Origin: Sulfuricella sp. | GTDB taxonomy: Bacteria; Pseudomonadota; Gammaproteobacteria; Burkholderiales; Sulfuricellaceae | NCBI GenBank assembly: GCA_023266195.1 | Contig: JAHFRP010000006.1 | Span: 62,001 to 126,000, forward strand | Direction of reading: 5' to 3' | Length of the DNA: 64,000 nucleotides | Shown: piece after piece, positions 1 through 64,000 of the stretch | Numbering within the stretch: the stretch's first letter is position 1 | Layout of the letters: every line of letters starts with the position of its first letter | Notes under the pieces: generated by a model | Database searches by the model: none | Seen by the model: the letters and a program-made list of their open reading frames with translations, nothing else | Told to the model about the DNA's origin: nothing | Program-made: the position numbers and the translations under genes

Positions 1-15
1 AGCTACAAGCCCCCC

Positions 16-1391
<1,376 letters not shown>

Positions 1392-1395
<4 letters not shown>

Positions 1396-2897
1396 TGCCC
1401 GGCGGCATCCAGCGGCAGCCTGATGTGAAAAGCCGTGCCCCTGCCGGGCTCGCTATCCACCGAAATGCAGCCGTTGTATTCCTCGATGATTTCATAGACG
1501 ATGAACAGGCCGAGTCCCATCCCCCGCCCGACGTCCTTGGTGGTGAAAAAAGGGTCGAAGATGCGCGGCAGGACGTCAGCCGGGATGCCCGGTCCGCTGT
1601 CGCGAATCTCGATGTCCACCGCCGCCGCGCCGGGGTAGCACTTGCCGAGAAAACGCGAGTCGCGCCCCGGCGCGGCGGCGAAACTCTCTGCGGTCAGACG
1701 GTGCCTGGCCGCCCCGATCCGGATTTCGCCGGACGAACCGGTCGCTTCCAGCGCATTCTTGATCAGGTTCAGGAACGCCTGCTCCAGCCGCTGCCGGTCC
1801 GCATAGAGCGCCAGGCCGGCGGGAATATCGGTCACGATCCGGACCCCGGGCGGCGTTTCCCCCTTGAGAAACAGCACCACCTCGTCGAACAGGGCCGCCA
1901 CGGACACCTTTTCCCGCTTGACCGGCCGGTCCCGCGCGAAATCCAGCAAGGCCCGCACGATCTTCCGCGCCCGCTCGGTCTGCTCGTCGATCTGGTCGAG
2001 CAGCTCCTTTTTCCGCTCCGGCTCGTTTTCGCCGACCTCTTCCAGCATGATCTGGCAGGACAGCGAAATATTCGACAGCGGGTTGTTCAGCTCGTGCGCG
2101 ACGCCGGCCAGCATGGTGCCGAGCGAAGCGAGTTTCTCCGAGCGCAACAGTCTTTTCTGACGCAGCTCCAGCTCGCCGATCATGCGGTTGAAAGCGTGGG
2201 TGATCGAAATGATTTCGCGATCGCCCGAGGGCACGGCGATCCGGTCCAGGCGGCCGCTCGACACCGCCTCGACGCAACGGTCCATGTGCCGCAACGGGCG
2301 CACCACCATGCGCGACAACATCCAGCCGATGCCCATCATCGCCAGGGAAAGCAGGGCGATGGAAATCAGCAGCGTGGCGCGAAACCGGTCCAGCGTGGCG
2401 CGAATCAAGCGCTGCTCGGTTCCCGCCATGCCCTCGGTGATTGCCACCACATCCTTGCCGACCTTCCTGATCTGCGCCTCCAGCAGTTCGGCCCGGCGCG
2501 GTTCGGCGATGCCGGCCCGGACGTATTCCGCCATCAGGGCGCGATAGGCCCGCACCTCGTTCTTCACCGTCAGGATTTGCGGCGCCAGCGCCAGCCCGGT
2601 GAAGTCCGCGGCGCTGCTCTCCAGCAGTTCGTCCACCTTGGCGGCGTAGCGGTTGACCTCCCGGAAATCGGCCGCCTGCCGGTACAGGAAATAGTTCTTC
2701 TCGAAGCGCCGGATTTCCAGTGTGGCATCGAACAGCTCGGTGATGCGCTCGCCCACCCGGATTTTTTGCTCGATCAGGCGCAGCTCGATGTAGGTGAACA
2801 GGGAAAGCGCGACGATCAGCAAGGCGATGGCGTAGTAGCCCAGGTAGCCGAGGGTGATTTTTTGCCGCAACGAGGACTGGAGCTTCATAACCCGCAT
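1392..2897 (-). CDS. Membrane sensor histidine kinase (4HB-like sensor, HAMP, HisKA, HATPase)
   Basis: Inner-membrane kinase of about 501 residues, partner of the sigma-54 regulator whose start overlaps its stop. A first membrane helix (YYAIALLIVALSLFTYI) is followed by a helical periplasmic region of about 150 residues resembling a four-helix-bundle sensor. A second helix (LLISIALLSLAMMGIGWML) leads into a HAMP segment. The phosphoacceptor motif is GVAHELNNPLSNI with His at about residue 267. The ATP-binding domain has the N, G1 (DSGPGIP), F (FDPFFTTK) and G2 (GMGLGLF) boxes. The start is uncertain between 2897 (MRVMKLQ) and 2888 (MKLQ); the longer upstream frame lacks conservation-like features. 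The signal cannot be read from the sequence. Confidence 0.92.
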
Positions 2898-3112
2898 GCT
2901 ACCGCCACTCGTTGCATTACGCAACATACGCCAGCGGCCGTGTAACACCGGCGCAAAACGCCGGGATCGTTCACTGGAGCCGCGCCTGGCCGCATAGCCC
3001 AGGCCGGGGACAAACGTGCGTTGCTATTTGCAATAAAACCAGCAACTTCGGAAAACTCCGCCGGCACCAACAAGCCCCGTAAAAACAATATCCTACGGAT
3101 GGAACACAGGTA

Positions 3113-3128
3113 TGGCACGGACCATGCT
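3113..3128 (+). promoter_or_regulatory. Sigma-54 (-24/-12) promoter candidate
   Basis: TGGCAC, five bases, then ATGCT: one mismatch to the consensus TGGCAC-N5-TTGCW with correct GG-N10-GC geometry. Transcription would start near 3140, about 35 bases before the ATG at 3175. This argues against the upstream ATG at 3112, which lies inside the promoter. The sigma-54 two-component system is encoded directly upstream and divergently. Confidence 0.6.
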
Positions 3129-3174
3129 TATTGAATTTTCACACACAACGCCGACCTGCGGAAAAGGACTGGTT

Positions 3175-3357
3175 ATGACCGACTTGATAAGCAAACTGAG
3201 GAATATGTTCACCGCCATGGCACTGGCCGACGCCGGCGATTTCGACGGCGTCAAGGACATCCTTCGCGAAAACGCGGAGGACCGCGACAGCGCGCAAACC
3301 AACGCACCCCCCGCGCGGCCCTGCGACATGATCGATGCCGCCGGGCTTGCGAAATAA
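3175..3357 (+). CDS. Small conserved-core protein, unknown function (paralogue of 26707-26919)
   Basis: A 60-residue soluble protein. The ATG at 3175 has a strong ribosome-binding site (AAAAGGA, 7 bases upstream) and follows the sigma-54 promoter. The core MFTAMALADAGDFDGVKDIL matches MLTAMACADAGDLDTVKEML in the small gene at 26707, so the two are paralogues. The core looks amphipathic and helical; no signal peptide or membrane segment is visible. It lies 35 bases before a small membrane protein gene and then a TauE/SafE permease. The other copy overlaps a SulP permease gene. Inference: an accessory or regulatory partner of anion transporters. I do not recognise a named family. Confidence 0.7.
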   Translation: MTDLISKLRNMFTAMALADAGDFDGVKDILRENAEDRDSAQTNAPPARPCDMIDAAGLAK

Positions 3358-3392
3358 CCATTCAATCAATCGACCACATCAGGAGATCATTC

Positions 3393-3632
3393 ATGACCAA
3401 CGAAAGCCCGCAACGGAACATCAGCCCGGCGACCAAAACCGCCGTCATGGGCGCAATCACCCTGGCAATATACGTCACACTGTTTTCACTTGAAGGGCAC
3501 ATTCTCAATCTGACGTCCCAGGGCAAGTGGTCTTTCGTTATCCCCATCGGCATCGCATTTACCGTTTCGTACTTTCACGGCGCGTTCACCAGCGGGTTCT
3601 GGGATGCCCTGGGCGTAAAAGCGAAGAAATAG
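3393..3632 (+). CDS. Small membrane protein, unknown function
   Basis: A 79-residue protein with two hydrophobic stretches (AVMGAITLAIYVTLFSL and FVIPIGIAFTVSYFHGAF), predicted to span the inner membrane twice and to end in a short basic tail. The ATG at 3393 follows AGGAGATC with good spacing. It sits between the tiny soluble gene and the TauE/SafE permease, all on the same strand, so co-transcription from the sigma-54 promoter is plausible although a repeat-rich 215-base gap separates it from the permease gene. It could be a small transporter-associated subunit. No named family recognised. Confidence 0.75.
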   Translation: MTNESPQRNISPATKTAVMGAITLAIYVTLFSLEGHILNLTSQGKWSFVIPIGIAFTVSYFHGAFTSGFWDALGVKAKK

Positions 3633-3670
3633 GGTAACTGCTCAACCCTACGCAAAAAATGCCACATGAA

Positions 3671-3803
3671 GCCCCTCTCCCCCAGGCGGGAGAGGGGTTG
3701 GGGTGAGGGAGTTTGCGCATAGACGACATTCACCATGACGCAAACACCCTCATCCCCGGCCCTTCTCCTTTATGCCCCTCGGGTACGCCTGCGGGAAAAG
3801 GGA
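3671..3803. repeat. Inverted repeat of CTCTCCC/GGGAGAG type
   Basis: Fills most of the 215-base gap between the small membrane protein gene and the permease gene. Left arm CCCCTCTCCCCCAGGCGGG...GGGTGAGGG pairs with right arm CCCTCATCCCC...GCGGGAAAAGGG. The same repeat type recurs near 42825, 50383 and 60945. It could act as a processing or attenuation hairpin. Confidence 0.6.
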
Positions 3804-3847
3804 TACAACCTGCTAAGTAATTACGAAATTAGAAAGAGAGCGTTCAA

Positions 3848-4927
3848 GTGGAAGTATCTGCAAACTTTATCGATCTGACTGCGGCCGGGATGGCCTACCT
3901 GTTCATTGTCGGCTTCGTCGGCGGCCTGGTCAGCGGCTTCATCGGCTCCGGCGGCGCCTTCGTGCTGACCCCGGCGATGATGAGCATCGGTGTGCCGGGC
4001 ATCGTGGCGGTGGCGAGCAACATGTGCCACAAATTCCCCAAGGCGCTGGTGGGCGCCATCAAGCGCGCCAAGTACGGGCAGGTGGACCTCAAGCTGGGGC
4101 TGGTGATGGGCGCCTCGGCGGAAGCCGGCGTGCTTTACGGCGCGCATATCCAGGAGGCGATCAAGAAAACCTTCGGCGACGCCGGTTCCAACCTGTATGT
4201 CAGCGTCGCCTTTGTGGTCGTGCTGGCCATCGTCGGCGGCTACGTGATGCGCGACGCCATCAAAATCTATCGCTCCGGCAACATGCACGAAGAAGAAACA
4301 GCCGGGCCGCTGGCGCGCTGGATTCAATCCATCCACATCCCCGGCACCATGGTGTATTTCGACAGCATCAAGGCCAAGGTATCGGTGCTGATCACCATAC
4401 CGCTCGGTTTCGCCACCGGCATGCTGGCCGCGACCATCGCCGTGGGCGGCTTCGTCGGCGTGCCCTCGATGATGTACGTGCTGGGCGTGCCCTCGATGAT
4501 GGCTTCCGCCACCGAGCTGGTGATCGCCTTCGTGATGGGCGTCGGCGGCACCATCAAGTTCGCCTGGGGCGGCTTCGTGGACATCCGCCTCGCCATGATC
4601 ATCCTCGCCGGCTCGCTGTTCGGCATCCAGATCGGCGCGATCGGCACCACTTACGTCAAGCCTTTCATGATCAAGGTCGTCATGGGCGTGATCATGGTCA
4701 CGGTGCTGTTTTCCCGCGCGTTCGTCATCCCGGTCTATCTGTCCCAACTAGGCCTGATCGAGCCGATGACCGAGGCTACGACGAAACTGCTCAAGAACAT
4801 CAGCTTTTCGATCATGATCCTGGCGCTGATCGTCGGCGCGGCCATCGTGCTCAAGGCGCTGATCCAGGGCATGCGCGAACACAAGCAGCAGCACGCATCG
4901 ATCGAGGAAGCGGTCGCCGCCGACTAA
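3848..4927 (+). CDS. TauE/SafE (TSUP) family sulfite/organosulfonate exporter
   Basis: Polytopic inner-membrane permease of 359 residues. Glycine-rich N-terminal helices (FIVGFVGGLVSGFIGSGGAF) and a repeat of the same pattern in the second half (ATIAVGGFVGVPSMMYVLG) are typical of the TSUP fold. A cytoplasmic loop carries KIYRSGNMHEEE at about residue 140. It starts with GTG at 3848 behind AGAGAG; no better ATG is present. Known members export sulfite, sulfoacetate or related anions, or take up thiosulfate or sulfate; the substrate here is not shown by sequence. Upstream small genes and a sigma-54 two-component system suggest regulated expression. A strong terminator follows. Confidence 0.9.
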   Translation: MEVSANFIDLTAAGMAYLFIVGFVGGLVSGFIGSGGAFVLTPAMMSIGVPGIVAVASNMCHKFPKALVGAIKRAKYGQVDLKLGLVMGASAEAGVLYGAHIQEAIKKTFGDAGSNLYVSVAFVVVLAIVGGYVMRDAIKIYRSGNMHEEETAGPLARWIQSIHIPGTMVYFDSIKAKVSVLITIPLGFATGMLAATIAVGGFVGVPSMMYVLGVPSMMASATELVIAFVMGVGGTIKFAWGGFVDIRLAMIILAGSLFGIQIGAIGTTYVKPFMIKVVMGVIMVTVLFSRAFVIPVYLSQLGLIEPMTEATTKLLKNISFSIMILALIVGAAIVLKALIQGMREHKQQHASIEEAVAAD

Positions 4928-4947
4928 GCGCGTCCGCCAACCCGAAA

Positions 4948-4976
4948 CGGCCAGGCGCGATGCCTGGCCGTTTTTA
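4948..4976 (+). terminator. Rho-independent terminator of the TauE gene
   Basis: Perfect 9-bp stem CGGCCAGGC / GCCTGGCCG with loop GCGAT, followed by TTTTT. It begins about 20 bases after the permease stop codon, so the carbonic anhydrase gene probably has its own promoter. Confidence 0.85.
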
Positions 4977-5027
4977 TTTGCCCGATTCAGGTAAAATCCC
5001 GTCCTCGCACCCTCTCAAGAAACCCTC

Positions 5028-5588
5028 ATGATCAGAAAAAATCCCAGCGGCGATATCCCCGTCATCCACGAATCCGCTTACGTGGACAAAACCGCCATCA
5101 TCTGCGGCAAGGTCGTCATCGAACAAAACGTGTTCGTCGGTCCCTATGCGGTCATCCGCGCCGACGAAGTGGACGAGAACGGGCTGATGAACCCCATCGT
5201 CATCGGCGCCAACTCCAACATTCAGGACGGAGTGGTGATCCATTCCGTCGCCGGCGCTCCGGTCGAGATCGGCGAAAACACCTCCATCGCCCACCGCTCC
5301 ATCGTGCACGGCCCGTGCCGGGTCGGCGACAACGTCTTCATCGGCTTCAACTCCGTGCTGTTCAACTGCGTCGTGCACAACCGCTCGGTCGTGCGCCACA
5401 ATTGCGTGATCGACGGCTGCGAACTGCCGGAAGGCTTCTACGTCCCCTCCACCACCAAAGTCAATTACAACACCGACCTCGCCACGGTGCCGAAAGTCAC
5501 CGCCGCCGATTCGGATTTCTCCGAAAACGTGGTGCGCGCCAACATCGAACTGGTGCAAGGCTACAAGAAGCTCCAGAACGAGTTTTGA
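5028..5588 (+). CDS. Gamma-class carbonic anhydrase-like protein (left-handed beta helix)
   Basis: A 186-residue hexapeptide-repeat protein of the gamma carbonic anhydrase/CcmM family, expected to be a cytoplasmic trimer that hydrates CO2. The three zinc ligands of the archaeal Cam enzyme are present as His72 (VVIHS), His89 (IAHR) and His94 (IVHG). Arg44 and Asp46 (VIRAD) and Gln66 (NIQDG) match other active-site residues. No signal peptide. It stands alone between a terminator and a palindrome. In an autotroph it could supply bicarbonate/CO2 for fixation (inference). Some homologues are inactive or work as complex I-associated subunits, so activity is not proven. Confidence 0.85.
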   Translation: MIRKNPSGDIPVIHESAYVDKTAIICGKVVIEQNVFVGPYAVIRADEVDENGLMNPIVIGANSNIQDGVVIHSVAGAPVEIGENTSIAHRSIVHGPCRVGDNVFIGFNSVLFNCVVHNRSVVRHNCVIDGCELPEGFYVPSTTKVNYNTDLATVPKVTAADSDFSENVVRANIELVQGYKKLQNEF

Positions 5589-5687
5589 ACCTGCCAGCCA
5601 AGCAGGGTGCAGGAAAAGGGTCAGACTAGCGAATCGTCGGTTCCGCTTCGCTTGAACCGACCTACGCATTACCACGGACCGATTCTG

Positions 5688-5711
5688 TAGGGTGCGCAAT
5701 GGCGCACCCTA
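5688..5711. repeat. Palindrome TAGGGTGCGC-AATG-GCGCACCCTA
   Basis: Perfect 10-bp stem with a four-base loop in the spacer between the carbonic anhydrase and MarR genes. A related hairpin (GCGCACGGCGCACCCTACA) occurs at 40613-40670, so it belongs to a dispersed family. The absence of a T-run makes a classical terminator unlikely. Confidence 0.7.
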
Positions 5712-5762
5712 ATGGTGTTTTCACCTCACCGGTCTCGCTATCGAAGGAACATTCGCGCCCGC

Positions 5763-5829
5763 TTGACTGGCCGCCCTATTTCCCCTACAGTAAATTGCAT
5801 TGAATGAAATATATTTTCCGACAATGCAA
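5763..5829 (+). promoter_or_regulatory. Sigma-70 promoter with MarR-type operator
   Basis: A -35 TTGACT (5763-5768) and -10 TACAGT (5786-5791) are 17 bases apart. The predicted start near 5798 lies inside a perfect inverted repeat TTGCATTG (5795-5802) / CAATGCAA (5822-5829). The right arm covers the ATG at 5824. The arrangement fits autorepression by the encoded MarR protein. Confidence 0.65.
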
Positions 5830-6399
5830 ATTCCGGAATCCTCCCCGCCCCACGATACGCCCGACGACGAAGCGGCCCGGCATCAGCGCCTGGCGCTGGC
5901 TGCGCTGGGCAAATTCCGCGAAGTGCTGGGCTCGGTCAAGCGACATGTCGGCTGGGTCGAGGAGCAATGCGGGCTGAGCGGCACCAAGCTGTGGGCGCTG
6001 CACGAAATCCAGAAGCGGCCGGGCCTGAAGGTCACCGAACTGGCCCAGGCCATGTCCATCCATCAATCCACCGCGAGCAACCTGGTCGATAAGCTGATCA
6101 AGCGGGGCCTCATCCGCCGCGACCGGAGCAGCGACGACCAGCGGGTGGTGAACCTGACCATCACGGACCAAGGCGAAAAGCTCCTCGCCGCCGCCCCGCA
6201 CCCGCCCATGGGGGTATTGCCCGACGCGCTGGTGAACCTGCCCGAGCCCGTTCTGCGGGAACTGGACGCCAACCTGGGCGCGCTGATCGAGACCATGAAA
6301 GTCCGCGACGCCGAATCGGCGCTGGAGCCGCTTTCCGATGCTTTCACCGCCTCCTCGCGGCATCTTGACGTTCCCTTAACCCAAAAAAAGCCAAAATAG
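5824..6399 (+). CDS. MarR-family transcriptional regulator
   Basis: About 191 residues with a winged helix-turn-helix of MarR type: recognition-helix region SIHQSTASNLVDKLIKRGLI, then wing residues RRDRSSDDQRVVNLTITDQG. The N-terminal dimerisation segment has VEEQCGLSGTKLWAL. A TTG at 5800 extends the frame, but the promoter call puts the transcript start next to it, so ATG 5824 is chosen. The gene ends 29 bases before the Ehr operon on the same strand, with no terminator between. Inference: it represses itself and perhaps the downstream complex through the palindrome at 5795-5829. The ligand is unknown. Confidence 0.88.
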   Translation: MQIPESSPPHDTPDDEAARHQRLALAALGKFREVLGSVKRHVGWVEEQCGLSGTKLWALHEIQKRPGLKVTELAQAMSIHQSTASNLVDKLIKRGLIRRDRSSDDQRVVNLTITDQGEKLLAAAPHPPMGVLPDALVNLPEPVLRELDANLGALIETMKVRDAESALEPLSDAFTASSRHLDVPLTQKKPK

Positions 6400-6428
6400 C
6401 GCCCCGGCGTTTTTAGGAAAAACTATTC

Positions 6429-8429
6429 GTGAGTGCTGTCACCCCGCTTGACCTGCTTGGCGCATCCATCCTCGGCTGGATGGCACTTGGCCTGGGCGGT
6501 CTGTTCGCGCCGCGGCGGGCCATACTGGCGCTGATCTTTCCTGCCGGCGCGGCGGCGGCTTTGCTGGTTGCGGGAGCCGCGCTGTGGGCGCTGGGCGCGC
6601 CGGCCGAGACCGCGGTGCTGCCGCTCGGCCTGCCCGATCTGCCGTTCCACCTGCACCTCGACACGCTGTCCGCCTTTTTCCTGTTGCTGCTCGGCGCGAC
6701 GACGGTGGGCATTTCGGTCTTCTCGATCGGCTATTTCCGCGACATGGACCGGGCGACGCTGTCGCTGCTGTGCCTGGAATACCATTTTTTTCTCGCCGCC
6801 ATGGCGCTGGTGTTCCTCGCCGACGACGCCTACCTGTTCATGGTGGCGTGGGAAACCATGGCGCTGTCTTCCTATTTCCTCGTCACCACCGATCACCATG
6901 TACCGGAAATCCGCCGCGCCGGATTTCTCTACCTGCTCGTCGCCCACGTCGGCGCCATCGCCATCCTGATGTGCTTCGGCGTGATGCAGGGCGGCCACGG
7001 CGACTATACCTTCGCCACCATGCGCGATGCCCACCTGACTTCGTTCTGGGCCAGCGTCACCTTCCTCCTGGCGCTGTTCGGCTTCGGCGCCAAGGCGGGC
7101 ATCCTGCCGCTGCACATCTGGCTGCCCGAAGCGCATCCGGCCGCGCCTTCGCCGGTTTCCGCGATGATGAGCGGCATCATGCTGAAGACCGCGGTGTACG
7201 GCATCCTGCGCGTCACCTTCGACCTGCTCGGCAGCCAGCAGTGGTGGTGGGGCACCGTCGCGCTGACGCTGGGATTGCTCACCGCCCTGTTCGGCGTGAT
7301 GTTCGCCGCGGTGCAGACCGACATGAAGCGCCTGCTGGCCTACTCCTCGATCGAGAACATCGGCATCATCCTGGTCGGCATCGGCCTCGCGGTGACCTTC
7401 CACGCCTTCCACAAGGATGCGCTGGCCGCGCTGGCGCTCACCGCCACGCTGTACCACGCGCTCAACCACGCCTTCATGAAGGGCCTGCTGTTCCTCGGTA
7501 CCGGCTCGGTGCTGCACGCCACCGGCGAGCGCAACCTGGCCAAGCTGGGCGGCCTCATCCACCGCATGCCGAAACTGGCCCTGCTGGTGCTGGTGGGCTC
7601 GCTCGCCATCGCCGGCCTGCCGCCGCTCAACGGCTTCGTCTCCGAGTGGCTGCTGTTGCAGGCGTTCCTGCTGTCGCCGGGGCTGCCCCAGTCCTACCTC
7701 AACATGCTGATCCCGGTCGCCGCCGCCGCGCTGGTGCTGGCCGCCGCGCTGGCGGGCTACGTCATGGTCAAGTTCTACGGCATCATCTTCCTCGGCCAGC
7801 CGCGCGACGAAAAAATCGCCGCGGCGCACGACATCGGCGTCTGGGAGCGGATCGGGCTGACCTGGCTGGCGCTGGGCTGCATCCTGCTCGGGCTGTTCCC
7901 GGTGTTCGTCATCCTGCACATCGACCCGGTCGCCCAACTGCTGGTCGGCCATACCCTGGGCAGCAGCGCGGCGCAGACCGGCTGGCTGATGCTCACCCCG
8001 ATCCTGCCGGAACGCGCCAGCTACAGCCCGCTGGTGCTGTTCCTGATCATCGCCGTCGGCATCTTCTTCACCCTGTTCGCGGTGAAGAAGTTCTATCACG
8101 GCCGCCTGCGCCGCGGCCCGGCGTGGGATTGCGGCTTCCCCGAACAGACGGCGCGGATGCAGGATTCCGCCGAAGGCTTCGGCCAGCCGATCCGGCAGAT
8201 CTTCGAGCTGTTCTTCGGCATCGTGCGCGAAGTGCCCAGCCCGTTCGACAAGAAGCCCCACTACCACGGCGAAACGCGCGACCGCCTGTGGGACCTGGTC
8301 TACCTGCCGATCGCCCGGCTCACCGAAACGCTTTCCGCGCTGGTCGGCCGCCTGCAGCACGGCCGCATCCACATTTACCTGCTGTATAGCTTCGTGACGT
8401 TACTCGCCCTGCTGGCCTTCATCCGATGA
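6429..8429 (+). CDS. HyfB-like antiporter subunit of Ehr/complex I-like membrane complex
   Basis: A 666-residue polytopic membrane protein of the Mrp/NuoL/HyfB family, the proton- or ion-translocating arm of complex I-like enzymes. Characteristic motifs are VAWETMALSSYFLV, LPLHIWLPEAHPAAPSPVSA (transmembrane helix 7-8 region with lysines nearby) and AYSSIENIGIILVGIGLA. The start is GTG at 6429, supported by AGGAAAA upstream. It is followed by an ATGA overlap with the next gene. The long C-terminal tail (WDCGFPEQTARMQDSAEGF) is typical of HyfB. Together with the next five genes it forms a membrane complex without a hydrogenase active site. Confidence 0.92.
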   Translation: MSAVTPLDLLGASILGWMALGLGGLFAPRRAILALIFPAGAAAALLVAGAALWALGAPAETAVLPLGLPDLPFHLHLDTLSAFFLLLLGATTVGISVFSIGYFRDMDRATLSLLCLEYHFFLAAMALVFLADDAYLFMVAWETMALSSYFLVTTDHHVPEIRRAGFLYLLVAHVGAIAILMCFGVMQGGHGDYTFATMRDAHLTSFWASVTFLLALFGFGAKAGILPLHIWLPEAHPAAPSPVSAMMSGIMLKTAVYGILRVTFDLLGSQQWWWGTVALTLGLLTALFGVMFAAVQTDMKRLLAYSSIENIGIILVGIGLAVTFHAFHKDALAALALTATLYHALNHAFMKGLLFLGTGSVLHATGERNLAKLGGLIHRMPKLALLVLVGSLAIAGLPPLNGFVSEWLLLQAFLLSPGLPQSYLNMLIPVAAAALVLAAALAGYVMVKFYGIIFLGQPRDEKIAAAHDIGVWERIGLTWLALGCILLGLFPVFVILHIDPVAQLLVGHTLGSSAAQTGWLMLTPILPERASYSPLVLFLIIAVGIFFTLFAVKKFYHGRLRRGPAWDCGFPEQTARMQDSAEGFGQPIRQIFELFFGIVREVPSPFDKKPHYHGETRDRLWDLVYLPIARLTETLSALVGRLQHGRIHIYLLYSFVTLLALLAFIR

Positions 8430-9373
8430 CGATTTCCGCCGTTCTCCTGCAATTGTTCCAGGACACCCTGGTGGTGCTGATCGCCCCCCTCCTGCTGGGC
8501 TGGGTCAACCAGTGCCGGGCCTGGCTGCAAAACCGCAGCGGCGCGGGCGTGCTGCAGCCCTACCGCAACCTGGCCAAGCTGTTCCACAAGGACGCCGCGC
8601 TGGCCAACAACGCCTCGCCCCTGTTCCGCGCCACCCCTTACATCCTGTTCGCCGCCATGTGGCTGGCGGCGGCGCTGGTGCCGGTGATCGCCACCGACCT
8701 GCCGCTTTCGCCGGCGGTGGACGTGATCGCCCTGGTCGGCATTTTCGCCCTGGCGCGGGTGTTCATCTCGCTGGCGGCGATGGACATCGGCACCTCGTTC
8801 GGCACGCTCGGCGCGCGGCGCGAAATGCTGGTCGGCTTCCTCGCCGAGCCGGCGCTGCTGATGGTGTTCTTCACCGCCTCGATCATCAGCCAATCCACCT
8901 CGCTCATCACCATCGTCGAAACCCTGGCGCACAAGCAGTTCGTGCTCTACCCCAGCCTGGCGTTCGCCGCCGTCGCCTTCGTCATGGTGCTGCTGGCGGA
9001 AAACGCCCGCATCCCGGTGGACAACCCCTCCACCCACCTCGAACTGACCATGATCCACGAGGCGATGATCCTGGAATATTCGGCCCGCCATCTCGCCCTG
9101 GTCGAGTGGGCCAGCGCGCTCAAGCTGCTCGCCTACACCACCATCGGCATCGCCCTGTTCCTGCCCTGGGGCATCGCCGAAGCCGGCGACTGGGGTGCCT
9201 TGCCGCTGGCGCTGGTGGCGCTGTTCGTCAAGCTGACGGCGGCGGGCGCCAGTCTGGCGCTGCTCGAAACCATCTCGGCCAAGATGCGCATTTTCCGCGT
9301 GCCGGAATTCATGGGCACCGCCTTCCTGCTCGCCGTGCTGGGCATGCTGATCCGTTTCCTGCTGGGAAGCTAG
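8426..9373 (+). CDS. HyfC-like (NuoH/HycD family) membrane subunit
   Basis: A 315-residue multi-helix membrane protein homologous to NuoH/HycD, the subunit that connects the peripheral arm to the membrane arm and contributes to the quinone-like cavity in complex I. Family motifs include VNQCRAWLQNRSGAGVLQPY near the N terminus, GTSFGTLGARREMLVGFLAE and ENARIPVDNPSTHLELTM (acidic and Asp/His residues conserved in the family). The ATG overlaps the HyfB-like stop by four bases, indicating translational coupling. The next gene starts 7 bases after its stop. Confidence 0.92.
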   Translation: MTISAVLLQLFQDTLVVLIAPLLLGWVNQCRAWLQNRSGAGVLQPYRNLAKLFHKDAALANNASPLFRATPYILFAAMWLAAALVPVIATDLPLSPAVDVIALVGIFALARVFISLAAMDIGTSFGTLGARREMLVGFLAEPALLMVFFTASIISQSTSLITIVETLAHKQFVLYPSLAFAAVAFVMVLLAENARIPVDNPSTHLELTMIHEAMILEYSARHLALVEWASALKLLAYTTIGIALFLPWGIAEAGDWGALPLALVALFVKLTAAGASLALLETISAKMRIFRVPEFMGTAFLLAVLGMLIRFLLGS

Positions 9374-9380
9374 ACGCCAA

Positions 9381-10040
9381 ATGACGAACCTTTTCGGACA
9401 ACTCATCAACCTGTTCGCCGCCCTGCTGCTGCTGATCGCTTTCGCCATGCTGTCGCAGCGCCGGGTGCTGTCGCTGATCAACCTGTTCGCGTTCCAGGGA
9501 CTGGTGCTGTCGGTCAGCACCGCGATCGTGGCCTGGTCCTCCAGCCAGCATCACCTCTATTACTCGGCGGCGCTGACGCTGCTGCTGAAAGTGCTGGTCC
9601 TGCCGTGGATCCTGCATCGCCTGATCCGCCGCCTCAACGTCAAATGGGACGTCGAGACCATGTTCAACATCCCCACCACCATGCTGGTCGGCATCGCGCT
9701 GGTGGTGTTCGCCTTCAACCTGGCGGCGCCGATTTCGCAGATGGCCGGCACCATCACCAAGGGCACCCTGGGCATCGCCATGGCCAGCGTGCTGCTCTCG
9801 TTCCTGATGATGATCACGCGCAGCAAGGCTGTGCCGCAGGTGATCGGCTTCCTCGCCATGGAAAACGGCCTGTTCTTCGCCGCCACCAGCGCCACTTACG
9901 GCATGCCGATGGTGGTGGAACTGGGCATCGCCCTCGACGTGCTGGTCGGCATGTTCATCCTCGGCATCTTCTTCTTCCAGATCCGCGAAACCTTCGACAG
10001 CCTGGATTTGAAGCACATGGAAAAACTCAAGGAAGAATGA
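9381..10040 (+). CDS. HyfE-like membrane subunit
   Basis: A 219-residue polytopic protein matching hydrogenase-4 component E. The N-terminal third resembles NuoK (AMLSQRRVLSLINLFAFQGL and LSVSTAIVAWSS). The rest has helices around MLVGIALVVFAFNLAA and ALDVLVGMFILGIFFFQIRE. Family knowledge: HyfE-type subunits belong to the ion-translocating membrane arm and mark formate hydrogenlyase-like and Ehr complexes as distinct from NADH dehydrogenase. The gene ends with TGA one base before the next (TTG) start. Confidence 0.9.
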   Translation: MTNLFGQLINLFAALLLLIAFAMLSQRRVLSLINLFAFQGLVLSVSTAIVAWSSSQHHLYYSAALTLLLKVLVLPWILHRLIRRLNVKWDVETMFNIPTTMLVGIALVVFAFNLAAPISQMAGTITKGTLGIAMASVLLSFLMMITRSKAVPQVIGFLAMENGLFFAATSATYGMPMVVELGIALDVLVGMFILGIFFFQIRETFDSLDLKHMEKLKEE

Positions 10041-10041
10041 C

Positions 10042-11490
10042 TTGGAAATACTCTGGACACTGGCCATCCCTCTGATTGGCGGCCTGCTGCTGGCGCTGTT
10101 CGGCGGCCGCCGCTTCGCGCCCGAGCTGAATTCCGCGATGAGCCTGGGCACCTTCGTCGCAGCGGCGGCGCTGACCGTCCGGGTGATCACCGACGGCCCG
10201 ATCACCGCGCTCAACGAGCAGTTTTTCGTCGATTCGTTCAACGTCTTCCTGGTCGCCCTGACCGCCCTCGTCGGACTCACCACCTCGCTGTTCTCGCGCC
10301 CCTACATGCGCATCGAGCAGCACCACGGCAAACTCTCGGTCAACATGCTGCGCCTCTACCACAGCATGTACCAGCTGTTCACCTTCACCATGCTGCTCGC
10401 GCTTCTGACCAACAACCTCGGCATCATGTGGGTGGCGATGGAAGCCGCGACGCTCACCACCGTGCTGCTGGTTTCGCTCTACCGCACCCCGGCCAGCCTG
10501 GAAGCGGCCTGGAAATACTTCATCCTGTGCGGCGTCGGCATCGCCCAGGCGCTGTTCGGCACCATCCTGGTCTATTTCGCGGCGGAAAAGCTGCTGGGCG
10601 CCGGCGGCAATGCGCTGCTGTGGACGCACCTCGACAGCGTCAAGGCGCACCTCGAACCCACCGTGCTGTCGCTCGCCTTCGTCTTCCTGCTGGTGGGCTA
10701 CGGCACCAAGGTCGGCCTGGCGCCGCTGCACAACTGGCTGCCCGACGCCCACGCCGAAGGCCCGACGCCGGTATCCGCCGTGCTTTCCGGCCTGCTGCTC
10801 AACGTCGCGCTGTACGCCGTGATGCGCTCCAAGGTGCTGGTGGACGGCGCGCTGGGCAGCCATTTCGCCGGCGACCTGATGATGGGGTTCGGCCTGCTTT
10901 CCGTGGTCATGGCCGCCTTCTTCCTGTCGCGCCAGAAGGACGTCAAGCGCATGTTCGCCTATTCCTCGATCGAGCACATGGGGCTGATGACCTTCGCCTT
11001 CGGCATGGGCGGCCCGGTCGCCACCTTCGCCGGCATGCTGCACATGACGGTGCATTCGCTCACCAAGTCGGCGATCTTCTTCGCCGTCGGCCACGCCACG
11101 CAAAAGGCCGGCACCCAGCTGATGGAAAACATCCGCGGCCTGATCAAGACCAGCCCCACCATCGGCTGGGGCCTCGTCATCGGCTCGCTCGCCATCCTCG
11201 GCATGCCGCCGTTCGGCGTGTTCGCCAGTGAATTCATGATCATCACCACCGCCATGCACACCTACCCGTGGACCACGCCGTTCCTGCTCACCGCGTTGGG
11301 CGTCGCGTTCGCCGCGATTTTCAGCCGCGTGCAGACCATGGTGTTCGGCGAGACCGTCGGCCAGCGCCTGCCCCATCCGCCCGCGCTGGTGCCGGTATTC
11401 GTGCACCTGGGGCTGGTGCTGCTGCTCGGCTTGTACATCCCGCCCTATCTCGCGGTGTGGTATCGCCAGGCGGCGGCGTTGATTGGCTAA
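10042..11490 (+). CDS. HyfF-like antiporter subunit (NuoN/MrpD family)
   Basis: A 482-residue polytopic antiporter-like subunit, the second of this type in the operon. Motifs include GIMWVAMEAATLTTVLLVSL, KVGLAPLHNWLPDAHAEGP and MFAYSSIEHMGLMTFAFGMG, with the conserved Glu and Lys of the proton channel visible. Translation appears to start with TTG at 10042, one base after the previous stop and behind GGAAGAA; no ATG gives a full-length N terminus. A 51-base spacer with a REP-like palindrome separates it from the large-subunit gene. Confidence 0.92.
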   Translation: MEILWTLAIPLIGGLLLALFGGRRFAPELNSAMSLGTFVAAAALTVRVITDGPITALNEQFFVDSFNVFLVALTALVGLTTSLFSRPYMRIEQHHGKLSVNMLRLYHSMYQLFTFTMLLALLTNNLGIMWVAMEAATLTTVLLVSLYRTPASLEAAWKYFILCGVGIAQALFGTILVYFAAEKLLGAGGNALLWTHLDSVKAHLEPTVLSLAFVFLLVGYGTKVGLAPLHNWLPDAHAEGPTPVSAVLSGLLLNVALYAVMRSKVLVDGALGSHFAGDLMMGFGLLSVVMAAFFLSRQKDVKRMFAYSSIEHMGLMTFAFGMGGPVATFAGMLHMTVHSLTKSAIFFAVGHATQKAGTQLMENIRGLIKTSPTIGWGLVIGSLAILGMPPFGVFASEFMIITTAMHTYPWTTPFLLTALGVAFAAIFSRVQTMVFGETVGQRLPHPPALVPVFVHLGLVLLLGLYIPPYLAVWYRQAAALIG

Positions 11491-11507
11491 TTCATGGAAG
11501 TCCGTAG

Positions 11508-11528
11508 GTCGGGCACCCCGTGCCCGAC
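11508..11528. repeat. REP-like palindrome GTCGGGCAC-CCC-GTGCCCGAC
   Basis: A 9-bp perfect stem with a 3-base loop inside the Ehr operon, between the HyfF-like gene and the large-subunit gene. The same unit occurs at 28614, 29185, 29233, 44576 and 44621. Here there is no T-run, so read-through is expected; it may stabilise or process the transcript. Confidence 0.85.
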
Positions 11529-11541
11529 AACAAGGTAAAAA

Positions 11542-13089
11542 ATGAGACTGGACCAGTTCCCGAACAAATTTCCAAAACTCCCCGGCGTGGCGCCGATCTG
11601 GCACGGCACGGTGGATGCGCAGGAATTCCGCAACCTGTGCGAGCAGGTCGCGCGCGGCGGCGGCAAGCTGGTGGCGCTGTGGGGCAGCGACGAAGTGGCG
11701 CGCGACGCCGGCTACGCGCTGCATGTTTCCCTGGTCACCGCGCTCGGCATGCTGTGCCTGAGCCTGCCGATCGCCGTCGAACGCCCGACATTCCCCGACA
11801 TCAGCGACCTGTTCCCCGCCGCCAACCGGATGCAGCGCGCCGTCGCCGATCTGCTCGGGCTGCATGCCGCCGGCAACGACGACCACCGCAAATGGCTGCG
11901 CCATGGCTCCTGGCCGCGCGACGTGCATCCGCTCAGGAAGAATTTCGACGGCAGCGCCGCGTTCACCACCGAAACCGACGCCTACCGCTTCGTCCCGGTC
12001 AGCGGCGACGGCGTCCATGAAATTCCGGTCGGCCCGGTGCATGCCGGCACCATCGAGCCGGGCCATTTCCGCTTCTCGGTGATCGGCGAGCGCGTGCTGC
12101 GCCTGGAAGAGCGCCTCGGCTATACCCACAAGGGCATCGAAAAACGCTTCGAGAGCATGAACCTGGAACAGGGCGCCAGGCTCGCCGGCCGGATCAGCGG
12201 CGACAGCACCGTGGCCTACGCCTGGGCCTACGCGCAGGCGGTCGAAAGCGTCACCGGCACCACCGTGCCGCCGCGCGCCGCCGCGCTGCGCGCCGTCCTG
12301 CTCGAACTGGAGCGCATCCACAACCACCTCGGCGACCTCGGCTACCTCGGCAACGACGTGGCGCTGGCATTCGGCTTCGCCCAGTTCTGGATTCTCAAGG
12401 AAGACCTGCTGCGCCTGCAAGGCGAACTGTTCGGCCACCGCTACTTGATGGACAAGGTCGTCCCCGGCGGCGTGGCCTGCGACCTCGACTCCAGCGGCTG
12501 CGACACGCTGCTCAAGTTCTTCGGGCATCTCGAACGCGAGATCGCCACGCTGAAAAACATCTACGACGAACACGCCGGCGCCCAGGACCGCTTCCTCACC
12601 ACCGGCCGGGTCTCGCCCGACCTGGCGGCGCAGCTCGGGCTGACCGGCCTGTGCGGACGCGCCAGCGGCCAGGCGTGGGACCTGCGCGCCCAGTTTCCCT
12701 GCGCGCCCTACGACGATCTGGAAGTGCGCATGGCGACCCACCGCAACGGCGACGTCGCGGCCCGCGTCACCGTGCGCTTCGAGGAAGTGATGGAATCGAT
12801 GCGCCTGATCCGCCTGCTGCTGAAACAGCTGCCGCCGGGCGAACTCTATGCCGCGCCCGGCGATGCGCCGGAAAACGTGCTCGGGCTGGGCTGGGTCGAA
12901 GGCTGGCGCGGCGAAATCCTGGTCGCGCTGCACACCGGCAAGGACAACGCCATCCACCGCCTGCATCCGCACGACCCGTCGTGGCAGAACTGGCCGGTGC
13001 TGGAGCATGCGATCATCGGCAACATCGTGCCGGACTTCCCGCTAATCAACAAATCCTTCAACCTGAGCTACACCGGGCAGGACCTGTGA
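11542..13089 (+). CDS. HyfG/NuoCD-like large subunit without NiFe-binding cysteines
   Basis: A 515-residue soluble subunit. Residues about 1-135 form a NuoC-like domain (FPAANRMQRAVADLLG, DVHPLRKNF) fused to a NuoD/hydrogenase large-subunit domain. In hydrogenases the first metal motif is RxCGxC; here the position reads RISGDSTVAY (about residue 217). The C-terminal DPCxxC motif is replaced by an end reading SFNLSYTGQDL. No NiFe centre can therefore be bound. Family knowledge: such proteins belong to energy-converting hydrogenase-related (Ehr) complexes, and complex I NuoD has lost the same cysteines. The electron donor and acceptor are unknown. No maturation genes occur in the window. Confidence 0.9.
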   Translation: MRLDQFPNKFPKLPGVAPIWHGTVDAQEFRNLCEQVARGGGKLVALWGSDEVARDAGYALHVSLVTALGMLCLSLPIAVERPTFPDISDLFPAANRMQRAVADLLGLHAAGNDDHRKWLRHGSWPRDVHPLRKNFDGSAAFTTETDAYRFVPVSGDGVHEIPVGPVHAGTIEPGHFRFSVIGERVLRLEERLGYTHKGIEKRFESMNLEQGARLAGRISGDSTVAYAWAYAQAVESVTGTTVPPRAAALRAVLLELERIHNHLGDLGYLGNDVALAFGFAQFWILKEDLLRLQGELFGHRYLMDKVVPGGVACDLDSSGCDTLLKFFGHLEREIATLKNIYDEHAGAQDRFLTTGRVSPDLAAQLGLTGLCGRASGQAWDLRAQFPCAPYDDLEVRMATHRNGDVAARVTVRFEEVMESMRLIRLLLKQLPPGELYAAPGDAPENVLGLGWVEGWRGEILVALHTGKDNAIHRLHPHDPSWQNWPVLEHAIIGNIVPDFPLINKSFNLSYTGQDL

Positions 13090-13090
13090 T

Positions 13091-13618
13091 ATGTACCAGA
13101 TCATCAAGCAAATCCTGAAGACCGGCATCAAGACCGAAACCCCGCCCGCGCCGGACGATGCCCTGCGCGTCGAAGCCCAGCACCTGCAAGGAGAAATCCT
13201 GCGCCACCTCGGCGGGGCGCTGGCGATCCGCTGCGTCGATGCCGGCTCCTGCAACGGCTGCGATCTGGAAATCCACGCCCTCAACAACGCCTACTACAAC
13301 CTCGAAGGACTCGGCATCCATTTCGTCGCCAGCCCCCGCCACGCCGACCTGCTGCTGGTCACCGGCCCGGTTTCGCGCCACATGGAAACCGCGCTCAAGC
13401 GCACCTACGACGCCATGCCCGAGCCGAAGCTGGTGGTCGCCGTCGGCGACTGCGGCTGCGACGGCGGCATTTTCGGCACGAGCTATGCCACTTGCGGCAG
13501 GGTCTCCAACGTCATCCCGGTGGACGTCGCCGTGCCCGGCTGCCCACCCACGCCGATCGCCCTGATGCAAGGTATCCTTACCGCCGTTTCGGGTGAAACG
13601 AAAGCCGGAAAGACATAA
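13091..13618 (+). CDS. HyfI/NuoB-like small subunit with N2-type [4Fe-4S] site
   Basis: A 175-residue subunit of the NuoB/HycG family. Four cysteines expected to bind the membrane-proximal [4Fe-4S] cluster are present: two in AGSCNGCDLEI (about residues 54 and 57), one in GDCGCDGG (about 120) and one in PGCPPTP (about 150). Thus the electron-transfer site is kept while the catalytic NiFe site in the partner subunit is lost. The ATG lies one base after the previous stop. There is no ferredoxin-like HyfA/HyfH gene in this operon, so the electron entry route is unclear. Confidence 0.9.
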   Translation: MYQIIKQILKTGIKTETPPAPDDALRVEAQHLQGEILRHLGGALAIRCVDAGSCNGCDLEIHALNNAYYNLEGLGIHFVASPRHADLLLVTGPVSRHMETALKRTYDAMPEPKLVVAVGDCGCDGGIFGTSYATCGRVSNVIPVDVAVPGCPPTPIALMQGILTAVSGETKAGKT

Positions 13619-13736
13619 AAGGCGCGGCGCTTTTTCGCCTTTCCCGCTGCGGCTCCTGCATGCGCCACGGCCGACAGCCCCTTCCTGGCGTGGTACCATG
13701 TCGTCCACTGTAACCACCAACGGTCGAGCATGACTA

Positions 13737-13898
13737 GAAGCCTGTCGGACTTAAAGGAAATCGGCTGCAAATCCGCCTGGCCGGTCCATATTTCGCCGCT
13801 TTCTTGGTCAATAGAATGACTATTGACCTGCAAAACCGGCAAAATCTGTCCTCGCCCAGCCGAATTTTCGCTTCGATTCTTCAAGTCCGACAGGCTCC
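13737..13898. mobile_element. 162-bp foldback/MITE-like element, copy A
   Basis: The ends are GAAGCCTGTCGGACTT and AAGTCCGACAGGCTCC, a terminal inverted repeat. Both halves are imperfectly complementary along their length and meet at GGTCAATAGAATGACTATTGACC. The flanks read CTAG on both sides, a possible target site. It is almost identical, in the same orientation, to copy D at 61300 and inverted relative to copies B and C. No transposase is encoded. Its right half is read through into the TonB receptor gene and contains that frame's only start codons. Confidence 0.85.
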
Positions 13899-15885
13899 TA
13901 GCATCCTCCGCGCCCGGAACCTGCGCCGATGTGCCGGAATAATTCCCGTCTCCCTTTGCCTGCTGGCTCCGACACTTTCCGCCGCGACGGAAGACGAGAT
14001 GGTGTTGTTCCGCGACATCCCGTCGGTTTTCGGCGCATCCAAACACGAGCAGGAAATCGGCGAGGCGCCTTCATCCGTCAGCCTCGTCACCGCCGATGAA
14101 ATCCGAAAATACGGCTATCGCACCCTGGCCGACATCCTCGCCAACATCAGGGGCTTCACCGTCACCAACGACCGCAACTACGCCTATCTCGGCGCGCGCG
14201 GGTTCAACCGCCCAGGCGATTACAACTCCAGATTCCTCGTTCTCGTCGACGGCCACCGGATCAACGACAACATCTACGATTCCGCCCTGATCGGCACCGA
14301 GGGCGTGATCGACGTGGATCTCATCGACCGCATCGAGATCATCCGCGGGCCGAGTTCGTCGCTTTACGGAAACAACGCCTTCTTTGGCGTGATCAGCATC
14401 ATCACCCGACGCGGCGGACGCGACCTGAAAGGCGTCGAACTGGCCGCTGCGGCCGCGAACAACGCCACGGGCAAGGGGCGGGCCAGCTATGGCAACCGCC
14501 TCGAAAACGGGCTGGAAATACTGCTTTCTGCCTCCGCCTATCGCAGCGGAGGCTACGGTGGCCTGTACTACCCGGAATTCGACACGCCGGCAACCGGCAA
14601 CGGCATCGCCCGCAATGCGGATGCCGACCGCAGCGACAGCGTGTTCGGCAAATTCCAGTTTGAAAATTTCACCCTGCACACCGCGTTTTCCACTCGCACC
14701 AAGAATATCCCCACCGGCTCCTTCGGCACGGTCTTCGGCGACCCCGGCACCCGCACCACCGATGAACGCAGTTATGTCGACCTGCAATACGGAGCGGACC
14801 TGACCGACGTTTCGGACATCATGACGCGTGTCTACTATGACGGCTATGGCTATCGCGGCGATTACATCTACAGCACGCCCATCTATCGAGTGAATCTGGA
14901 TACCGCTCGGGGAAACGCACTGGGCGCCGAAATCCTGTATAGCCGCAAGCTGATGACCGGACACAAGCTGACACTGGGCGCCGAGTACATGGACAACCTG
15001 CGCCAGGAACAGGGCAACCGCGACGTCACCGGCATCTTTCTGGACGACCGCCGCAACTCCACCAACTGGGGGGCTTACGTGCAGGACGAATTCGCCTTCA
15101 GCGACAAGCTGCTGATGAATGCCGGACTACGGCACGATCACTCCCAGACCGCAGGCGGCAGCACCAATCCCCGTCTGGCACTCATCTACCGCCCCAGCGA
15201 GGCGGCGACCTGGAAGTTCCTGTATGGCACCGCCTTCCGCGCGCCCAACGTCTATGAGCTGTACTACAACGATGGCGGCAACACCCAGAAGCCCAGCAAC
15301 GGCCTCAAGCCGGAAACCGTCAAGACCGCCGAGATCGTGCTGGAACAGCCATTGGCCAGGGGTTGGTTCGCAACGGCCAGCGTTTACCGTTACCGGATCA
15401 ACGACCTGATCGACCAGGTGATCGACCCGGCTGACAATCTGCTGGTGTTCCGCAACCTGGACAGCGTCATGGCCACCGGTCTGGAACTGGAGCTCGACGG
15501 CAAAACCGGACAAGGCTACGAAGGCCGCGCCAGCATCACCTACCAGGAAAACGCCACCTCCAGCGGCGGGATGCTCACCAATTCTCCCCGCTTGCAGGCC
15601 AAGCTCAACCTGATTGCGCCGCTGGCGTCGGAAAAGCTCCATGCCGGACTGGAAATGCGCTATCTCAGCAGACGCAAGACCGTCCAGGGAAACATGGCCG
15701 ACGCCGCCCTGGTTGCCAACTTGACGCTGTTCAGCCAGGGCTTGCGCAAGGACGTGAAGCTGTCGGCCAGCATCTACAACCTGTTCGACAGAAAATACTA
15801 CGACCCTGGTGGCACCGAGCATATCCAGGACCAGATCGAGCAGGACGGACGAGCGTTTCGGCTCAAGGCCGAGTTCAATTACTAG
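13816..15885 (+). CDS. TonB-dependent outer-membrane receptor
   Basis: About 689 residues. A plug domain follows the signal region (SSVSLVTADEIRKYGYRTLA, then VLVDGHRIND and IEIIRGPSSSLYGNNAFFGV). A C-terminal beta barrel ends with EQDGRAFRLKAEFNY. A signal-peptide core CAGIIPVSLCLLAPTLSA precedes the mature start near ATEDEM. Every in-frame start (TTG 13804, ATG 13816) lies inside repeat copy A, so the first 28 residues derive from the repeat and no ribosome-binding site is visible. Expression may be altered, or an unusual start may be used after the repeat. The next gene, for a periplasmic binding protein, begins 5 bases after the stop. The substrate is unknown. Confidence 0.85.
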   Translation: MTIDLQNRQNLSSPSRIFASILQVRQAPSILRARNLRRCAGIIPVSLCLLAPTLSAATEDEMVLFRDIPSVFGASKHEQEIGEAPSSVSLVTADEIRKYGYRTLADILANIRGFTVTNDRNYAYLGARGFNRPGDYNSRFLVLVDGHRINDNIYDSALIGTEGVIDVDLIDRIEIIRGPSSSLYGNNAFFGVISIITRRGGRDLKGVELAAAAANNATGKGRASYGNRLENGLEILLSASAYRSGGYGGLYYPEFDTPATGNGIARNADADRSDSVFGKFQFENFTLHTAFSTRTKNIPTGSFGTVFGDPGTRTTDERSYVDLQYGADLTDVSDIMTRVYYDGYGYRGDYIYSTPIYRVNLDTARGNALGAEILYSRKLMTGHKLTLGAEYMDNLRQEQGNRDVTGIFLDDRRNSTNWGAYVQDEFAFSDKLLMNAGLRHDHSQTAGGSTNPRLALIYRPSEAATWKFLYGTAFRAPNVYELYYNDGGNTQKPSNGLKPETVKTAEIVLEQPLARGWFATASVYRYRINDLIDQVIDPADNLLVFRNLDSVMATGLELELDGKTGQGYEGRASITYQENATSSGGMLTNSPRLQAKLNLIAPLASEKLHAGLEMRYLSRRKTVQGNMADAALVANLTLFSQGLRKDVKLSASIYNLFDRKYYDPGGTEHIQDQIEQDGRAFRLKAEFNY

Positions 15886-15890
15886 TCGCC

Positions 15891-16823
15891 ATGTCGAAGT
15901 ACCCCAATTTCCTCTGCACGGCCCTGGCCTTTTTCATGGCCTGGGCTCCCCTGCCCGCGGCAGCCAGGGACTTTCACATCGTAGCCATTTCCAGCCATAA
16001 CGAAGCCCCCTACCGGCAAGTACTGGACGGTTTCCGCCAGTTCCTCGCGGACAAGGGCACCCCGGTCGCCCTTGAATCCTTCTCGCTGGATACGGATAGT
16101 GCGGCCGCCGAGCAAGGGATGCAAAAAGCCGCGGGGAAAAGCGACACGCTTTTCCTGACCCTTGGCGCCGCCGCCACTCAGGCGGTGACACGACAAAACG
16201 GCACCAGCCCGGTGGTTGCCTGCCTGGTGCTGAATGCGGACAACCTGCTTCAGTCCGGCAACGTCACCGTGGTGGCGCTCGATTTCCCGCTGGAAACCCA
16301 GGTTGCATGGATCAGGAAGTTCCTGCCCGACGCCAAGAACATCGGCATTCTTTACAATCCGGCGGAAGGCAGAAACAGGATCGAACTGGCGGATCGCTTG
16401 CTGCGAAAAGCCGGAATGACGCTCTATACGAGGGAAGTTGCGAAACCGCAGGATTTGCCGGAAGCTTTGGAAAAAATGGCGAAGAAACCGGTGGACGCGC
16501 TGTGGAGCCTGCCCGACCCGCTGATCTATTCTCCACAAACGGCGAAACCCATTCTTCTGTTCTCTTTCCGCAACCGGATACCCCTGATCGGGCTGTCCGA
16601 TGCATGGGTCAGGGCGGGAGCCCTGTACGCGCTGGAATGGAATTACGAAGAAGTCGGCCGGCAATGTGCGGCAACGGCGGTAAAATTGACCCAAAGCTCC
16701 AAAGGTCTGCCGCTCGCACTGCCGAACAAGGTATATTACTCCGTCAACGCCCGCACCGCGAGGCACATGAATCTGGAAATCCCCTCGGAACTGCAAAAAG
16801 AAGCCAGCCAGGTGCACGAGTAG
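15891..16823 (+). CDS. Periplasmic ABC-type substrate-binding protein (PF04392-like)
   Basis: A 310-residue exported protein with a signal peptide (LCTALAFFMAWAPLPAAA, cleavage before RDF). Its fold pattern resembles the ABC substrate-binding family PF04392: VAISSHNEAPYRQVLDGFRQ, LGAAATQAV, NIGILYNPAEGRNRIE and PVDALWSLPDPLIYS. No permease or ATPase gene is nearby. Instead it sits 5 bases after a TonB receptor gene and 9 bases before a membrane GGDEF-EAL gene. Inference: it works as a ligand sensor or relay rather than as part of an ABC importer. It could present the receptor's substrate to the periplasmic domain of the c-di-GMP enzyme. Confidence 0.85.
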   Translation: MSKYPNFLCTALAFFMAWAPLPAAARDFHIVAISSHNEAPYRQVLDGFRQFLADKGTPVALESFSLDTDSAAAEQGMQKAAGKSDTLFLTLGAAATQAVTRQNGTSPVVACLVLNADNLLQSGNVTVVALDFPLETQVAWIRKFLPDAKNIGILYNPAEGRNRIELADRLLRKAGMTLYTREVAKPQDLPEALEKMAKKPVDALWSLPDPLIYSPQTAKPILLFSFRNRIPLIGLSDAWVRAGALYALEWNYEEVGRQCAATAVKLTQSSKGLPLALPNKVYYSVNARTARHMNLEIPSELQKEASQVHE

Positions 16824-16832
16824 CCCGACACG

Positions 16833-19010
16833 ATGCTTAAGCTCACAGCCAAACTCAACCTTCTGAGCATTACCATGATCGTGGTGACGTCGATGGGAAT
16901 TGCCCTGTTTCTGGTGCGCCAGGAAATAGCCGATTCCCGCCGGGAACTGCACAGCCAGGGCAAGATTATCGCTTCCATGCTGGCCGACAACAGCGAATAC
17001 GCCGTCTACACCACGAATCACGAAAGTCTGGGGCAAGTCATCCAGAACCTGTCCCAACAACCGGACGTAGCCTATGCGGCCATACTGGATGAAAACAGGA
17101 AGGTGCTGGCGGAGCGGATGTTCCGCTCCGCCGGCGTCGTGCCGCCCGTCCCCGCCTACAGATCCGGGAAAGACATGTGGGTGGCGGATATCACCGACCC
17201 CGGCAGCGGGGGCGGCTACCTGGATTTCCTGATGCCGATCATGGGCACCGCCACACCCGCCCCGGAAGCCAGCCATCTGGGCAACCTGGAAAACAGGAAA
17301 AAACGGGACATCATCGGCTATGTCAGGCTGGGCATGAGCCAGGAGCGGATGCACAGCGACATCCGGGAGTTCCTGGTCGCAACCGTCATTTTCACTTCAA
17401 TACTCGTGGTGCTTGGGACATTCGTCACGGTAATGATTACCCGGCGCATTGTCGCCCCCATCCGCAACGTTGCCACGATTGCCCGTGAAATTTCCGAGGG
17501 GCAGCTCGGGCGGCGGATGGAGGTCGCCTCCCACGACGAGATCAGCGACCTGGCTTTATCCTTCAACCAGATGATCGACCATCTTCGGGAATATCGGGGG
17601 CAGGTCGAAGACTACCGCCGCACTCTGGAAGAAAAGGTCGACCAGCGTACCCGCCAGCTTAAAGAAGCCACCGAACACGCCTTCCAGCTCGCCCAGCACG
17701 ACATGCTGACCGGCCTGCCCAACCGGGCCATGCTCACCGAACACCTGCACCACGCGCTGGCACAGGCATCGCGCCACGAAAGGCGGGTGGCGGTGCTGTT
17801 CATCGACCTCGATCATTTCAAGAACATCAACGATGCGCTGGGCCACGATACGGGTGACATCATGCTCAGAAGCACCGCGGCCAGGCTGCTCGACTCGGTG
17901 CGGGAAAGCGACACCGTTGCCCGCCTGGGCGGCGACGAATTCGTGGTAATCCTGCCTGACGCGGACAACGAGCGCGACACCTCCGCAGTGGCGCACCAGA
18001 TCCTCGACGCCCTGGCCAGACCGTTCGAACTGACCGGCAAGGAATTCCATATCTCCTGCAGCATCGGCATCAGCCTTTATCCGGAGGATGGCTCCGACGC
18101 CACGAGCCTGGTAAAGAATGCCGACACGGCAATGTACAACGCCAAGGACAGCGGCCGGAACACCTATCGTTTCTACACCCCGGACATGAATGTCCGGGTG
18201 ATGGAACGCCTGAAAATGGAAAGCAGCCTGCGCCGCGGCCTGGAGCGTAATGAATTCTTTCTGGTTTACCAGCCCCAGGTGGACCTCGCCGACGGCGCCG
18301 TAATTGGGCTGGAAGCTCTGCTGCGCTGGAAGCAACCTGACGAAGGGCTGATTTCCCCGGCGCGGTTCATTCCCGTGGCGGAAGAGTCCGGCCTTATTCT
18401 TCCCCTCAGCGAATGGGTACTCCGTACCGCCTGCGCCCAGACCAAATATTGGCTCGACCAGGGCATCGATCCGGGGCGCGTGGCGGTAAATTTTTCCATG
18501 CGCCAGTTCGAGCAGCAGAATCTGGTGCAACTGGTGGCGCAAATCCTGCGCGAAACCGGACTGGACGCCCGCTACCTGGAGCTGGAGTTGACGGAAACCC
18601 TGATCAGCCGCAACCCGGGCAAGGCCATTGCCACCCTCTCCGCATTGCGGGAAATGGGCGTGGATATCTCCATCGACGATTTCGGCACCGGCTATTCCAG
18701 CCTGAGCTACCTAACCCGCTTTCCGATCCACAAGATCAAGATCGACCGATCCTTCGTCCTGGGCATCGGCAACGACCCCAGCGACGAAGCGGTCATCAAC
18801 GCCATTATCGCCATGGCCCACAGCCTCGGGCTGACGGCCATCGCCGAGGGCGTGGAAACCGAGGCCCAGCTTGCATTTCTGCGAGCACATGGATGCGATC
18901 AGATTCAGGGGTTCCTGTTCAGCCGGCCATTGCCCGCCGAGAAAGCCGCCGAGTTCGTGGCCGATGCCACGGTGCGGGCAGGGCAGCCGGCCGGCTGGCC
19001 CAGGATATAA
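16833..19010 (+). CDS. Membrane GGDEF-EAL c-di-GMP protein with periplasmic sensor and HAMP
   Basis: A 725-residue inner-membrane protein. One membrane helix near residues 10-30, a periplasmic region to about 180, a second helix (VIFTSILVVLGTFVTVMI), a HAMP segment (VAPIRNVATIAREISEGQ) and a short coiled coil come first. The GGDEF domain keeps RLGGDEFVV and the inhibitory-site RxxD (RESD) five residues upstream. The EAL domain keeps IGLEALLRW, VNFS, ELTETL, SIDDFGTGYSSL, IKIDRSF and AEGVETEAQ, so both synthesis and hydrolysis look chemically possible. It is last in a three-gene set with a TonB receptor and a binding protein, which suggests ligand-controlled c-di-GMP turnover. Confidence 0.93.
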   Translation: MLKLTAKLNLLSITMIVVTSMGIALFLVRQEIADSRRELHSQGKIIASMLADNSEYAVYTTNHESLGQVIQNLSQQPDVAYAAILDENRKVLAERMFRSAGVVPPVPAYRSGKDMWVADITDPGSGGGYLDFLMPIMGTATPAPEASHLGNLENRKKRDIIGYVRLGMSQERMHSDIREFLVATVIFTSILVVLGTFVTVMITRRIVAPIRNVATIAREISEGQLGRRMEVASHDEISDLALSFNQMIDHLREYRGQVEDYRRTLEEKVDQRTRQLKEATEHAFQLAQHDMLTGLPNRAMLTEHLHHALAQASRHERRVAVLFIDLDHFKNINDALGHDTGDIMLRSTAARLLDSVRESDTVARLGGDEFVVILPDADNERDTSAVAHQILDALARPFELTGKEFHISCSIGISLYPEDGSDATSLVKNADTAMYNAKDSGRNTYRFYTPDMNVRVMERLKMESSLRRGLERNEFFLVYQPQVDLADGAVIGLEALLRWKQPDEGLISPARFIPVAEESGLILPLSEWVLRTACAQTKYWLDQGIDPGRVAVNFSMRQFEQQNLVQLVAQILRETGLDARYLELELTETLISRNPGKAIATLSALREMGVDISIDDFGTGYSSLSYLTRFPIHKIKIDRSFVLGIGNDPSDEAVINAIIAMAHSLGLTAIAEGVETEAQLAFLRAHGCDQIQGFLFSRPLPAEKAAEFVADATVRAGQPAGWPRI

Positions 19011-19025
19011 CCACGCATAATCCCA

Positions 19026-19187
19026 GGAGCCTGTCGGACTTGAAGAATCGAAGCGAAAATTCGGCTGGGCGAGGACAGATTTTGCCGGTTTTGCCGGTCA
19101 ATAGTCGTTCTATTGACCAAGAAAGCGGCGAAATATGGGCCGGCCAGGCGGATTTGCCGCCGATTTCCTTTAAGTCCGACAGGCTCC
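19026..19187. mobile_element. 162-bp foldback/MITE-like element, copy B
   Basis: It begins GGAGCCTGTCGGACTT 15 bases after the GGDEF-EAL stop codon and ends AAGTCCGACAGGCTCC. It is inverted relative to copy A, so A and B bracket the TonB/binding-protein/GGDEF-EAL cluster. It lies between convergent genes, where its long hairpin could end transcripts from both sides. Confidence 0.85.
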
Positions 19188-19309
19188 TAGGATAATTCAT
19201 ACGGTTTTTCGATAGCGGTAGTCCACACAAATTCACGGTTCGCCAGCCCGCCAGCAACTCGCGTATCGCGCGGACCGGGCAGCGTGAACCCGGTTTCCAG
19301 GTTTATCAA
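19187..19309 (-). pseudogene. Possible gene fragment ended by the repeat
   Basis: Downstream of btuF, a minus-strand frame from TTG 19309 reads INLETGFTLPGPRDTR, then VAGGLANREFVWTTAIEKPY, and stops at a TAG formed at the edge of repeat copy B. The residue composition is protein-like, but no start signal or family was recognised. It may be the remains of a gene cut by the repeat, or chance. Confidence 0.25.
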
Positions 19310-19331
19310 ACCCGCCGAAAGAAGAAGCCGG

Positions 19332-20189
19332 TCAGCGCGCGCGCTCAATCTGCCCGCACATTTGCCGCGCGCCGAGAAGGATGCGCGGCGTCTGGCGCTG
19401 AATCAGGTCGGGGTCGATGATGAACAGATTGCCGCGGCGTACCGCGGAAAGGCGGGGGTAGCGATGCCAGCCTTGCAGGGAATGACTGGCGACAATCGCC
19501 TCGGGACTTCCCGCCAGCACGTCCTCCGCCGAAACCGCCGGCGTCAGGCTGCCGGCCGCGGCAAAAATATTGTTGCCGCCGCACAGCCCGATCACATCGC
19601 TGATGATGTGCGCGCCATTGATCGTCAGCAGCGGGTCGTGCCAGATTTCGTAGAACACGCGCACCGGCCGCCGGCCGCCATAGCGCCGCCGCAGTTCGGC
19701 CGCTTCCGCGCGGAATCCGGCCGCCGCCGCCGCCGCCTCCTGCCGGGTATCGGCCAGTTCCCCGATCGTTTCGATCAGGCGCGGAATGTCTTCCAGCCGG
19801 CGCGGCTCGGTGAGGAAAACCGAGAGTCCGAGCCGCTCCAGTGCGGCGATGTCGGCTGCGCTGTTGCCGCTTCGCCAGCCGATCACCAGATCCGGCTTGA
19901 GCGCCAGGATGCGTTCGGCGTCGATCTTGCCGTAATCGCCCACCAGGGGGAGGCTCTTCGCGGCGGCGGGATAATCGCTGAAGGAGGTCGCGCCGGCCAG
20001 CTTGGCGCCGGCGCCGGCGGCGAACACCAGTTCGGTGACGTGGGGCGCGAGGGAGAGGATGCGCCGGGCGGGTGCGGGCAAGGCAACCGTCCGTCCGGCA
20101 TCGTCCACCGCGGTGACGGATGCGGCGGCCGATGCGGCGAGGACCAGCGCCATGAGCGCGCCGGCAAACCGGCCAACGGCAATCGGCAT
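19332..20189 (-). CDS. btuF: BtuF-like cobalamin-binding periplasmic protein
   Basis: About 285 residues, exported (signal peptide core FAGALMALVLAASAAA). The binding-protein family pattern is clear: PAPARRILSLAPHVTELVFA near the N terminus, then LVGDYGKIDAERILALKPDL, an Ala-rich linker helix and TPRILLGARQM at the end. It belongs to the class III ABC substrate-binding proteins used for vitamin B12 and iron chelates. Placement directly after a CbiB gene (16-base gap) favours cobalamin or cobinamide. No BtuC/BtuD genes are visible, so the permease must be elsewhere. The start is taken at Met 20189; a longer upstream frame overlaps the CbiB gene. Confidence 0.82.
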   Translation of the reverse strand: MPIAVGRFAGALMALVLAASAAASVTAVDDAGRTVALPAPARRILSLAPHVTELVFAAGAGAKLAGATSFSDYPAAAKSLPLVGDYGKIDAERILALKPDLVIGWRSGNSAADIAALERLGLSVFLTEPRRLEDIPRLIETIGELADTRQEAAAAAAGFRAEAAELRRRYGGRRPVRVFYEIWHDPLLTINGAHIISDVIGLCGGNNIFAAAGSLTPAVSAEDVLAGSPEAIVASHSLQGWHRYPRLSAVRRGNLFIIDPDLIQRQTPRILLGARQMCGQIERAR

Positions 20190-20205
20190 TGAAGCGGCGA
20201 AAATC

Positions 20206-21129
20206 TCAGCCGCCGACCCAGCCCGCGATCGCCAGCAGCAGGAGCAGCACCAGCCACAGCACAGCGGCACGCCATACCAGGCTGACGGCGCTGTTCAGGT
20301 AGTCGGCGTCGGCTTCGTCGCCGAGGCCGAGCTCGGGGCGGAACTCGACGTTGCCGCCGTAGCGCAACGGCTCTCCCAACTTGACGCCCAGAGCGCCCGC
20401 GCCGCTCGCCAGCACGATGCCGATGCCCGCCGGCAACCAGGCCGAGGACTGCGAACGCCAGCAATACACGGCGTCCTCGAAATCGCCGACCACGGCGAAG
20501 CTGATGGCGGTCAGGCGCAACGGCACCCAATCCATCAGCTCGAACACCCGCGCGGAAAATTGACCGAACTGGCCGAAATCCTGCTCGTCGAGCGCACCCC
20601 ATTTCTGGTTGAGCAGCTGCGACAGGCGATAGAGCACGGCGCCGGCCGGGCCGGCCACCACGAACCAGGCGATGACGCCGAACAGGCTTTTATGGGCGCA
20701 GGCCAGCGCCTGTTCGATGCCGACACGGGCGATCTCCCCCGCTTCGAACTCGTCGGCCGGACGTCCGTGCCACTGCGACAGCACGCGCCGCGCCGCGTCC
20801 AGATCGGACGAACGCAGCGCGTCCGCCACCCGTTCGGCCTGGCTGCCAAGCTGCTTCAGGCTCAATACCGCATACAGCACGGCTGCGCCGAATGCCCAGG
20901 CAAACAGGATGTTGACGCGGTACAGCACGCCATAGGCGGCCCCGACCGCGACGGTCGGCAGCAACACCGCCAGCAGCCAGGCAAACACGCCGTGCATGTC
21001 CTGGCCGGAGTTGAAATGACGCGCCAGGGAATTGGCGTAGCGAATGAACAGCAGAGTGACCGAATTGCGCGCGCCCAGCGGGCGGAAGTATTCGAGCAGC
21101 AAGGCGGCAATCAGGGAAAAAAGGCTCAT
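20206..21129 (-). CDS. cbiB: CobD/CbiB adenosylcobinamide-phosphate synthase-like membrane protein
   Basis: About 307 residues with several membrane helices (SLFSLIAALLLEYF, VFAWLLAVLLPTVAVGAAY, AVLWLVLLLLLAIAGWVGG). Family-type motifs include VADALRSSDLDAARRVLSQW, ACAHKSLFGVIAWFVVAGPA and SARVFELMDWVPLRLTAISF. CbiB/CobD attaches the aminopropanol arm to adenosylcobyric acid in the late cobalamin pathway. The start at 21129 is supported by TGAGGTTG upstream. It is somewhat divergent, so a related membrane role cannot be excluded. It forms a probable operon with the GyrI-like gene upstream (7-base gap) and btuF downstream. Confidence 0.78.
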   Translation of the reverse strand: MSLFSLIAALLLEYFRPLGARNSVTLLFIRYANSLARHFNSGQDMHGVFAWLLAVLLPTVAVGAAYGVLYRVNILFAWAFGAAVLYAVLSLKQLGSQAERVADALRSSDLDAARRVLSQWHGRPADEFEAGEIARVGIEQALACAHKSLFGVIAWFVVAGPAGAVLYRLSQLLNQKWGALDEQDFGQFGQFSARVFELMDWVPLRLTAISFAVVGDFEDAVYCWRSQSSAWLPAGIGIVLASGAGALGVKLGEPLRYGGNVEFRPELGLGDEADADYLNSAVSLVWRAAVLWLVLLLLLAIAGWVGG

Positions 21130-21136
21130 GGCAACC

Positions 21137-21646
21137 TCAGATGTCCATTTCGACCGACAATTCGCTGTTCCGGTAGATTTCCACCGTGGGCACTTTGAGC
21201 CGCATGCCATTCGTATCAAGGTATTTCAACAGCGCCGCATACACCTTGCCGGTCGCGAGCCGGGGAGTAGCCCGCACATGCGCCACCACCACCTGCCGGG
21301 CGGGAATATCCGCCAGCCGGAGCGGCTCGCGCACCTTCGCGTCGGCCGCGACCAGGTAGCCGGTCTGCGCCATCAGCTTGTCCTTGGCCGTGGTGCGCGG
21401 ATCGTTCTGCATCACCGTCAACCCGGCGCCGTGCTCGACGCCCTGGGCTTTCAGCTCGCCCAGCGCCTGAAGCTGCCGGTCCGGCAGCTTGGAATAGTCG
21501 CCGCCGTTCGCCAGATAAGCGTAATGGTAGGGGCCACGCATCTGGCTGGTTTCGACCGTGACATCCGTAAAGGCGCCGACCCACCACAATATCGCCACCA
21601 GCGGCACCACGAAAGCCAGCAGGAAATATTTCCATTGCGTTTTCAA
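21137..21646 (-). CDS. Membrane-anchored GyrI-like small-molecule-binding protein
   Basis: About 169 residues: one N-terminal membrane helix (YFLLAFVVPLVAILWWVGAF) followed by a domain resembling the GyrI/SOUL-type effector-binding fold (GPYHYAYLANGGDYSKLP in the middle, VPTVEIYRNSELSVEMDI at the end). The likely start is TTG at 21646 because GGGGGAG lies 5 bases upstream; the longer frame to 21748 overlaps the neighbouring gene's end. It is transcribed towards cbiB and may be co-transcribed with it. The ligand is unknown. A link to tetrapyrrole or corrinoid binding is only suggested by the neighbours. Confidence 0.7.
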   Translation of the reverse strand: MKTQWKYFLLAFVVPLVAILWWVGAFTDVTVETSQMRGPYHYAYLANGGDYSKLPDRQLQALGELKAQGVEHGAGLTVMQNDPRTTAKDKLMAQTGYLVAADAKVREPLRLADIPARQVVVAHVRATPRLATGKVYAALLKYLDTNGMRLKVPTVEIYRNSELSVEMDI

Positions 21647-21717
21647 ACGACTCCCCCAATCCAGCAAACACCAAAGCGCGAAAATACCACATTCGGACGC
21701 GCTTGTCCCATCAGCGG

Positions 21718-22272
21718 CTATGGTTGCCGTAGCGCCTTCGCCCCCCACACCGCTACATACTGCACGCCGGAGACCACCGCCGCCGCTGCCGTCAAGACAT
21801 GCAGTGCCGGCAGCCAGGCGGAAACGTCCAGCCAGGATGCGGCCTGGAACAGCACCAGCAGAATCAGGCTGATCTGGGTGAAGGTGCAGGCCTTGCCGGC
21901 AGGCAGCGGCGCCATTTCAAGATGGCCGTAGCGCAGGCGGAAACCCAGGGCTCCCGCGACGATCACCACATCCCGCGCCACGATCACCAGCACCAGCCAG
22001 AGCGGCAGCAAATCCCGGACAGCCAGGGCAACGACGCTGGAAACGATCACCAGCTTGTCGGCGATCGGATCGAGGGTCGCGCCGAAGCGGGTGAGCTGAT
22101 GCAGGTGCCGCGCGACAAAGCCGTCCAGCGCATCGCTCAGCCCGGCGACAAGGAACGTCCACAGGGCGCACTCGTACAAACCGCGCGCGAGCAGGTAAAC
22201 CAGCACGGGCGCCAGTGCCACCCTGACCGAAGTCACGGCATTCGCCAGGTTGCACCACTCAGCGCGCCGCAT
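21718..22272 (-). CDS. CDP-alcohol phosphatidyltransferase family protein (PgsA-like)
   Basis: A 184-residue membrane enzyme. The signature D-x2-D-G-x2-A-R-x8-G-x3-D-x3-D is fully present as DALDGFVARHL, eight residues, then GATLDPIADK. Several helices follow (LPLWLVLVIVARDVVIVAG, ISLILLVLFQAASWLD). Family members transfer a phosphatidyl group from CDP-diacylglycerol to an alcohol such as glycerol 3-phosphate. The start at 22272 (MRRAEWCNLANAVTSVRV) matches the family N terminus; the longer frame is antisense to the lipoprotein gene. This may be an accessory rather than the housekeeping PgsA. Confidence 0.85.
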   Translation of the reverse strand: MRRAEWCNLANAVTSVRVALAPVLVYLLARGLYECALWTFLVAGLSDALDGFVARHLHQLTRFGATLDPIADKLVIVSSVVALAVRDLLPLWLVLVIVARDVVIVAGALGFRLRYGHLEMAPLPAGKACTFTQISLILLVLFQAASWLDVSAWLPALHVLTAAAAVVSGVQYVAVWGAKALRQP

Positions 22273-22395
22273 GGATGCGCAAATCGCCGCAATCACCGGC
22301 CGGCATGGGAAATCTCTGTGAAAACATATCTGTAATATGATAGCATCGAAGGCGGCGGATTGATGAGCTACGACCTGCCGCCACCGGGACCCTTC

Positions 22396-22788
22396 ATGAA
22401 ACGAATGCTGATTTGCCTTGCCCTGGCGCCGGTGCTTACCGGCTGCTCCTCCAGCAACCTGCCTGGCCCCAACGCAAGAATACCGATTCTTGCCGCGCTC
22501 GGCGCCGGCGCGATCTACCTCTACCAGGACAACTGGACGCTGAAGGAAACCCCGTCCGGGCAGGACAAGTTCCGCATCGAACTGAAAAAGAACATGCTGC
22601 GGCAGGACGGAGATTCCGAAGCCGGCATGCTGTTCCGGCGTCGCGCCGGCGAAATCGCCGCCGAACACGGCTTTAGCGGCTACCGCATCATGGAATACAC
22701 TGAAGGCATCGAATCCGCGGCACTCGGCTCTCAACGGGTCGCGCGGGGCGTGATCCAGTGCTACCGGGAGCTGGCGCCGGTCGAATGA
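22396..22788 (+). CDS. Small lipoprotein, unknown function
   Basis: A 130-residue exported lipoprotein: signal peptide MKRMLICLALAPVLTGCSSS with lipobox LTGC. The mature part has a second hydrophobic patch (IPILAALGAGAIYLYQDNW) and a soluble C-terminal region ending VIQCYRELAPVE. A longer frame from 22360 exists, but the signal peptide fixes the start at 22396. It is divergent from the phosphatidyltransferase gene. No family recognised. Confidence 0.75.
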   Translation: MKRMLICLALAPVLTGCSSSNLPGPNARIPILAALGAGAIYLYQDNWTLKETPSGQDKFRIELKKNMLRQDGDSEAGMLFRRRAGEIAAEHGFSGYRIMEYTEGIESAALGSQRVARGVIQCYRELAPVE

Positions 22789-22877
22789 CGGCGGCCTGGA
22801 ATGCAAGGCGAGCCGTGGATCGCAGCGATTCAATCGCAATTATTTAAATAAAAAAATAGGCCACAACGGAGAACACC

Positions 22878-24059
22878 ATGAAAACCAGCGTCCTGCGCAC
22901 CCTGCTACTCTCCTTCCTCGGCTTCGGCCTGCTGGTGGCAGCAGTCTTCCCCTTTTACGCCAACTTTTTCGTCGCCTGGAATCCGGGCATGCTGCCCTGG
23001 TTCGTGGTCGGCTGCCTGATCGCCGGCCTCGGCATCGGCGTGGTGAACTACCTGCTGCTCAACGCCATCCTGCTGAAACGGCTGCGGCGCATCTCCGAGG
23101 TGGCCAACGCCATCTCGAACAAGGATCTCACCCACACCTGCCTGATGCAAAGCGCCGACACCATCGGCGAAATCATCTACAGCTTCAACAGCATGGCAGC
23201 CAACCTGCGCGAGCTGATCGGCCAGGCCGCGACGCTCAGCGGCAACGTGCGCCAGGACAGCGCCGGCATCCATTCCGCCATGTCCGGGATCAGCGGCAAC
23301 CTGAACGAACAGGCCGGCAGGGCCGGAGAAATCAGCCAGGCCATCGACCACATGGCCGAGACCGTGGGGCAAATTTCTGACCATTCCGCCGAAGCGGCGG
23401 CCAAGGCGCGCGAGGCCACCGAACAGGCGCGCCAGGGCGGCAACGTGGTGCGCGACACTATCCAGGGCATGGACAAGATCAGCCGGGCGGTCAACGAGGC
23501 GGCCCAGGCGGTGGAGGAACTGGGGCGCAACTCCGACCAGATCGGCGCGATCGTCGCGGTGATCGAGGAAATCGCCGGGCAGACCAACCTGCTGGCGCTC
23601 AACGCGGCGATCGAAGCGGCGCGTGCCGGCGAGCAGGGCCGCGGCTTCGCGGTGGTAGCCGACGAAGTCAGGAAGCTGGCGGAAAAAACCAGCGCCGCCA
23701 CGGCCGAAATCGGCGGCATGATCCAGGCGATCCAGCAAAAGACCGGCGAAGCGGTCAACACCATGAAATCCGGCACGGCGGACGTGCAAAGCGGCGTGAT
23801 CAACGCCCGCGAAGCCGGCAACTCGCTGCGCAACATCGTCGAAAGCGCGGAGCAAGTCACCGTCATGGTGCAGGAAATCGCCCAGGCTACGCAGATGCAG
23901 AACAAGGACGCGCAGATGATCCGCCAGAACATCTCGGAAATCGGCAGCCTGATCGAGAACACCCTGGACAGTACGCGCCATTGCAACGCCAAGGTCGGCA
24001 ACCTGACCGGCCTCGCCGAGAGCCTCGACAACACCGTCACCGCTTTCAAGCTCAAGTAA
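22878..24059 (+). CDS. Methyl-accepting chemotaxis protein without large periplasmic domain
   Basis: 393 residues. Two membrane helices (TLLLSFLGFGLLVAAVFPFY and WFVVGCLIAGLGIGVVNYLL) are separated by only about 15 residues, so there is no periplasmic ligand-binding domain. A HAMP segment (RRISEVANAISNKDLTHTC) and a full cytoplasmic signalling domain follow, with the conserved hairpin QTNLLALNAAIEAARAGEQG then RGFAVVADEVRKLAEKT. It probably senses a membrane, redox or cytoplasmic cue, or works through a partner. No che operon adjoins it. The downstream MFS transporter gene begins 12 bases after its stop. Confidence 0.93.
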   Translation: MKTSVLRTLLLSFLGFGLLVAAVFPFYANFFVAWNPGMLPWFVVGCLIAGLGIGVVNYLLLNAILLKRLRRISEVANAISNKDLTHTCLMQSADTIGEIIYSFNSMAANLRELIGQAATLSGNVRQDSAGIHSAMSGISGNLNEQAGRAGEISQAIDHMAETVGQISDHSAEAAAKAREATEQARQGGNVVRDTIQGMDKISRAVNEAAQAVEELGRNSDQIGAIVAVIEEIAGQTNLLALNAAIEAARAGEQGRGFAVVADEVRKLAEKTSAATAEIGGMIQAIQQKTGEAVNTMKSGTADVQSGVINAREAGNSLRNIVESAEQVTVMVQEIAQATQMQNKDAQMIRQNISEIGSLIENTLDSTRHCNAKVGNLTGLAESLDNTVTAFKLK

Positions 24060-24071
24060 ATTTCGCCGCGC

Positions 24072-25397
24072 ATGAAACGCAGCCTGGCGCCGACCGTCAC
24101 CCGGCTCGAAGTGTGGGCCTGGGCGATGTACGACTTCGCCAACTCCGGCTACACCACCGTCGTCATCACCGCCGTCTTCAATGCCTATTTCGTCGCGGTC
24201 GCGGCCGGCAACGCGCCGTGGGCCACTTTCGCCTGGACCGCCTCGCTGGCGCTATCCTACGCCCTGATCATGCTGACGGCACCGCTGGTGGGCGCCTACG
24301 CCGACCTCCACGCCGCCAAGAAGAAGCTGTTGCTGCTCACCACCATCGGCTGTGTCGCCGGCACCGCCGCGCTCGCCCTGGTCGGGCCGGGGCAGCTCTG
24401 GCTGGCGGTGCCGCTGGTGGTGCTGTCGAACTATTTCTACGGCAGCGGCGAGAACCTGATCGCCGCCTTTCTGCCCGAACTGGCGCGCGGCAAGGCGCTC
24501 GGCAAGGTATCGGGCTGGGGCTGGAGCCTCGGCTACCTGGGCGGCCTGGCGAGCCTCGGCGCCTGCCTGGCCTATGTCGATTGGGCGCAGGCGCACGGCG
24601 AGGGCGCGGCGGATTTCGTCCCTGTCGCCATGCTGATCACGGCCGGACTGTTCGCCCTCTCCAGCCTGCCCACCTTCGTCTACCTCAAGGAACGCGCCGT
24701 GCCGCAAGCCCATGCCCGCCGCCGGCTGGTGCGCGAAGCCTTCGGCCGCCTCGCCGGCACCCTGCGCCAGGCCGCGCTGTACCGCGATCTGCGCCGCTTC
24801 CTGGTATGCACCGTGTTCTACCAGGCCGGCATCCAGGCGGTGATCAGCCTCGCCGCGATCTATGCCGAACAGGCCATGCATTTTTCCACCCGCGACACCA
24901 TCCTGCTGATTCTGGTGGTCAACATCACGGCCGCCCTCGGCGCCTTCGTTTTCGGCCACCTGCAAGACCGCATCGGCCACATCCAGACCATCGCGCTGAC
25001 CCTGCTGCTGTGGATCGTCATGGTGCTGCTGGCCTGGGGCGCCCAGGGCGCGGCCATGTTCTGGGTGGCGGCCAACCTGGCCGGCGTGGCCATGGGCGCG
25101 AGCCAGTCGGGAGGGCGGGCGCTGGTCGGGCTGCTCAGTCCGGCAGCGCGACGCGGCGAATTCTTCGGCTTGTGGGGGCTGGCAGTGAAGCTGTCGTCCA
25201 TCCTCGGCCCGATTACCTACGGCCTGGCCAGCTGGCTTTCGCAAGGCGATCACCGCCTGGCCATCCTGGTCACCGGCAGCTACTTCGTCGTCGGGCTGGC
25301 TTTACTGGGCGGAGTGGACGTGCTCCGCGGGCGGCGCGCAGCGCTACGCGGAATTTCACTGGGCGCCGGCTTGCGGCAGCCAAGACGGATGGGGTAA
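24072..25397 (+). CDS. UMF1-family MFS transporter
   Basis: A 441-residue polytopic permease with twelve likely helices. The N terminus VWAWAMYDFANSGYTTVVIT and the motif NYFYGSGENLIAAFLPELAR with KVSGWGWSLGYLGG are typical of the UMF1/Atg22-like branch of the major facilitator superfamily. Substrates of this family are poorly known; amino-acid or metabolite efflux is suggested for relatives. It is close behind the MCP gene (12 bases), so co-transcription is likely, but a functional link is uncertain. Confidence 0.88.
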   Translation: MKRSLAPTVTRLEVWAWAMYDFANSGYTTVVITAVFNAYFVAVAAGNAPWATFAWTASLALSYALIMLTAPLVGAYADLHAAKKKLLLLTTIGCVAGTAALALVGPGQLWLAVPLVVLSNYFYGSGENLIAAFLPELARGKALGKVSGWGWSLGYLGGLASLGACLAYVDWAQAHGEGAADFVPVAMLITAGLFALSSLPTFVYLKERAVPQAHARRRLVREAFGRLAGTLRQAALYRDLRRFLVCTVFYQAGIQAVISLAAIYAEQAMHFSTRDTILLILVVNITAALGAFVFGHLQDRIGHIQTIALTLLLWIVMVLLAWGAQGAAMFWVAANLAGVAMGASQSGGRALVGLLSPAARRGEFFGLWGLAVKLSSILGPITYGLASWLSQGDHRLAILVTGSYFVVGLALLGGVDVLRGRRAALRGISLGAGLRQPRRMG

Positions 25398-25509
25398 GCC
25401 TGAACCAATAAGCAGGGAATGTTGGTACACTGTTTATCCTACTTGATTCGGCCATTGGATATCGCCATTCCGGGCTTGGCCGGGAATCCACGGGTGTTGT
25501 CGATAATGG

Positions 25510-25529
25510 ATTCCCGCCTGCGCGGGAAT
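25510..25529. repeat. Palindrome ATTCCCGC-CTGC-GCGGGAAT within a dispersed repeat
   Basis: Core hairpin of a degenerate repeat in the 245-base gap between the MFS and HDOD genes. The same gap holds TGATTCGG-like and AGTGGCCGCCCCT sequences, which recur near 50305-50460 (TTGATTCGG, AGTGGCCGTTCCT) and, inverted, near 60893. No gene is seen in this gap. Confidence 0.6.
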
Positions 25530-25642
25530 GACGGAACTTCAATATTCAGTGGCCGCCCCTATAATAACGGCAGTGGATTGGGTTGTAGGCGCGAATTCAT
25601 CCGCCCGGTCAGAGCGGCGAATTCATAACGGCGGGATACCAT

Positions 25643-26512
25643 ATGGCAAAAGACCAAAAACTCGAATTGCCGGAGCGATTCACCAGCGAAATTTCCATTC
25701 CCCCCTGCCCCACCGTCCTGCTCGCAGTGATCGAGGAAATCAGGAAGCCGACGCTGAGCTTCAAGAAGCTTTCCGCCATGATCAGCCAGGATCCGGGCCT
25801 TAGCGGCGCAATGATCGGCGCGGCGAATTCATCCTATTTCGGCCTGTCGTCCAAAGTACAGACCCTGCAACATGCCATGGCCGTCCTTGGGCTGGACGTC
25901 GTCAGGGACATCATGATGGACCTGGTGCTGCGCAACACCTTCAGCCAGAACGACGGCATTTCCATGGGGCGCTTCTGGGAAAGGTCGAATTACTTCGCGA
26001 AATCGTGCTCCGGCCTTGCCGCGAAACTGACCAATCTGCCACGGGAGGAAGCCTATTCCTTTGGACTTTTTCACGATGCGGGCATCCCGCTGATGATGAA
26101 AAAATTTCCCGGCTACAAGGACACCCTAAAAATCGCGAACGAATCGGCCGATCGCCCCTTTCTCGAAATAGAGCGAGAGCGGCACGGCGTGACCCATGCC
26201 GCGATCGGGCACGATCTGGCGCGCAACTGGGCACTGTCCGACAGCGTTTGCGAAGCGATTCTGCATCATCACGACATCGCCCTCCCCGGCTATATCGAAG
26301 GGAACAATGCCCCGGGGAGCCTGAACATGGTCGCGGTCGGCGTACTGGCCGAGCACCTGACGAACACCTTCCTGAGACGCCCGATCGAAGCGGAGTGGCA
26401 ACAAGCCCTGCCCGCCGCCCTGCAACACTTCGAACTTTCCGCCCCCCAGTTCGAACAGCTTTCCGCGAGCGTCTGCGACGATCTTTGTCGGCAGCGGAAC
26501 GAGGAAGGCTGA
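25643..26512 (+). CDS. HDOD-domain signalling protein
   Basis: 289 residues, cytoplasmic. The HDOD domain covers most of the protein: IPPCPTVLLAVIEEI, MISQDPGLSGAMIGAANSSY, LQHAMAVLGLDVVRDIM and FGLFHDAGIPLMM, with AICEAILHH-like SVCEAILHHHDIALPG further on. HDOD proteins are HD-like regulatory modules, usually without phosphohydrolase activity, that act in stress, c-di-GMP or motility networks. It is a stand-alone gene starting at ATG 25643 with GCGGGAT upstream. Its partner is not evident. Confidence 0.88.
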   Translation: MAKDQKLELPERFTSEISIPPCPTVLLAVIEEIRKPTLSFKKLSAMISQDPGLSGAMIGAANSSYFGLSSKVQTLQHAMAVLGLDVVRDIMMDLVLRNTFSQNDGISMGRFWERSNYFAKSCSGLAAKLTNLPREEAYSFGLFHDAGIPLMMKKFPGYKDTLKIANESADRPFLEIERERHGVTHAAIGHDLARNWALSDSVCEAILHHHDIALPGYIEGNNAPGSLNMVAVGVLAEHLTNTFLRRPIEAEWQQALPAALQHFELSAPQFEQLSASVCDDLCRQRNEEG

Positions 26513-26579
26513 GACTCCTCACTCCCAACTCCTCACTCCTGGCTCCAGCCCGACAAATCCCCGCCCTCCGACCGCTTTC

Positions 26580-26634
26580 TTGACACTCCCTTGACGCGCC
26601 CTTGACACCGGCTTGACAGCCCCCCCGGTAGGAT
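26580..26634 (+). promoter_or_regulatory. Four TTGAC repeats at 11-bp spacing before a -10-like TAGGAT
   Basis: TTGAC begins at 26580, 26591, 26602 and 26613, exactly one helical turn apart. TAGGAT (26629-26634) lies 10 bases after the last TTGACA. Tandem 11-bp direct repeats just upstream of a -10 are typical of OmpR/PhoB-class activators. TAGGATTG (26629) is also repeated inverted as CAATCCTA (26683). Confidence 0.5.
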
Positions 26635-26706
26635 TGCCTTGTACGATGAACCGCGCCTCCGCGACGGAACTGCGGCCCGAGTCAATCCTATTCGCGAGCA
26701 AAAATC

Positions 26707-26919
26707 ATGAGAATCTCTTCGCTATCCCCCTCGTTCATGGAGCCCCCCGCCGATCCCGATCACGGGTTCGAATCGCCGCTGGTTGCGGTGCGGCTCGGGG
26801 TGAAACGCTGCTTTCGGAAAATCGACCGGATGCTGACGGCCATGGCCTGCGCCGACGCCGGCGATCTGGACACCGTGAAGGAAATGCTGGCGCAAGACCG
26901 CGCGCGAGCCAACCGATGA
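26707..26919 (+). CDS. Small conserved-core protein, unknown function (paralogue of 3175-3357)
   Basis: A 70-residue soluble protein. The C-terminal half, MLTAMACADAGDLDTVKEML, matches the core of the small gene at 3175; the N-terminal half (SPSFMEPPADPDHGFESP) is unrelated. The stop overlaps the ATG of the SulP transporter as ATGA, indicating translational coupling and a shared job. The start is uncertain (ATG 26707 or 26737; neither has a strong ribosome-binding site). Inference: an accessory factor for anion transport. No named family recognised. Confidence 0.7.
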   Translation: MRISSLSPSFMEPPADPDHGFESPLVAVRLGVKRCFRKIDRMLTAMACADAGDLDTVKEMLAQDRARANR

Positions 26920-28613
26920 ACGCCTGGGTTCATCGCCTGCCGATCGCGAAACTGTTCGCGCTGGATGCCGGCGCGCTCAAACACGACCTGATCGCCGGCA
27001 TCACGGTATCGCTGGTCGCCATTCCGCAGTCGCTCGCCTACGCCCAACTGGCGGGCGTGCCGGCCTACTATGGCCTGTATGCGGCGCTGATCCCGACCAT
27101 CGTCGGCGCGCTGTTCGGCTCTTCCCGCCAGCTCTCGACCGGGCCGGTCGCGATGACCTCGCTGCTCACCGCAGCCAGCGTGGCGCCGCTCGCCGCGCAC
27201 GGCAGCGAGGCGTTCTACGCTTTCGTGATCCTGCTCGCCATGCTGTCCGGCCTGTTCCAGGTGCTGTTCGGCGTGTTGCGGGTGGGTGTGCTGCTCAATT
27301 TCCTGTCGCATCCGGTGCTGATGGGCTTCATCAACGCCGCCGCGATCATCATCGGCCTGGCGCAGCTGCCGACCCTGCTCGGCATATCGGTCCACCAGTC
27401 CGACCACTTCCTGCTCGACATCTGGCAGGTGCTCGCCCACATCGACACCCTGCACGAAATCTCGGTGGCCTTCGGCCTGTCGGCCCTGACGCTGCTGATC
27501 GTTTTCAAGAGGCTGGCGCCCAGGCTGCCCGGCGTGCTGATCACCGTGGTGGTGCTCACCTGGATCAGCTACCTGGTCGGTTACGCCGAATTGGGCGGCA
27601 AAGTGGTCGGCGCCGTGCCGCAGGGCCTGCCGTCGTTCAGCGTGCCGCCGCTGGATTGGCACGCGACCATGTCGCTGCTGCCGGCCGGCTTCGTCATCGC
27701 CCTGATCAGCTTCATGGAAGCCATGTCCAGCGCCAAGGTCATCGCCATCAAGACGCGCCGGCCATGGGACGAGAACAAGGAACTCATCGGCCAGGGCCTG
27801 GCCAAGATCGCCGCCGCGTTCAGCCACTCGATGCCGGTGAGCGGTTCGTTTTCGCGCTCGGCGCTGAATCTGGCGAGCGACGCCAAGACGCCTCTTTCGT
27901 CGGTGATCTCGGCGGTTTTCGTGCTGCTGACGCTGCTGTTCTTCACCTCGCTGCTGTACCACCTGCCCAAGCCCGTGCTGGCGGCCATCATCATGATGGC
28001 GGTGATCGGCCTGGTCAATTTCCGCACCATCGCCCATGCCTGGCAAGCCAGCCGCGACGACGGCATTGCCGCCGCCGTCACTTTCGTCGCCACGCTCGCC
28101 TTCGCCCCCAACATCCAGAACGGCATCCTCACCGGCATCATCCTGTCGCTGGCCCTGCTGCTGTACCGCATGATGCGCCCGCGCATCGCTGCGCTCGGGC
28201 TGTTCCCCGACGGCACCCTGCGCGATGCCCACCGCCACGGCCTGCCGCCGCTGCACGCCAAGCTCGGCGCGGTGCGCTTCGACGGCGCGCTGAGGTTCGT
28301 CAACGTGTCGTATTTCGAGGACGCACTGCTCCAGGTCGAGCGGGAAAACCCCGAGGTGCGTTATATCCTGGTGAAGGGCAACGGGATCAACTACCTGGAC
28401 GCTTCAGGCGTCGAGATGCTGTCCAACCTGATCATCCGATTCAAGAGCAACGGCATCGCCCTGGGCTTCAGCGGGCTCAAGAAACAGGTGCTGGACGTGA
28501 TGGAGCGCACCGGTCTGAGTGCAAGCATCGGCGCCGACAACCTGTTCGCGACCGACCGCGAAGCCTTCGACCGGCTCTACCTGCGCGGCACCATCGACAA
28601 TAAAATCATGTAG
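26916..28613 (+). CDS. SulP-family inorganic anion transporter with STAS domain
   Basis: A 565-residue inner-membrane transporter. The membrane part has the family motifs LIAGITVSLVAIPQSLAYAQ, GVPAYYGLYAALIPTIVGAL and GSSRQLSTGPVAM. A helix near residue 285 reads SFMEAMSSAKV, followed by PVSGSFSRSALNL. The cytoplasmic C-terminal STAS domain spans about 445-560 (FDGALRFVNVSYFEDALLQV, NYLDASGVEMLSNLI). SulP proteins carry sulfate, bicarbonate or other anions; in an autotroph either is plausible. Its ATG overlaps the preceding small gene. A terminator hairpin starts at the stop codon. Confidence 0.93.
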   Translation: MNAWVHRLPIAKLFALDAGALKHDLIAGITVSLVAIPQSLAYAQLAGVPAYYGLYAALIPTIVGALFGSSRQLSTGPVAMTSLLTAASVAPLAAHGSEAFYAFVILLAMLSGLFQVLFGVLRVGVLLNFLSHPVLMGFINAAAIIIGLAQLPTLLGISVHQSDHFLLDIWQVLAHIDTLHEISVAFGLSALTLLIVFKRLAPRLPGVLITVVVLTWISYLVGYAELGGKVVGAVPQGLPSFSVPPLDWHATMSLLPAGFVIALISFMEAMSSAKVIAIKTRRPWDENKELIGQGLAKIAAAFSHSMPVSGSFSRSALNLASDAKTPLSSVISAVFVLLTLLFFTSLLYHLPKPVLAAIIMMAVIGLVNFRTIAHAWQASRDDGIAAAVTFVATLAFAPNIQNGILTGIILSLALLLYRMMRPRIAALGLFPDGTLRDAHRHGLPPLHAKLGAVRFDGALRFVNVSYFEDALLQVERENPEVRYILVKGNGINYLDASGVEMLSNLIIRFKSNGIALGFSGLKKQVLDVMERTGLSASIGADNLFATDREAFDRLYLRGTIDNKIM

Positions 28614-28642
28614 GTCGGGCACCCCCGTGCCCGACTTTTTTT
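28614..28642 (+). terminator. REP-derived terminator after SulP
   Basis: GTCGGGCAC, four-base loop, GTGCCCGAC, then seven T residues. It abuts the SulP stop codon. The stem is the same REP-like unit seen elsewhere without a T-run, so a dispersed repeat appears to serve as a terminator here. Confidence 0.85.
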
Positions 28643-28664
28643 CAATCGTTATCAGGAGTGTTTC

Positions 28665-29177
28665 ATGAAGGGTTTGTCTGTCTGCCTGTTGGGTTTATTG
28701 GTTCTGGCCGGTTGCGCCGGACAAAATGTGAAGGAACAGGCCGCTTCCGCGCCGAAAGCCGCGCCGGCGGCGCATGCCGATTCGGCGCCGGCCCCGTCCC
28801 AGAACGTGGCCGCCGATCCGCTGAACGACCCCAAGAGCATTCTGGCCAAACGCAGCCTCTACTTCGGCTTCGACCAATACAACGTGAAGGACGGCGACAA
28901 GCCGATGCTTGAGGCCCACGCCAAATACCTGGGGAGCCATGCCGGCACGAACGTGGTGTTGGAAGGCAATACGGACGAGCGCGGCAGCAGCGAATACAAC
29001 CTGGCCCTGGGCCAGCGCCGGGCGGAAAGCGCGCGGAAAATCCTGACCGCGCTGGGGGCGTCAGACAAGCAGATCGAAGCGGTCAGCTACGGCAAGGAAA
29101 AGCCCAAGGCGCCGTGCCATGAGGAATCGTGCTGGGCGGAGAATCGCCGCGCGGACATCGTTTACAAGAAGAATTGA
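28665..29177 (+). CDS. pal: Peptidoglycan-associated lipoprotein Pal (OmpA C-terminal domain)
   Basis: 170 residues. The lipoprotein signal peptide ends in LVLAGCAGQ, with an Ala/Pro-rich linker after it. The OmpA-type peptidoglycan-binding domain reads YFGFDQYNVKDGDKPM, VLEGNTDERGSSEYNLALGQ (including the NTDERG and R residues that contact diaminopimelate) and VSYGKEKP. Pal belongs to the Tol-Pal envelope complex, but no tol genes adjoin it, so this may be a stand-alone Pal or Pal-like protein. AGGAG lies upstream of the ATG. Two palindromes follow its stop. Confidence 0.88.
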   Translation: MKGLSVCLLGLLVLAGCAGQNVKEQAASAPKAAPAAHADSAPAPSQNVAADPLNDPKSILAKRSLYFGFDQYNVKDGDKPMLEAHAKYLGSHAGTNVVLEGNTDERGSSEYNLALGQRRAESARKILTALGASDKQIEAVSYGKEKPKAPCHEESCWAENRRADIVYKKN

Positions 29178-29184
29178 TATGTAG

Positions 29185-29253
29185 GTCGGGCACCCCGTGC
29201 CCGACAAACCAAAACCGATTCGAGAAAAAATCGTCGGGCACGGCGTGCCCGAC
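29185..29253. repeat. Inverted pair of REP-like palindromes
   Basis: Units at 29185-29205 (GTCGGGCACCCCGTGCCCGAC) and 29233-29253 (centre GGC) lie in opposite orientation between the convergent pal and DsrC-like genes, 27 bases apart. This is a BIME-like arrangement and a likely bidirectional transcript end. Confidence 0.8.
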
Positions 29254-29272
29254 CCACCTCTCGGAGCCGGTA

Positions 29273-29602
29273 TTAACCCGTACTCCACCCCCGTGGCCGC
29301 TTCATGCCCGAAATCTTGCAGGCCTGCTTGACGTAGCCGTAGGGAAACAGTTCGAACAGCTTGTTGCGCGCCGTTTTACCCATCCGGTCGGACAGGTGTT
29401 TAATCGAATAGCGGGCATCGGGCGCGACCTGATGCTCCTCGTAATACTCCCGCATGAAGCGGATCACGTCCCAGTGGTCTTCCGAAAGCTGGATGTTTTC
29501 CTGGCGGGCGAACTCCTCCGCCAGCGCCTCGTTCCAGTCATTGGGGTCAACCAGGTAGCCTTCGGCGTCGATCTCCGGCATTTGCACAGTTGCTTCCAAC
29601 AT
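29273..29602 (-). CDS. DsrC/TusE-family sulfur-carrier-like protein lacking the terminal cysteine
   Basis: 109 residues with the full DsrC fold pattern: PEIDAEGYLVDPNDWNEALA, LSEDHWDVIRFMREYYEEH and RNKLFELFPYGYVKQACKIS. DsrC proteins use two cysteines, one in ACKI and one eleven residues later near the end. Here Cys95 is present, but position 106 is Trp (RPRGWSTG). TusE keeps only the terminal cysteine, so this is neither canonical DsrC nor TusE. It may be one of the regulatory DsrC-like proteins (RspA type). No dsrAB or tus genes are nearby. A MarR gene is divergent, with about 115 bases between them. Confidence 0.88.
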   Translation of the reverse strand: MLEATVQMPEIDAEGYLVDPNDWNEALAEEFARQENIQLSEDHWDVIRFMREYYEEHQVAPDARYSIKHLSDRMGKTARNKLFELFPYGYVKQACKISGMKRPRGWSTG

Positions 29603-29717
29603 TCACCTCCACGAAAAATACCGCTTTTTGAGTATTAGAGGAATTATATATCACAGCATGATATTATTACAACCCGATATTGCACGCCGATCAATGAACC
29701 CGGTAGTATTCGTTCCC

Positions 29718-30167
29718 ATGACCAAAGACGCTATCAGCAAGAGGGAATTCGCCACCCTCTCCCACTTCCGCTATCAACTGCGTCGCTTCCTGCGCTTCAG
29801 CGAGGAAGCGACGCGCCAGCATGGCGTCACCCACCTGCAATACCTCCTGCTGCTGCACATCAAGGGCTACTACCGGAACCGCGAATGGGCGACCATCGGA
29901 GAGCTGGCGGAGCTGCTCCAGTCCCATCACCATGGAGCAGTTTCCCTGGTGTCGCGCTGCGAAAAGCTGGGCCTGGTGTTCCGCAAGAAAAGCGCGGTGG
30001 ACCGGCGCGAGGTGGAAGTCCATCTCACCCCGGTGGGGGAAAAAACGGTGGATGAACTTGCCCGGCTGCACCGAGACGAGCTGATGAATCTGCAAGGCAT
30101 CTTCCAGGTGCCCGGCGCCAAAGAGCTCGGGGGGGATGAACAGGGAACGGAGCGCACGGAACGGTAA
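29718..30167 (+). CDS. MarR-family transcriptional regulator
   Basis: About 149 residues. The winged helix-turn-helix reads TIGELAELLQSHHHGAVSLV, SRCEKLGLVFRKKSAVDRRE and VEVHLTPVGEKTV. The N-terminal dimer segment is EFATLSHFRYQLRRFLRFSE. The start is unclear: ATGs at 29658, 29694 and 29718 all lack a strong ribosome-binding site; 29718 is chosen because family homology begins there. It is divergent from the DsrC-like gene across an AT-rich spacer (TTATATATCACAGCATGATA), which probably holds both promoters. Inference: it may control the DsrC-like gene. Confidence 0.82.
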   Translation: MTKDAISKREFATLSHFRYQLRRFLRFSEEATRQHGVTHLQYLLLLHIKGYYRNREWATIGELAELLQSHHHGAVSLVSRCEKLGLVFRKKSAVDRREVEVHLTPVGEKTVDELARLHRDELMNLQGIFQVPGAKELGGDEQGTERTER

Positions 30168-30225
30168 GCGGGGGAGCAAAAAATCCCCGCGGCAAAGCGC
30201 ACCGCCACGGCTTGCCGCTTTCTGC

Positions 30226-30438
30226 TCACTGCTTTTGCTTCGCCTCCCACCTGCCAAGGCAATCCAGACCGCAGAAATAATAAACATAATCCGGCCCGTC
30301 GAACGTGAGTGCGAGGGAGGATGGGATCTCGCTCAGACAGATATCGCAGGCGACCGTTTGATGGGGTACGTTGATATCCACGTTCTTGTCGGAGATCCGC
30401 TCGACTGAATGCCGCTGATCCTTGGCTGAATTGACCAT
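30226..30438 (-). CDS. Small DUF3330-like protein with paired cysteine motifs
   Basis: About 70 residues. The C-terminal 45 residues resemble DUF3330: VACDICLSEIPSS, then DYVYYFCGLDCLGRWEAK. The CxxC and CxxxC pairs suggest zinc binding. The start is taken at ATG 30438 (MVNSAKD); a longer frame to 30471 is possible. It is convergent with the MarR gene. Function unknown; in other genomes DUF3330 genes are found on mobile or metabolic islands. Confidence 0.7.
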   Translation of the reverse strand: MVNSAKDQRHSVERISDKNVDINVPHQTVACDICLSEIPSSLALTFDGPDYVYYFCGLDCLGRWEAKQKQ

Positions 30439-30641
30439 ATCGCTCCTCGCCGAAGCCACCCCGAAAATCATTCCAGGAACTTAGAGGGCAATCCAGGGCG
30501 GCGAGTTCAAAAACCGCCCCCAAACCCCCGCGATCCGACATGCCCGCCGTCACGGCCGCGGAGGACCACCATCACGCCGCGGGGCGCGCTGCCGACCATC
30601 CCCCGGCGAGACCGCATTATTGGGGTTCATCGCCGCACTCA

Positions 30642-31124
30642 TCACTGGGGAGGCGCAGCGGCCGGAGACGCGGGCACCATGCGCCATCCTGACGGACAGC
30701 TCGGCACGTAAGGATAGTAGGCATTAGCCGAATCGCAGTAATACCAGTAAGACCCCTGAGTCGGCGGCGGGGGCTGCTGAATGACCACGATGGGCGGGGT
30801 GTAGGGATCGGGGTAGGGATAGATCGGCTGCGGGTAGAAATACCACACGCCACCCACTATCCACCACCACCCCAGATGCCCCTCATGGACGCCGTGACGC
30901 CATTGGCCGCCGCGCCAGCGCGGCAGATCGTGGGCGTGGAATTCCCGTATTTCGCCGTGCCAGCGGCGGCCTTCGTCGTGCCTGCCCTCGAAGCGCCGCC
31001 CCTCGTCATGACGGCCATCGAAATGGCGTTCCTCCTCGTGGCGGTCGGCAAAGGCCGGTAGGGGCGCGATGGCCAGTAATGCGAGGATGGCGAGTAGCAG
31101 GCTTACCGTCTTGGCGATCTTCAT
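30642..31124 (-). CDS. Secreted His/Arg-rich and Tyr/Pro-rich envelope protein
   Basis: About 160 residues. The signal peptide is MKIAKTVSLLLAILALLAIA, with cleavage near AFADRH. The mature N-terminal half is a charged repeat (DGRHDEGRRFEGRHDEGRRW). The second half is Tyr/Pro/Trp-rich and ends in a conserved-looking motif YWYYCDSANAYYPYVPSC followed by PSGWRMVPA. The same YC...YYPYV..CP.GW..V module ends the protein at 31829. The His-rich part may bind metals. The start at 31124 is set by the signal peptide. No named function. Confidence 0.75.
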   Translation of the reverse strand: MKIAKTVSLLLAILALLAIAPLPAFADRHEEERHFDGRHDEGRRFEGRHDEGRRWHGEIREFHAHDLPRWRGGQWRHGVHEGHLGWWWIVGGVWYFYPQPIYPYPDPYTPPIVVIQQPPPPTQGSYWYYCDSANAYYPYVPSCPSGWRMVPASPAAAPPQ

Positions 31125-31270
31125 TTTCGACTCCTCAAGCGAAGTTGCGAAAGTGCCGATTTCTCCAACGAATTCGTCATTTCCGCAAGTTCTCTCCCAC
31201 ACACTCTCCCAGGACGGGGCTGCCAAAGACCAAAGAATCGGCGAGTTCGCCAAGGTTCGCGTGGGTAACG

Positions 31271-31771
31271 CTATTCCGGCATCACCGACACCCGCACCGG
31301 CAACGGCCCGCCGATGCCCACGCCCGGATCGCGCTGCATCACGGTGGTGTACTCGCGCCCGCCATACCGATAGGTTACCGAATAGCCGGCGGGCCGCTCG
31401 CTCCAGCTGTCTTCCATGTGGCAGCGCTGGATTTCGCGTCCGCCGGTGCCGGAATCGTTCTGCATCCGGTCCCCCACCATCGCGCCCGTCACGGCACCGA
31501 CGGCGGTAGCGGCGGTACGCCCGTTGCCGCCCCCCACCTGGTTGCCGATGATGGCGCCGGCCAGCCCGCCGATGATGGCGCCACCGACGCTACGTTCGGC
31601 CGGCGGGCTGCCCGGAACGAATTCCGACATGCAGACCTGGCGCGGGGTGTTGACGCGGATCATCTGCGGAACGATGCTCCTGACCGTGGCCACGTCGTCG
31701 AAGGAAGCGGCAAAGGCCGCCAGGGGCGCGGAAACCGCCAATGCGGCAACCGATAAAACCAGCTTTTTCAT
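31271..31771 (-). CDS. Glycine-zipper 2TM (17-kDa antigen-like) envelope protein
   Basis: 166 residues. Signal peptide MKKLVLSVAALAVSAPLAAF, then a glycine-zipper segment SVGGAIIGGLAGAIIGNQVG and AVGAVTGAMVGDRM, as in the Rickettsia 17-kDa antigen/SlyB-like family of outer-membrane-associated proteins. The C-terminal part (IQRCHMEDSWSERPAGYSVT) has a beta-strand pattern also found in relatives. It is the middle of three small envelope genes on the minus strand, each with its own spacer of roughly 60-150 bases. A role in envelope integrity is inferred. Confidence 0.8.
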   Translation of the reverse strand: MKKLVLSVAALAVSAPLAAFAASFDDVATVRSIVPQMIRVNTPRQVCMSEFVPGSPPAERSVGGAIIGGLAGAIIGNQVGGGNGRTAATAVGAVTGAMVGDRMQNDSGTGGREIQRCHMEDSWSERPAGYSVTYRYGGREYTTVMQRDPGVGIGGPLPVRVSVMPE

Positions 31772-31828
31772 AAATGCTCCATTCGCAGAGAAGGCGTTCG
31801 CTTTCGATAAAAATCCGGAATCAACCCG

Positions 31829-32245
31829 TCATTCTGCCGGCGGCTGCGGCGAGACCCGCTGCCAGCCTTCCGGGCATTGCCTGACGTAAGGGTAATAGGC
31901 TTTGGAGCCGGGGCAGTAATACCAGCCCCCCGGCGGCTGCGCGGGCACGGTCTGGGCATAGCCCTCCTGCTCAATATAGACCGGCGCCGGCGCATAAGGC
32001 GGCGCCACCGGCGGAGGGTAATAGTAGGGCGGCGGCGCGTAGTAATAAGGCGCCGGGTATGGGTAATAATAGCCCGGCCCGTAATACGGACGCGCCAGTT
32101 CGAGGCCCAGACCCAGCCCGAGAATCACGCCCACGCCGACGCCCGCGCCGCCGTGGCCGCCATGGCGATCCGCCAGCGCGGGGCCATTCGCCGCCAGGCC
32201 CAGGGCAACCATGCTTCCAACCAATACTGCGTTGACCAGCTTCAT
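31829..32245 (-). CDS. Secreted Gly- and Tyr/Pro-rich protein with YYPYV..CP.GW module
   Basis: About 138 residues. The signal peptide (VNAVLVGSMVALGLAANGPA, cleavage near ALADRH) precedes a Gly/Val segment (GGAGVGVGVILGLGLGL) and then a Tyr/Pro-rich low-complexity stretch. It ends GWYYCPGSKAYYPYVRQC, PEGWQRVSP, matching the module in the gene at 30642. The start at 32245 (MKLVNAVL) is set by the signal peptide; the longer frame to 32284 lacks support. Surface or periplasmic location is likely; function unknown. Confidence 0.75.
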   Translation of the reverse strand: MKLVNAVLVGSMVALGLAANGPALADRHGGHGGAGVGVGVILGLGLGLELARPYYGPGYYYPYPAPYYYAPPPYYYPPPVAPPYAPAPVYIEQEGYAQTVPAQPPGGWYYCPGSKAYYPYVRQCPEGWQRVSPQPPAE

Positions 32246-32299
32246 GACCGTCTCCCTCCATCGGGATTTCGAAGGGCGCAACAAGCCTTGCGCATGCTT

Positions 32300-32349
32300 G
32301 AGCCTGTTTCGGCGGATTTCGCATCTGCGAAATCCGCCGAAACAGGCTC
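32300..32349. repeat. Perfect 24-bp hairpin with GAGCCTGT ends
   Basis: GAGCCTGTTTCGGCGGATTT continuing to CGCA pairs perfectly with its complement around a two-base centre. The GAGCCTGT ends resemble those of the 162-bp foldback element, although the inner sequence differs. It lies between convergent-free minus-strand genes, upstream of the gene at 31829 and downstream of the NodT gene. Confidence 0.7.
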
Positions 32350-32443
32350 TTATATTAGAGCCCGCCTATGAGTAAATTGTTTCAGGCCGGACCAAAAACG
32401 TAACAATTTATTGCATAAAACGCGGCGCCCGGACCGTGCCCTG

Positions 32444-33886
32444 TCAGGGCCGCGCGGCGGCGTCCGCGACGCGCCCCGGCAGCGCCGGCGCGCTCCAGCC
32501 GCCGCCGATGGCCTTGACCAGGAGCACGCTGGCGCTCAGGCGCCGGCCGAGGATATCGGCCGCGGCACGCTCGCTGGCGAGCACGGCGGCCTGCACCGCG
32601 ACGACATTAAGGTAACTAACGATGCCGGCCCGGTATTGGTTGACGGTGAGCGTGACGGACTGCCGCGCGGCCCGCACCGCTTCGTCCTGCATCGCCGCCT
32701 CCCGCTCCAGAATGCGCAAGGCGGACAGATTGTCCTCCACCTGCTGAAACCCGCCCAGGACGGTCTGGCGGTAGGTCGCCACGCTGGCGTCGTAGGCGGC
32801 GATCGCCTGATCGGTCTGGGCGCGGCGCAGGCCGCCGTCGAATAGGGTCTGCGCCAGGGCCGGGCCGAGCGACCAGAACCGGTTCGGCGCCGAGAACCAG
32901 CCCGCCAGCGTCGCGCTCTGGTAGCCGCCGGTCGCGGACAGGGTGAGCGAAGGGAAGAAGGCGGATTTGGCGACGCCGATCTGGGCGTTGGCGGCGGCCA
33001 CCCGCCGCTCCGCCGCCGCGATGTCGGGCCGCCGTTCCAGCAGTTCGGAAGGCAAACCGGCGGGAATCGCCGGGAACGTCGCGGCCGTCGCCGACGGCGC
33101 CAGGGAAAAGTCCGCCGGCGCCTTGCCCACCAGCAGGGCGATCGCGTGTTCGAGCTGGGCGCGCTGCACGCCGAGGTCGATCGCCTGCGCCTGGGTGGTC
33201 TTGAGCTGGGTTTCCGCCTGCGCCACATCGGCCCGCGCCGCCACGCCCTGCGCATAGCGGTTCTTCGTCAGCGCCAGCGATTTCTCGTAGCCCGCCACCG
33301 TGGCGTCGAGCAGGCGCTGCTGGGCGTCCGCCACCCGCAGCTGGAAATAATCCTGCGCCAGCTCGGCCTGGGCGGAAAGGCGGGCACCTTCGAGATCGGC
33401 TGCGCTGGCCTGGAAGCTGGCGTCGCCGGACTCGACCGAGCGCCGCACGCGGCCCCATATGTCCGCCTCCCAGGACGCATTCAGGGAGAAGTTGTAGTCC
33501 GTCGCCGTGCTGTCGCCGCCGGCGCCCTGGCGCGCGGCGCCCGTATGGCTGCGCGTCGCCGACACGTCGCCGCCGACGGCGGGGTAGTAGGCCGCCCGCG
33601 CGCCCTGCGCCAGCGCCCGCGCCTGCCGGAACTGGGCCTCGGCGAGCTGCACGTTCTGGTTTGAAATGTTCACCTGCTCTTCGAGCGCACCGAGCTCCGG
33701 ATCGCCAAAGATTTCCCACCACTTGCCGCGGGTGAGATGATCCGCCGGCGCGGCGACTTTCCAGCTTCCCGCTTCCTTGTAGGCGGCCGGCGCCTCGATG
33801 CCGGGCCGCACGTAATCGGGGCCGACCGTGCAGGCGGCAAGCGCCGGGATGGCGGCAAGCAGAACCAGCCTGGTTTTGTGGAACAT
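32444..33886 (-). CDS. NodT/OprM-type outer-membrane efflux lipoprotein
   Basis: 480 residues of the TolC-like RND outer-membrane factor family. The lipoprotein signal peptide ends PALAACTVGPDYVRPG. Two repeated outer-membrane efflux domains follow, with helices such as VNISNQNVQLAEAQFRQARA and family motifs SWEADIWGRVRRSVES and GLPSELLERRPDIAAAERRV. It is the last gene of a minus-strand operon after two RND permeases and an adaptor, so it forms the outer-membrane channel of that pump. A short spacer of about 125 bases separates it from the permease gene. Confidence 0.92.
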   Translation of the reverse strand: MFHKTRLVLLAAIPALAACTVGPDYVRPGIEAPAAYKEAGSWKVAAPADHLTRGKWWEIFGDPELGALEEQVNISNQNVQLAEAQFRQARALAQGARAAYYPAVGGDVSATRSHTGAARQGAGGDSTATDYNFSLNASWEADIWGRVRRSVESGDASFQASAADLEGARLSAQAELAQDYFQLRVADAQQRLLDATVAGYEKSLALTKNRYAQGVAARADVAQAETQLKTTQAQAIDLGVQRAQLEHAIALLVGKAPADFSLAPSATAATFPAIPAGLPSELLERRPDIAAAERRVAAANAQIGVAKSAFFPSLTLSATGGYQSATLAGWFSAPNRFWSLGPALAQTLFDGGLRRAQTDQAIAAYDASVATYRQTVLGGFQQVEDNLSALRILEREAAMQDEAVRAARQSVTLTVNQYRAGIVSYLNVVAVQAAVLASERAAADILGRRLSASVLLVKAIGGGWSAPALPGRVADAAARP

Positions 33887-34011
33887 CGTTAAATCTCCCT
33901 TAGCCCAAAAGGCATTTCACCGCGGAGGACGCAGAGGAAGAGCCAATACCCCAGCGATGTCCTCTGCATCCTCCGCGCCCTCTGCGGTTCAATAAATCAA
34001 GAAATCATGCC

Positions 34012-37000
34012 TCAACCAATCCCCGCCCACTTCCGTCCCCACCACAACCGGAAGCGCTCCAGATAAAGATAAACCACCGGCGTGGTGTACAGGGTGAGCA
34101 ACTGGCTCACCATCAGGCCGCCGACGATGGCGATGCCGAGCGGGCGGCGCAGCTCGGAGCCTTCGCCGCCGCCCAGCGCCAGCGGCAGGGCGCCGAACAT
34201 CGCCGCCATGGTGGTCATCATGATCGGCCGGAAGCGCAGCACGCAGGCCTGGTAGATCGCGGCGGCGGCGTCCATGCCGTGCTCGCGCTGGGCGTCGAGG
34301 GCGAAGTCGATCATCATGATGGCGTTTTTCTTGACGATGCCGATCAGGAGAATCACCCCGATCAGCGCCATGATGGTGAATTCGGTGTTGAAGGCGAGCA
34401 GGGCCAGGAGCGCGCCCACGCCGGCCGACGGCAGGGTCGAAAGGATAGTGACGGGATGGACGTAGCTCTCGTAGAGCATGCCGAGCACGATGTAGACCGT
34501 CAGCAGCGCAGTGAGGATCAGCCAGGGCTGGGATGCCAGCGAATCCTGGAACGCCTTGGCGGTGCTCTGGAAGCTGCCGCGCACCGTGCCGGGCACGCCG
34601 ATGCGGGCCATGGTGTCGTTGATGATTTTCACCGCGTCGCCCAAAGCCATGCCGGGCGGCAGGTTGAATGAGATGGTGGACGCCGCGAACTGGCCCTGGT
34701 GGTTGACCGACAACGAGGTGCTGGTGGGCTCGTAGCGGCTGAACGCGGCGAGCGGCACCATCTGCCCGGAAGGGTTCTTCACCTCTACGTCCGCCAGCGA
34801 GGCGGGGCGCTGCCAATATTCGGGCGCGACTTCCATCACCACGTGGTACTGGTTGAGCTGGGAATAGATGGTGGAAACCTGGCGCTGGCCGAAGGCGTCG
34901 TACAGCGTGGCGTCGATCAGCCGCGGCGTCAGCCCGAGGCGGGCGGCGGTGGGCCGGTCGATGACGAGGGAGGTTTGCAGGCCCTTGTTCTGCTGGTCGG
35001 TGCTGACGTCGGCGAGCTTAGTCTCGTCGCGCAGCGCGCGCTCGATCCGCGGCGTCCAGGCCACCAGCTCGTTCAGGTCGTCGGCCTGCAGGGTGTACTG
35101 GTACTGGGCGTTGCCCGGCCGCCCGCCCATGCGGATGTCCTGGACGGCTTGGAGATAAAGGTTGGCCCCCGGCTCCTTCATCAGCTTCTTGCGCAGGCGC
35201 GCGACCACCTCGTCGGCGGAAATCTTGCGTTCGGCGAGCGGCTTCAGGGTGACGAACATGAAGCCGCCGTTGCGCTGGCCGCCGCCGGTGAAGCCGACCA
35301 CGTTGGCCACCGCCGGATCGGTGCGCACGATCTCCATGAAATCCGCCAGCTTCTGGCGCATGGCCTGGAACGAAATGCTCTGGTCGGCCTGGATCGAGCC
35401 GGTCAGCCGCCCGGTGTCCTGCTGCGGGAAAAAGCCCTTGGGCACCGCCGTGTACAGGTAGACGTTGAGCCCGACGGTGGCGGCGAGCAGCAGCATCATC
35501 AGGCGCGTGTGGCGCAGCGCCCAGGCCAGGCTGCTCTTGTAGTGCGCCAGCAGCCAGTCGAAGGCGCGCTCGGCAAGCGGCATCAGGCGCCCCGGCTGCG
35601 GCTGTTCGGCCTTGCGCTTCAGCATCCTGGCGCACATCATCGGCGTGACGGTGAGCGACAATACCAGCGAAATCGCCACCGCCGCCGACAGGGTGACGGC
35701 GAACTCGCGAAACAGCCGGCCGATGATGCCGCCCATCAGCAGAATCGGGATGAACACCGCGATCAGCGACAAGCTCATCGACAGCACCGTGAAGCCCACC
35801 TCGCGCGCGCCTTGCAGCGCCGCCTGGAAGGTCGGCATGCCCTTCTCGATGTGGCGCGAAACGTTCTCCAGCACCACGATGGCGTCGTCGACCACGAAGC
35901 CGGTGGCGATGGTGAGCGCCATCAGGGAGAGGTTGTCCAGGCTGTAGCCGGCGAAATACATCACGCCGAAGGTGCCGATCAGCGACACTGGCACCGCCAC
36001 CGCCGGGATCAACGTGGCGCGCGCATTGCGCAAGAACAGGAACACCACCAGGATCACCAGCGCAATCGAGATGGTCAGGGCGATTTCCACGTCGTGCAGG
36101 GAGGCGCGGATGGTCGGCGTGCGGTCCATCACCACTTTCAGGTCGATGGCGTTGGGAATCGAGGCGCGCAGCACCGGCAGCAGCGCGTTGACCCGGTTCA
36201 CCGTCTCGATGATGTTGGAGCCGGGCTGGCGGCGCAGGATCAGGAGCACCGCCGGCTGGGCGTTGGCCAGGCCGGCGTTGCGCAGATCCTGCACCGAATC
36301 GGTGACTTCGGCCACGTCGGACAGGCGCACCGCCGCGCCGTTGCGGTAGGCGACCACCAGCGGAATGTATGGAGCCGCCTGTTTCGCCTGGTCGGAGGCG
36401 CCGATCTGCCAGTGGCGGTCGCCGTCTTCCACCGCCCCCTTGGGCCGGTTGGCGTTGGCCGCGGCAAGCGCCGCGCGCACGTCCTCCAGGCCGATGCCGT
36501 ACTTGTTGAGCGCCTTGGGATTGAGCTCCACCCGCACCGCCGGCAGCGAGCTGCCGCCGACGTCCACCTGGCCGATGCCCTGCACCTGCGACAGCTTCTG
36601 CGCCAGGATGGTGGACGCCGCGTCGTACATCTGGCCGCGGTCGAGCGTCGCGGACATGAGCGACAAAATCATGATCGGCGCATCGGCCGGGTTGACCTTG
36701 CGGTAGGTCGGATTGCCCGGCAGGTTCACCGGCAGGTCGGCGCGCGACGCGTTGATCGCCGCCTGCACGTCGCGCGCGGCGCCGTCGATGTTGCGGTTGA
36801 GCTCGAACTGCAAGGTAATGCGGGAATTGCCGAGCGAGCTCGACGAAGTCATCTCGGTCACCCCGGCGATGCGCCCGAGCTGGCGTTCCAGCGGCGTCGC
36901 CACCGTCGCCGCCATGGTCTCCGGGCTCGCGCCGGGCAGCGAGGCCTGCACCGAAATGGTGGGGAAATCCACCTGCGGCAGGGGCGACACCGGCAACAGC

Positions 37001-37089
37001 GGAAACGCGAACAGCCCCGCCAGCGCCAGCCCCAGGGTCAGCAGGGTGGTGGCGACGGGGCGGTGGATAAAGGGGGCGGAGATGTTCAT
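34012..37089 (-). CDS. mdtC: RND multidrug efflux permease, MdtC-like
   Basis: A 1025-residue inner-membrane resistance-nodulation-division pump protein. The N terminus [20 protein letters not shown] is typical. The transmembrane proton-relay pair is in [20 protein letters not shown], and a lysine-containing helix follows near the C terminus ([20 protein letters not shown]). The large periplasmic loops are intact. It starts at ATG 37089; the extra upstream frame is encoded by a C-run/G-run repeat. Two adjacent permease genes imply a heteromultimeric MdtB2C-type pump, which in enterobacteria exports bile salts, novobiocin and other drugs. Confidence 0.93.
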
Positions 37090-37097
37090 GGCTGCCT

Positions 37098-37197
37098 TCC
37101 CCCCTTTGCAAAAGGGGGGGTAGGGGGGATTTCTACGACGTCTCGAATATTGGCACCGCTGAAATCCCCCCCCGCCCCCCTTTTGCAAAGGGGGGAG
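37098..37197. repeat. C-run/G-run repeat R1 between the two RND permease genes
   Basis: Two palindromes of CCCCCTTTTGCAAAAGGGGG type flank ATTTCTACGACGTCTCGAAT and a GAAATCCCC segment. It is closely similar to R2 at 40510, including the inner sequence, and more distantly to R3 and R4. It occupies most of the spacer within the efflux operon. Confidence 0.85.
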
Positions 37198-37257
37198 GCC
37201 CGTAGCCCGGATGCAGCATAGCGGAATCCGGGGTTCAAACGCGTTCCCCGGATTTCA

Positions 37258-40200
37258 CTACGTTTCATCCGGGCTACCCATCTCTTCCGCCACCACCGGC
37301 CGCCCGCGCCACGCGGCAAAACGCCGCGACATCCGGTCGAACGCCAGGTAGATCACCGGCGTGGTGAACAGGGTCAGCACCTGGCTGAGCAGCAGGCCGC
37401 CGACCATGGTGATGCCGAGCGGCTGGCGCAGTTCGGCGCCCATGCCGCCGCCGAGCATCAGCGGCAGGGCGGAAAGGAGCGCCGCCATGGTCGTCATCAG
37501 AATCGGCCGGAAGCGCAGCAGGCAGGCCTGGTGGATCGCTTCGCGCGGCGACTTGCCTTCCTTGCGCTCGGCGTCGAGGGCGAAGTCGATCATCATGATG
37601 GCGTTTTTCTTGACGATGCCGATCAACAGGATGATGCCGATGATGGCGACGATGCTAAGGTCGTTCCTCGACAGGATCAGCGCCAGCAAGGCGCCGACAC
37701 CGGCGGAAGGCAAGGTGGAGAGAATGGTGACGGGGTGGATGTAGCTTTCGTACAGCACGCCCAGCACGATGTACATGGTGACCACCGCCGCCAGGAGCAG
37801 GAACACTTCGTTGGCGAGCGAGCCGCGAAAGGCCAGCGCCGCGCCCTGGAAGCTGGTCTGCACGCTTTTCGGCAGGCCGATCTCCCGCTCCGCGCCTTCG
37901 ATGGCCTTGACCGCATCGCCGAGCGCGGCGCCGGGCGCGAGGTTGAACGACACGGTCGCCGCCGGGAACTGGCCGAGATGGTTGACCGACAACGCCATGG
38001 GCCGCTCGACGATGCGGGCGATGGCGGAAAGCGGCACCTGCTGCTGCGGCTGGGTGCCGGCGGCGCCGGTCTGGCCCGTCTGCCCGACCGGGACGTAAAT
38101 GGCCTCCAGCGCCGCCGGCCCCACCTGGAACTCGGGCCTGGCTTCCAGCACCACGCGGTACTGGTTGGCCTGGGTGAAGATGGTGGAAACGATGCGCTGG
38201 CCGAAGGCGTTGTAGAGCGCGTTGTCGATCGCCGCCGGGGTGATGCCGAGCCGCCCGGCGCTGTCGCGGTCGATCTCGACATAGGCCTGCAAGCCGTTGT
38301 CCTGCATGTCGCTCGCCACGTCGGCGAGCTGCGGCAGCCGGGCGAGCTTGTCCACCAGCAACGGCACCCACTGGCTGAGCTCGCGCGGATCGGTGTCCTG
38401 CACCGCGAACTGGTACTGGGTGCGGCTGACGCGGGTTTCGATGGTCAGATCCTGCACCGGCTGCATGTACAAGGTGATCCCCGGCACCTCGGCGACCTTG
38501 GGCTGGAGGCGGCGGATCACGTCCGAGGCGCCGTCGCGCTGGTTGCGCGGCTTGAGGTTGATCAGCAGGCGGCCGCTGTTGAGGGTGGCGTTGGTGCCGT
38601 CCACGCCGATGAAGGAAGACAGGCTTTCCACCGCCGGGTCTTGCAGGATCACGTCGGCCAGCGCCCGCTGCCGCGCCGCCATGGCGGGAAACGACACCGA
38701 CTGGGTGGCGTCGGACACGCCCTGGATCAGGCCGGTGTCCTGCACCGGGAAAAATCCCTTGGGAATGAAAACGTACAGGATCACCGTCAGCACCAGCGTG
38801 CCTATCGCCACGCCCAAGGTGGCGCGCTGGCGGTCGAGCACCCAGTCGAGCATCCGGCCGTAGCGCGCGATCACTTGGTCGAACATCCGCCCGGTGACGC
38901 GGTAGAACCGGCCCTGCTCGGATTCCGGGGTGTGGCGCAGCAGCTTGGCGCACAGCATCGGCGTCAGGGTGAGCGAGACCACCGCCGAAATCAGGATGGC
39001 CACCGCCAGGGTGATGGCGAATTCGCGGAACAGCCGGCCCACCACTTCGCTCATGAACAACAGCGGGATCAGCACCGCGATCAGCGAGAAAGTCAGCGAG
39101 ATGATGGTGAAGCCGATCTGCTCGGCGCCCTTCAGCGCGGCGTCCAGGGGCTTTTCGCCCTGTTCGATGTAGCGCGAGATGTTCTCGATCATGACGATGG
39201 CGTCGTCCACCACGAAGCCGGTGGCGATGGTGAGCGACATCAGCGTCAGGTTGTTGATGCTGAACCCGGCCAGGTACATCACGCCGAAGGTGCCGACCAG
39301 CGAAATCGGCACGGCAAAGCTGGGAATCAGGGTGGCGGGCACGTTGCGCAGGAACACGAAAATCACCATCACCACCAGCGCGATGGCCAGCAGCAGCTCG
39401 AACTGGATATCCTTGACCGAGGCGCGGATGGTGACGGTGCGGTCGGTCAGCACGGTCATCTCCACCGCGGCGGGCAGCGCTTCCTGCAACTGCGGCAGCA
39501 GCTTCTTGATGCGGTCCACCACTTCGATCACGTTGGCGCCGGGCTGGCGCTGGATGTTGAGGATCACCGCCGGCGCCTGATTGCGCCAGGCGGCGAGGCG
39601 CACGTTCTCGGCATCGTCCACCACGTCGGCCACGTCCGACAGGCGGATCGGCGCGCCGTTGCGGTAGGCGATGACCAGCGACCGGTAGTCGGCGCCGGAC
39701 TTGAGCTGGTCGTTGGCGTCGATGGTGTAGGCGCGGCTGGGGCCGTCGAAGCTGCCCTTGGCCTGGTTGACGTTGGCGTTGCCGACCGCGGTGCGCAAGT
39801 CGTCCAGACTAAGGCCGTAGGACGCCAGCGCCTTGGGGTTGGCGCGCACCCGCACGGCGGGGCGCTGGCCGCCGCTGATGCTGACCAGGCCGACGCCGGG
39901 CAGCTGCGAAATCTTCTGCGCCAAGCGGGTATCGGCCAGGTCTTCCACGCGGAACAGCGGCAGGGTGTTCGAAGTCAGCGCCAGCGTCAGGATCGGCGCG
40001 TCCGCCGGGTTGACCTTGCTGTAGATCGGCGGCGCCGGCAGGTCGGTGGGCAGGAAGGTGCCGGCCGCGTTGATCGCCGCCTGCACCTCCTGCTCGGCCA
40101 CGTCGAGGGAAAGGTCGAGGCTGAATTGCAACGTGATCACCGACGCCCCGCCCGAACTGGCGGACGACATCTGGTTCAGCCCCGGCACCTGGCCGAACTG

Positions 40201-40407
40201 GCGCTCCAGCGGCGCCGTCACCGAGGAAGTCATCACGTCGGGACTGGCGCCGGGATAGAGCGTGACCACCTGGATCGTCGGGTAGTCCACCTCCGGCAGC
40301 GCCGAGATCGGCAGCATGCGGTACGCCACCAGGCCGGCGAGCAGGATCGCCACCATGAACAGCGAGGTGGCGACGGGTCGGAGGATGAAAAGGCGGGAGG
40401 GGTTCAT
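37258..40407 (-). CDS. mdtB: RND multidrug efflux permease, MdtB-like
   Basis: A 1049-residue RND permease. N terminus [20 protein letters not shown]; proton relay in [40 protein letters not shown] near the C terminus. It is paralogous to the next gene but not identical, as expected for MdtB with MdtC. A short insertion [16 protein letters not shown] lies in a periplasmic loop (about residue 735). The ATG at 40407 (MNPSRLFIL) matches the family. It is separated from the adaptor gene by repeat R2 and a long GC hairpin, which may lower or process downstream expression. Confidence 0.93.
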
Positions 40408-40509
40408 CAGCTTTCCGTCCTCTCCGCCGCCGGCAAGAATATCCCCCCCTTTGTCTCGCCGTGGTCGCCGCGAAGCGGCGGGAACCCGGCGGGGACACTC
40501 CTCGCGGGT

Positions 40510-40599
40510 GAAAAAGGGGGGTTAGGGGGGATTTCTACGGTGTCTCGAATATTGGCGCCGCTGAAATCCCCCCCCGCCCCCCTTTTGCAAAGGGGGGAG
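40510..40599. repeat. C-run/G-run repeat R2 upstream of mdtB
   Basis: Shares ATTTCTACGGTGTCTCGAAT and the flanking G-run/C-run palindromes with R1 at 37098. It is part of the spacer between the adaptor and the first permease gene. Confidence 0.85.
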
Positions 40600-40612
40600 T
40601 TAGAAGAATCAC

Positions 40613-40670
40613 TGTAGGATGCGCCGTGCGCACCATTGCGGCCACTGGTGCGCACGGCGCACCCTACAGA
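40613..40670. repeat. Long GC-rich hairpin in the mdtA-mdtB spacer
   Basis: GCGCCGTGCGCACCA (40621-40635) pairs perfectly with TGGTGCGCACGGCGC (40646-40660) around a 10-base loop, extended by TGTAGGAT/ACCCTACA. It is related to the palindrome at 5688. It lies just after the mdtA stop in transcription order and could attenuate or stabilise the operon mRNA. Confidence 0.75.
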
Positions 40671-40693
40671 AACTCTCCCGCAGGCGTAGCGCC

Positions 40694-41950
40694 TCACTGC
40701 CCGCCCCACTTGCGCTTCCCTCCGCCCCCTTGCTTGTGCGCGCCATCCTTCTGGCTCATGCCCGCGCCGCGCGTGGTCAGCTCCACCTTGGCCCCTTCGC
40801 GCAGCTTGTCGGCGCCGTCCACCACCACCTGCTCGCCCAGCGCGAGGCCGCTGTCGATGGAGGTATTTTCGCCCTCGGCGGGGCCGATCTTCACCGGGCG
40901 CACCGTCACCGTCCGGTCCGCCTTCACCACGTAGACGTAGGTCCCCTGCACGCCGCGCTGGATGGCGGCGGTCGGCGTCAGGAGGACGTTGCGGCGCGTA
41001 TCCACCAGCATGCGCGCGTTGACGAACTGGTTGGGAAACAAGGCGTTGTCGGTATTGGCAAACAGCGCCTTGAGCTTGACCGTGCCGGTGGCGGGGTCGA
41101 TCTGGTTGTCGGCGGTGAGCAGCGTGCCGTCGGCGAGCTTCGTCTTCTGCTCGCGGTCGTAGGCCGCCACCGGCAGTTGTTCTCCGGCCTGCAGCCGGCG
41201 CATGACCGTCGGCAGGTTGTCCTCGGGCAGGGTGAACACCACGGTGATCGGCTGCAATTGCGCGATCACCGCCAGCCCGCCGGCGTCGCTCGCGTGCACC
41301 ATGTTGCCGGGATCGACCTGGCGCAGGCCGACGCGGCCGCCGATGGGCGCGGCGATGCGGGTGTAGGCCAGCTGCAGGCGGGCGTTATCGACCTGGCCCT
41401 GGTCGGACTTGACCGTGCCTTCGTATTGGCGCACCAGGGCTTCCTGGGTGTCGAGCTGCTGCCTGGCGACGGAATCCTCGGCGAACAGGGCACGATAGCG
41501 CGCCAGATCGACCTGGGCGTTCTTGAGCAGCGCCTGGTCGCGCGCCATCTGCCCCTCGGCCTGGGTCAGCTGCACCTGGAACGGGCGCGGATCGATCTCG
41601 GCCAGCAGATCGCCCGCCCGGACCAGCCCGCCTTCGCGGAACGACAGGCTCATCAGCTGCCCGTCCACCCGCGTCTTCACCGTCACCACGTTGCGCGGCG
41701 TCACCGTGCCGAGACCGCCGAGATAAACGCCGATATCGCCGGTCTTCACCGCCGCCGCCACTACCGGAACCGCCTTCCCGGCGAAATCGCGCTTGCCGTT
41801 GCCGCGCTGGTCGGGGGAAGAGGACGGCGCAAGAATCCACCAGGCGCCGGCGGCGAGCAGGCCCAGCGCCACCAGCCAACGCCAGGGCCGGCCGGGTATC
41901 TTCTTCGGGGTGGCCGGCGGTTCAGTCTGTTGTGGGGATGTCGTATTCAT
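40694..41950 (-). CDS. mdtA: RND periplasmic adaptor (membrane fusion protein), MdtA-like
   Basis: About 418 residues. An N-terminal membrane anchor (WLVALGLLAAGAWWILAPSS) is followed by the lipoyl/barrel-sandwich domain (GTVTPRNVVTVKTRVDGQLM), an alpha hairpin (LLKNAQVDLARYRALFAEDS) and the beta-barrel domain (YTRIAAPIGGRVGLRQVDPG, VVFTLPEDNLP). It links the permeases to the NodT channel. The start at ATG 41950 is chosen because the upstream frame runs through untranslated repeat R3. It is the first gene of the operon and divergent from a MarR gene 410 bases away. The C-terminal tail is basic and low-complexity. Confidence 0.92.
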   Translation of the reverse strand: MNTTSPQQTEPPATPKKIPGRPWRWLVALGLLAAGAWWILAPSSSPDQRGNGKRDFAGKAVPVVAAAVKTGDIGVYLGGLGTVTPRNVVTVKTRVDGQLMSLSFREGGLVRAGDLLAEIDPRPFQVQLTQAEGQMARDQALLKNAQVDLARYRALFAEDSVARQQLDTQEALVRQYEGTVKSDQGQVDNARLQLAYTRIAAPIGGRVGLRQVDPGNMVHASDAGGLAVIAQLQPITVVFTLPEDNLPTVMRRLQAGEQLPVAAYDREQKTKLADGTLLTADNQIDPATGTVKLKALFANTDNALFPNQFVNARMLVDTRRNVLLTPTAAIQRGVQGTYVYVVKADRTVTVRPVKIGPAEGENTSIDSGLALGEQVVVDGADKLREGAKVELTTRGAGMSQKDGAHKQGGGGKRKWGGQ

Positions 41951-42123
41951 CGTCGTATTGTTTATTTTGTCGATCAAAAGGGAGCCGGCCTGCGGGTCAG
42001 GCTTTCCGATGAAATTTACCAGAAAGACGTCACTGTAACATTCCAAAATTGAAACAAATTGTTTCGCGCCGCCAACTAATTTTAGTTTGTCAGATTGAAT
42101 TCGCATCGGATTCGCATAGCGCC

Positions 42124-42223
42124 TTCCCCCTTTGAAAAAGGGGGATTGAGGGGGATTTAAAAATGCCGGCAGGTCGTGGTGCCGCTTTAAATCCCCCCTA
42201 CCCCCCCCTTTTTCAAAGGGGGG
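42124..42223. repeat. C-run/G-run repeat R3 upstream of mdtA
   Basis: CCCCCTTTGAAAAAGGGGGA and a mirror-type CCCCCCCTTTTTCAAAGGGG flank a variable centre. It is the same class as R4 at 62730. It occupies the mdtA leader region; the rest of the 410-base gap holds the marR promoter/operator and AT-rich DNA. Confidence 0.8.
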
Positions 42224-42302
42224 AACATTACCGCCAGTCGAACCTGACAAAGTAGAGCTAATGATAGGTCGTGGTTTCTGCCTATATTTATTTTTTACGG
42301 TA

Positions 42303-42348
42303 TTGACATATGGTTCTAACTAGGACTATTATTGTCCTAACTAGAACC
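42303..42348 (+). promoter_or_regulatory. marR promoter overlapped by a large palindromic operator
   Basis: -35 TTGACA (42303-42308) and -10 TATTAT (42327-42332), 18 bases apart. An inverted repeat TGGTTCTAACTAGGAC (42311-42326) / GTCCTAACTAGAACCA (42333-42348), 14 of 16 bases symmetric, covers the spacer and -10. This is a strong candidate for the binding site of the adjacent MarR protein. Confidence 0.75.
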
Positions 42349-42360
42349 AATTAAGCCATC

Positions 42361-42852
42361 ATGCCCAACGCACCCTTCCTCCCGACCTTGCGCCAGCTCG
42401 CCGGCGCCTACCAGGCTTTCGAGGCCTATTCGTCCGCCCACATCCGCACCCTCGGCCTGACTTCGGCACAGTTCGACATCGTCGCCACGCTCGGCAACAC
42501 GCCGGGCATGTCGTTCAGGGAGCTCGGCGAAAAAACGCTGATCACCAAGGGCACGCTGACCGGCGTGGTCGATCGCCTGGCGGAGAAGCAGCTGGTGCGG
42601 CGCATCGCATCGCCCAGCGACGGCCGCAGCCAGATCGTGCAGCTCACCCCGGAGGGCGAGGCGCTGTTCGCACGCATCTTCCCGGCGCACCTGGCGCACA
42701 TGCAGCAGGCCTTCGACGGGCTGGCGGCGGACGAACTGGCCGCCATTGGCGACACCCTCGGCCGGCTGCGCGAGGCGTTCGTCGCGGCACTCGACGTAAA
42801 ACTCGCGAAGCGAGACCTCGCCCCCCCTCTCCCGCTTGCGGGAGAGGGCTAG
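42361..42852 (+). CDS. MarR-family regulator divergent from the efflux operon
   Basis: 163 residues with a MarR winged helix: FRELGEKTLITKGTLTGVVD (recognition helix region), LAEKQLVRRIASPSDGRSQI and VQLTPEGEALFARI. The ATG at 42361 is 13 bases after the operator palindrome, so autorepression is likely. Divergence from mdtABC-nodT suggests it also controls efflux, perhaps relieved by a drug-like ligand (inference). The last ten residues, APPLPLAGEG, are encoded by a CTCTCCC/GGGAGAG repeat, so the native C terminus may have been replaced. Confidence 0.88.
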   Translation: MPNAPFLPTLRQLAGAYQAFEAYSSAHIRTLGLTSAQFDIVATLGNTPGMSFRELGEKTLITKGTLTGVVDRLAEKQLVRRIASPSDGRSQIVQLTPEGEALFARIFPAHLAHMQQAFDGLAADELAAIGDTLGRLREAFVAALDVKLAKRDLAPPLPLAGEG

Positions 42853-42880
42853 GGGAGAGGGTTAGCCGGATGGAGGAAGA

Positions 42881-43432
42881 TTGATGAATCCCCGCTACAC
42901 CCGCACCGCCGTCGCGCTGCACTGGCTGGTGTTCGGACTGATCCTCGCCAACTTTCCGCTCGGGCTGTACATGGCCGATCTGCATTTTTCGCCGCTCCAG
43001 CTCAGGCTGCTCAGCTACCACAAGTGGATCGGCGTCACCGTGTTCCTGCTCGCCGCGGCACGCCTGTCCTGGCGCGCCGCGCACACCCCGCCGCCCCTGC
43101 CGGCAAGCATGCCGGAGTGGGAACGGCACGCCGCCCACGGCCTGCACTTCCTGCTCTACCTGCTGCTGTTCGCGATTCCGCTCACCGGCTGGCTGACCAG
43201 CTCGGCCAAGGGCATCCAGACCATCTATCTCGGCCTGGTGCCGCTGCCCGACCTGATCGGCAAGGACAAGGCGCTCGGCCAATTGCTCGGGGAAGTGCAC
43301 AGCGGGCTGAATTTCGCCCTGCTGGCGCTGGTCGGCATCCACGCCGGCGCCGCGCTCAAGCATCACTTTCTCGACCGCGACGGCGTCCTCGCCCGGATGC
43401 TGCCGTTTCTCGCCAAGGAGACCACCCGATGA
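42881..43432 (+). CDS. Cytochrome b561-type membrane protein
   Basis: 183 residues with four membrane helices and the expected haem-ligand histidines: TAVALHWLVFGLIL, LSYHKWIGVTVFLLAAARLS, HAAHGLHFLLYLLLF and VGIHAGAALKHHF. Bacterial b561 proteins pass electrons between quinones and periplasmic acceptors and often adjoin yceI genes, as here. The stop overlaps the next ATG (ATGA), so the pair is coupled. AGGAAG precedes the ATG. Confidence 0.92.
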   Translation: MMNPRYTRTAVALHWLVFGLILANFPLGLYMADLHFSPLQLRLLSYHKWIGVTVFLLAAARLSWRAAHTPPPLPASMPEWERHAAHGLHFLLYLLLFAIPLTGWLTSSAKGIQTIYLGLVPLPDLIGKDKALGQLLGEVHSGLNFALLALVGIHAGAALKHHFLDRDGVLARMLPFLAKETTR

Positions 43433-43974
43433 CCCGACTTTACGCCGCACTCGCCCTGCTCGCCTCCGGCGCGCTCCATGCCGCCGAATTCCGCGCCGTG
43501 CAGCTCGACAAGAGCTCGATTTCGTTCGTCTCGAAACAGATGAACGTGCCGGTCGAAGGCGCGTTCAGGAAATTCACCGCACAAATCGCCCTCGATCCGG
43601 CCAGGCCCGAGGCCGGGCGCGCCCATGTCGAAATCGATCCGGCCGGCATCGACACCGGCAACGACGAAGCCAACGAAGAGGTCAAGGGCAAAAACTGGTT
43701 CAACGTGCGCGAATTTCCCACGGCCGCCTTTACCGCGACCAGCGTCAAGCCGCTCGGCGGCGGCCGCTACGAGGCGGCCGGCAAGCTCACACTCAAGGGC
43801 AAGACCGTCGAGCTGCGCGCGCCGTTCACCCTCAGGCAGGAAAAAGGCGGCCTGGCCATGGACGGCAGCTTCCCGCTCAAGCGCCTCGATTACGGCATCG
43901 GCTCCGGCGTCTGGGGCGACACCTCGGTGGTCGCCGACGAGGTACTGATCAAGTTTCATTTTGTTTTGAAGTAG
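43429..43974 (+). CDS. YceI-family periplasmic protein (first copy)
   Basis: 181 residues. Short signal peptide (LYAALALLASGALHAAEF) and a YceI lipocalin-like domain: VQLDKSSISFVSKQMNVPVE, IDTGNDEANEEVKGKNWFNV, FPTAAFTATSVKPLGGGRYE and GKLTLKGKTVELRAPFTL. YceI proteins bind polyisoprenoid lipids such as quinone precursors. The ATG overlaps the cytochrome b561 stop, suggesting a quinone-related role for the pair. A second yceI gene follows 22 bases after the stop. Confidence 0.92.
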   Translation: MTRLYAALALLASGALHAAEFRAVQLDKSSISFVSKQMNVPVEGAFRKFTAQIALDPARPEAGRAHVEIDPAGIDTGNDEANEEVKGKNWFNVREFPTAAFTATSVKPLGGGRYEAAGKLTLKGKTVELRAPFTLRQEKGGLAMDGSFPLKRLDYGIGSGVWGDTSVVADEVLIKFHFVLK

Positions 43975-43996
43975 CACCCACCACAGGAGAACCACC

Positions 43997-44569
43997 ATGA
44001 ACAAAACCCTGCTCGCCGCCCTGGCTCTTTCCTCCACCCTGAGCGCAACGGCGTTCGCCGCCACCGACAACTACACCATCGACCCGCAGCACACCTTTCC
44101 GAGCTTCGAGCTGAGCCACCTCGGCTTCTCCACCCAGCGCGGCCGCTTCGACCACAGCGCCGGCAAGATCGCGCTGGACCCGGCCGGCAAGAGCGGCAGC
44201 ATCAGCGTGATCATCGATGCCGCATCGATCGACACCGGCCTGCCCGATCTGGAAAAGCACCTGCGCAGCGACGATTTCTTCGACGTCGCGAAGTACCCGA
44301 CCATCACCTTCGTCTCGAACAAGCTCAAGTTCGCCGACGACAAGCTCGCCGGCGCCGACGGCGAATTCACCCTGCACGGCGTGACCCGGCCGGTCAGCCT
44401 GAAGCTCGACCACTTCGCCTGCGGCCCCCACCCGATGACCAAGAAAATGCGCTGCGGCGCCAACGCCACGACCACGATCAAGCGCTCCGAATTCGGCATG
44501 GCCAAGTACGTGCCGCTGGTCGGCGACGACGTGAGAATCGCGATCCAGGTCGAAGCGGACAGGGATTAG
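43997..44569 (+). CDS. YceI-family periplasmic protein (second copy)
   Basis: 190 residues. Signal peptide NKTLLAALALSSTLSATAFA. The YceI domain reads NYTIDPQHTFPSFELSHLGF, IDTGLPDLEKHLRSDDFFDV and FTLHGVTRPVSLKLDHFACG. It is clearly diverged from the first copy, so the tandem pair is an old duplication or serves different ligands. CAGGAG precedes the ATG. A pair of REP-like palindromes begins right after its stop. Confidence 0.93.
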   Translation: MNKTLLAALALSSTLSATAFAATDNYTIDPQHTFPSFELSHLGFSTQRGRFDHSAGKIALDPAGKSGSISVIIDAASIDTGLPDLEKHLRSDDFFDVAKYPTITFVSNKLKFADDKLAGADGEFTLHGVTRPVSLKLDHFACGPHPMTKKMRCGANATTTIKRSEFGMAKYVPLVGDDVRIAIQVEADRD

Positions 44570-44575
44570 CAGCAG

Positions 44576-44641
44576 GTCGGGCACCCCGTGCCCGACAAAT
44601 CACGCGCCCAAACCTAAACCGTCGGGCACGGGGTGCCCGAC
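44576..44641. repeat. Inverted pair of REP-like palindromes
   Basis: Units 44576-44596 (GTCGGGCACCCCGTGCCCGAC) and 44621-44641 (centre GGG, opposite orientation), 24 bases apart, directly after the second yceI gene. The arrangement matches the pair at 29185-29253. A further palindrome GTGCGAAT-GA-ATTCGCAC lies at 44668-44685. The rest of this 292-base gap shows no gene. Confidence 0.8.
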
Positions 44642-44861
44642 CTACAGCCTTATCAACGTTTCCTCTTGTGCGAATGAATTCGCACCTACCAGCCCGACGC
44701 ACGCCGTTTCCGGGTTTATCTCTTCCCCGCCTCGCGCCTCAAATTTGAGTATTTTCCTTATTGCATGCCAAGGTAATTTACGGCATCGTATTCCCCGGAG
44801 AATTCATACCAATTACTCGACTGTTTCCACGCGAAGCCGCCAATCGGAGCAATAAACCCCC

Positions 44862-47800
44862 GTGCCGCAAAAAATAACCCGCAAGCCGGCGAAACCCCCC
44901 AAAAAAACCGACGCCGAGAGTGCCGCGGTAAAACCCGTGTTCCCGGTGGTGGGCATCGGCGCCTCCGCCGGCGGGCTGGACGCGGTCACCAGGCTGCTGC
45001 ACACGCTGCCGGCCGACACCGGCATGGCTTTCGTCATCGTCCAGCACCTCGACCCCAAGCACGCCAGCCTGCTGCCCGATCTCCTGGCGCGCGCGACGCC
45101 CATGGTCGTCGCGGAAATCCGGGACGGCGTGGCGATCGAGCCCAACCGCGTCTACGTGCTGGGGCCCAACCACGGCCTGGCGATGCTGCACGGCACGCTG
45201 CACCTGCTGCCGCGCCGCGAGGGCAAACACCTGCCGATCGACGATTTTTTCTCCACCCTGGCGGAAGACCGCCAAACCAACGCGATCGGCGCGATCCTGT
45301 CGGGCACGGCTTCCGACGGCACGCTGGGCCTGAAGGCAATCAAGGCGGCGGGCGGGATCACCTTCGCCCAGAGCGAGGAGTCCGCCGAATACGGCGGCAT
45401 GCCGCACAGCGCCATCGCGGCCGGCCACGTCGATTTCACCCTGGCGCCGGAAGCGCTCGCCGAGGAGCTCGCCCGCATCGCGCGCCATCCCTACACGCGG
45501 CAGGAAATGCTGGAACAGCACGCCGTGGCGCAGGCCGAGGAAGGCGGCGACCTGAACAGGATTTTCGTGCTGCTGCGCTCGCGCACCGGCCACGATTTCA
45601 CCTACTACAAGCAAAGCACCATCCAGCGGCGCATCAAGCGGCGCATGGTGCTGCACCAGCTGGAGCGGATCGATGACTACGTCAGGCTGCTGCAAAAACA
45701 GCCGGCGGAGCTGGACGCGCTGTTCCAGGACATCCTGATCAACGTCACCAGCTTTTTCCGCGAACCCGACACCTTCGAGGCGCTGAAGACGGAAGTCTTT
45801 CCGCTCCTGCTGGAAAAAAAGCGCCTTCCTCTTCAAGGGGAAGGTCGGGATGGGGGCAAACCGGACGCCACCCATCCCGCCCCAGCGCTCCCCTTGAAGG
45901 GGAGGGAGGATTTGGAATCTCCCCTGCGCGTCTGGGTGCCCGCCTGCTCCACCGGAGAGGAAGCCTATTCGCTCGCCATCGCCCTGATCGAGTTCCTCGG
46001 CGACCGCGCCAGCCGCACGCCGTTCCAGATTTTCGCCACCGATATCGACGACAAGGCCATCGACCAGGCGCGCCGCGGGTTTTACCCGGAGGGGATCAGC
46101 GCCGACGTTTCCGCCGAACGGCTGCAGCGCTTCTTCATCAAGACCGGCGACGGCTACCAGGTCGGCAAGGCGATCCGCGACGCGTGCGTATTCGCGGTGC
46201 AGAACGTGATCAAGGATCCGCCGTTCTCCAAGATCGATCTGGTGGTCTGCCGCAACCTGATGATCTACCTCGGCGCCACGCTCCAGCGCAAGGTGCTGCA
46301 AACTTTCCACTACGCGCTGCGGCCCGGCGGTTTCCTGATGCTCGGCACCTCCGAAACCATCGGCGCGCTGGCCGGCCTGTTCGCCCTGGCCGACAAGAAA
46401 CACAAGATTTACGCCAGGAAAACGGCGTCCACCCGCCTCGACTACGACTTCAGCGCACATTCCCACGCCGCCGCCCAGACGGCGGAGGAAAGGCCGCCGC
46501 ATGCGCCCGCCGCGCCGGACATGCAGCAGGAAGCCGAGCGCACCATCCTGTCGGCCTACGGCCCGCCCGGCGTGATCGTCAACCAGGACTTGCAGATTCT
46601 CCATTTCCGCGGCCAGACCGGCCCCTATATCGAACCGGCCCCGGGCAGCGCCAGCCTCAACCTGCTCAAGATGGCGCGGCAGGATCTCGCCATGGACCTG
46701 CGCGAGCTGCTGCGCCAGGCGATCGACGGCAACGTCAAGGTGCGCAAGGAGGGCTTGTGCATCCACCAACACCACGGCCGCACCCTCGCGCTCAATCTCC
46801 AGGTCATCCCCCTGCGTCAAACGCAGATCGCCGGACGCTGTTTTCTGGTGCTGTTCGAACGAGTCAGCGAAACGGCGCGGGAAAAACCCGCCGCGGAAAC
46901 CGCCGCCACGCCCGATGCCGCCGCCCGGCGCCTGCGCGAGCTGGAGCAGGAGCTGCTCAGCAGCCGGCAATACCTGCAATCGATCATCGAGGAACGGGAA
47001 GCCGCCAACGAGGAGCTGCAAGCCGCCAACGAGGAAATCCAGTCCGCCAACGAAGAACTGCAAAGCACCAACGAGGAACTGGAAACCGCCAAGGAAGAGC
47101 TCCAGTCCACCAACGAGGAGCTGGCGACGATCAACGAGGAACACGACATCCGCAACCAGGAATTGGGCCGGGTCAACAACGACCTGACCAACCTGCTGGC
47201 AAGCGTGGATCTGGCGGTGCTGATCCTGAGCGAAGACCTGCGCATCCGGCGCTTCACGCCGAAGGCGAAAGCGCTGCTCAACCTGATCGACACCGACGTC
47301 GGCCGTCCGATCGGCAACATCCGGCCGAACGTCGTCCTGCCCGACCTGGAACAACGGGCGCTGGAAACGATCGAAAGCATGACGCCGCAGTCACTGGAGA
47401 TTCAGGACATGCAGGGCCATTGGTACGCCCTGCGCATCCGCCCCTACAAGACGCTGGACAACCGCATCGAAGGCACCGTGATGACGTTCATCGACATCGA
47501 CAGCATCAAGGGCGCCACGCCCGCCCGCGAGGCGTTGCGCCAGGAACAGCGCCTCGCCGCGGTGCTGCGCGACGCCGCCGACGCCGTCACGTTGCAGGAT
47601 TTCGACGGCCGCATCCTCGCCTGGAACACGCGCGCCGAAGCCCTCTACGGCTACAGCGAAGCGGAAGCGCTCAAGCTCGACGCCGGCAAGCTGATTCCGG
47701 CAGGGGCGAATGGCGAGACCGCCGACCTGATCGGCCGGCTCAAGCGGGGCGAAGCGGTGGCGCCGGTCGAACTCGCGCGCCGCGCCAAGGACGGCCGCGA

Positions 47801-47891
47801 GATCATAGTGTGCCTCACCGCCACGGCGCTGCCGGACGAAGCCGGCAAGCCGGCGCTCATCGCCATCACGGAGCGGGAGATTGGGCAATAA
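44862..47891 (+). CDS. CheB-CheR-PAS hybrid signalling protein
   Basis: 1009 residues, cytoplasmic. Residues about 25-215 form a CheB methylesterase with catalytic Ser35 (GIGASAGG), His (VQHLDPKH) and Asp (SGTASDGTLG). A CheR methyltransferase follows from about 230 (YYKQSTIQRRIKRRMVLHQL; SAM motif VPACSTGEEAYSLAI; LVVCRNLMIYL). Then come a Glu/Asn-rich coiled coil (EELQSTNEELETAKEELQST) and two PAS-like domains. There is no receiver domain. The start is GTG 44862. Within CheR, about 30 residues (LPLQGEGRDGGKPDATHPAP onward) come from an in-frame repeat. It precedes a histidine kinase and LuxR regulator on the same strand. Confidence 0.92.
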   Translation: MPQKITRKPAKPPKKTDAESAAVKPVFPVVGIGASAGGLDAVTRLLHTLPADTGMAFVIVQHLDPKHASLLPDLLARATPMVVAEIRDGVAIEPNRVYVLGPNHGLAMLHGTLHLLPRREGKHLPIDDFFSTLAEDRQTNAIGAILSGTASDGTLGLKAIKAAGGITFAQSEESAEYGGMPHSAIAAGHVDFTLAPEALAEELARIARHPYTRQEMLEQHAVAQAEEGGDLNRIFVLLRSRTGHDFTYYKQSTIQRRIKRRMVLHQLERIDDYVRLLQKQPAELDALFQDILINVTSFFREPDTFEALKTEVFPLLLEKKRLPLQGEGRDGGKPDATHPAPALPLKGREDLESPLRVWVPACSTGEEAYSLAIALIEFLGDRASRTPFQIFATDIDDKAIDQARRGFYPEGISADVSAERLQRFFIKTGDGYQVGKAIRDACVFAVQNVIKDPPFSKIDLVVCRNLMIYLGATLQRKVLQTFHYALRPGGFLMLGTSETIGALAGLFALADKKHKIYARKTASTRLDYDFSAHSHAAAQTAEERPPHAPAAPDMQQEAERTILSAYGPPGVIVNQDLQILHFRGQTGPYIEPAPGSASLNLLKMARQDLAMDLRELLRQAIDGNVKVRKEGLCIHQHHGRTLALNLQVIPLRQTQIAGRCFLVLFERVSETAREKPAAETAATPDAAARRLRELEQELLSSRQYLQSIIEEREAANEELQAANEEIQSANEELQSTNEELETAKEELQSTNEELATINEEHDIRNQELGRVNNDLTNLLASVDLAVLILSEDLRIRRFTPKAKALLNLIDTDVGRPIGNIRPNVVLPDLEQRALETIESMTPQSLEIQDMQGHWYALRIRPYKTLDNRIEGTVMTFIDIDSIKGATPAREALRQEQRLAAVLRDAADAVTLQDFDGRILAWNTRAEALYGYSEAEALKLDAGKLIPAGANGETADLIGRLKRGEAVAPVELARRAKDGREIIVCLTATALPDEAGKPALIAITEREIGQ
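45824..45910. repeat. In-frame palindromic repeat inside the CheR domain
   Basis: Left arm CTTCAAGGGGAAGG...CGGGATGGG and right arm CCCATCCCGC...CTCCCCTTGAAGGGG form an imperfect foldback of about 87 bp. It is translated in frame between the CheR N-terminal domain and the SAM-binding motif, adding roughly 30 residues. Confidence 0.75.
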
Positions 47892-47963
47892 ACACGGGAA
47901 CGACATTACCCGCCTGCCAGCCTTGCCGGGGCCGTAAGGCCCTCCCAGATCGAGGCCCGGCGC

Positions 47964-48018
47964 GCCACTGCGCTGCCGGAAGAAGCCCGCAAGGCGGCGT
48001 TCATCGCCATCACGGAGC
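47964..48018 (+). pseudogene. Partial duplicate of the CheB/CheR gene's 3' end
   Basis: 55 bases match 47820-47874 at all but about six positions (GCCACTGCGCTGCCGGAAGA versus GCCACGGCGCTGCCGGACGA). It encodes the remnant ATALPEEARKAAFIAITE, corresponding to ATALPDEAGKPALIAITE at the end of the intact gene. It lies in the 148-base gap before the next kinase gene and has no start codon. Confidence 0.7.
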
Positions 48019-48039
48019 ACCGAACCCGAGAACGGCACC

Positions 48040-49644
48040 ATGAGCAACGAAGACGAGATCGAACAGGTTAATCACCGTCGCCCCGAGGTGGAGCATCTGC
48101 TGCACGAGCTGCAGACGCACCAGATCGAGCTGGAAATGCAAAACCGCGAGCTGCGCGAAGCGCAGGAGGCGCTGGAAGAAGCGCGCGACCGCTATGCCGA
48201 CCTGTACGATTTCGCCCCGGTCGGCTACCTGACGCTGGACGTCAAGGGCGGCGTGCTGGAAGCCAACCTGACCGCCGCCGCCCAGCTCGGCCGCGAGCGG
48301 GCGCACGTGATCGGCAAGCCGTTCATCGCCTGGCTGGCAGAAGGCGAGAGCCCGGCGTTTTTCAGCCACCTGCGTCAGGCATTCCGCACCGGCGGCAACA
48401 CGTTCGTCGAGCTGAAAATAAAGGCGGGAAACGATATCCGCGACGTGCGCCTGGAAAGCGCGGCTGCCTGCAAGGCGGGGAACCAGCACTGCACCTGCCG
48501 CATGGCGATGATCGACATCACCGCGCAAAAACGCCTGGCCCACCAGGCGATGCGGGATTTCTCCCAACAGGAAGCCCTGTTCAACACGATTCCGGCGATG
48601 GCGTACTACAAGGACCTGAACCTGCGTTTCATTGCCATTAGCAGCCAATGCGCCGAATTCTTCGGCATTCCCCGGGAAAAAATGCTCGGCAGGAAAATCT
48701 CCGAGATATTCCCCTCGAGGTTTTCCGAGCAATGCGAACTCGAAGACCGGGTGGTGCTGGATACCGGCCAAGCCGACATGAACCGTGAGATGGAAGCCCA
48801 GAACGGAGTGGGCGCACGGGTCCGGCTGGCCTCCTTCAAAGCGCCGTTCCTCGGGCCGGACGGCAAGATCGCCGGACTGGTCGGGGTGGCTCTCGACATC
48901 TCGCAGCTGCGCGAAACCGAACAGCAGGCCCGCGCGCTGACCGAGGAAAACCGCCGCCTCGCCCGGCGCATGTTCGCCGCGCAAGAGGATGAACGGCGCC
49001 GCCTTGCCCGCGAACTGCACGACGAACTGGGGCAATGGTTGACCGTGATCCAGACGGAGGCGCTGGCGATCGCAACCCTTGTCGTTTCGAACGAACGGCG
49101 CAACGGCATGAAGAAAAGCATCGCCAGCGCAACGGCCATCGCCGACAGCACCGCCCGGGTACAGCAAGTGCTGCGCCGCATCCTGCGCCGTTTGCGCCCA
49201 AGCACGCTGGACCAACTCGGCCTGGAGGACAGCCTGCGCGAACTGGTGAACCAATGGAGCCTCCAGCATCCGGATATCGCCTGCGAGCTCCATCTGGACG
49301 GCCCGCTGGGAGATTTGGAAGAAACCCTGAACATTTCGCTGTACCGCATCATTCAGGAGACGCTGACCAACGTTTCCCGCCACGCCGCTGACGCAAGCCG
49401 CCTGTCCGTCACCCTGCGCCGTGCGCCCGATGCGATCCTGCTGTCGATGGAAGACGACGGCAAGGGCATGGACCCGCACCAGCCGCGCCATGGGATGGGG
49501 CTCCTGGGCATGCGCGAGCGCGTTATCGCCGCCAACGGCATATTCACCCTGCACAGCGCGCCAGGCCGTGGCCTGCATATCGAAATCAAGCTGCCGCTTA
49601 ATCAACCGGAGGAATACGATGCAAATTTCCAGCAAGAAGAGTAA
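48040..49644 (+). CDS. PAS-containing NarX/DegS-type histidine kinase (HisKA_3)
   Basis: 534 residues, no membrane helix. An N-terminal coiled coil (HELQTHQIELEMQNRELREA) leads into a PAS domain (YDFAPVGYLTLDVKGGVLEA) and a second PAS (FNTIPAMAYYKDLNLRFIAI). The HisKA_3 box ARRMFAAQEDERRRLARELH has its phosphoacceptor at His327 (RELHDELGQ). The ATPase ends with GMGLLGMRERV and GRGLHIEIKLP. It is soluble, so it probably senses a cytoplasmic or redox cue via PAS. The partner regulator's ATG lies 26 bases inside its 3' end. A possible third input comes from the CheB/CheR hybrid upstream. Confidence 0.93.
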   Translation: MSNEDEIEQVNHRRPEVEHLLHELQTHQIELEMQNRELREAQEALEEARDRYADLYDFAPVGYLTLDVKGGVLEANLTAAAQLGRERAHVIGKPFIAWLAEGESPAFFSHLRQAFRTGGNTFVELKIKAGNDIRDVRLESAAACKAGNQHCTCRMAMIDITAQKRLAHQAMRDFSQQEALFNTIPAMAYYKDLNLRFIAISSQCAEFFGIPREKMLGRKISEIFPSRFSEQCELEDRVVLDTGQADMNREMEAQNGVGARVRLASFKAPFLGPDGKIAGLVGVALDISQLRETEQQARALTEENRRLARRMFAAQEDERRRLARELHDELGQWLTVIQTEALAIATLVVSNERRNGMKKSIASATAIADSTARVQQVLRRILRRLRPSTLDQLGLEDSLRELVNQWSLQHPDIACELHLDGPLGDLEETLNISLYRIIQETLTNVSRHAADASRLSVTLRRAPDAILLSMEDDGKGMDPHQPRHGMGLLGMRERVIAANGIFTLHSAPGRGLHIEIKLPLNQPEEYDANFQQEE

Positions 49645-50281
49645 CAAGGCCATCAAGGTGATGCTGATCGACGACCACCCGGTGGTGCGCGACGGCTACG
49701 CCCGCCTGCTGGAAAACACGCCGGACATCCGGGTGGTGGCGGAGGCCGACGACGGCGAGACCGGCTGCGAGCTCTATGCGATGACCCACCCCGACGTGGT
49801 CATCCTCGACCTCTCCATGCCCGGCATGGGCGGGCTGGAAGCCCTGCGCCGCATCATGGCGAAAGACCCGGCGGCGCGCATCCTGATCTTCACCATGCAC
49901 GACAGCGAGACCCTGATCCTGCGCGCCATGGAATCCGGCGCGGTGGGCTATCTCACCAAGCACAGCGGCATCGGCCAGATGATCGAGGCGGTGCGCCAGG
50001 TGGCCCAGGGCAACATGTTCATCGACCCGAAATACATCCCGGACATCATGCGCCAGCGCCTGAAGCCCTCGTCCGACCCGCTGCAGTCGCTGTCGGCGCG
50101 CGAATTCCAGCTGTTCCAGCTGCTCGCGGAAGGGCATTCGGTGATCGAAATCGCCGAAATCCTCTCCATCAGCCCGAAAACCGTCGGCGTCCACCACACC
50201 AACATCATGAAAAAACTCAGCATCCAGAACACCGCCCAGCTCACCCGGCTGGCGATCAGGCATGGAGTGATACAGGCTTGA
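49619..50281 (+). CDS. NarL/LuxR-family response regulator
   Basis: 220 residues. Receiver domain with acidic pocket (VMLIDDHPVVRDGY), phosphoacceptor Asp64 (VVILDLSMPGMGG) and Lys in VGYLTKHSG. The C-terminal LuxR-type helix-turn-helix reads SLSAREFQLFQLLAEGHSVI, then EIAEILSISPKTVGVHHTNI. The start at 49619 follows GGAGGAAT and overlaps the kinase gene. Together they form an ordinary two-component pair. Targets unknown. Confidence 0.95.
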   Translation: MQISSKKSNKAIKVMLIDDHPVVRDGYARLLENTPDIRVVAEADDGETGCELYAMTHPDVVILDLSMPGMGGLEALRRIMAKDPAARILIFTMHDSETLILRAMESGAVGYLTKHSGIGQMIEAVRQVAQGNMFIDPKYIPDIMRQRLKPSSDPLQSLSAREFQLFQLLAEGHSVIEIAEILSISPKTVGVHHTNIMKKLSIQNTAQLTRLAIRHGVIQA

Positions 50282-50825
50282 AGAGGCAAGATTCAAGAGG
50301 CAGTTGATTCGGTCATTGAAGGCTCGACCCGGAATAGAGGGGTCTTAGCGATACTGGATTCCCGCCAACCCTCTATCCAGCGCTCCCCCAAAGGGGGAGA
50401 AGGTTTGGGTGAGGGTCCGCAGGAATGGCGAGAGCTTCAGCATTTAGTGGCCGTTCCTAAAGTGGCAAGGGAACAAGAGGTAAGACCTCTCCCCCTCTCT
50501 GCTCACCCGCACTCTTGAATCTTGTCTCTTGCAACCTCGCTGTTAACTAAAATTAATTCCCTCCCTCCGCCATGCGCAAAACCCATTTCGCATGCGACCT
50601 CCCCCGAATCCACGCCCATCAAGACATCGGTTTAAATCATATATATTTCCCTATGATCTTTAAAGATTTTCTTTAGTAGCGATTACGCGCACAGCTTATA
50701 TATTTAGGCTTTGCGTTCCTCTACAGTTACAACTCATCGACACCGATGAAAGCCGCGCAGAATCTCCGCCTCAGGCGGGAGGCGGCGGCCCTGACCGCGA
50801 GAAACTGTCACATGGGAGCAACAAC
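50282..50825. other. 544-base gap: dispersed repeats, then AT-rich promoter-like DNA
   Basis: The first half holds degenerate repeats (TTGATTCGGTCATTGAAGG, CTCCCCCAAAGGGGGAGAAGG, AGTGGCCGTTCC) shared with 25440-25560 and 60893-60975. The second half (about 50630-50730) is AT-rich for this genome, with runs such as ATCATATATATTTCCCTATG and CTTATATATTTAGG, and probably carries the promoter and leader of the HisKA_2 kinase gene. No coding sequence is supported here. Confidence 0.6.
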
Positions 50826-51494
50826 ATGCAACTGCAACCAGCGCAAGTTGACCACACGCAAACGAATGACGGAATGAGCGTGCGCGACACGGTGGTGCGG
50901 GAAGTCCACCACCGCATCAAAAATCATCTTCAGGGCGTCGCCGGTTTGCTGCGCCAGCACGCTGACGAGCACCCCGAAATCCGCTCCCCGATGGAAGTCG
51001 CCATCACCCAGATCCAGGCCGTTGCGGCCATCCATGGCTTGCAAGGCAAGCAGACCGGCAGCCTGGTCAATTTGTGCGACATGGTCGCCAAGATCGCCGG
51101 TACGGTGAGCGACCTGACCAACGCCCATATCGTGACCAGCATCATGGCGGATTCGGCCATGCCGGCGCAGATTCTGGAAAGCGAGGCGGTTGCCGTGGCC
51201 CTGATCCTGAACGAACTGATCATGAACGCGGTCAAGCACTCCCCCAACGACAACGGCAGGAAAAGCGTCCGGCTGGGCGTAACCTGCGCCCGCAAGGCGG
51301 CCCAGGTGCGGATTTTCAATCGGGGCAAGCTGCCGCTCGGCTTCAGTTTCGAACGCGGCCAGGAAACCGGCAACGGCCTCAACCTGGTGCATTCGCTGCT
51401 GCCCTCCGAAGGCGCCAGCCTGCGCATCGCGGCCGCCAACGGCGGAGTGGAGACCGTTATCGACCTGTCCACCCCGCTCGTGACGCTGCACTAA
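50826..51494 (+). CDS. Stand-alone HisKA_2-type histidine kinase (EutW-like output module)
   Basis: 222 residues with no sensor or membrane segment. The HisKA_2 box VVREVHHRIKNHLQGVAGLL has its phosphoacceptor at His28/29. The HATPase part shows LILNELIMNAVKHSP (N box) and GNGLNLVHSLLP (G2-like). This kinase type pairs with ANTAR regulators, as in EutW/EutV, and an ANTAR regulator gene follows after 390 bases. The gap between them contains foldback element copy C. The signal must come from a partner because no input domain is present. Confidence 0.85.
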   Translation: MQLQPAQVDHTQTNDGMSVRDTVVREVHHRIKNHLQGVAGLLRQHADEHPEIRSPMEVAITQIQAVAAIHGLQGKQTGSLVNLCDMVAKIAGTVSDLTNAHIVTSIMADSAMPAQILESEAVAVALILNELIMNAVKHSPNDNGRKSVRLGVTCARKAAQVRIFNRGKLPLGFSFERGQETGNGLNLVHSLLPSEGASLRIAAANGGVETVIDLSTPLVTLH

Positions 51495-51603
51495 CATGAA
51501 CCACGCGAAGCGTACCTTGTCCCCCTCGTCCGTCTCGCCATGGTCGCTACGCAGCAGCGGGAACCCGGCGGGGACACTCCTTGCGGGTGCGGGGAGAGGG
51601 CTG

Positions 51604-51804
51604 GGAGCCTGTCGGACTTGAAGAATCGAAGCGCAGAGGGTCAGGCAGGCAAGCCGCGAAGCGGATGCTCGCAAAATTCGGCTGGGCGAGGACAGATTTT
51701 GCCGGTTTTGCAGGTCAATAGTCGTTCTATTGACCAAGAAAGCGGCGAAATATGGACCGGCCAGGCGGATTTGCAGCCGATTTCCTTTAAGCCCGACAGG
51801 CTCC
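51604..51804. mobile_element. Foldback/MITE-like element, copy C (with 39-bp insert)
   Basis: Same orientation as copy B, with GGAGCCTGTCGGACTT and CCCGACAGGCTCC ends. It carries an extra 39 bases at 51634-51672 (CAGAGGGTCAGGCAGG...) absent from the other three. It lies between the HisKA_2 kinase and ANTAR regulator genes, in a 390-base gap without other genes. Confidence 0.85.
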
Positions 51805-51884
51805 TAGGGGCGAGGGAAACGATGATGGCGCAACGAATTTCATTTTCCGGGGTCGCGATTCACCACTATCGTTAGGAGCTATGC

Positions 51885-52553
51885 ATGCCACAGAATGAAA
51901 TGTTCGCGGACAAGGCGCAGCCACGCAAGACCCGTGTCCTGATTGTAGACGACGATCGCCTGGTGCTGGCGACGCTGGCCAAGGGCCTGCGCCAGTGGGG
52001 CTACGAGGTGGCCGAAGCCTCGTCCGGGGAAGCCGGGCTGAAATTCGCGCTTGAAACCAAGCCGGACATGGTGCTGCTCGACGTGAACATGCCCAGGATG
52101 TCGGGCCTGGAAGTGGCCAAGGCGTTGCGCGCCCAGACATCCATCCCGTTCATGTTCCTGACGGCTTACGGCAACAGCGAAATCGTCAAGCAGGCAACCG
52201 AGCAGGGCGCCATGGGCTATCTCGTCAAGCCGGTGGATATTTCGCAGATCGTCCCGGCGATCGAGGCGGCGCTCGCCCGCGGCAAGGAACTGGTGCACCT
52301 GCGCGAGACCGAAACGCAGCTCAGCACAGCCCTGGCCAGCAGCCGCGAAACCAGCATGGCGATCGGCATCCTGATGGAACGCGAACACCTGGGCCGCGTT
52401 GCGGCTTTCGAACTCCTGCGCGATAACGCCCGCTCGCAGCGGCGCAAAATCGGCGACGTGGCCGAGGAACTGCTCGGTGCCGTCGAACTCGTCAACCACA
52501 TGCGCAATGGCAAGTCCGCCCCGGTTGTCAGCGCGATCGAACGGAAGATGTGA
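51885..52553 (+). CDS. Response regulator with ANTAR RNA-binding domain (EutV/NasT-like)
   Basis: 222 residues. Receiver domain (VLIVDDDRLVLATLAKGLRQ; phosphoacceptor Asp66 in VLLDVNMPRMSG; Lys in GYLVKPVD). A coiled-coil linker leads to a C-terminal ANTAR domain (SRETSMAIGILMEREHLGRV, AAFELLRDNARSQRRKIGDV). ANTAR proteins bind paired hairpins in mRNA leaders and prevent premature termination. The ATG follows GGAGCTATGC. The partner is probably the HisKA_2 kinase upstream. A target RNA is not established; tandem hairpins occur in the next leader (52672-52709). Confidence 0.92.
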   Translation: MPQNEMFADKAQPRKTRVLIVDDDRLVLATLAKGLRQWGYEVAEASSGEAGLKFALETKPDMVLLDVNMPRMSGLEVAKALRAQTSIPFMFLTAYGNSEIVKQATEQGAMGYLVKPVDISQIVPAIEAALARGKELVHLRETETQLSTALASSRETSMAIGILMEREHLGRVAAFELLRDNARSQRRKIGDVAEELLGAVELVNHMRNGKSAPVVSAIERKM

Positions 52554-52671
52554 AACAAAACAACATCCGACTAGCCAAAATGTTCAGCCCATAAATTGAA
52601 TTGATTGAAGAACATGTTTATCGAAAGGGCTCTGCACCCGCCCGACTACAGCGCTTCAGCCACACGTCAAA

Positions 52672-52709
52672 GAGCCGCCCGGTTTTCGCGGCTCGCCAAG
52701 CAGCTTGGC
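52672..52709 (+). promoter_or_regulatory. Two contiguous small hairpins in the leader of the EAL-like gene
   Basis: GAGCCGC (loop of nine) GCGGCTC, directly followed by GCCAAG (loop CAG) CTTGGC. They lie downstream of the ANTAR regulator gene and upstream of the EAL-like gene. The loops do not match the known ANTAR hexaloop pattern, so the role is uncertain. Confidence 0.35.
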
Positions 52710-52824
52710 CCAGCACCCGCCTGACCCACTTAATTTTTGTCGATGCGCCGCATTCGCGCGCGGGGTGATCCAATGGCTATCGCCGGCGCAAACAGCGGAA
52801 TCATCCGTCAACAGGAGAATAGTG

Positions 52825-53748
52825 ATGATGCAATTTGAAGATAAGCGCACGGCGTCGGGCCTGGCCAGGCCGACCGGCTATCACGGCATGCTGGCAAGGG
52901 GTGCGGACGAGCCGGATTTTGCGGCAAACGGATGTGTGCTGGATTACGCGGGAAACGCGGGCAATTTGAACCGTGCAATGGGGGAACAATTGCGCCTGCG
53001 CTATCAGCCGCAACTCGACATGCACGGCGGCCGCATCGTCGGCGCGGAGGCGCTGCCGCAATGGACGCGGGCGGCATCCGAAGCCGCATCGCATGGCACG
53101 GCCTCCGCCCTGGGCAACGACATCTCGCTGGAATATTCCGCGGCGGAATGGGCGGTACGGGAAGCCTGCCTGAATCTCCGGTCCATCAGCAGGGCTGGCC
53201 TGCCCGCCCTGCGCACCACGCTGCGCCTGTCGGCGCGCCAGATCGCCGACCCGCGCCTGCCTGGTTGCCTGCGCGAGTCGCTGACGGAGGCTGGAGTCCA
53301 ACCCGGGCAGATCGAATTCGGCATCGGCGAAAACGCAATCTTGAGCAACGACCCCGAGGTGGCTTCGGCGTTGCGCAAGCTGGCCGATGCTGGCGCTGGC
53401 ATCGCCATCCGCGATTTCGGCTCGACCCATTCCAAACTGTCCTACCCGACCGGTTTTCCGGTCGATGCCATCTGGATCGACTGCCCGTTCTTCTGGCGCT
53501 TCGCCAGGGGAGGCGATGCAGCCGAAATCGTCAGCGCCATTCTGTCCCTGGCGGAGAAACTGAAGCTGAACGTGGTCGCCTGGGGCGTGGAATGCGCCAG
53601 CCAGATGACGATGCTGTACGACGAAGGCTGCAACGTGATGCAAGGCAGCCTGCTGTGCCGGCCTTTGCAGATCAGCCCTTTCACGGCCCTGATGAAGCAG
53701 CTCGGAAATTCGCAGCCCACCGTGGCAGGCGGCGTCATGCACGCTTGA
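52825..53748 (+). CDS. Degenerate EAL-domain protein, probably not an active phosphodiesterase
   Basis: About 307 residues: a short N-terminal region, then an EAL domain from about residue 50 (LRLRYQPQLDMHGGRIVGAE). The EAL motif itself is kept (GAEALPQW). However the Asn position reads LRLSARQ instead of VNLS, the metal pair DDFGTG reads RDFGSTHS, KIDRSF reads WIDCPF and the catalytic EGVE reads WGVE. Several metal and catalytic residues are therefore lost. Such proteins often bind c-di-GMP or a partner without hydrolysing it. ATG 52825 (or 52828) follows ACAGGAG; the longer frame from 52705 overlaps the leader hairpins. Confidence 0.82.
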   Translation: MMQFEDKRTASGLARPTGYHGMLARGADEPDFAANGCVLDYAGNAGNLNRAMGEQLRLRYQPQLDMHGGRIVGAEALPQWTRAASEAASHGTASALGNDISLEYSAAEWAVREACLNLRSISRAGLPALRTTLRLSARQIADPRLPGCLRESLTEAGVQPGQIEFGIGENAILSNDPEVASALRKLADAGAGIAIRDFGSTHSKLSYPTGFPVDAIWIDCPFFWRFARGGDAAEIVSAILSLAEKLKLNVVAWGVECASQMTMLYDEGCNVMQGSLLCRPLQISPFTALMKQLGNSQPTVAGGVMHA

Positions 53749-53780
53749 CGCACCATTTTTCATATCTTTCCGGAGCAATC

Positions 53781-53996
53781 GTGCGGAACATGACTTATCG
53801 CCAAAACCTGTTGGCCAACTGCAAAGGGCTGCTGGCCTGGCGCCGACCGCACAGCATGGCCGCCCCGGCAAACTTGCCCGGCGATGCGAGCCGCCCTGCC
53901 GGTACGGCAGCGATACGCACCGGGACGAATTCAGGATTCGGCGCAAGGGAAGACGACTGGCTGGGCGCCGAGGCTTACATCGAGCCGATGTTTTAA
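53781..53996 (+). CDS. Small hypothetical protein
   Basis: A 71-residue frame starting with GTG 53781, five bases after CGGAG (an ATG at 53790 is an alternative). The N terminus is basic (MTYRQNLLANCKGLLAWRRP), the C terminus acidic (GAREDDWLGAEAYIEPMF). It lies 32 bases after the degenerate EAL gene on the same strand, so it may be its small partner. No family recognised; a chance frame is possible. Confidence 0.45.
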   Translation: MRNMTYRQNLLANCKGLLAWRRPHSMAAPANLPGDASRPAGTAAIRTGTNSGFGAREDDWLGAEAYIEPMF

Positions 53997-54078
53997 CCTG
54001 CAAGCCGCCAACCGCTTTTTACAGGCTTAAACGAACCAGCCGAAACCATAACGCAACACAAATCGAGGAGAACAAAAC

Positions 54079-54339
54079 ATGCCCAACGTAAACAAGTACC
54101 CGTTGAAAGACAGATTGGACCGTGTCAGCGACCTGTCTCACACCATTGCCAGCTTTCTGGAATGGACCGAGCAGAAGAAAGGGCTGTGCCTGTGCGAGCC
54201 GTATAAGCCGCAATACGCGTGGTATGTCCCGTTCCACGCCAGTCGCGAAAAGTTGCTGATGGAATTTTTCGATATCGACTTGTCGGCGCTCGAAAACGAA
54301 AAGCGCCAGATGGTCGAGGAACGCAGCAAAGCCGCATAG
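54079..54339 (+). CDS. Small hypothetical cytoplasmic protein
   Basis: 86 residues behind a strong ribosome-binding site (GAGGAG, 8 bases before the ATG). It is rich in charged residues and helical in pattern: DRLDRVSDLSHTIASFLEWT, then CLCEPYKPQYAWYVP and a Glu-rich tail (LSALENEKRQMVEERSKAA). The CxC pair is notable. It lies between the EAL-like gene and the sigma-54 activator. No named family recognised. Confidence 0.72.
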   Translation: MPNVNKYPLKDRLDRVSDLSHTIASFLEWTEQKKGLCLCEPYKPQYAWYVPFHASREKLLMEFFDIDLSALENEKRQMVEERSKAA

Positions 54340-54573
54340 GCCCGCCGATGATCCGGGAACCGGCTTTGACTGCTTCCGGACGATTAGCCACATGTTGTCG
54401 ATTCGCTTTGGCATGATTTGAGGATTCAACCGATGGTTGAGGTTCCTTACGGGACGGATTGCACGTCACTCACGGCGCCATGCACCGCGAAAGACGCTCT
54501 CTCCGCCCCGTCCGGCTGGCGTTTTCGGGATGGCGCGAACCGAAGAATACCAACAAGACTAGAGGTACTCGAC

Positions 54574-55920
54574 ATGGAGAGCCGCAAGCTGCTTTATCTT
54601 AAGCCCCCTCAGATCACTCCCGTCCTGCTGCCGGACATCCGTTCGGCGGGGTGGGACGTGACGGTGGCGGAGCATTTCGACGAGGCCAGGGACATGATTG
54701 CGTCGCAACGCTTCAATGTCGGCCTGGCGCTGTTCGATTCCCCGGCAAATGAGGATTTGCCGGACGAAGACCTGATTTCGTCGAGCGGGAAAATGGCATG
54801 GATCGCCATGCTGCCGCCGGCATGCCTGGAAAACGAGGATATCAGCCAGATGATCAAGGACCATTTTTTCGACTACCACACCCTCCCCGCCGACTGCAAA
54901 CGCCTGTTGCCCATACTCGGCCACGCCTACGGCATGGCGAGCATCCGGCGAAGCCCGTCGGTGGAGGACGAGGAATACCCGGGCGAAGACGAAATGGTCG
55001 GCGCCAGCCCGGCGATGCTGGCGCTGTTCGCCGACCTGCGCAAGGTCTCCGGGGTCGATGCCCCGGTGCTGATCACCGGGGAAAGCGGTACCGGCAAGGA
55101 GTTGAGCGCAATCGCCATCCACGAGCGCTCCAGCCGCGCCAAAGGCCCCTTTGTCGCGGTGAACTGCGGCGCGCTGCCCCCCAGCCTGATCCAGTCCGAA
55201 TTGTTCGGCTACGAAAAAGGCGCCTTCACCGGCGCTCAGCAGCGCAAAATAGGACGGATCGAGGCCGCGGCCGGCGGAACGATTTTCCTCGACGAGATCG
55301 GCGACCTGCCGATGGACATGCAGGTCAACCTGCTGCGCTTCTTGCAGGAAAAAACCATCGAGCGCGTCGGCTCCAACCAACACCACGCCGTGGATGTCCG
55401 TGTCATCGCCGCGACCCACGTCGATCTGGAAGCCGCGGTGAAGGAAGGGCGCTTCCGCGAAGATCTCTACTACCGGCTGCACGTGCTCGACCTGAAAATG
55501 CCCGCCTTGCGGGACCGGGATGGCGACGTCGAACTGCTGGCCCGTTTTTTCTTCAAGAAATTCGCCTCGGAAAAGCGCCAGAACGTCCAGGGTTTCACCC
55601 AGGAGGCGCTGCGGATCATGAACGACCACGACTGGCCAGGCAACGTGCGCGAGATGATCAACCGCATCCGGCGCGCCATGATCATGTGCGAAAACCGCCT
55701 GATCACCCCCGCCGATCTCGGCATGGAACGCCGCGAACAGCGCCGCTGCATGCTCACCCTGGACGCGGTGCGCGTGGCGGCCGAACGCGAAGCCATCCAG
55801 ACCGCGCTGCGCCGTACCCACCGCAACGTTTCCAGGGCGGCGCAGGAGCTGGGCGTTTCGCGGGTAACGCTGTACCGGCTGATGGAGAAATGCGGGCTGC
55901 ACGCCCAGGGAACGATGTGA
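54574..55920 (+). CDS. VpsR-like sigma-54-type transcription activator
   Basis: 448 residues. The N-terminal 130 residues ([40 protein letters not shown]) look like the receiver-like domain of VpsR-type regulators and lack an obvious phosphoacceptor Asp. The AAA+ domain is complete: Walker A GESGTGKE at about residue 169, GAFTGA loop, GGTIFLDEI, and R-finger region [10 protein letters not shown]. The Fis-type helix-turn-helix is [15 protein letters not shown]. The start at 54574 is supported by AGAGG. VpsR itself responds to c-di-GMP. The GAFTGA motif and two sigma-54 promoters downstream make this their likely activator. Confidence 0.9.
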
Positions 55921-56164
55921 CCGGAGGTGGACCGGTCGCCCCTCGCCCGACGGATGAAAAATGGACTTCCATCGGGAAATAGTTGCCGGGCGTGGGATGC
56001 CCGATTTCACACCACTGGCAACTATTCGTTACACAACACCAACCCATTGAAATACCTGTAAATTAGGCTCGCAACACCATCGCAGGCAACAAAATATTTA
56101 CACCGTCCTCCCCAGGAATGCCAGGGAATCATAAATACATAAACAAAAACAGTGTATTGCGAAA

Positions 56165-56181
56165 TTGGCACAGCGGTTGCT
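56165..56181 (+). promoter_or_regulatory. Sigma-54 promoter (consensus)
   Basis: TTGGCAC, five bases, TTGCT: a full match to the -24/-12 consensus. The predicted start is near 56193, 31 bases before the ATG at 56224. An AATCATAAATA box about 40 bases upstream (56126) recurs before the second promoter at 58261. It occupies part of a 303-base gap after the activator gene. Confidence 0.8.
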
Positions 56182-56223
56182 GGGTTAATGTACTCAACAT
56201 GAATATACGAGCGAGTAACCATC

Positions 56224-56574
56224 ATGAGTAAATACATCCGCCTGGCCGCGCGGCCCGCCTGCACCCAACGCCTGCTGCCGCGGGCCTTCTGGCTGACGGT
56301 CTGGTTGTCGATCTCGCCGATGGCGATGTCTTCCCAGGCGCCCAACGGCCCAGGGAACGAAGCGGCGCCCGAAACCAGCACCCAGTCAGTGCCGGACAGC
56401 GCATCGGGCGACACAGCGCCGAAGCGCCGCCTGCCCGCCGATTATTACCGGGCCACGCCGCCGGCGACGAAAATCCCCGTGATCATCCTGTGGGATGAGA
56501 CGGGAAAAACCGGCGCCCCCGGTTCCGGTCCGATCAAACTGCGGGCGAGCATCACGACTTGCAGGAAAGGATAG
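56224..56574 (+). CDS. Small secreted or membrane-linked hypothetical protein
   Basis: 116 residues. A hydrophobic segment FWLTVWLSISPMAMSS near residues 22-37, after a basic N terminus, suggests export with cleavage. The remainder is low-complexity and polar (QAPNGPGNEAAPETSTQSVP) and ends PVIILWDETGKTGAPGSGPI. First gene after the sigma-54 promoter. Its stop lies within the ribosome-binding region of the following 34-residue gene, so the two are linked. No family recognised. Confidence 0.65.
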   Translation: MSKYIRLAARPACTQRLLPRAFWLTVWLSISPMAMSSQAPNGPGNEAAPETSTQSVPDSASGDTAPKRRLPADYYRATPPATKIPVIILWDETGKTGAPGSGPIKLRASITTCRKG

Positions 56575-56579
56575 CCGCC

Positions 56580-56684
56580 ATGAAAAAAGTCACCATCGTC
56601 GCCGCCGTCGTTACGGCCTGCACTACCATGGCCGCCACCAGCTTCGCGCTCGGTTACGTCCTCAGGCATGCGGGCCTGTTTTGA
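56580..56684 (+). CDS. 34-residue single-helix membrane peptide
   Basis: ATG 56580 to TGA 56684: MKKVTIVAAVVTACTTMAAT then SFALGYVLRHAGLF. GGAAAGGAT lies just upstream, overlapping the end of the previous gene. One hydrophobic helix with a positive N terminus. It lies in the sigma-54 transcript between two other small genes; its stop overlaps a TTG that could begin the next gene. Too short for homology. Confidence 0.5.
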   Translation: MKKVTIVAAVVTACTTMAATSFALGYVLRHAGLF

Positions 56685-56713
56685 GCGCAATCGACGCCTG
56701 CAACGGGACGGCC

Positions 56714-57079
56714 ATGCCCTCTTCCACGGCACTCACCAGGGCGATCCGGACATTGGCCGGCGCGGCGGCAGTCCTGGCGATCCTGCTTGCGGGGATCGCC
56801 ATTGGCCTGTACTCCACCGTCTATTTGGCCGTCCCGGACCTTGCCGCCGAGGGCGGCAAGGGCGCTGCCCAGAGCCGGGAAGAAGGCTTGACCAACCCGG
56901 TTTTGCACCTCGAACCCGAACCGGGCCGCGCCGGCCGGGAGGAGGACCGCCGCAGTTGGCCCTGCAAGCCGCAGGATGCCGCCGGATCGGCGGCGGATAA
57001 ATGCCGTTCGGTGCAACCATCCATCCAGAGCAGCCAAAAACTCCTGGTCATGTTGGCTCTGTTGAGAGTCAAGCCATGA
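56714..57079 (+). CDS. Small membrane protein with C-x12-C / QKLLV C-terminal signature (copy 1)
   Basis: 121 residues. One membrane helix (LAGAAAVLAILLAGIAIGLY), a polar linker, then Cys84 and Cys97 (C-x12-C) and the end QKLLVMLALLRVKP. The protein at 58405 shares this plan and ending, so they are paralogues under separate sigma-54 promoters. Start: ATG 56714 behind GGGA; a TTG at 56681 overlapping the previous stop would add 11 residues. The paired cysteines, if periplasmic, could form a disulfide. The following PAS-GGDEF gene starts 13 bases later. No named family recognised. Confidence 0.7.
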   Translation: MPSSTALTRAIRTLAGAAAVLAILLAGIAIGLYSTVYLAVPDLAAEGGKGAAQSREEGLTNPVLHLEPEPGRAGREEDRRSWPCKPQDAAGSAADKCRSVQPSIQSSQKLLVMLALLRVKP

Positions 57080-57092
57080 GGCAGAAACCGGC

Positions 57093-58094
57093 ATGACCGA
57101 CAAACGAGCCGACCTGTCCGAGCCCATCGACCTGCCGAGAGCGGAGGCCGATTGGAGCCGGCACGACCGCAGGAAACCGCAGCAACACCCGAACCCCGCC
57201 TGCGATCTCGCCATCAAGGTGTTCCGCTTCAGCCGCGAAGCCATCCTGATCACGAACGAGCAATCGATCATCCTGAGCGTCAACCATGCGTTCACGGAAA
57301 CCACCGGCTACACCGCGGAAGAAGCGATCGGCAAGAATTCGGCCTTTCTCTTTTCCAACGATGAGGATGTGCTGTCCACTTCCTGGATACGCGAAAAAAT
57401 CCTCGCGCAAGGCCACTGGCAAGGGGAAACCTGGGGCCGGCGCAAGAACGGCGAAGTATTTCCGCAATGGCTGACGGTCAGCACGGTCGCCGGCGAAAAC
57501 GGCAAAGTCACCCATTTCATCAACCAGTTCATCGATATCACCGAGAAAAAACGGGAAGAAGCAAGGTTCGAATACCTTGCCTACCACGATCCACTCACCG
57601 CGCTGCCCAACCGCATCCTGTTCAACGAACGGCTGTCCGGCGCAATTGCGCTGGCGCAGCGCCACGGCCATTCCCTCGGCGTGCTGTTCATCGACCTCGA
57701 CGGCTTCAAGCAGGTCAACGATTCCATGGGCCACGGCACCGGCGACCTGCTGCTGCAACAGGTCGCCAAGCGCCTGACCCAGTGCGTGCGGGAAAGCGAT
57801 GCGGTCGCCCGGCTCGGCGGGGACGAATTCGTCGTCCTGCTCAATGAGCTTTCCAGCGAGCACAGCGCGGAAGGCGTGGCCGATAAAATCCTGGACCTGC
57901 TGCACACGCCGTTCGTCCTGGCGGACCAGAGAATCGACGTCAGCGTCAGCATCGGCATCGCGCTGTTCCCGGACCACGGCATCGACGGCACGGCTTTGCT
58001 GGAAAAAGCCGATGCCGCCATGTATCAGGTCAAATCCAGATCCAAGAATAATTTCAAGATGTTCGACGGCGCAGCCACTCCGTGGATCGGCTGA
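57093..58094 (+). CDS. PAS-GGDEF diguanylate cyclase
   Basis: 333 residues, soluble. A PAS domain at about 35-155 (ILITNEQSIILSVNHAFTET, WGRRKNGEVFPQWLTVSTVA) is followed by a GGDEF domain (YLAYHDPLTALPNRILF, FIDLDGFKQVNDSMGHGTGD). The active-site loop RLGGDEFVVLL is intact, with inhibitory-site RESD five residues upstream. It should make c-di-GMP from GTP under PAS control. It is the last gene of the first sigma-54 transcript, with a 13-base gap from the small membrane protein gene, which suggests the latter modulates it or responds to it. Confidence 0.92.
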   Translation: MTDKRADLSEPIDLPRAEADWSRHDRRKPQQHPNPACDLAIKVFRFSREAILITNEQSIILSVNHAFTETTGYTAEEAIGKNSAFLFSNDEDVLSTSWIREKILAQGHWQGETWGRRKNGEVFPQWLTVSTVAGENGKVTHFINQFIDITEKKREEARFEYLAYHDPLTALPNRILFNERLSGAIALAQRHGHSLGVLFIDLDGFKQVNDSMGHGTGDLLLQQVAKRLTQCVRESDAVARLGGDEFVVLLNELSSEHSAEGVADKILDLLHTPFVLADQRIDVSVSIGIALFPDHGIDGTALLEKADAAMYQVKSRSKNNFKMFDGAATPWIG

Positions 58095-58260
58095 ACCCTG
58101 GCAATCTTTGGTTACACATGAAAAATGTATTGTAGTTCATGATATTACCGACATTCCGCAAGGATATTGGCGTGCCGCCGTAATGAAATCGATACACTTT
58201 ATCCTCCAGCGCCTCCCGGAACAGATCAAAACAATCATAAATAACATGATGTTGAAATTC

Positions 58261-58276
58261 TGGCATGGCGGTTGCT
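58261..58276 (+). promoter_or_regulatory. Sigma-54 promoter (second of the pair)
   Basis: TGGCAT, five bases, TTGCT, one mismatch to consensus. It shares GAAATT, GCGGTTGCTG and an upstream AATCATAAATA box (58232) with the promoter at 56165, so the two look like duplicates. Transcription would start near 58288, so the in-frame ATG at 58288 is unlikely to be used. The 310-base gap holds no other gene. Confidence 0.75.
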
Positions 58277-58404
58277 GCTCACTTGTCATGGCCGCTTTGA
58301 CGAGAAACTTGCCGATCAAAAAAGATTCCCGCCAATGGCCCGTGCCGGTGGCGCCGATTCATCCGGATGACTGCCCGGCTTGTCATTCGGGAAAGGAATC
58401 GATC

Positions 58405-58749
58405 ATGAACCAGACATCAGAATCATCGAAACTGGCCAAGGCATTGATGGACATCGCAGTAGTCATGGGCACCCTGCTGGCGGGCGTGGTGCTTGCGATA
58501 TTGACCGATACGGATTCGATCCCGCTCATTTCCCGCAGCGAGGCGCGCATACAGGAAACCGCAAACGCGCCCGAGGAAAGACCCGCACGCCTGGCAGCCG
58601 AGGCCGCCAGGCGCGAAGCGTACCACGATGCCATGGCTGCCTGCCAGGCCAGGAGAAACGCGGATCCGGCGCCCGATGTCTGCCGCCAGTCCGATCAGCA
58701 TAAACAGAAGCTGCTGGTCCTGCTGGCACTATGGCGGGTCTTGCCGTAA
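58405..58749 (+). CDS. Small membrane protein with C-x12-C / QKLLV C-terminal signature (copy 2)
   Basis: 114 residues. One membrane helix (DIAVVMGTLLAGVVLAILT), a helical Ala/Glu/Arg-rich middle, Cys80 and Cys93 (C-x12-C), and the end QKLLVLLALWRVLP, paralogous to the gene at 56714. GAAAGGA precedes ATG 58405. An upstream in-frame extension from 58288 would include DDCPACHSG but conflicts with the promoter position. It is alone in its transcript, followed by a terminator-like hairpin. Function unknown; regulation by the VpsR-like activator is inferred. Confidence 0.75.
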   Translation: MNQTSESSKLAKALMDIAVVMGTLLAGVVLAILTDTDSIPLISRSEARIQETANAPEERPARLAAEAARREAYHDAMAACQARRNADPAPDVCRQSDQHKQKLLVLLALWRVLP

Positions 58750-58765
58750 CACGCGCTTGGTTCGT

Positions 58766-58797
58766 CGGCAATCGACTTGAAGCCGATTGCCGTTTCT
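58766..58797 (+). terminator. Terminator-like hairpin
   Basis: CGGCAATCG / CGATTGCCG, a 9-bp stem with a nine-base loop, followed by TTTCT. It lies 17 bases after the stop of the second small membrane protein gene. Confidence 0.55.
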
Positions 58798-58848
58798 GGC
58801 GGGAAAGTCACGCTCTATAATAAAAATAACAGCAAAGGGCGACCCGAG

Positions 58849-59019
58849 ATGATCAAAAACGCACGCATTCGGCGAACCGGCGCCACGATCCTGGTGGCGC
58901 TGGGCGCAATCCTGATATTCCTTGCCTCGGCCGTCTGGCAAGGCGCGGTGCTGCTCGCCCTGGGCGTGATTGTGGAACTGGTCGGCATCGCCCTGGAGCG
59001 TAAAGGCGGTGAGCGGTGA
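58849..59019 (+). CDS. Small two-helix membrane protein
   Basis: 56 residues, almost entirely two hydrophobic helices (GATILVALGAILIFLASAVW and GAVLLALGVIVELVGIAL) with basic ends (MIKNARIRR; ERKGGER). The ATG at 58849 has AAAGGG upstream; a longer frame from 58777 overlaps the terminator hairpin. A -10-like TATAATAA stands at 58817, so it may have its own sigma-70 promoter. Unknown function. Convergent with the PEBP gene. Confidence 0.6.
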   Translation: MIKNARIRRTGATILVALGAILIFLASAVWQGAVLLALGVIVELVGIALERKGGER

Positions 59020-59052
59020 ACGGAGAGGGGAGTTTGCTTTTCCGCTCACCGC

Positions 59053-59622
59053 TCACCGAACTCCCTGATACAGCCCCACCAACTCCGCCTGGCCGAGAAT
59101 ATGGCCGCGCATCGCCTTTTCCAGCGCAGTCTTGGTGGGACTGTTCAAGTCGGGAAGAACAGTATCCAGGGCATAGAGTTTGTGGAAATAGCGGTGGCGG
59201 CCGACGGGTGGACACGGCCCGCCATAGCCTGTGCGCTGCCAGCTGTTCTGCCCCTGCAGCGTCTCCTGCGGCAGCGCCTTGGCCGGAATGCCCTCGGGCA
59301 GTTCGCCCGCGCCGGGCGGAATGTTGTACAGCACCCAATGCACCCATGTCATCCTGGGCGCGGCCGGATCGGGCGCATCCGGGTCGTCGACGATCAGGGC
59401 CAGGCTCTTCGTCTGCGCCGGCAGCCCCGCCCAGGCGAGCGGCGGCGAAGCGTCCTGGCCGTCGCAGGTATAGCGCTGCGGGATCACCCCACCATGAAAA
59501 AACACCGTGGATGTCAACATCATCATCGCCCCACCTCCCCGGACACTCTCCGCCGCAACCAACGCCATAACCGCCGTGCACCGCAACGCGGCGCCCCATA
59601 AGCCATGCAGATTTCGATTCAT
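59053..59622 (-). CDS. YbhB/YbcL-family PEBP (Raf kinase inhibitor-like) protein
   Basis: 189 residues. Signal-peptide-like N terminus (AALRCTAVMALVAAESVRGG) and a phosphatidylethanolamine-binding-protein fold: PQRYTCDGQDASPPLAWAGL, LALIVDDPDAPDPAAP, WVHWVLYNIPPG and YGGPCPPVGRHRYFHKLYAL. The conserved ligand-pocket Asp-Pro and HRY/H residues are present. Bacterial members have unclear roles. The start at 59622 (MNRNLHGLW) is chosen over 59631. Divergent from the HPt-HD-GYP gene. Confidence 0.9.
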   Translation of the reverse strand: MNRNLHGLWGAALRCTAVMALVAAESVRGGGAMMMLTSTVFFHGGVIPQRYTCDGQDASPPLAWAGLPAQTKSLALIVDDPDAPDPAAPRMTWVHWVLYNIPPGAGELPEGIPAKALPQETLQGQNSWQRTGYGGPCPPVGRHRYFHKLYALDTVLPDLNSPTKTALEKAMRGHILGQAELVGLYQGVR

Positions 59623-59781
59623 CTCGCCCACTCGGCAATTAATCCGGCAACCCCCCGTCCATGTATGCCGGGAGATGATTTAACTTCCAGATCGTTTCAA
59701 TATAGACCATTCCGCGTGCTCTATTGCCCATCCCTCCGCGCCGGGATACTATCGGCTCAAGGTCCAAAAAAGGGAAGCAGC

Positions 59782-60885
59782 ATGGCGAATGTTCAAGCAC
59801 TGGCCCAGCCGAAAATCGAGGATCGCGAAGCGCTGAACGAATATCTGGACGACCTGACCGACCTCGCCCCCAAGGTCGAGCGCGATGTCGCCCTGCTCAA
59901 GCAAAACCCGACCGATCAGAAGGTCGTTTCCAACCTGTTCCGCACCCTGCACAACATCAAGGGCGATGCCGCCCTGTGCAAGGTGGAAATGGGCGTGCTG
60001 ATCAGCCACCCACTGGAAACCCTGCTGGGGCGGCTGCGCACGGACGAACTGCGCTTCACCGTGCTGCTGGGAGAAATCGTCCTGCTCTCGATCGACCGCC
60101 TGGAACAGGCGGTGGAAATGCTGGCGGCGGGCAAGCCGCTCGCCGGTTTGAATCTCGTCGGCCTGGTGAAGGGCCTGGAACAGCTGATCTCAGTCCCGCA
60201 AGACCGGCTGGACGAAAAAATCGGCGAAGTCATCGAATCGGTCACCGGATTCCGCCCCAGCACCGCCGGCCAGCTCGGTGACCGCCGGGAAACAATTGTT
60301 CCGCGAACTCCGGAGACCGTCGCCGGGGATTTGCTGTTCTTCCGGTCGCTGGCGCAGCAGTTCGAAAGCCGCTCCCCCCACTTCGAAGGGCGCAGCGCCC
60401 GGACACTGCACCTCGCCCTCGACGCCAACGGGATGGCCGGCATGCCGGTGGCCCCGGTACAGCTGGAGGCGGCGGTTTACATGCACGACATCGGCATGAT
60501 GCTCCTGCCGGAACAGGTATGGCTCAAGCGGGAACGGCTCAGCGAGCGCGACAAGCAAGCCTTGCGCACCCATCCAGGCTTCGGCGCCGGCCTGCTGGAA
60601 AGGATGGACGGCTGGAAAACCGCCGCCGAGATCGTGGCGCAGCACCATGAAATGCCGGACGGCGCCGGCTATCCGATGGGCCTGACGGCAGGGCAGATCT
60701 GCCCCGGCGCGAAAATCCTCGCCATCGTCGACGCGTTCGAGGCCGTCATGCTGAAACACTCTCATCGCGGCCACAACCGCTCCCTGCTGCGCGCCATCGC
60801 CGAGGTCAACGCCTGCAACAACCAGTTCGCCGCGGAATGGATCGACCCGTTCAATCGGGTGATCCGGCGCATGATCGAGGCTTGA
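59782..60885 (+). CDS. HPt-like plus HD-GYP c-di-GMP phosphodiesterase-type protein
   Basis: 367 residues, soluble. The N-terminal 110 residues form an HPt-like helical domain with candidate phospho-His in LFRTLHNIKGDAALC. The C-terminal HD-GYP domain has its metal and catalytic residues: MHDIGM, RTHPGFGAGLLERM, AQHHEMPDGAGYPMGL and AIVDAFEAV. The usual Lys in HDIGK is Met here. HD-GYP enzymes degrade c-di-GMP; the HPt domain suggests phosphorelay control, an uncommon fusion. ATG 59782 follows AGGGAAG; the longer frame from 59605 runs antisense to the PEBP gene start. Confidence 0.88.
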   Translation: MANVQALAQPKIEDREALNEYLDDLTDLAPKVERDVALLKQNPTDQKVVSNLFRTLHNIKGDAALCKVEMGVLISHPLETLLGRLRTDELRFTVLLGEIVLLSIDRLEQAVEMLAAGKPLAGLNLVGLVKGLEQLISVPQDRLDEKIGEVIESVTGFRPSTAGQLGDRRETIVPRTPETVAGDLLFFRSLAQQFESRSPHFEGRSARTLHLALDANGMAGMPVAPVQLEAAVYMHDIGMMLLPEQVWLKRERLSERDKQALRTHPGFGAGLLERMDGWKTAAEIVAQHHEMPDGAGYPMGLTAGQICPGAKILAIVDAFEAVMLKHSHRGHNRSLLRAIAEVNACNNQFAAEWIDPFNRVIRRMIEA

Positions 60886-60892
60886 TCTTAGG

Positions 60893-60990
60893 GGGACGGC
60901 CACTAAAATATCGAGGCGCCGCCATTCCTGCGGGTTCTCACCCAACCCCTCTTCCCCCTTCGGGAGAGAGTTGGCGGGAATCCTGTATCG
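60893..60990. repeat. Dispersed repeat cluster
   Basis: Contains GGACGGCCACTAAAAT, the inverse of AGTGGCCGTCC-type units at 25548 and 50448, then CCATTCCTGCGGG and CTCTTCCCCCTTCGGGAGAG. It occupies the first part of a 614-base gap before the coxB gene; the rest of that gap is unassigned sequence plus foldback copy D. Confidence 0.6.
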
Positions 60991-61299
60991 ACAAGCCCCC
61001 CATATTCCGGGTCAAGCCCTCAGGGCACAAGTTTAAGCCCTCGATCACCCCGAAAGGCGCTGTAATTTAGTGCCCCGATACGCCGAAGTGGTAGGATTTT
61101 GCTGCGAAACGAAATCCAAAAACCATTTCGAGGCCAGCCCGGATTGAAGAATAACGAAATTTTCTGTTTCGCGGATTCTGAGCCCCCCCCCAGCCCTCCC
61201 ACGTCAAAACCTGACCCCTTTCCCCGGCGACGCCTTGTAACAGCCGTCTTCGTTTGCTATACATAAACATAGAGGGAAGTCCCGGCGGGATAAACGCTA

Positions 61300-61461
61300 G
61301 GAGCCTGTCGGACTTAAAGGAAATCGGCTGCAAATCCGCCTGGCCGGTCCATATTTCGCCGCTTTTTTGGTCAATAGAATGACTATTGACCTGCAAAACC
61401 GGCAAAATCTGTCCTCGCCCAGCCGAATTTTCGCTTCGATTCTTCAAGTCCGACAGGCTCC
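61300..61461. mobile_element. 162-bp foldback/MITE-like element, copy D
   Basis: Same orientation as copy A and nearly identical to it (C/T change in CGCTTTCTTGG, plus one end base). Flanked by CTAG on both sides. It lies 38 bases upstream of the coxB start. It is inverted relative to copy C, so C and D bracket the 51.6-61.5 kb signalling region. Confidence 0.85.
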
Positions 61462-61499
61462 TAGAAGCCGCCGTTCTTCAACACCGAGGAGGAACGCGC

Positions 61500-62666
61500 A
61501 TGTCGGTTGGGCGGGCGACGTCGATACTGCTGGGGGGGCTGGCCGTTTTCGGCCCGGCGCCGGCACAGGCCACGCTGACCTGGAACCTGCCGACGCCCGC
61601 CACGCCACTCGCCCTCGATACCCTGCACGTTCACAACACCTTCATGGCGATCACCCTGGCGATTTTCTTCGTGGTGTTCGCCATCATGATCTACTCCATC
61701 GTCAACCACCGCAAAAGCCGGAATCACGCGCCGGCTTCCTTCACCGGGCCGGGCACGGCGGCGCAGATTTTCTGGACGCTGATCCCGTTTTTTATCCTGG
61801 TGTTCATCGATTTCATCGTGATGGGCATTCCCGCCTACCACAGCGTGGTCGTGATGCAGGACACCCGCACCGACGCCGACATGGTGGTCAAGGTCACCGG
61901 CAGCCAGTGGAAATGGCAGTACGAATATCCCGAGGAAGGGATCAAGTTCGTCAGCTCGCTGGCGACGCCGCAGGCCCAGCTCGATGGCCAGGCGGCAAAG
62001 GGCGAGCATTACCTGCGCGAAGTGGACAATCCGCTGGTGCTGCCGGTGGGCAAGAAGGTGCGCATCCTGCTCACTTCGACCGATGTCATCCACACCTGGT
62101 GGGTGCCGCAGTTCGGCACCAAGCGCGACGCCATTCCCGGCTTCATCCGCGAAACCTGGGCGACGATCGTGCAGCCCGGCATCTACCGCGGCCAGTGCGC
62201 CGAACTGTGCGGCAAGGGCCACGGTTTCATGCCGGTAGTGGTGCAGGCGGTGACGGAGCCGGAGTACCGGCAGTGGGTGGCGCAGAAGAAAGCCGAGCAG
62301 GCCGCGCAGGCCGCCGGCGCGCAGCGGACCTGGCCCCGCGACGAGCTGATGAAGCACGGCCAGGAAATTTACGGAAAGATCTGCATCGTCTGCCACCAGC
62401 CCAACGGCCAGGGCATACCCGGCACTTTCCCCGCCCTCGCCGGCAGCAAGCTGGTCAACGGCCCGTTCCTCGATGCCGCCGGGCGGCTGGTGAAGGACGG
62501 CCACCTCGACCGGGTGATGAACGGCAAGCCGGGGACGGCGATGCAGGCGTTCAAGGCCACGCTGTCGGACAGCGACATCGCGGCGGTGGTGACTTTCGAG
62601 CGCAATTCTTTCGGCAACAAGATGGGCGATATGGTGCAGCCGGCGCAGGTGAAGGCGCTGCGGTGA
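61500..62666 (+). CDS. coxB: Cytochrome c oxidase subunit II with C-terminal cytochrome c (caa3-type)
   Basis: 388 residues. A signal-like N terminus (SILLGGLAVFGPAPAQA) and two membrane helices (NTFMAITLAIFFVVFAIMI; IFWTLIPFFILVFIDFIVM) precede the periplasmic CuA domain: SQWKWQYEYP, VIHTWWVPQFG and GQCAELCGKGHGFM, containing the copper ligands. A C-terminal cytochrome c domain carries ICIVCHQ (CxxCH). This fusion defines caa3 oxidases, which accept electrons directly from cytochrome c. ATG 61500 is preceded by GAGGAGGAA. An open frame continues upstream into repeat copy D but is not needed. Confidence 0.95.
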   Translation: MSVGRATSILLGGLAVFGPAPAQATLTWNLPTPATPLALDTLHVHNTFMAITLAIFFVVFAIMIYSIVNHRKSRNHAPASFTGPGTAAQIFWTLIPFFILVFIDFIVMGIPAYHSVVVMQDTRTDADMVVKVTGSQWKWQYEYPEEGIKFVSSLATPQAQLDGQAAKGEHYLREVDNPLVLPVGKKVRILLTSTDVIHTWWVPQFGTKRDAIPGFIRETWATIVQPGIYRGQCAELCGKGHGFMPVVVQAVTEPEYRQWVAQKKAEQAAQAAGAQRTWPRDELMKHGQEIYGKICIVCHQPNGQGIPGTFPALAGSKLVNGPFLDAAGRLVKDGHLDRVMNGKPGTAMQAFKATLSDSDIAAVVTFERNSFGNKMGDMVQPAQVKALR

Positions 62667-62729
62667 ATATGGATGCGCCCATAGGAGGCATTCATAGTGA
62701 ATAACGGGGATGAGGCAGGGCTGACCGCC

Positions 62730-62828
62730 TCCCCCTTTGAAAAAGGGGGATTGAGGGGGATTTAACGGTGGTGGTCATTTGGTCACTTCTTTAAATCCCC
62801 CCTAGCCCCCCCTTTTTCAAAGGGGGGA
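62730..62828. repeat. C-run/G-run repeat R4 between coxB and ctaD
   Basis: CCCCCTTTGAAAAAGGGGGA and CCCCCCCTTTTTCAAAGGGG flank a variable centre, as in R3 at 42124. It fills most of the 234-base gap inside the oxidase operon; no gene is seen. Confidence 0.8.
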
Positions 62829-62900
62829 TACCCAGATTTTAGATTGACTGGCTACTAGCCTTCCCCTTAAAGGGGAGGCCCAAAAATGGAGATACAAACG

Positions 62901-64000
62901 ATGACAACCGCTGAACTGGCGCTTCACGGCAGCCACCACGCCCCGCCCAAAGGCCTGATGCGCTGGCTGACGACCACCAACCACAAGGACATCGGCACGA
63001 TGTACCTGGTGTTTTCGCTGGTGATGTTCTTCATCGGCGGAATCATGATCCTGCTGGTGCGGGCGGAGCTGTTCCAGCCCGGCATGCAGATCATGCGGCC
63101 GGAGCTGTTCAACCAGCTGATCGGGGTGCATGCGCTGGTGATGATTTTCATGGCGCTGATGCCGGCCGCGACCGGCTTCGCCAACTGGATGATCCCGCTC
63201 ATGATCGGCGCGCCGGACATGGCGCTGCCGCGGCTCAACAACTGGAGCTTCTGGCTGCTGCCGCCGGCGGCGGCGCTGCTGCTGATGCCGTTCGCGCTGG
63301 CCCTGTTCGGCGTCGGCAGCGGCGCCATCGCCACCGGCTGGACGTTTTACGCGCCGCTGTCGGTGCAGGACGGCATGGGGCTCGACTTCGCCATCCTGGC
63401 GATCCACCTGCTCGGAGTTTCGTCGGTGATGGGGTCGATCAACATCATCGTTACCATCTTCAACCTGCGCGCTCCCGGCATGACCTTCATGAAGCTGCCG
63501 CTGTTCGCGTGGGGCTGGCTGATCACGGCATTCATGCTGGTGGCGGCGATCCCGGTGCTGGCCGGGGCGGTGACCATGCTGCTCACCGACCGCCATTTCG
63601 GCACCCATTTCTTCAATGCCGGCGGCGGCGGCGACCCGATCCTGTTCCAGCACCTGTTCTGGTTCTTCGGCCATCCCGAGGTCTATATCGTGCTGTTCCC
63701 GGTATGGGGCATGACCCCCCACATCCTCTCCGCCTTCGCGCGCAAGCCGGTCTACGGCTACCGGGCGCAGGTCTATGCCTTCTGGGTGATCGGCGTCCTG
63801 TCGGTGGCCGTATGGGGCCATCACATCATGACTTCCGGCATGTCCACCGGCGCGCTCTTGTATTTCATGTACAGCACCATGTCGATTTCCCTGCCGCTGT
63901 CGGTGCTGTTTTTCTGCTGGATCGCCACCCTCTGGCGCGGCGCGATGACCTTCGAGGCGCCCATGCTGTTCGCGCTGGGCATGATCGTGCTGTTCGGCAT
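62901..64000 (+). CDS. ctaD: Cytochrome c oxidase subunit I, partial (runs off the window)
   Basis: The frame is open from ATG 62901 (or the in-frame ATG 62886) to the window end, covering about 366 residues. It is the haem-copper catalytic subunit: N-terminal LMRWLTTTNHKDIGTMYL, low-spin haem ligand region IGVHALVMIFMALMPAATGF, and the CuB/Tyr helix LFQHLFWFFGHPEVYIVLFP. The HPEVY motif indicates the classic A-type oxidase with the K-channel. It follows coxB after repeat R4. GGAG lies about 10 bases before ATG 62901. The C-terminal third is outside the window. Confidence 0.95.
   Translation, partial: MTTAELALHGSHHAPPKGLMRWLTTTNHKDIGTMYLVFSLVMFFIGGIMILLVRAELFQPGMQIMRPELFNQLIGVHALVMIFMALMPAATGFANWMIPLMIGAPDMALPRLNNWSFWLLPPAAALLLMPFALALFGVGSGAIATGWTFYAPLSVQDGMGLDFAILAIHLLGVSSVMGSINIIVTIFNLRAPGMTFMKLPLFAWGWLITAFMLVAAIPVLAGAVTMLLTDRHFGTHFFNAGGGGDPILFQHLFWFFGHPEVYIVLFPVWGMTPHILSAFARKPVYGYRAQVYAFWVIGVLSVAVWGHHIMTSGMSTGALLYFMYSTMSISLPLSVLFFCWIATLWRGAMTFEAPMLFALGMIVLFG

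Follow-up and report, generated by a model that had tools for sequence, protein, structure and literature searches.

Paired small membrane proteins of a narrow Sulfuricella family share a C-terminal tail and lie behind conserved sigma-54 promoters

Results

Two sigma-54 sites, two related small proteins

Only two sites in the 64,000 nucleotides of Sulfuricella DNA analysed here (the window) match the strict sigma-54 promoter consensus: one precedes the operon of a small membrane protein, P1, and the other precedes the gene of a second, P2. Both sites are conserved in STA_41, another Sulfuricella sp. genome, and it is this pairing of promoters and proteins that is new here. P1 and P2 belong to a protein family that is real but very narrow, and their C termini are nearly the same.

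A preliminary description of this DNA had drawn attention to the two frames on account of their common cysteine spacing (C-x12-C), an arginine after the second cysteine, and matching tails. For the window itself all of these details are correct, coordinates included:

56714..57079, forward strand: P1, 121 aa, one predicted membrane helix, C-x12-C (Cys84/Cys97), tail QKLLVMLALLRVKP
58405..58749, forward strand: P2, 114 aa, one predicted membrane helix, C-x12-C (Cys80/Cys93), tail QKLLVLLALWRVLP

The C-terminal 14-mers are identical at 11 of 14 positions. Chance resemblance was assessed by comparing all 46,056 pairs of C-terminal 14-mers from the 304 stop-to-stop frames of at least 90 codons in the window, a set that takes in overlapping and antisense frames: P1 and P2 were the sole pair to reach 11/14, the next best pair sharing seven residues. 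The last 38 residues align with E = 6e-7 (BLASTP) and, judged by their sequences, the two proteins are paralogues.

The suggestion that only the ends are conserved does not survive comparison of the four copies (P1 and P2 from the window and from STA_41). These align along their length and have 21 invariant columns, among which are both cysteines and five residues of the membrane segment (L14, A18, L24, L25 and G27). The tail core, Q-K-L-L-V-x-L-x-L-x-R, is kept in 4/4 copies, and the linkers of P1 and P2 have diverged from each other. Nor is exact C-x12-C spacing a rule of the family: 12 residues separate the cysteines in P1, P2 and STA_41 P1, but 13 do so in STA_41 P2. The arginine after the second cysteine is found in three of the four copies (P1, P2 and STA_41 P2), its place being taken by glycine in STA_41 P1.

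The best hydropathy windows span residues 14–32 (P1) and 15–33 (P2); no second window above 1.6 starts beyond residue 50 in either protein. The positive-inside argument is weak for P2 because its membrane helix has two K/R residues before it and two after. AlphaFold models, built on four sequences and of low overall confidence (mean pLDDT 57.8 for P1 and 61.5 for P2; pTM 0.27 and 0.26), place helices at 3–38 and 104–119 in P1, with an unstructured linker, and at 4–37, 46–51, 59–86 and 95–112 in P2, where the linker is modelled as partly helical. With a moment of 0.20–0.36, the tail helix shows no clear amphipathic character. An in-frame upstream extension of P2, from an ATG at 58288, was considered and set aside: the corresponding frame in STA_41 is closed by a stop, and the start was therefore kept at 58405.

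Promoters and upstream elements

The region between the activator gene described below and P2 contains the following features in addition to P1:

56028..56034, forward strand: GTTACAC, candidate activator half-site, its TTACAC at −137 from the P1-operon sigma-54 site
56097..56102, forward strand: TTTACA, the 3′ end of the PEP-CTERM-box-like 17-mer GCAACAAAATATTTACA, starting 69 nt upstream of the P1-operon sigma-54 site
56166..56181, forward strand: sigma-54 promoter of the P1 operon, TGGCACAGCGGTTGCT, strict consensus, site conserved in STA_41
56224..56574, forward strand: 116-aa small protein, 66% identical in STA_41, with a conserved ITTCxxG end
56580..56684, forward strand: frame for a 34-aa hydrophobic peptide, 26/34 identical in STA_41, inside the putative P1 operon
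57093..58094, forward strand: PAS-GGDEF protein, between P1 and P2, starting 13 nt after P1
58111..58117, forward strand: GTTACAC, candidate activator half-site, its TTACAC at −149 from the P2 sigma-54 site
58261..58276, forward strand: sigma-54 promoter of P2, TGGCATGGCGGTTGCT, strict consensus, identical 16-mer in STA_41

The strict consensus (TGGCAYN5TTGCT) is expected 0.04 times in the window and is observed twice, at 56166 and 58261. The whole genome (3.12 Mb), in which sigma-54 is encoded, holds 11 such sites and none of the reversed pattern. Because the first site ends 42 nt 5′ of the 116-aa gene, we infer an operon that runs from this gene through the 34-aa frame and P1 to the PAS-GGDEF gene; the second site ends 128 nt 5′ of P2. 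A simple scan of 55900–59050 found no sigma-70 promoter or terminator. Sigma-54 control of both the P1 operon and P2 is well supported at the level of sequence.

The PEP-CTERM box, as described by Haft et al. (PMC1569441), is a 17-nt motif that ends in TTTACA and is followed by a spacer (mean 62.8 nt, s.d. 10.6) and a sigma-54 motif. The P1 operon has a counterpart: the 17-mer GCAACAAAATATTTACA is identical in STA_41, as is its distance to the sigma-54 site, and both genomes present TTTACA, a 63-nt spacer and the sigma-54 motif. Across the genome, TTTACA stands at exactly −69 from 3 of the 11 strict sigma-54 sites. The other two precede the gene of a PEP-CTERM protein (18.0 bits; TIGR02595 cut-off 16) and that of a FeeM-type N-acyl amino acid synthase (192.7 bits), FeeM-type enzymes being associated with exosortase systems. 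At least two sites with TTTACA at −69 arose in 0 of 20,000 mononucleotide shuffles; when only the window is shuffled, 6 of 100 runs place TTTACA some 63 nt ahead of TGGCAY.

In these respects – a 63-nt gap from the end of TTTACA to the sigma-54 site, a −69 spacing shared with one PEP-CTERM gene and one FeeM-like gene of this genome, and a true PrsR in the genome – the P1 operon resembles the PEP-CTERM/exosortase regulon (PrsK-PrsR, PMC1569441). The likeness is incomplete. In its 5′ half the P1-operon box reads GCAAC where the other two boxes begin TGTCG, no TTTACA lies within 220 nt of the P2 sigma-54 site in either the window or STA_41, and P1 and P2 themselves lack a PEP-CTERM domain.

The candidate half-sites have counterparts in STA_41: GTTACAT at −138 (P1 operon) and GTTACAC at −125 (P2). 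On both strands of the window TTACAC occurs four times, three of them in the regions upstream of the P1 operon and P2; one of these three lies within the TTTACA element.

The P2 leader (58277–58404, the 128 nt between sigma-54 site and start codon) is well conserved in STA_41. An RNA element within it was considered and rejected (folding z −0.77 and −0.54, with differing structures), and 50000–60000 contains no Rfam match.

Selection on the small frames

Between the window and STA_41, dN/dS is 0.33 for P1, 0.35 for P2, 0.33 for the 34-aa frame at 56580 (few sites) and 0.49 for the 116-aa frame at 56224; the four small frames therefore behave as genes. The tails of the two paralogues have fared differently. 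That of P2 shows three silent changes and no amino-acid change. In P1, 6 of the 14 tail residues have changed and tail dN (0.23) exceeds that of the whole gene (0.17), the low dN/dS of the tail (0.18) reflecting a high dS, calculated from 11.5 silent sites. Only the core is therefore strict, and outside it the P1 tail is under no special constraint. Comparison of the P1 and P2 tails within the window gives pS 0.75 and pN 0.13 (from only 12 silent sites): with silent sites near saturation and 11 of 14 residues kept, it follows that the duplication is not recent and that the tail is under selection.

A family found in two genomes

Neither P1 nor P2 matches a Pfam or NCBIfam entry above its curated cut-off, and searches of PHROGs (E 0.01) and of PDB sequences (E 1) likewise found nothing. 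Searched to E = 10 against NCBIfam, P1 returns nothing and P2 a single entry, CbtA, whose 16.0 bits fall far short of its cut-off, 182.9. The PEP-CTERM sorting domain (TIGR02595: C-terminal PEP motif, membrane span, basic end) does not take in either protein, and the letters of the tails were not found in the literature searched. Purifying selection, together with this want of a curated-family match, bears out the proposal of a new protein family.

The same proposal foresaw a signature of wider currency, and here the searches point the other way: beyond the window's own genome, convincing copies came to light only in STA_41, where the P1 and P2 orthologues stand in the same order as in the window. 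Of the 22 genomes of the taxonomic family, a profile detected both proteins in two, the window's own and STA_41; full-profile matches in three further family genomes (G019, G011 and G012; E 0.03–0.04) were taken as chance. A pattern scan of 84,980 species confirmed one locus among 255 pattern stretches, again STA_41, and when each protein was searched for by itself in 100 relatives, no genome but these two scored below E 0.002.

A profile built from the 43 C-terminal residues matched 29 of 399 order genomes at E ≤ 0.02, with nothing above 22.5 bits except in the window's own genome. The other 28 genomes yielded 28 loci, and the 26 inspected had no QKLLV-like run; two contig-edge loci and four matches without a locus were left out of this reading. 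Among 369 class genomes no match at E ≤ 0.001 was found outside the window's own genome. At most the best 18 candidates per genome were scored in the order sample and the best 12 in the class sample, and STA_41 was evidently drawn into neither, so that sparse carriers could be missed. A mobile-element origin was also rejected: there was no match to either protein in IMG/VR or PHROGs and none to P2 in plasmids, and the single plasmid match to P1 (36 bits, E 0.6) is at chance level.

A VpsR-domain activator beside the promoters

Upstream of the P1 operon and on the same strand lie genes for a HisKA_2-type kinase, a receiver-ANTAR regulator, an EAL protein, an 86-aa protein and a probable regulator:

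54571..55920, forward strand: VpsR-domain sigma-54 activator with GAFTGA, probable regulator

This activator combines a VpsR domain (PF20161; 61.7 bits, gathering cut-off 23.7) with an AAA+ domain (PF00158; 239.6 bits), and its translation contains GAFTGA; an AAA+ domain with GAFTGA is the mark of a sigma-54 enhancer-binding protein. The genome also encodes a true PrsR (742 bits; TIGR02915 cut-off 502.6). The local activator reaches 405 bits against the same profile, below the cut-off and matched from profile position 88 on, and it is the best below-cut-off PrsR match in all three of the genomes where it is present. Its VpsR domain replaces the receiver. The C-terminal part agrees with the genome's PrsR at 49 of 108 positions and with four activators from other genomes of the genus at 25–32 of 110–113; over the full length PrsR is no closer (166/420) than two of those four (166/437 and 166/438). 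The protein appears to couple a VpsR domain to a C-terminal half resembling PrsR, and it may bind c-di-GMP.

BerB of Burkholderia cenocepacia, described in PMC5552954 as a c-di-GMP-binding activator that needs RpoN and acts in a c-di-GMP-controlled exopolysaccharide circuit, offers one comparison. The local activator is likewise an enhancer-binding protein with GAFTGA, here beside sigma-54 sites, but it carries a VpsR domain where BerB is reported to have no N-terminal input domain. VpsR of Vibrio cholerae offers another: the N-terminal VpsR domain (PF20161) is common to both, and the local protein differs in having GAFTGA and in the sigma-54 sites that follow its gene. An RpoN-dependent PEP-CTERM gene is reported in Aquincola (PMC9850573). 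No paper bringing together VpsR, sigma-54, betaproteobacteria and c-di-GMP was found in the literature searched.

The preliminary description had suggested looking for sigma-54 activators or GGDEF genes beside further members. Both are present, but the loci of the window and STA_41 are orthologous and therefore amount to one evolutionary context, with no independent recurrence.

Discussion

Homology, selection, the promoter sites and their conservation, gene order and the predicted helices are established directly. Building on these we suggest, tentatively and with a confidence just short of even, that P1 and P2 are co-induced, sigma-54-driven, periplasm-facing proteins of a c-di-GMP surface programme, which dock by way of the tail helix. 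The two paralogues would be single-pass inner-membrane proteins with the N-terminus inside, a flexible periplasmic linker whose two cysteines probably form a disulphide, and, at the C terminus, a short hydrophobic helix flanked by K on one side and R on the other. The P1 operon and P2 would be expressed on demand from their separate sigma-54 promoters, their activator at high c-di-GMP being the neighbouring VpsR-domain, PrsR-like protein, the true PrsR of the genome, or both. The PAS-GGDEF enzyme of the same putative operon as P1, in which inspection finds both GGDEF and RxxD and which is a probable diguanylate cyclase, could then provide positive feedback.

The preliminary description took the tail for an interaction motif, which is plausible, and a docking element is the most likely reading of it. 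The helix would most likely dock P1 and P2 to one another, or both to a single envelope partner belonging to a surface-polymer programme of the PEP-CTERM/exosortase-regulon or exopolysaccharide type. A role for the two proteins in the control of the cell surface or of biofilm is probable.

It seems unlikely that the tail is no more than inherited structure, serving stability or membrane packing in an orphan protein that was duplicated within the lineage and has no specific partner. Such a history would accord with a pair present in 2 of 22 family genomes, with a family genome (G010) from which P1 and P2 are absent while the activator is kept, and with a P1 tail that is changing between species; but the paralogous tails retain 11 of 14 residues at a pS of 0.75 (12 sites), and the linkers of the same proteins have diverged.

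It is also distinctly unlikely that P1 and P2 serve the PAS-GGDEF enzyme as accessory or sensor subunits, relaying the state of the envelope, through cysteine redox, to c-di-GMP synthesis. Gene order invites the idea, given that only 13 nt separate the end of P1 from the GGDEF gene and that P2 comes after it, with the same order in STA_41. However, the GGDEF protein matches PAS and GGDEF families only, P2 has a promoter site of its own, and the predicted cytoplasmic part of P1 and P2 comprises their first 13–14 residues, none of them invariant. It is highly improbable that a dedicated machine reads the tail as a sorting or export signal, analogous to PEP-CTERM but distinct from it: an extreme C-terminal position, a hydrophobic run between K and R and a promoter element common to the P1 operon and a PEP-CTERM gene would fit, but a run of eight hydrophobic residues is too short to cross a bilayer, no sorting-domain match was found in P1 or P2, only two carriers were found in the genome, and an N-terminal helix already anchors both.

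With these promoter sites an orphan family of small proteins gains a regulatory address: sigma-54 in both cases and, for the P1 operon, the spacing found at PEP-CTERM surface-protein genes as well. The conserved promoter ties and the adjacent activator, with its VpsR domain and PrsR-like DNA-binding end, make the role of P1 and P2 testable; general importance is limited by the narrow range of the family. A bolder version, in which P1 and P2 would carry an undescribed C-terminal docking or sorting signal, Q-K-LLV-x-L-x-L-x-R, and a VpsR-PrsR hybrid activator would turn them on together with the PEP-CTERM/exosortase regulon, we regard as quite improbable. Were it true, one c-di-GMP signal would deploy known surface proteins together with a second, unnamed class.

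Other genes of the locus

52822..53748, forward strand: EAL-domain protein with an RDFG motif
54079..54339, forward strand: 86-aa small protein, before the activator, 98% identical in STA_41, dN/dS 0.03

The 116-aa protein at the head of the putative operon has no family match and is a probable exported or membrane-anchored protein; its first 11 residues, its hydrophobic segment and the ITTC near its end are identical in STA_41. Downstream of P2 come a reverse-strand PBP gene and then an Hpt-HD gene. The usual EAL motif is DDFG, and the EAL protein, which has RDFG, is probably degenerate in its catalytic motifs. The 86-aa protein has a weak match to PHROG 21869, with homologues in G010, in G015 and in three further genomes of the 300 order genomes.

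G010 has the kinase, the 86-aa gene and the activator, the last of these followed not by P1 but by a convergent 807-aa gene whose product resembles, by eye, a Lon-type protease. At the position of the EAL gene the same genome has a short EAL-like remnant (L076, about 12518–12859), also seen by eye.
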